From: Candidatus Latescibacterota bacterium
GTDB lineage: Bacteria > Latescibacterota > UBA2968 > GCA-2709665
Length of the DNA stretch: 14,712 nucleotides
Assembly: GCA_030746455.1 (NCBI GenBank)
Contig: JASLMQ010000501.1
Location: 1-14,712 of the forward strand
Direction of reading: 5' to 3'
Each line of letters opens with the position of its first letter. The stretch's first letter is position 1. Below, in pieces: positions 1 through 14,712 of the stretch. A model generated the notes under the pieces. It was not told where the DNA came from. It ran no database searches and saw nothing but the letters and a program-made list of their open reading frames with translations. A program made the position numbers and the translations under genes.

Positions 1-871
1 CCACAATCGAGCCCGGCGACATCATGGCGACCATATTAGCGGTGAGTAGGATCGGTGCCTTCCTACCGGGTACCGCCGCGGTGGTAATCACGACATCGTT
101 TTCGGCCGCAACGCGTCCCAGCGCCTCTTGCTGCTTGCGGATGAACTCCTCGCTCTGCTCCTTTGCATATCCGCCCTTGTCCTCGGCCCCCTCCGTTTCC
201 AGTCCGAGGTCTACGTACTTCGCCCCCAGGCTCTCCACCTGCTCCTTGACGACGGGGCGCACGTCATAGGCCTCCACAACTGCGCCCAGACGTCGGGCGG
301 TGGCGATGGCCTGCAGGCCGGCAACGCCCGCTCCGAGGATCAGCACACGGGCCGGATTCACGGTGCCCGCCGCGGCCATCATCAGCGGGAACATCTTGGC
401 AAGCGAATCGGCCGCGAGCAGCACGGCCTTGTACCCCGCAACCGTTGCCATCGAGGACAGCGCGTCCATGCTCTGTGCGCGGGTGATGCGAGGCATCAGC
501 TCCATCGCGAAGAGGGTGAGACCCGCGCCGGCCAGGGCCTGGATCTCGTCCTTCGCGGTGAGGGGCTCCGCGAATCCGATCACCACCTGACCGGACCGCA
601 TGCCCTGGAGGTCCTGCTGTCCTGCATCGGGGTTGGCCCCGAGCGTGCGGACCTGCAGCAAGATGTCCGCGCCGGCAAGCACCTCCGATCGGGACGGCAG
701 TACCTGCGCCCCGTCGTCGCTGTACTCACTATCGAGGAACCCGGCTTCAGCGCCCGCGCCGGATTCGACAAGGACCTCCACCCCCGCCTTGGTGATCGTG
801 CTCACCAGGCTGGGAACGAGAGCGACGCGTCGCTCTCCAGGGAACGTCTCTTTCAGGATGCCAGCTTTCAT
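1..871 (-). CDS. pntAA: NAD(P) transhydrogenase subunit alpha, part 1 (partial, 3' end outside window)
   Basis: Membrane-bound transhydrogenase exchanges hydride between NADH and NADP+, coupled to proton translocation. This subunit is the soluble NAD(H)-binding domain I. Seen: 290 codons open from an ATG at 871-869 to the left edge. The protein starts MKAGILKETFPGERRVAL, contains the family block RITRAQSMDALSSMATVAGY, and then a Rossmann signature LILGAGVAGLQAIATARRLG followed by YDVRP, which are characteristic of PntAA and the related alanine dehydrogenases. The RITRAQSMD block and the match over the NAD fold favour PntAA over alanine dehydrogenase. Whether this is the split (AA plus AB) or fused form cannot be seen because the end is missing. 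No strong Shine-Dalgarno precedes the ATG. The gene is divergent from the acetyl-CoA pathway cluster, separated by about 770 bp. A link to that cluster through NADPH supply for FolD is inference. Confidence 0.93.
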   Translation of the reverse strand, partial: MKAGILKETFPGERRVALVPSLVSTITKAGVEVLVESGAGAEAGFLDSEYSDDGAQVLPSRSEVLAGADILLQVRTLGANPDAGQQDLQGMRSGQVVIGFAEPLTAKDEIQALAGAGLTLFAMELMPRITRAQSMDALSSMATVAGYKAVLLAADSLAKMFPLMMAAAGTVNPARVLILGAGVAGLQAIATARRLGAVVEAYDVRPVVKEQVESLGAKYVDLGLETEGAEDKGGYAKEQSEEFIRKQQEALGRVAAENDVVITTAAVPGRKAPILLTANMVAMMSPGSIV

Positions 872-1047
872 AAACGAACTCGTCTGGAATGAAGTGACAG
901 GGAATTGTGCGGAACCGACAAGCTGCGAACCGCGCCTAGGATCTAGTGAGGGTCTTCTCACCTCCCTTCAAGCCACACCGAAGCACATCGGACGATTCGC
1001 TGCCCCCGACACCACGATCGGCAAGACCACGGGGAGCAGACGGGCGC

Positions 1048-1076
1048 AATATTAAGAGAAACTGATTCAAGGGCAA
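1048..1076 (-). promoter_or_regulatory. Candidate sigma-70-like promoter for pntAA
   Basis: On the minus strand, TTGCCC (1076-1071) is followed after 17 bases by AATATT (1053-1048), about 180 bases upstream of the pntAA start. Both boxes are imperfect (4 of 6 in each), so this is a weak pattern match only. Confidence 0.22.
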
Positions 1077-1244
1077 GCGTTATATCAGGGGCTCACCGAC
1101 CTACCGGGCGCTCGGAATCCCGAACGCACTGGGGTCCGGCCCATCTCTCGAGCACCCGTGGGCCGTGGTGGCTACCCCCAATGTAATGCTTCGTGTCCCC
1201 GAATGCCAGACCAATCTGCACCCGACTCCTCTAATGGGCATATT

Positions 1245-1271
1245 TAACCAAGTGAACTATCAACTAGGTTA
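1245..1271. promoter_or_regulatory. 27-bp imperfect palindrome, candidate operator
   Basis: TAACCAAGT (1245-1253) is mirrored by ACTAGGTTA (1263-1271), with eight of nine positions complementary around a 9-base centre. It lies in the AT-rich part of the divergent region, about 370 bp upstream of a MarR-type regulator gene, and such regulators usually bind short inverted repeats in their own promoter region. The left arm extended, ATATTTAACC (1240-1249), is also the exact reverse complement of GGTTAAATAT at 1412-1421. Assignment to this regulator is inference. Confidence 0.4.
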
Positions 1272-1314
1272 TGAATCCCTGTAGTGCGCCCACGTGGACC
1301 CTCTCAGACCTTTC

Positions 1315-1342
1315 TTGAAACAAACACCTGTAATTCCAGAAT
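1315..1342 (+). promoter_or_regulatory. Candidate promoter for the marR-acs run
   Basis: TTGAAA (1315-1320, five of six to the -35 consensus) is followed after 16 bases by CAGAAT (1337-1342, four of six to the -10 consensus), in the AT-rich part of the gap. If used, transcription would begin near 1350 and leave a leader of roughly 290 nt before the regulator start. A perfect TTGACA also occurs at 1454-1459, but only a poor -10 (CATGTT, 18-base spacing) follows it. Confidence 0.3.
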
Positions 1343-1411
1343 TTTATCACGCTTCTACCCTTGGCGAATTAGGCCTATTTATAGCAGGTATTTTGGCCAT
1401 TTATTAAATCA

Positions 1412-1421
1412 GGTTAAATAT
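1412..1421. repeat. Second copy (inverted) of the 10-bp motif at 1240-1249
   Basis: GGTTAAATAT here is the exact reverse complement of ATATTTAACC at 1240-1249. The two copies bracket the best candidate promoter at 1315-1342. Just upstream, ATTTA-T-TAAAT (1399-1409) is a further small perfect palindrome. These could be additional half-sites for a dimeric regulator, though in AT-rich DNA chance cannot be excluded. Confidence 0.35.
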
Positions 1422-1642
1422 TAGTACGATTATTGATCTGGGTCAGAAAGGACTTGACAGAGGCCGGTGTTAGAGGCCATGTTTAGGAACCTGTCTCATC
1501 GGATCGGCCTCGCCGACCCAACCGCTTGAGCTCAGGCCCGTCCCCAGCGGGGCACCCATTCTTGTTCCTCGTTGGACGCGACGCGCTGTCCGACAGGTAG
1601 GACGGATGGAGAGACGCCCTCCCCCATCTGCGGAGGCATCCC

Positions 1643-2206
1643 ATGACCGAACCCCAAGCACTGCTCAACTTCGTCCACAACGCTCACATCTTCGCTTCCG
1701 CGGTGAGTGAGATCCTTGAGAACAAGTACCTCCGGCAGGCCACCGATCAGGAGATCAACTTCCCCCAGTTCAACCTACTTCGGCTGATCGAACACAACGG
1801 GGACCACCAGATCCGGGAGATCGCGAGCTTCCTCGGGGTCAGCCAGGCGGCAGCCAGCAAGAACGTCGACAAGCTGGTCCGTCTGGGCCTGGTGAAACGC
1901 CAGGTTCAGGAGGGCGACCGACGCGCCGTGTCGCTGAACCTGACGCTCCGAGGCAGAAACGTCGTGCAGAAATACGAGGCCCTCAAGGAGGAGAAGCTGG
2001 CACACATGCTCGAGGAGCTCACACAGGACGAGCTGGAGATATTGTCGCGCGGCCTCGAGAGGGCATCCTATCTCATACTGGAAAAGGAGGAGGATTTCGG
2101 AGAGATCTGCATGAAGTGCAGTGCGTACCACGTTGAGGGCTGTCCGATGCGAAGCCTGGCCGAGGGCTGCATCTACGTCCGAAGCCGGGAGCAGGCCGTA
2201 CAATAG
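1643..2206 (+). CDS. MarR-family transcriptional regulator with C-terminal four-cysteine cluster
   Basis: A 187-aa dimeric-type winged-helix regulator. Residues about 55-87 form the helix-turn-helix (IREIASFLGVSQAAASKNVD, then KLVRLGLVKR). The wing carries the family's D-R-R signature (GDRRAVSLNLT, 91-101), and long helices flank on both sides. Unusually, the C-terminus carries C156-x2-C159-x7-C167-x8-C176, a spacing that could hold an iron-sulfur cluster or a zinc ion. The ATG at 1643 has GGAGG six bases upstream (1632-1636). It is the first gene of the co-directional run ending in the acetyl-CoA synthase genes, with 70 bp to folD, so autoregulation and control of the pathway by redox, oxygen or metal state is a reasonable inference. 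The MarR fold is clear. Ligand, target and sign of regulation are not known from sequence. Confidence 0.85.
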   Translation: MTEPQALLNFVHNAHIFASAVSEILENKYLRQATDQEINFPQFNLLRLIEHNGDHQIREIASFLGVSQAAASKNVDKLVRLGLVKRQVQEGDRRAVSLNLTLRGRNVVQKYEALKEEKLAHMLEELTQDELEILSRGLERASYLILEKEEDFGEICMKCSAYHVEGCPMRSLAEGCIYVRSREQAVQ

Positions 2207-2276
2207 CAGTCTGACCCGGAACAGGAGGCAATCCCGATCGTCGAAGGCCCCCATCGAACCAAAGGGAGGATGAGGC

Positions 2277-3161
2277 GTGAGCGCGAAGATTATCGATGGC
2301 AACAAGGTGGCCGAGGAAATGCAGGCCGAGATGGTCGACGAAGTGGCGAAACTGGAGACCGATGGAATCACGCCGGGCCTGTCGGTGGTCCTGGTCGGCG
2401 AAGACCCGGCCTCGAAGGTCTACGTGAGGAACAAGACCCGGACCTGCAAGAAGCTTGGGATCAAATCCGACCAGCACAGCCTGGATGCCGACACCTCCGA
2501 GGAAGACCTTCTCGCCCTGGTGGAGAAGCTGAACAACGACGACACGGTGCACGGCATCCTCGTACAGATGCCGCTCCCCAAGCACATCAACGAGAACGAG
2601 GTGATCAAGGCCATATCCCCCGACAAGGATGTGGACGGATTCCATCCGGTCAACGTCGGTAAGATGGTGATCGGGGAGCCCGGATTCCTGCCATGCACCC
2701 CGCATGGGGTCCAGCACCTCCTGATCCGTAGCGGCGTCGAGATCGCCGGCAAGCACGTCGTTGTGGTGGGCCGGAGCAACATCGTGGGCAAGCCCGTGGC
2801 CAACATCCTACTCCAGAAGCAGGAGGGGGCCAACGCCACGGTCACGATCTGCCATACGGGCACCGATGACATCGCCGCCCACACGCGCCAGGCCGACATC
2901 ATCATCGCCGCCGCGGGACGCCCGAACACCGTAACAGCCGACATGGTCAAAGACGGGGTCGCCGTGATCGACGTCGGCGTGAACCGCGTCGACGATCCCT
3001 CCGCCAAGCGAGGCTTCAAGCTGGTGGGCGACGTGGACTTCGACGCCGTGAAGGAGAAGGCGTCTGCCATCTCACCGGTGCCCGGCGGCGTGGGACCGAT
3101 GACCATCACAATGCTGATGCACAACACGATCGACTCCGCCAAGATGAGCGCCGGGAAGTAG
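2277..3161 (+). CDS. folD: Bifunctional methylenetetrahydrofolate dehydrogenase / methenyltetrahydrofolate cyclohydrolase
   Basis: FolD oxidises 5,10-methylene-THF to 5,10-methenyl-THF with NAD(P)+ and hydrolyses that to 10-formyl-THF. In the Wood-Ljungdahl methyl branch it runs in the reductive direction. The 294-aa length is normal. Visible family blocks in order are VGEDPASKVYVRNKTRTCKK near residues 41-60, with the catalytic Tyr and Lys of the YVRNK motif; VHGILVQMPLPKHI; DKDVDGFHPVNVG; PCTPHGV; the nucleotide-binding VVVVGRSNIVGKPVANILL; and the C-terminal SPVPGGVGPMTITML. The start is GTG at 2277, supported by GGGAGGA at 2264-2270. Location in an acs cluster points to a catabolic or autotrophic role in addition to one-carbon biosynthesis. 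NAD versus NADP preference cannot be read reliably. Confidence 0.97.
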   Translation: MSAKIIDGNKVAEEMQAEMVDEVAKLETDGITPGLSVVLVGEDPASKVYVRNKTRTCKKLGIKSDQHSLDADTSEEDLLALVEKLNNDDTVHGILVQMPLPKHINENEVIKAISPDKDVDGFHPVNVGKMVIGEPGFLPCTPHGVQHLLIRSGVEIAGKHVVVVGRSNIVGKPVANILLQKQEGANATVTICHTGTDDIAAHTRQADIIIAAAGRPNTVTADMVKDGVAVIDVGVNRVDDPSAKRGFKLVGDVDFDAVKEKASAISPVPGGVGPMTITMLMHNTIDSAKMSAGK

Positions 3162-3212
3162 GCGCTGCGCCCGCAGAACTCGAACCGGACTCGCACAGAA
3201 CGGGAGCAGGGG

Positions 3213-3857
3213 ATGCTGGAGAAGGGGTCGCTCAAGCCGCCCGAGGGCGACAGCTGGCAGCAGGCATGGGAGCTGGCGGTCGATCTCACCGTGGCCAAGC
3301 TCGCTGAGTCCGATCTCGAGGACCGCTGCAAGAAGAGCGGCGCACAGTGGGATCCGGATTCGGGCATGGTGGAAATCGCTTTCCTGGGTGATCGCTACCG
3401 GGTACCTTGTCCCGAGTTCACGGTAGCCAGATTGGCCGACGGTGGCGATGCCCCCATCACGGAGCGGATCCTGCTTCTACACTACCTGGTGCGGGCCACC
3501 GGCGCCGCGCCCACCGATGAGTGGATCGGGTTCGTGGAGGTGCCGGGAGCCGAACTCTACCTGGCCAACTTCCGCGCCCGTAGCGTGGACCGTCTGGTCC
3601 GGGCCTACTCCGGGCGCGAAGAGGAACTGGTCGGGGCTGCCGCCGCAGTCGGCGGCCAGGAGGCCGACCACGGCGATGTGGCCGTGTGCCTCCAGGCCCT
3701 CCCGAACGTCCCGGTGATGGTGACCCTGTGGCGGGGCGACGATGAGTTCGCGCCGTCCGGCAACCTTCTCTTCGACTCGACGGTGGTGCAACACCTTTCG
3801 ATCGAGGACATGGTGGTGTTGGCAGGCACCATTGCCAGCCGGCTCTGCCAACGCTGA
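3213..3857 (+). CDS. DUF3786 domain protein
   Basis: A 214-aa soluble protein matching, from memory, the DUF3786 family: a first segment with IAFLGDRYRVPCPEF (about 52-66), then ERILLLHYLVRATGA, WIGFVEVPGAELYLANF, a central GG-x-x-x-x-HGDVAV stretch, and the C-terminal VPVMVTLWRGDDEFAPSGNLLFDSTV with an LSIEDMVVLAG tail. The function of the family is unknown. It is often found in anaerobes near acetyl-CoA pathway or corrinoid genes, which fits its place between folD and cooC. No signal peptide, membrane segment or metal motif is evident, and it has only a few scattered cysteines. The ATG at 3213 has GGGAG at 3202-3206. The gap to folD is 51 bp. A role as an accessory or maturation factor is only contextual inference. 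Confidence 0.8.
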   Translation: MLEKGSLKPPEGDSWQQAWELAVDLTVAKLAESDLEDRCKKSGAQWDPDSGMVEIAFLGDRYRVPCPEFTVARLADGGDAPITERILLLHYLVRATGAAPTDEWIGFVEVPGAELYLANFRARSVDRLVRAYSGREEELVGAAAAVGGQEADHGDVAVCLQALPNVPVMVTLWRGDDEFAPSGNLLFDSTVVQHLSIEDMVVLAGTIASRLCQR

Positions 3858-3906
3858 GTCCACCCGACGGGGCTCCCTGCCCTGGGGAACCTGAAGGAGG
3901 TCGTCT

Positions 3907-4698
3907 TTGAAGATCGCGGTGAGCGGCAAAGGTGGCGTCGGCAAGACGACGCTCAGCGCCGGGCTCGCGGCATCCTTCGCGAGGGGTGGCGCAAACGTGA
4001 TCGCCGTGGACGGCGACCCGGACAGCAATTTGGCGGCGACCCTCGGCTTCCCCAGCCCGGATGACATCACCCCCATCGGCGAGATGGAGGAGCTCATCGC
4101 CGAACGGACGGGTGCGGAGCCGGGCAGGACGGGGTCCATTTTTACGCTCAACCCGAAGGTCGACGACATTCCCGACGACTTCTGTCCCGAACATGCGGGC
4201 ATCCGTCTGCTCTCGATGGGCGGAGGCACGCGCGAGGGCGGAAGCGGATGCCTGTGCCCGGAGAACGCCTTCCTGAGGTCGTTGATGTCCCATGTCATCT
4301 TCGGCGTGGACGACGTCGTCATCATGGATATGGTGGCCGGGATCGAGCATCTGACCCGCGGGACGGCACGCGGTGTGGACGTCCTCCTCGCCGTCGTGGA
4401 GCCGGGCAGAAGAAGCCTGGAAACCGCTGGAAGGGTCCGTCGGCTGTCGGGAGATCTGGGCATCGGCGAGTTGTGGGTTGTGGCCAACAAGGTCCGTGGC
4501 GATGCCGATCTCGAGTTCATCACCGGCCAGCTGGAGGACCTGGAAGTCGTCGCCTCCCTGCCGTACAGCGCCGAGGTCGTCGAAAGCGGAATGAGTCAGG
4601 AAGGCATGGCCGAGGTCCTCGACGGCCCGGTCGGGCAGGAAATCGGAAGGATCCGGGCTCGCCTCAGCGAGACCTTCGGCGGCTCAGCCGAGACCTGA
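3907..4698 (+). CDS. cooC: CooC/AcsF-type nickel-insertion ATPase
   Basis: A 263-aa MinD/SIMIBI-class ATPase that drives nickel delivery into the C-cluster of CO dehydrogenase (CooC) or the A-cluster of acetyl-CoA synthase (AcsF). Seen: the deviant Walker A loop SGKGGVGKTT at residues 6-15 with the signature lysine K8, VDGDPDSNLAATLG (34-47) as the switch region, C115-x-C117 in SGCLCPEN (the dimer-interface cysteine pair that binds metal in CooC), and Walker-B-like DDVVIMDMVAGIEHLTRG from about residue 135. The start is TTG at 3907, chosen because AAGGAGG ends six bases upstream and the protein then begins exactly at the family's MKIAVSGKGG. Only one such ATPase lies in the window, so it may serve both CODH and ACS. 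CooC and AcsF are too alike to separate here. Confidence 0.93.
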   Translation: MKIAVSGKGGVGKTTLSAGLAASFARGGANVIAVDGDPDSNLAATLGFPSPDDITPIGEMEELIAERTGAEPGRTGSIFTLNPKVDDIPDDFCPEHAGIRLLSMGGGTREGGSGCLCPENAFLRSLMSHVIFGVDDVVIMDMVAGIEHLTRGTARGVDVLLAVVEPGRRSLETAGRVRRLSGDLGIGELWVVANKVRGDADLEFITGQLEDLEVVASLPYSAEVVESGMSQEGMAEVLDGPVGQEIGRIRARLSETFGGSAET

Positions 4699-4701
4699 AC
4701 C

Positions 4702-4727
4702 TGCCCCGTCGCTTGCCAGACGGGCAA
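4702..4727 (+). other. Small intercistronic hairpin before the 79-aa gene
   Basis: CCCGTC (4705-4710) pairs with GACGGG (4719-4724), with two further pairs around a bulged C. The downstream arm abuts the AAGGGA Shine-Dalgarno (4726-4731) of the next gene, so it could modulate initiation. There is no T-run, so it is not a terminator. Confidence 0.35.
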
Positions 4728-4737
4728 GGGAGCACCG

Positions 4738-4977
4738 ATGGATGTCCAGGAACGACTCGGGATTCTGGTAGACCACTGGATCGAGCACAACGCCTCTCAC
4801 GGCGAGGAATTCGGCAAGTGGGCTCAACGTGCCGAGGAAGCCGGACTCGAGGGGGTCGCCAGGGAGATCGCCGCGGCGACTGAACGCCTCGAGGAGTCGA
4901 CGAGCCGGCTCCGCGAGGCCCTTGCCCTCCTGGGCGGGTCGACCCACAAGGCGGGAGGCCATCATGTGCCAGAGTAA
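4738..4977 (+). CDS. Small helical His-bearing protein of the cooC-cooT block, candidate nickel-handling protein
   Basis: A 79-aa protein. Residues 10-65 look continuously helical and charged, amphipathic enough for a coiled coil. The N-terminal helix carries HWIEHNASH, placing H13, H17 and H21 at i, i+4, i+8 on one face. After a GG break the tail HKAGGHH adds H70, H75 and H76. It has no cysteine, no membrane segment and no signal peptide. It sits 39 bp after cooC and its last 14 nt overlap the start of cooT, suggesting translational coupling and a shared task. I recall similar short HWIEHN proteins beside nickel and CODH genes but cannot confirm a named family. In Rhodospirillum rubrum the nickel genes are cooC-cooT-cooJ, and this protein could play a CooJ-like part. 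That is inference from context and His content, not homology. Confidence 0.8.
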   Translation: MDVQERLGILVDHWIEHNASHGEEFGKWAQRAEEAGLEGVAREIAAATERLEESTSRLREALALLGGSTHKAGGHHVPE

Positions 4978-5167
4978 TGTCTACGCCGTCGAACGCGATG
5001 AGGAGACGCTTGTTCTCGAGGATGTAGCCAGCATGCGGATCGATGGTGACCAGATCACCATGCGGACCCTTTTCGGGGAGCCTGTCTCTCTGGAAGGGCG
5101 GATCAAAGAGATCAATTTGATGAAACATAGGATCGTGCTCGAAAGGCACGATGCGGGAGAGTCCTAA
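4964..5167 (+). CDS. cooT: CooT-family nickel-binding protein
   Basis: A 67-aa protein starting MCQSNVYAVERDEETLVLED. CooT proteins are small beta-rich homodimers that bind one Ni(II) through the Cys2 side chain and N-terminal backbone atoms, and they assist CO dehydrogenase nickel maturation. Seen: Cys2 directly after Met, then the family pattern LEDVASMRIDGDQITMRTLFGE, and GRIKEINLMKHRIVLER at the end. Length agrees with the family (about 60-70 aa). The ATG at 4964 overlaps the preceding gene by 14 nt and has GGGAGG at 4953-4958. Neighbouring cooC and the CODH gene downstream support the call. Confidence 0.92.
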   Translation: MCQSNVYAVERDEETLVLEDVASMRIDGDQITMRTLFGEPVSLEGRIKEINLMKHRIVLERHDAGES

Positions 5168-5324
5168 GCCAACTACCACCCGCGGAGCGGGTGGCCTGAT
5201 GGTCCGGTCGAAGGCCGGAGCAGCGGGGAACGCGCCTGCGCGTTCGTGGTTGTCCGTGAGCGGTGCGGATTTGTCCCCTCGGGATTGCCCCCCACCGCGA
5301 ACAATCCCTCAAGGAGGTGAAAGC
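5168..5324 (+). ncRNA. Putative structured RNA segment between cooT and the 59-aa gene
   Basis: A GC-rich gap that can fold into consecutive stem-loops: CCACCCGC/GCGGGTGG (5176-5183 with 5187-5194, 3-base loop); CCGGTC/GGCCGG (5204-5209 with 5213-5218, including one G-U pair); GAACGCG/CGCGTTC (5228-5234 with 5239-5245, 4-base loop); and two mutually exclusive pairings near the end, GCGGTG/CACCGC (5260-5265 with 5293-5298) and GGGATTG/CAATCCC (5281-5287 with 5302-5308). The last stem ends two bases before AAGGAGGTGA, the ribosome site of the next gene. I do not recognise a known riboswitch consensus (cobalamin, THF, SAM or Moco). It could be a leader that sets translation of downstream genes, or simply a processing and stability element. 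Confidence 0.45.
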
Positions 5325-5504
5325 ATGGCGGAGCAGAAGGACGTACTCGGCGAAACCTACGAGCCCGGCAAGCCCGATGGCGCCTACAACTGGCGAAAGA
5401 AGCTGGCGAGCCGTGAGCAAATGCTCAAGTATCTCGAGACGGGCGAGCGGTATTGGTACAGCGAGGAGTGGTACGGCAGCGAGAGACGGCGCACGCCTGC
5501 CTGA
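5325..5504 (+). CDS. Unrecognised 59-aa aromatic-rich small protein
   Basis: An ATG at 5325 lies five nucleotides after a near-perfect Shine-Dalgarno AAGGAGGTGA (5311-5320), one of the strongest in the window. The same frame is open further upstream, but that part crosses the hairpin region and encodes low-complexity sequence, so 5325 is preferred. The protein is charged and rich in Tyr and Trp (nine of 59), clustered in ERYWYSEEWYG (41-51), with a probable helix KKLASREQMLKYLE before it. It has no Cys, signal peptide or membrane segment. It ends 59 bp before acsD in the same direction. I do not recognise the family. Position suggests a small partner or assembly protein for the CODH/ACS/CFeSP system. 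Confidence 0.72.
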   Translation: MAEQKDVLGETYEPGKPDGAYNWRKKLASREQMLKYLETGERYWYSEEWYGSERRRTPA

Positions 5505-5563
5505 CACGCCCTCACCTGCGGTCAGAGTCGATACAACAGGCTGAACCAACAGAGGAGCTTGAT

Positions 5564-6508
5564 ATGGCGTTAGAAATACCCAAGGTCGCCTACTCGGGTT
5601 CGATCAAGCAAGTCACACTTGGCGATGGTCCCAAGGCCGTCACCGTCGGCGGAGAGGAGAGCTACCCCTTCCACCTTTTTGAGGGTGAGATGCCCAATCC
5701 GCCGAAAATCGCTATGGAGGTCTACGACGCGCCGCCTGAGGAGTGGCCGGACGCCGCCCTTGAGCCCTTTGAGGGCGTAACCGACGATCCCGTCGCCTGG
5801 GCGAAGCGATGCATAGACGACCACGGCGCCGAGATGGTTTGCCTTCAGCTGGCAAGCACCGATCCCAACGGCCTGAACCGTTCGCCCGAGGAGGCCGTGG
5901 AAGTCGTGAAGAAGGTTGCGGATGCCGTAGACGTCCCCCTCATCGTGTGGGGGTGCAGCAACGATGACAAGGATGCGGAGGTCCTGCGGCAGGTCGCCGA
6001 GGCATGTGAGGACAAGAGCCTGATCATCGGGCCCATCGTGGAGGGGAACTACAGGCAGATCGGCGCCGCCGCCATCGCCTACAAACATACCGTTGCCTCC
6101 TCGACCCCCATCGACATCAACCTGTGCAAGCAGCTCAACATCCTCTTGGGAGATCTGGGCGTTCCCGACGAGCAGATCATCGTGGACCCCACCACGGGAG
6201 GCCTGGGCTACGGGCTGGAGTACTCCTACTCCGTGATGGAGCGAAATCGGATGGCCGCTCTCACCCAGCAGGACGAACGCCTCCAGTTCCCGATGATCTG
6301 CAACCTGGGCAAAGAGGTCTGGAAGGTCCGAGAGGTGAAGATCCCCGCCTCTGAAGATCCCAAGCTTGGCGATGAGAAGAAACGAGGGATTATGATGGAA
6401 GCGGTGACGGCAATGTCGCTGCTTTTAGCAGGTGCAGATGTCCTTGTTATGAGGCATCCCGAGTCCGTGGCGCAGATCCGGACGGCTATAGAGTCGTTGA
6501 GGTCCTGA
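5564..6508 (+). CDS. acsD: Corrinoid iron-sulfur protein small subunit
   Basis: AcsD is the TIM-barrel small subunit of CFeSP, which with AcsC holds the cobamide carrying the methyl group between methyl-THF and acetyl-CoA synthase. The protein is 314 aa, normal length. Seen: YPFHLFEGEMPNPPKIAMEV (34-53), a hallmark N-terminal block, AWAKRCIDDHGAEMVCLQLA, PLIVWGCSN (125-133), IIVDPTTGGLGYGLEYSYSV (205-224), QFPMICNLGKEVWK and a C-terminal LLLAGADVLVMRHPES. The start is the ATG at 5564, with GAGGAG at 5552-5557; the longer open frame upstream overlaps the 59-aa gene and adds non-family sequence. It lies 25 bp before acsA. Confidence 0.95.
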   Translation: MALEIPKVAYSGSIKQVTLGDGPKAVTVGGEESYPFHLFEGEMPNPPKIAMEVYDAPPEEWPDAALEPFEGVTDDPVAWAKRCIDDHGAEMVCLQLASTDPNGLNRSPEEAVEVVKKVADAVDVPLIVWGCSNDDKDAEVLRQVAEACEDKSLIIGPIVEGNYRQIGAAAIAYKHTVASSTPIDINLCKQLNILLGDLGVPDEQIIVDPTTGGLGYGLEYSYSVMERNRMAALTQQDERLQFPMICNLGKEVWKVREVKIPASEDPKLGDEKKRGIMMEAVTAMSLLLAGADVLVMRHPESVAQIRTAIESLRS

Positions 6509-6533
6509 ACTTTTCCAGGTAAGGAGGAGAACC

Positions 6534-8504
6534 GTGGCGAATCCAGAGGATAAAAGCGTAGATGGCGCAACCCATGAGCTGCTCGAAAAGGCCGAGGCGG
6601 ATGGCGTTCTCACGGCCTTTGAGCGGGCGGCCACCACCCGCCCCTGTCCCATCGGCGGCGAGGGAAGCTGCTGCAAGCTCTGCTCGATGGGACCGTGCCG
6701 GCTTCCGTCCCCAAAGAGGAAGGCCGAGACCGCAGAGGAGAAGGACGCCAGAAGGGGCGTGTGCGGAGCAACCATAGAGACGATCGCGGCCCGGAATTTC
6801 GTCCGGATGATTGCCGCCGGGACGTCGGCCCACTCGGACCACGGCAGGTCGGTGGCCGAGACCTTCCTGAGGGCGGCAGAAGGGGAAGGCTCGGACTTTC
6901 AGATCGTTGACGAACAGAAACTGCTCCAGGTGGCCCTGGACTTCGGCGTCGAGCTCGAAGGCAAGACCACTCAGGAGATCGCCATCGAGGTTGGCGAGAC
7001 CGCCGTCGGCGAGTTCGGAAAACGGGAGGGGACGCTCCGGTTCCTGAGGCGAGCGCCGCTGAAGCGCCAGCAGATCTGGGAGGAGCAGCAGGTGATGCCC
7101 AGGAGCATCGACCGCGAGGTGGTCGAGTGTCTGCACCGCACGGCGATGGGCGTGGATCTGGACTACAAGCACCTCTTTCAGCAGGCCTCGCGCACGGCCC
7201 TCGCAGATGGGTGGGGCGGGTCCATGCTGGCGACAGAGCTCCAGGACATCATGCTCGGTACCCCCGTACCTGTGACCGGCAATGTGAACCTCGGCATCCT
7301 GAGGGAGGACGCCGTCAACATCATCGTGCACGGACACGAGCCCCTCCTGCCGGAGATGCTGGTGGTGGCCACGCGGGACAAGGAGCTTCTCGAGCTGGCC
7401 AAGTCCAAGGGCTCCAACGGGATCCAGCTCGGCGGCATCTGCTGCTCGGCCAACGAGATCCTGATGCGACACGGCGTACCGCTCGCAGGCAACATGCTTC
7501 AGCAGGAAGTGGCTGTCGTCTCGGGCGCAGTGGAGGCGATGGTCGTGGATGTGCAGTGCATAATGCAATCCCTCCCCAAGGTGGCCGAGTGCTACCACAC
7601 GGAGATCATCACCACGTCCGAGAAGGCCAAGGTTCCGGGGGCGATCCACATCGAGGCCGACGAGGCGAACCCCCTGGCGGCGGCGAAGGAGATCGTCCGC
7701 CGTGCGATCGAGAACTACCCGAACCGGATGGCGAGCAAGGTGAACATCCCGGCCCACACGGTCGATCTCGTCGCGGGATTCTCTCACGAGACCATCAACT
7801 ATATGCTTGGGGGGCTCTTCCGCGCATCCTACAGACCCCTGAACGACAACATCATCAACGGCCGGATCCGCGGCGTAGCCGGCGTCGTCGGATGCACCAA
7901 CCCCCGGGTGAAGCACGAAGACGTCCACACCCGACTTGTGAAGAGGCTCATCGAGAACGACGTGCTCGTCGTTCAGACCGGATGCGCGGCCATGGCCTGC
8001 GCCAAGCTCGGTCTGATGGCTCCCGAGGCCGGTGCCACTCAGGCGGGTTCGGGCCTGGCCGAGGTCTGCGAGACCGTCGGCATCCCGCCCGTGCTGCATA
8101 TGGGATCGTGCGTGGACAACTCGAGGATCCTGATGGCGGCCACGGCCATGGTGAAGGAGGGCGGCCTGGGCGACGACATCTCCGATCTTCCGGCCGCCGG
8201 CGCGGCACCCGAGTGGATGAGCGAGAAGGCCATCGCCATCGGCCACTACTTCGTCACATCCGGCGTCTACACGGTCTTTGGCGTGACCTGGCCCACCCTG
8301 GGCAGCGAGGATGTCACCCAGTGGCTCTTCGACGGCATCGGCGACGTCTACGGCGGGATGTGGGCCTTCGAGCCGGATCCCGACAAGATGGCCGATCTGA
8401 TGATCGCCCATATCGACAAGAAGCGTAAGGCCCTGGGCCTCGACAAGTCCCAGGAGCGGGTACTCTACGATATGGACATGAGGCGCGAACTGGATGCGGT
8501 CTGA
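6534..8504 (+). CDS. acsA: Nickel-dependent carbon monoxide dehydrogenase catalytic subunit
   Basis: The CODH (AcsA/CooS type) interconverts CO2 and CO at the Ni-Fe-S C-cluster and channels CO to AcsB. It is 656 aa, normal length. Likely ligands by comparison with characterised enzymes: D-cluster C38 and C46; B-cluster C47, C50, C55 and C77; C-cluster H266-G-H268, C303 or C304 (GGICCSANE), C342, C454 (GVVGCTNPR), C484 (TGCAAMACA) and C526 (GSCVDNSR); and the catalytic lysine K565 in SEKAIAIG. The C55-C77 loop is about eight residues longer than I expect. The GTG start at 6534 has AAGGAGG at 6521-6527. Direct coupling to acsB (35 bp downstream) favours an acetyl-CoA-forming CODH/ACS rather than a stand-alone CooS. 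Confidence 0.97.
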   Translation: MANPEDKSVDGATHELLEKAEADGVLTAFERAATTRPCPIGGEGSCCKLCSMGPCRLPSPKRKAETAEEKDARRGVCGATIETIAARNFVRMIAAGTSAHSDHGRSVAETFLRAAEGEGSDFQIVDEQKLLQVALDFGVELEGKTTQEIAIEVGETAVGEFGKREGTLRFLRRAPLKRQQIWEEQQVMPRSIDREVVECLHRTAMGVDLDYKHLFQQASRTALADGWGGSMLATELQDIMLGTPVPVTGNVNLGILREDAVNIIVHGHEPLLPEMLVVATRDKELLELAKSKGSNGIQLGGICCSANEILMRHGVPLAGNMLQQEVAVVSGAVEAMVVDVQCIMQSLPKVAECYHTEIITTSEKAKVPGAIHIEADEANPLAAAKEIVRRAIENYPNRMASKVNIPAHTVDLVAGFSHETINYMLGGLFRASYRPLNDNIINGRIRGVAGVVGCTNPRVKHEDVHTRLVKRLIENDVLVVQTGCAAMACAKLGLMAPEAGATQAGSGLAEVCETVGIPPVLHMGSCVDNSRILMAATAMVKEGGLGDDISDLPAAGAAPEWMSEKAIAIGHYFVTSGVYTVFGVTWPTLGSEDVTQWLFDGIGDVYGGMWAFEPDPDKMADLMIAHIDKKRKALGLDKSQERVLYDMDMRRELDAV

Positions 8505-8539
8505 GGCCGCGATTCAAGGCTCTTGAGGAGGTATGCGTA

Positions 8540-10744
8540 GTGTCAAAGATCATCTGTTCAGCAGCAATTCGCGGCGCTCACACGCTGGTCGGCAGGGCGG
8601 AGCAGGAGTGGAAGGAGGCCGTCGACACGTGGGGCCTCACCCAGGATGTGGGGTTCCCGAACACGGCTTACTTCCTGCCCATCATCTACGGCATGCTTGG
8701 GACGAAGGTGGAGAAGCTTGGGGACATGGAGGGGGTGCTGGCACAATGTAAGACGCTGTTGCCGCCGCCGGTCAGCGAAGATGTGAACCTCCCCTACCTG
8801 GGCCCCGCCCTCGACGCAGGCATGGCCACCCTCTTCGCCGAGGAGATCATCGAGTCCATCCGGTATCTCAAGGAACCCGATGCCTACACCCAGCAGGAGG
8901 AGCCCACCGACGGGAACATCTGGCTGGGAGCGGCAGACGACATCATCCTGCGGAAGCGCGGTATCGAGTTCGTCGACGGAACCGCGCCAGGCTTCGCCGC
9001 CATCGCGGGGGCGGCCCCCTCGCCTGAAGTGGCCGTCAAGATCGCTCAGGAGCTTCAGGAGAAGAACCTGTACGTGTTCATGTGCGCCGAGCACAACGGC
9101 GTGAGATTCGCGGAGCAGCTTCAGGAGGCCGGCGTGCAGGTCGGATGGCCCACCCGCCTGGTCTCCTTCGGTGAGGAGATCACCGCGGCCGTCTTCGCGA
9201 TGGGTTTCGCGACCCGCGCCGCCATGTCCTTCGGTGGCATCGAGCCCGGAGACTACCGCAAGATCCTGATCTACAACAAGGACCGGTGCTTCGCCTTCGT
9301 GCTGGCGATGGGCCACGTCACCGAGGAGTGGTACGCCACCGCGGCCGGCGCCATCAACTGGGGCTTCCCGGTCATCGCCGACACGAACATCCCCGAGGTG
9401 CTTCCTACAGGGATCTGCACCTACGAGCACGTGGTGTCCAACGTGCCGCACGACGAGATGGTCTCCCGCGCCGTCGAGGTCCGCGGCCTGAAGGTCCAGG
9501 TGTCCGAGGTACCCATCCCGGTGTCCTACGGCGCGGCCTTCGAGGGCGAGCGCGTCCGTCGCGACGACGTCTTCGCCGAGGCGCGGGGCGGCCGCAACGT
9601 CGTGTGCGAGTGGACCACCACCAAGTCCATGGACGAGGTCGAGGACGGCAAGGTGGAGGTCATCGGCCCCGATCTCGACGAGATCGGCGAGGGCGCCAAG
9701 TTCGACATGGCCATCGTGGCCGAGGTAGCGGGACGGGAAATGCAGGACGACTTCGAGCCCATCCTAGAGCGCCAGATCCACCATTTGGTCAACTTCGCCC
9801 AGGGCGTGATGCACATCGGGCAGCGCGACATCGCGTGGTACCGGATCGGCAAATCGGCCGTGGAGAAGGGGTTCCGGCTCTCGGATCTCGGCAAGATCGT
9901 CCACGCTCGCTACCATCAGGACTTCGGACGTATCTTCGACAAGGTGCAGGTCAAGGTCTACACCGAGAAGGACAAGGCGAGCGAGATCCTGGAGCAGGCT
10001 CGGAAGGTCTACACGGTCCGGGATGCCAGGGTTGAAGGCATGACCGATGAAACCACCGACATGTACTACTCCTGTACCCTCTGTCAGTCCTTCGCACCGA
10101 GCCATGTCTGCGTGATCAGCCCGGAGCGGACGGGGCTCTGCGGGGCCTACAACTGGATGGACTGCAAGGCCTCCTTCGAGGTGAATCCCACGGGCCCCAA
10201 CCAACCGGTGGAAAAAGGCCAGGCTATCGACGAGAAGCTGGGTCAGTTCGAAGGCGTGAACCAATTCGTCCGGCAGGCCTCCAGGGGCAAGATCGATCAC
10301 TACAACTTCTACAGCATCGTCCACGACCCGATGACCACCTGCGGCTGCTGCGAGTGCATCGCGGCGATCGCGCCGATGTGCAACGGCGTGATGACGGTGA
10401 ACCGTGAATATGGCGGAGACACCATCTGCGGTATGCCGTTCACGACCCTGGCCGGAACCATCGGCGGAGGGATCAGCACGCCCGGGTTCGTCGGACACAG
10501 CAAGTACAACATCTGTCAGCGCAAGTTCCTCGCCGGCGACGGTGGCTTCAAGCGGCTCGTGTGGCTGCCCAAGATGCTAAAGGAAGAGATCCGCGACAGG
10601 TTGGTCGCCCGGTCCGAAGAGATCGGCATCCCGAACTTCCACGAGATGATCGCCGATGAGACGATCGGCGTCACCGAAGAAGAGATTCTGCCGTTCCTCG
10701 AGGAGAAGGGACATCCCGCGTTGACGATGGACCCGATCCTCTAA
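8540..10744 (+). CDS. acsB: Acetyl-CoA synthase catalytic subunit
   Basis: AcsB condenses CO, the methyl group of methyl-CFeSP and CoA into acetyl-CoA at the nickel A-cluster. It is 734 aa, the full bacterial form including the N-terminal domain that docks on CODH and carries the CO tunnel; archaeal CdhC lacks that part. A-cluster ligands are all present with the spacing of the Moorella enzyme: C512-x2-C515-x8-C524-x9-C534 for the cubane (with C515 or its equivalent bridging to nickel) and C601-G602-C603 for the distal nickel in TTCGCCECIAAIAPMC. Other blocks are GIEPGDYRKILIYNKDRCFA and the C-terminal GGISTPGFVGHSKYNI. The start is GTG at 8540, with GAGGAGGT seven bases upstream (8525-8532). 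An ATG at 8533 is in another frame. Confidence 0.98.
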   Translation: MSKIICSAAIRGAHTLVGRAEQEWKEAVDTWGLTQDVGFPNTAYFLPIIYGMLGTKVEKLGDMEGVLAQCKTLLPPPVSEDVNLPYLGPALDAGMATLFAEEIIESIRYLKEPDAYTQQEEPTDGNIWLGAADDIILRKRGIEFVDGTAPGFAAIAGAAPSPEVAVKIAQELQEKNLYVFMCAEHNGVRFAEQLQEAGVQVGWPTRLVSFGEEITAAVFAMGFATRAAMSFGGIEPGDYRKILIYNKDRCFAFVLAMGHVTEEWYATAAGAINWGFPVIADTNIPEVLPTGICTYEHVVSNVPHDEMVSRAVEVRGLKVQVSEVPIPVSYGAAFEGERVRRDDVFAEARGGRNVVCEWTTTKSMDEVEDGKVEVIGPDLDEIGEGAKFDMAIVAEVAGREMQDDFEPILERQIHHLVNFAQGVMHIGQRDIAWYRIGKSAVEKGFRLSDLGKIVHARYHQDFGRIFDKVQVKVYTEKDKASEILEQARKVYTVRDARVEGMTDETTDMYYSCTLCQSFAPSHVCVISPERTGLCGAYNWMDCKASFEVNPTGPNQPVEKGQAIDEKLGQFEGVNQFVRQASRGKIDHYNFYSIVHDPMTTCGCCECIAAIAPMCNGVMTVNREYGGDTICGMPFTTLAGTIGGGISTPGFVGHSKYNICQRKFLAGDGGFKRLVWLPKMLKEEIRDRLVARSEEIGIPNFHEMIADETIGVTEEEILPFLEEKGHPALTMDPIL

Positions 10745-10754
10745 GAGAACCATC

Positions 10755-10808
10755 GGTGATGGCTGGCGGGCACCGCCCTTCCGGGGTCCGAGGCCCGCCA
10801 GCGTCACC
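10755..10808 (+). other. Long intercistronic hairpin between acsB and acsC
   Basis: CTGGCGGGC (10763-10771) pairs perfectly with GCCCGCCAG (10793-10801). One more pair and then GGTGA/TCACC (10755-10759 with 10804-10808) extend the stem past a small internal loop. There is no T-run, so a rho-independent terminator is unlikely; an mRNA stability or processing element that adjusts acsC relative to acsB is more plausible. Part of its loop, TTCCGGGGTCCGAG (10779-10792), recurs in the acsC-acsE gap. Confidence 0.55.
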
Positions 10809-10828
10809 TATCCTGTTTGGAGACTGAA

Positions 10829-12172
10829 ATGGCGCTTTCTGGTATCGAAATCTTCAAGCTCCTGCCGAAGACCAACTGCAAGGACTGCGACTTCCCGACC
10901 TGCCTGGCCTTCGCTATGAGCCTCTCGCAGGGGAACACGGAGCTCGCGAAGTGTCCCCACGTATCCGATGAGGCGAAGGCCGCCCTCTCCGAATCCTCCG
11001 AGCCCCCCATCCGCACCGTGACAATCGGGTCCGATGGCGCTGCCACGAAGGTGGGTGGTGAAACCGTCCTTTTCCGACACGAGAAGACCTTCGTGAACCC
11101 CACGGCACTGGCGATCCTGGTCACCGATGCCATGGACGACGCCGAGATCGAAACACGGGTCAAGAAGCTGAATGAGCTACAGTATGACCGGGTCGGCGTC
11201 ATCCTGAAGCCCGATCTGGTTGCCGTGAAGGACACGGAGGGAAATGCGGACAGATTCGCCGCTGTGGTCGGAAAGGTCGCCGAGAGTGGCGCGGGGATGA
11301 TCCTGATGTCGTCCAGCCCCGACGTGCTGTCCGCCGGTGCGAAGGCCTGCGCTGGGCAGAACCCCCTACTCTACGGAGCGGACAAGGAGAACGTGGAGCA
11401 GGTCGGCGCCCTGGCTAAGGAAAGCGGATGCCCCGTCGGCGTCCGTGGCGAGGGGCTCGAGGAGCTGATGGCCGTCACCGAGAAGCTGGTCGGAATGGAC
11501 GTCAAGGACCTGCTGATCGACTCCTGTCCCGGAAACCTGGGACAGGCCCTGAACGATCAGATCGTGGCCCGGCGGGCCGCCCTTTCGGGCGACTGCAAGG
11601 ATCTGGGCTTTCCTACGATCTCGATTCCCTCCGAGATGACCGACGATCCGATGCAGGAAGTGGTGATCGCCGCGGCGATGATCGCCAAGTACGCGGCAGT
11701 CATCGTCCTGTCGGATTTCGACGGGGCCGGCCTCTTTCCGCTGCTGCTCGAGCGGCTCAACATCTACACCGATCCGCAGCGCCCGATGGCCACCCAGGAG
11801 GGCGTCTACGAGATCAACGGGCCATCCGAGGACTCCCCGGTTCTGATCACGTCCAACTTCTCGTTGAGCTACTTCATCGTCTCGGGCGAGATCGAGACCA
11901 GCCGCACCCCCAGCTACCTCCTCGTGAAGGACACGGAGGGGCTCTCGGTGATGACGGCCTGGGCGGCAGGCAAGTTCGTGGCCGACGAGATCGCCCCGTT
12001 CGTCAAGAAGTCCGGCATCGAGGACAAGGTGAAGCACAGAAAGCTCATCATCCCCGGATTCGCAGCGCAGATCTCAGGCGAGTTGGAGGACGAGCTGCCC
12101 GACTGGGACATCATCATCGGCCCCAGGGAGGCCTCGCACATCCCCGCGTTGCTCAAGGAGTGGAACGCCTGA
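10829..12172 (+). CDS. acsC: Corrinoid iron-sulfur protein large subunit
   Basis: AcsC carries the [4Fe-4S] cluster that reduces the cobamide and, through its C-terminal domain, the B12-binding site. It is 447 aa, matching the family. Seen: the N-terminal cluster motif C17-x2-C20-x4-C25-x16-C42 in TNCKDCDFPTCLAFAM, a central TIM barrel (about 90-310) with LLIDSCPGNLGQALN, and the cobamide-domain block LITSNFSLSYFIVSGEIE followed by TPSYLLVKDTEGLSVMTAWA. The ATG at 10829 (GGAG at 10819-10822) gives the usual MALSGIEIFKLLPKTNC start; a TTG twelve bases upstream is possible in frame but lies on the Shine-Dalgarno. It follows acsB by 84 bp containing a strong hairpin. Confidence 0.96.
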   Translation: MALSGIEIFKLLPKTNCKDCDFPTCLAFAMSLSQGNTELAKCPHVSDEAKAALSESSEPPIRTVTIGSDGAATKVGGETVLFRHEKTFVNPTALAILVTDAMDDAEIETRVKKLNELQYDRVGVILKPDLVAVKDTEGNADRFAAVVGKVAESGAGMILMSSSPDVLSAGAKACAGQNPLLYGADKENVEQVGALAKESGCPVGVRGEGLEELMAVTEKLVGMDVKDLLIDSCPGNLGQALNDQIVARRAALSGDCKDLGFPTISIPSEMTDDPMQEVVIAAAMIAKYAAVIVLSDFDGAGLFPLLLERLNIYTDPQRPMATQEGVYEINGPSEDSPVLITSNFSLSYFIVSGEIETSRTPSYLLVKDTEGLSVMTAWAAGKFVADEIAPFVKKSGIEDKVKHRKLIIPGFAAQISGELEDELPDWDIIIGPREASHIPALLKEWNA

Positions 12173-12204
12173 GTCGTTTTTGCAGCAAACGCGCTGTCGG
12201 ATGC

Positions 12205-12249
12205 CCGGACGCCCCGCGCTCCGGGGGGTGTTCCGGGGGTCCGAGCGTC
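12205..12249 (+). other. GC-rich intercistronic hairpin between acsC and acsE
   Basis: CCGGACGCCCC (12205-12215) can pair with GGGGTG-T-TCCGG (12225-12236), including a G-U pair and a bulge. An alternative outer stem is GACGC/GCGTC (12208-12212 with 12245-12249). No T-run follows. The segment TTCCGGGGGTCCGAG (12231-12245) nearly repeats the one in the acsB-acsC gap, and AGCGTCA also occurs in both gaps. Confidence 0.45.
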
Positions 12250-12309
12250 ATGGGCCGTCCGGATCAAGCCGGGTGAGCCGAACTCAAGGGAACGAAAGGA
12301 GACGGTCTG

Positions 12310-13188
12310 ATGATCATGATCGGTGAGAGCATCAACGTGATGTCCAAGACGCTCAGGCCCGCTATGCGCAACCGGGATCCAAAGCCGATCCAGAAGATGG
12401 CCATCGCCCAGCAAGAGGCGGGCGTCGACTACCACGATCTGAACATCGGGCCCGCCCGGAAGGGCGGCCCAGAGATGATGCAGTGGCTGGTCGAGACCAT
12501 TCAGGAGGTCTCGGATGTACCGCTGTTCCTGGACACCACCAACGTGGAGGCGATGGAGGCCGGACTCAAGGCCCACAAGGGCACCGCGGTGATCAACTCC
12601 ATCTCCTGCAGGCCGGAACGGATGGAGGCGCTCCTGCCGCTGGTCACCCGCTACGACGCCTCCTTCGTGGGTTTGCTCATCGGCGTCGACGGCATCCCGC
12701 GCGACGATGACGAGCGCGCGATGCTGGCCGCAGAGATGCAGGCCGCGATGATGGAGCGGGGCATCTCTGAAGACCGGGTCTTCTTCGACCCCATCGTGCT
12801 CCCCGTATCGTCGCAGCAGGACCAGCTTCAGACATGCACCGCCTTCATGATGATGCTGCAGGATCTGGTGCCCGGAAGCAAGGCCACCTGTGGGCTCTCG
12901 AACGTGTCCAACGGCGCCCCAACGGAGCTGCGGCCGATCCTGGATCAGACCTACCTGGCCATGCTGCTGAAGTACGGGCTGGACTCGGCCATCGTGAACG
13001 CATTTGAGAAGGAGCTGATGGACATCGGCAAGGGCCGTCGCGACGACATCGTTCAAGTCGTACACCGGGTGATGGACGGCGAGGATGTGGATATGCCGTC
13101 CCTCAGCGAGGAGCTGACCAACTACGTAAAGACCACGCGGGTGCTGTTGGCCCAGTCGCTCTATTCGCACTCGTGGCTGCAGGTCTGA
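12310..13188 (+). CDS. acsE: Methyltetrahydrofolate:corrinoid iron-sulfur protein methyltransferase
   Basis: AcsE (MeTr) transfers the methyl group of 5-methyl-THF to Co(I) of CFeSP. It has a pterin-binding TIM barrel as in dihydropteroate synthase. Seen: MIGESINVM at the start, DLNIGPA (43-49), LDTTNVEAMEAGL with D75, INS with N96, FFDPIVLP with D160, and GLSNVSNGAP with N198, equivalent to the pterin-contacting Asp and Asn residues of the Moorella enzyme. Length is 292 aa against about 262 in Moorella; the excess is a charged stretch around residues 238-272 before the last helix (TTRVLLAQSLYSHSWLQV). The ATG at 12310 is supported by AAGGAGA at 12296-12302; an in-frame ATG six bases later is the alternative start. 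Confidence 0.94.
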   Translation: MIMIGESINVMSKTLRPAMRNRDPKPIQKMAIAQQEAGVDYHDLNIGPARKGGPEMMQWLVETIQEVSDVPLFLDTTNVEAMEAGLKAHKGTAVINSISCRPERMEALLPLVTRYDASFVGLLIGVDGIPRDDDERAMLAAEMQAAMMERGISEDRVFFDPIVLPVSSQQDQLQTCTAFMMMLQDLVPGSKATCGLSNVSNGAPTELRPILDQTYLAMLLKYGLDSAIVNAFEKELMDIGKGRRDDIVQVVHRVMDGEDVDMPSLSEELTNYVKTTRVLLAQSLYSHSWLQV

Positions 13189-13222
13189 GTCTGCTGTCCG
13201 ACCCCCTCCGCTCCTGCCGATT

Positions 13223-14712
13223 ATGAAAACCTGCACGATCACCTTCCAGCCGGGGGGCCAACAGGCAGCCGTTCCCGAAGGCACGGATCTGTTGACCGCA
13301 GCCATCGCCGCTGATGTGCAGCTATACAACAGCTGCGGCGGCGAGGGCGTTTGCCGCGAATGCAAGGTGATCGTCCGCGAGGGGCGCGTGGCCTCCGAGC
13401 TGATGGAACGGCTCACCGAGGAGGAGCGTGAGGCGGGCTATCGGCTCGCCTGTTGCACCACCGTGCTGGACGACGTCGTCATCGAGGTGCCCCCCGAATC
13501 CAGAATCGAGTGGGAGCAGATCCTCACCGACGGCACAGAGGCCGAAAGGGGCGCCCGCGCCTTCGGCACCGTCCAGGAGGTGAGCAGGGGTCTCGAGCTG
13601 GAGCGGCGCGCCCGCACCGCACCCGCTCCCCTGGTCAGAAAGGCCTTTGTCCGCCTCTCCCCGCCCACCATCGAAGACAACATCAGCGACCTGCAGCGAC
13701 TCTACCGGGAGGTCCGCCGGCAGCATGACACCGGCGAGGTCGGCGCGAGCCTTGGAACCGTTCGCAGGCTCGGACGCGTCCTCAGGGAGGGCAACTGGGA
13801 AGTCACGGTCACCCTGGGCGAGGCCAACAGCCGCACCGAGATCCTGCAGATCGAGCCTGGAGACACGACGAAGCGATGCTTTGGTGTGGTCGTGGACGTG
13901 GGCACGACAACGGTTGTGGTGAGCCTGGTCGACCTCACAACCGGTGAGATTCTTGATACGAAGGCCACCCACAACCGACAGATCCGGTACGGACAGGATG
14001 TCATCACCCGGATCATCTACGCGGAGAAGCCCGACGGCCTCGAGGCCCTGCACAAGGCCGTCGTGGACACGATCAACGGATTGATCTCTTCGTTGGTCAC
14101 CGGGTGCGGCATCAGCCTCACCGACGTGGTGTTCTGCGCGTGTGGCGGCAACACCACGATGACCCATCTCCTGCTCCGCATCGATCCCTACTTCCTTCGC
14201 CGGGCCCCCTACGTCCCGATGGCCAGCACGATCCCCGTCTCCAGGGCCGTCGACGCCGGAATCCGCATCAACCCCAGGGGTTGGATGGCGTGCCTCCCCG
14301 GTGTCGCCAGCTTTGTGGGCGGCGACATCACTGCCGGGGTCCTCGCCGCGGGAATCGACGAGGCCGAGAAGCCCTCCCTGCTGATCGATCTTGGGACGAA
14401 TGGCGAGATCGCACTGGGCAACCGGGAGTGGCTGGTCTGCTCATCCGCTTCGGCCGGCCCCGCCTTCGAGGGCAGTGGCGTCCGATGCGGCGTCAGGTCG
14501 GTGCGAGGCGCCGTTCAAGGCGTCACGATCGATCCCGAATCCCTGAGCACAGAGATCGCGACGATAGAGGACGGCGCCCCCGTGGGGCTGTGCGGCTCGG
14601 GCTACATCGAGCTGCTCTCGGAGCTTCTCTTTTCAGGTCTGATCGACCGTCAGGGCGCACTGCAGCCCGAGAGGGACAGGGACCGGATCCGGGAGGGACC
14701 CGACGGACCCGA
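13223..14712 (+). CDS. acsV: RACo-type corrinoid activation ATPase (partial, 3' end outside window)
   Basis: The reductive activator of CFeSP uses ATP hydrolysis to push an electron uphill onto inactive Co(II) cobamide. 496 residues are visible and the reading frame is open at the right edge. Seen: an N-terminal [2Fe-2S] ferredoxin domain with C38-x5-C44-x2-C47 in SCGGEGVCRECK and a fourth cysteine at C77 or C78; a linker (about 92-215); then an ASKHA ATPase fold of the DUF4445/RACo family with VVVDVGTTTVVVSLVD (222-237), FCACGGNTTMTHLLL, FVGGDITAGV, the phosphate loop LLIDLGTNGEIALGN (386-400), SASAGPAFEGSGV (408-420) and GLCGSGYIELL. The ATG at 13223 gives a normal family N-terminus but has no recognisable Shine-Dalgarno; the gap from acsE is 34 bp, so coupling to acsE translation may matter. 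Confidence 0.94.
   Translation, partial: MKTCTITFQPGGQQAAVPEGTDLLTAAIAADVQLYNSCGGEGVCRECKVIVREGRVASELMERLTEEEREAGYRLACCTTVLDDVVIEVPPESRIEWEQILTDGTEAERGARAFGTVQEVSRGLELERRARTAPAPLVRKAFVRLSPPTIEDNISDLQRLYREVRRQHDTGEVGASLGTVRRLGRVLREGNWEVTVTLGEANSRTEILQIEPGDTTKRCFGVVVDVGTTTVVVSLVDLTTGEILDTKATHNRQIRYGQDVITRIIYAEKPDGLEALHKAVVDTINGLISSLVTGCGISLTDVVFCACGGNTTMTHLLLRIDPYFLRRAPYVPMASTIPVSRAVDAGIRINPRGWMACLPGVASFVGGDITAGVLAAGIDEAEKPSLLIDLGTNGEIALGNREWLVCSSASAGPAFEGSGVRCGVRSVRGAVQGVTIDPESLSTEIATIEDGAPVGLCGSGYIELLSELLFSGLIDRQGALQPERDRDRIREGPDGP

Follow-up and report, generated by a model that had tools for sequence, protein, structure and literature searches.

Among MarR-like regulators, ChlR and ArnR can by analogy be regarded as functional precedents for the use of an iron–sulfur cluster, each with a cysteine layout other than the one described here. 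ChlR is a cyanobacterial MarR-type activator of low-oxygen genes (Synechocystis sll1512; Synechococcus 7002) which is proposed to use an O2-sensitive [4Fe-4S] cluster; the Synechocystis protein measures 135 amino acids and its probable ligands are the N-terminal Cys18 and Cys25, with one cluster per dimer (PMC4500134). ArnR of Corynebacteria has a winged helix reminiscent of MarR/ArsR regulators, requires three C-terminal cysteines at positions 179, 193 and 223 for its [4Fe-4S] cluster and controls the nitrate respiration genes narKGHJI, plus hmp; for its C-terminal part no significant homology is reported (PMC12343034).

The regulator analyzed here is encoded in the window, i.e., the whole stretch of 14,712 nucleotides from a Candidatus Latescibacterota bacterium. 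It shares the MarR family and the connection with low-oxygen genes with ChlR, but is not a member of that group since it has 187 residues, no cysteine before position 156 and a full C-terminal set of four per monomer. A MarR-like winged helix and C-terminal cysteines are likewise found in ArnR, yet the window protein has four cysteines within 21 residues whereas ArnR has three with a quite different spacing. The zinc-sensing AdcR/ZitR proteins also belong to the MarR family and feature a metal site, but their model (NCBIfam NF038251) gives 33.5 bits on the window protein versus a cut-off of 175. All NCBIfam scores of the window protein, the only one for which cut-offs were compared, are far below threshold, and the 28 members of our alignment A2 match models for various MarR proteins and for a small number of other winged-helix regulators. 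Outside the MarR family, the full motif of anamorsin, CX2CX7CX2C, occurs with that exact spacing in one family member (L100), whereas the fourth cysteine of the window protein is spaced otherwise and anamorsin is an unrelated protein. Anamorsin/CIAPIN1 is an Fe-S protein associated with CX2CX7C (PMC8251831), so that a cluster can be accommodated by an opening of like spacing. In the literature covered, which was thin on subscription journals, we found no recognized MarR protein with this cysteine layout or controlling CODH/ACS, nor a description of a tetra-cysteine MarR family or of its Fe-S cluster. The tetra-cysteine MarR protein is probably an undescribed kind of oxygen or iron–sulfur switch.

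The regulator comprises the following elements:

1643..2206, plus strand: MarR-family regulator gene, 187 amino acids
1757..1930, plus strand: winged helix-turn-helix, residues 39-96 (Pfam MarR; AlphaFold2 models)
2108..2170, plus strand: tetra-cysteine tail C156-x2-C159-x7-C167-x8-C176 (from the sequence; motif kept among relatives)

An RBS-like GGAGG (1632-1636) lies ahead of the open reading frame. The initial annotation, made from the letters alone, had read this gene as a MarR regulator with a C-x2-C-x7-C-x8-C tail, a proline after the third cysteine and a cysteine segment continuing past the usual helices, and the closer analysis agrees on each point. The frame at 1643-2206 encodes exactly four cysteines (C156, C159, C167 and C176), the placement of the tail on the DNA holds as codon 156 begins at 2108 and codon 176 finishes at 2170, and P168 directly follows C167. 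Residues 38-96 correspond to the MarR domain (Pfam MarR_2, 55.1 bits with a cut-off of 27; Pfam MarR, 53.9 bits with a cut-off of 24.6). In AlphaFold2 models the MarR elements are predicted to run up to a long helix that ends at residue 148-149, with the cysteine segment beyond it. The model confidence of the tail is moderate (blocks of 62-75) and a deeper alignment brought no clear gain in it. A Foldseek search with the AlphaFold2 model returned 1708 matches at E 10 or better, with a best E of 4.3e-7; the best 50 are MarR-type by title and measure 135-174 residues.

A chance placement of all four cysteines within the last 32 residues has a probability of P = 0.0007, but the conservation of the tail is far stronger evidence than this clustering. 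Three protein searches (68 relatives; the best 120 of 352; the best 120 of 197) provided 283 distinct listed relatives, 276 of which carry C-x2-C-x7-C followed by a fourth cysteine 8, 9 or 10 residues on. Among the seven misses, P0060-P0062 open with C-x3-C, and P0063, P0067, P0068 and P0236, which deviate too, are short or have an unrelated C-terminus. The initial annotation had staked its proposal on the conservation of the four cysteines among close homologs; among the relatives listed it extends to close and remote ones alike. It also appears when the tail is not used for detection: a recognition-helix pattern matched 74 stretches of the genome collection, 38 of which encode relatives, and all 38 have the tail. 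When 40 divergent members, hand-picked, all tail-bearing and with 19-55% identity to the first one, are aligned, eight columns do not vary: L43, A67, R90, R91 and the four cysteines. Profile scores among the fetched loci are bimodal, the motif being present in 110 of 114 rows at or above 97 bits and in none of the 13 rows at or below 81 bits, one of which is a fragment in L124; some genes are counted twice in these rows because the same gene was fetched twice, and the tail itself raises the score as the profile was built from tail-bearing members. The four motif-less rows at or above 97 bits are L077 and L078, which are cut by a contig end, L091 and L100. The latter two are natural tail variants beside NrfD-type operons, with three cysteines (L091) or C-x2-C-x7-C-x2-C (L100).

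By record title, the family spans six phyla: Latescibacterota, Acidobacteriota, Planctomycetota, Gemmatimonadetes, Calditrichota and Neomarinimicrobiota. Its spread is uneven. The share of genomes that have a match at E 1e-20 is 5/7 in the group of L030, 1/64 in the group of L001, 7/347 in an Acidobacteriota-type sample, 7/40 in the group of L036, 18/80 in the group of L008, 14/343 in the group of L007 (including G586, with an ordinary MarR only), 10/149 in the group of L037 and 2/4 in the group of L034, two of these scans having scored nine candidates per genome only. In L142 (also L085 and L102), two family genes of one genome form a divergent pair with about 400 bp between them.

In the window, the regulator gene heads a CODH/ACS operon, as the initial annotation had it when calling it the first gene of a Ni/Fe-S pathway. 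The gene order that follows is FolD-DUF3786-CooC-CooT-58aa-CdhD-CODH-ACS-CdhE-AcsE-AcsV:

2277..3161, plus strand: FolD (methylene-THF dehydrogenase/cyclohydrolase), by Pfam
3213..3857, plus strand: DUF3786 protein, by Pfam
3907..4698, plus strand: CooC-like P-loop ATPase, by Pfam CbiA and named by context
4964..5167, plus strand: CooT, CO dehydrogenase accessory protein, by Pfam
5328..5504, plus strand: 58-aa ORF between CooT and CdhD, in the same place in L001 with 69% identity
5564..6508, plus strand: CODH/ACS delta subunit (CdhD), by profile match
6534..8504, plus strand: Ni-CO dehydrogenase catalytic subunit, by profile match
8540..10744, plus strand: acetyl-CoA synthase alpha/beta, by profile match
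10817..12172, plus strand: corrinoid Fe-S protein gamma subunit (CdhE), by profile match
12310..13188, plus strand: AcsE-like methyltransferase, 245 bits, slightly below the cut-off of 259
13223..14710, plus strand: AcsV-like corrinoid activator, partial at the window end, 475.7 bits with a cut-off of 800

The Latescibacterota-titled locus L001 has the regulator followed by a formate-THF ligase (by reading of the sequence) that opens the operon, and continues with DUF3786-CooC-CooT-58aa-CdhD-CODH in the same order as the window. In both CODH/ACS loci the DUF3786 gene lies between a folate gene and CooC. The 58-aa ORF has no Pfam match and is perhaps a small CODH/ACS accessory protein. On the minus strand, a divergent ORF (2-961) reads as an alanine dehydrogenase/transhydrogenase alpha-type protein.

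The genomic company of the family was compared between the window plus 92 family loci and 31 ordinary MarR-like loci, of which 29 belong to those genomes of the set G001-G016 that carry a family gene, while two (L208, L209) were taken from the group of L007. Greedy ORF picking gave false antisense ORFs in GC-rich contigs and the counts therefore rely on six-frame profiles, most of them named via Pfam matches of representatives. An Fe-S/Ni or related gene set (CODH/ACS, 2-oxoacid:ferredoxin oxidoreductase, [NiFe]-hydrogenase, FeS-NrfD, 2-hydroxyacyl-CoA dehydratase and related sets) is located within -4 to +6 kb in 74 of the 93 family loci versus one of the 31 control loci (L196), in a comparison that is partly circular, as the profiles were built from recurring neighbors of family loci, and in which several control contigs are short downstream (L194 ends after 315 bp, L192 after 1124 bp). 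In 69 of the 93 family loci the set begins on the same strand and at most 1.5 kb downstream. As a count that does not depend on profiles learned on family loci, ORFs with a bare ferredoxin motif were tallied: within 5 kb downstream it occurs in 50/91 family loci and 3/30 controls, and on the antisense strand in 2/91 family loci. The loci behind all these counts are mostly metagenome-assembled, and related loci are not independent. An ordinary ligand-type MarR protein, for its part, differs from the window protein in both tail and neighbors.

The largest class (KOR, 32 loci) is associated with a POR-type 2-oxoacid:ferredoxin oxidoreductase, here named KorDABC, often together with HdrA, HdrBC, MvhD or NfnB-like genes. 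It is followed by FeS-NrfD (NRF; 17 loci, 14 with a class III-type cytochrome c), [NiFe] hydrogenase (HYD; 14), HGD-D dehydratase (5), CODH/ACS (2), polyferredoxin (2) and HdrA (1). The enzymes of these pathways are generally regarded as oxygen-sensitive. The initial annotation had linked the tail to acetyl-CoA synthesis, and the tabulated neighbors of tail-bearing MarR genes uphold the link to Fe-S/Ni operons but not the restriction to that one pathway. In L173 and L176 the regulator is flanked on both sides by a [NiFe]-hydrogenase gene set, and in L178 multihaem cytochromes are encoded upstream of the family gene. Operon type follows the tree, with 14 changes versus a mean of 53 in shuffles; the window groups with L001 (100/98), and the clade of these two is placed next to that of the KOR loci.

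No operon class is found near 19 of the 93 family loci. Twenty loci are labeled 'other' in the tree, of which L034, L035, L126, L127, L163 and L166 form one weakly supported branch and the remainder mostly fall inside or beside the named groups. By Pfam, their neighbors include NuoF/NuoG-type Fe-S proteins (L143), hemerythrin (L131), DnaJ (L035), kinases (L025, L142, L159), the citrate-transporter family (L133), a methyltransferase (L162), TPR (L127), acyl-CoA and short-chain-dehydrogenase types (L160) and FdhD (L038). The hemerythrin-domain protein, which follows the family gene in L131, is an oxygen- or iron-linked neighbor. L126, L127, L163 and L166 have neither an operon class nor an operator-like site above 7.8 bits. 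Given these distant members lacking the operator and the 19 loci lacking an operon class, our claim about function stops short of the whole superfamily.

Upstream of the regulator genes, the family shares a predicted operator, a tandem palindrome of TTAACnnGTTAA occurring twice, 15-17 bp apart, with the consensus TAnTTAACnnGGTTAAnTATTAACnnGGTTAAnnA. When the groups were searched separately for a palindrome of width 16, the motifs aTTaAaCcgGtTtAAt (32 KOR loci), ATTaAaCcgGtTtAAT (13 hydrogenase loci) and.TTAAaCtaGtTTAA. (13 NrfD/cytochrome loci) were retrieved; wider motifs yield other registers of the same TTAA half-sites. Calculated over 81 non-redundant regions of 91, the log likelihood of the motif is 216, whereas eight dinucleotide-shuffled sets give 45-58. 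Matrices that were each retrained on a single group, starting from the all-family motif, recover sites of at least 11 bits in the other groups, ranging from 17/32 (NRF-trained, tested on KOR) to 26/32 (HYD-trained, tested on KOR), with 9/13 twice and 10/13 twice in the other tests and 0, 1 and 2 of 31 in the controls. A matrix trained without the window and L001, though like the operon profiles learned on family loci, finds sites of at least 10 bits in 62/93 family versus 2/31 control loci, and of at least 7 bits in 82/93 versus 9/31. A separate scan leaves 10 of the 93 family loci without a site of 7 bits. Where the best site scores 10 bits or more and a second one of 6 bits or more lies 10-60 bp from it, the spacing is 15-17 bp in 39/46 loci versus 4/27 pairs in 310 shuffled regions.

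Eleven whole genomes were searched, with a threshold of E 0.5, using a model of the tandem (R1) derived from 24 loci; for G002, G012, G013 and G984 the scoring covered no more than 150 first-look candidates. The model gave 12 match rows at nine places in 9/11 genomes, each immediately upstream of a family gene; the matched genomes G001, G005, G008, G013, G543 and G984 are outside its training. At this threshold G004 and G006 have no match and the second family gene of G012 (L125) is unmatched. Since the matches are confined to the upstream regions of family genes, the regulator looks local rather than global at this threshold.

In the window, two predicted operators are located:

1242-1273, no strand assigned: predicted operator A, a tandem of ATTTAACCAAGTGAAC, 13.3 bits, and, at a distance of 16 bp, TATCAACTAGGTTATG, 6.4 bits
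1403-1418, no strand assigned: predicted operator B, ATTAAATCAGGTTAAA, top-scoring in the window with 16.5 bits (held-out matrix)

The copies of operator A start at 1242 and 1258, and their scores come from the matrix whose training left out the window and L001; R1 gives this stretch, which belonged to its training set, 23.1 bits. Operator B has a weak second copy beside it (1419-1434, 4.1 bits with a matrix including the window) and an R1 match at 1402-1432 of 12.9 bits, outside the R1 training set. The region 1225-1450, where the initial annotation had suggested looking for DNA binding, holds the only strong copies of the motif in the window, the best elsewhere reaching 4.2 bits with the held-out matrix. 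In 2000 shuffles of 1200-1460 a score of 16.5 bits was reached twice, and two positions of at least 12.5 bits in none. Operator A is about 370 bp from the start of the divergent ORF 2-961, assuming the Met of MKAGILKE, and shared control is possible. No Rfam match at gathering thresholds, as would indicate a riboswitch in the long leader, was found in the window.

The tail, its conservation, the position in the operon and the shared upstream motif with its specificity are features of the sequences themselves; DNA binding, metal binding, the type of cluster, the signal and the sign of the regulation, in the window also repression as opposed to activation, are what we infer. On balance, we favor a local, autoregulating repressor whose tail would hold a [4Fe-4S] cluster and report O2 or Fe-S status. 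In such a model, C-x2-C-x7-C-x8-C at the C-terminus would provide each monomer with the full ligand set for an iron–sulfur cluster, most likely [4Fe-4S]. This cluster type appears likeliest because there are four conserved thiolates per monomer, a second CxxC knuckle is usually missing and the genes nearby encode Fe-S and Ni enzymes. Each regulator would bind the tandem TTAACnnGTTAA palindromes upstream of its own gene and thereby control itself and the operon behind, in the window CODH/ACS. The oxidized, apo or cluster-damaged form would bind and repress under air or Fe-S stress, while under anoxia, with a supply of iron and sulfur, the intact cluster would move the tail and dimerization helices and release the DNA, so that these expensive anaerobic enzymes are produced solely under conditions in which they can function. 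The proposed sign, with the clusterless form as the repressor, is guessed from the consideration that it is in the absence of oxygen that the enzymes are of use.

The alternative that survives best is compatible with an Fe-S cluster and reverses the sign: like ChlR, which activates low-oxygen genes and is reported to have an O2-sensitive [4Fe-4S] cluster (PMC4500134), the holo form would bind upstream at low oxygen and recruit RNA polymerase. In the window, where the operator is located 224 bp upstream of the regulator start codon and TTGACA follows just downstream of operator B (1454-1459, from the sequence only), both sites lie more than 200 bp from the start, and this arrangement makes a ChlR-like activation possible. 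A scan of 1150-2300 called a sigma-70-like promoter at 1315-1342 only, with 0.6 expected by chance, and none near 1454; a promoter next to operator B was thus not retained. Across the family, in addition, the operator is no more than 20 nt from a possible start codon in 20/32 KOR, 8/14 HYD and 16/17 NRF loci, counts that use the in-frame start nearest to the operator and so favor short distances; at the remaining loci the operator is further off, or no site or start is measurable. By reading of the sequence, several NRF loci have GAGG inside the palindrome directly before the start. An operator almost at the start codon is consistent with a repressor silencing the operon to which it belongs, and we therefore regard activation as a tentative option.

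Four cysteines are compatible with zinc or with a disulfide switch as well. A zinc site, whether structural or sensory, in a protein responding to zinc or to oxidants through thiolate oxidation and zinc release, would draw on the classic zinc set of four cysteines, on C-x2-C as a knuckle and on the existence of a zinc-dependent MarR family (AdcR model, NCBIfam). Most zinc ribbons, however, have a second C-x2-C knuckle, which the tail lacks (L100 excepted within the family), and the recurring neighbors are Fe-S and Ni enzymes rather than genes for zinc uptake or efflux, which makes zinc unlikely. A further reading treats the tail as merely a structural clasp on a sensor of a metabolite such as acyl-CoA or folate. 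Small effector molecules are the typical MarR trigger (PMC4500134), but CODH/ACS, 2-oxoacid oxidoreductase, hydrogenase, NrfD/cytochrome and hydroxyacyl-CoA dehydratase have no obvious common metabolite. What the pathways served have in common is the metal centers of anaerobic metabolism, and we hold a metabolite sensor to be quite improbable. Dithiol/disulfide switches usually need one or two cysteines. A metal-free, reversible switch of this kind sensing oxidants, as known for redox-cysteine MarR proteins such as SarZ (PMC4500134), is the least probable reading, given the four cysteines of almost fixed spacing kept in nearly all listed relatives.

We return to the proposed cluster-holding repressor and its wider meaning. 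That the family as a whole is a phylum-spanning group of MarR proteins with a C-terminal [4Fe-4S] ligand set, each copy a local O2/Fe-S gate on one anaerobic operon controlled by a tandem operator, has in our estimation an even chance of being correct. To our knowledge, the oxygen switching of the Wood-Ljungdahl and other ferredoxin-dependent pathways outside the model acetogens is largely open, and the family offers one testable answer that spans several pathways in six phyla and comes with a predicted operator. In metagenomes, the tandem operator could be an aid in locating anaerobic operons, and the regulator itself could be used as a biosensor for oxygen or iron–sulfur. If the model is true, the operons of acetyl-CoA synthase, 2-oxoacid:ferredoxin oxidoreductase, [NiFe] hydrogenase, NrfD/cytochrome and hydroxyacyl-CoA dehydratase would each be gated by their own copy, and the family would constitute, in mostly uncultured phyla, a modular counterpart of the global FNR-type regulators.
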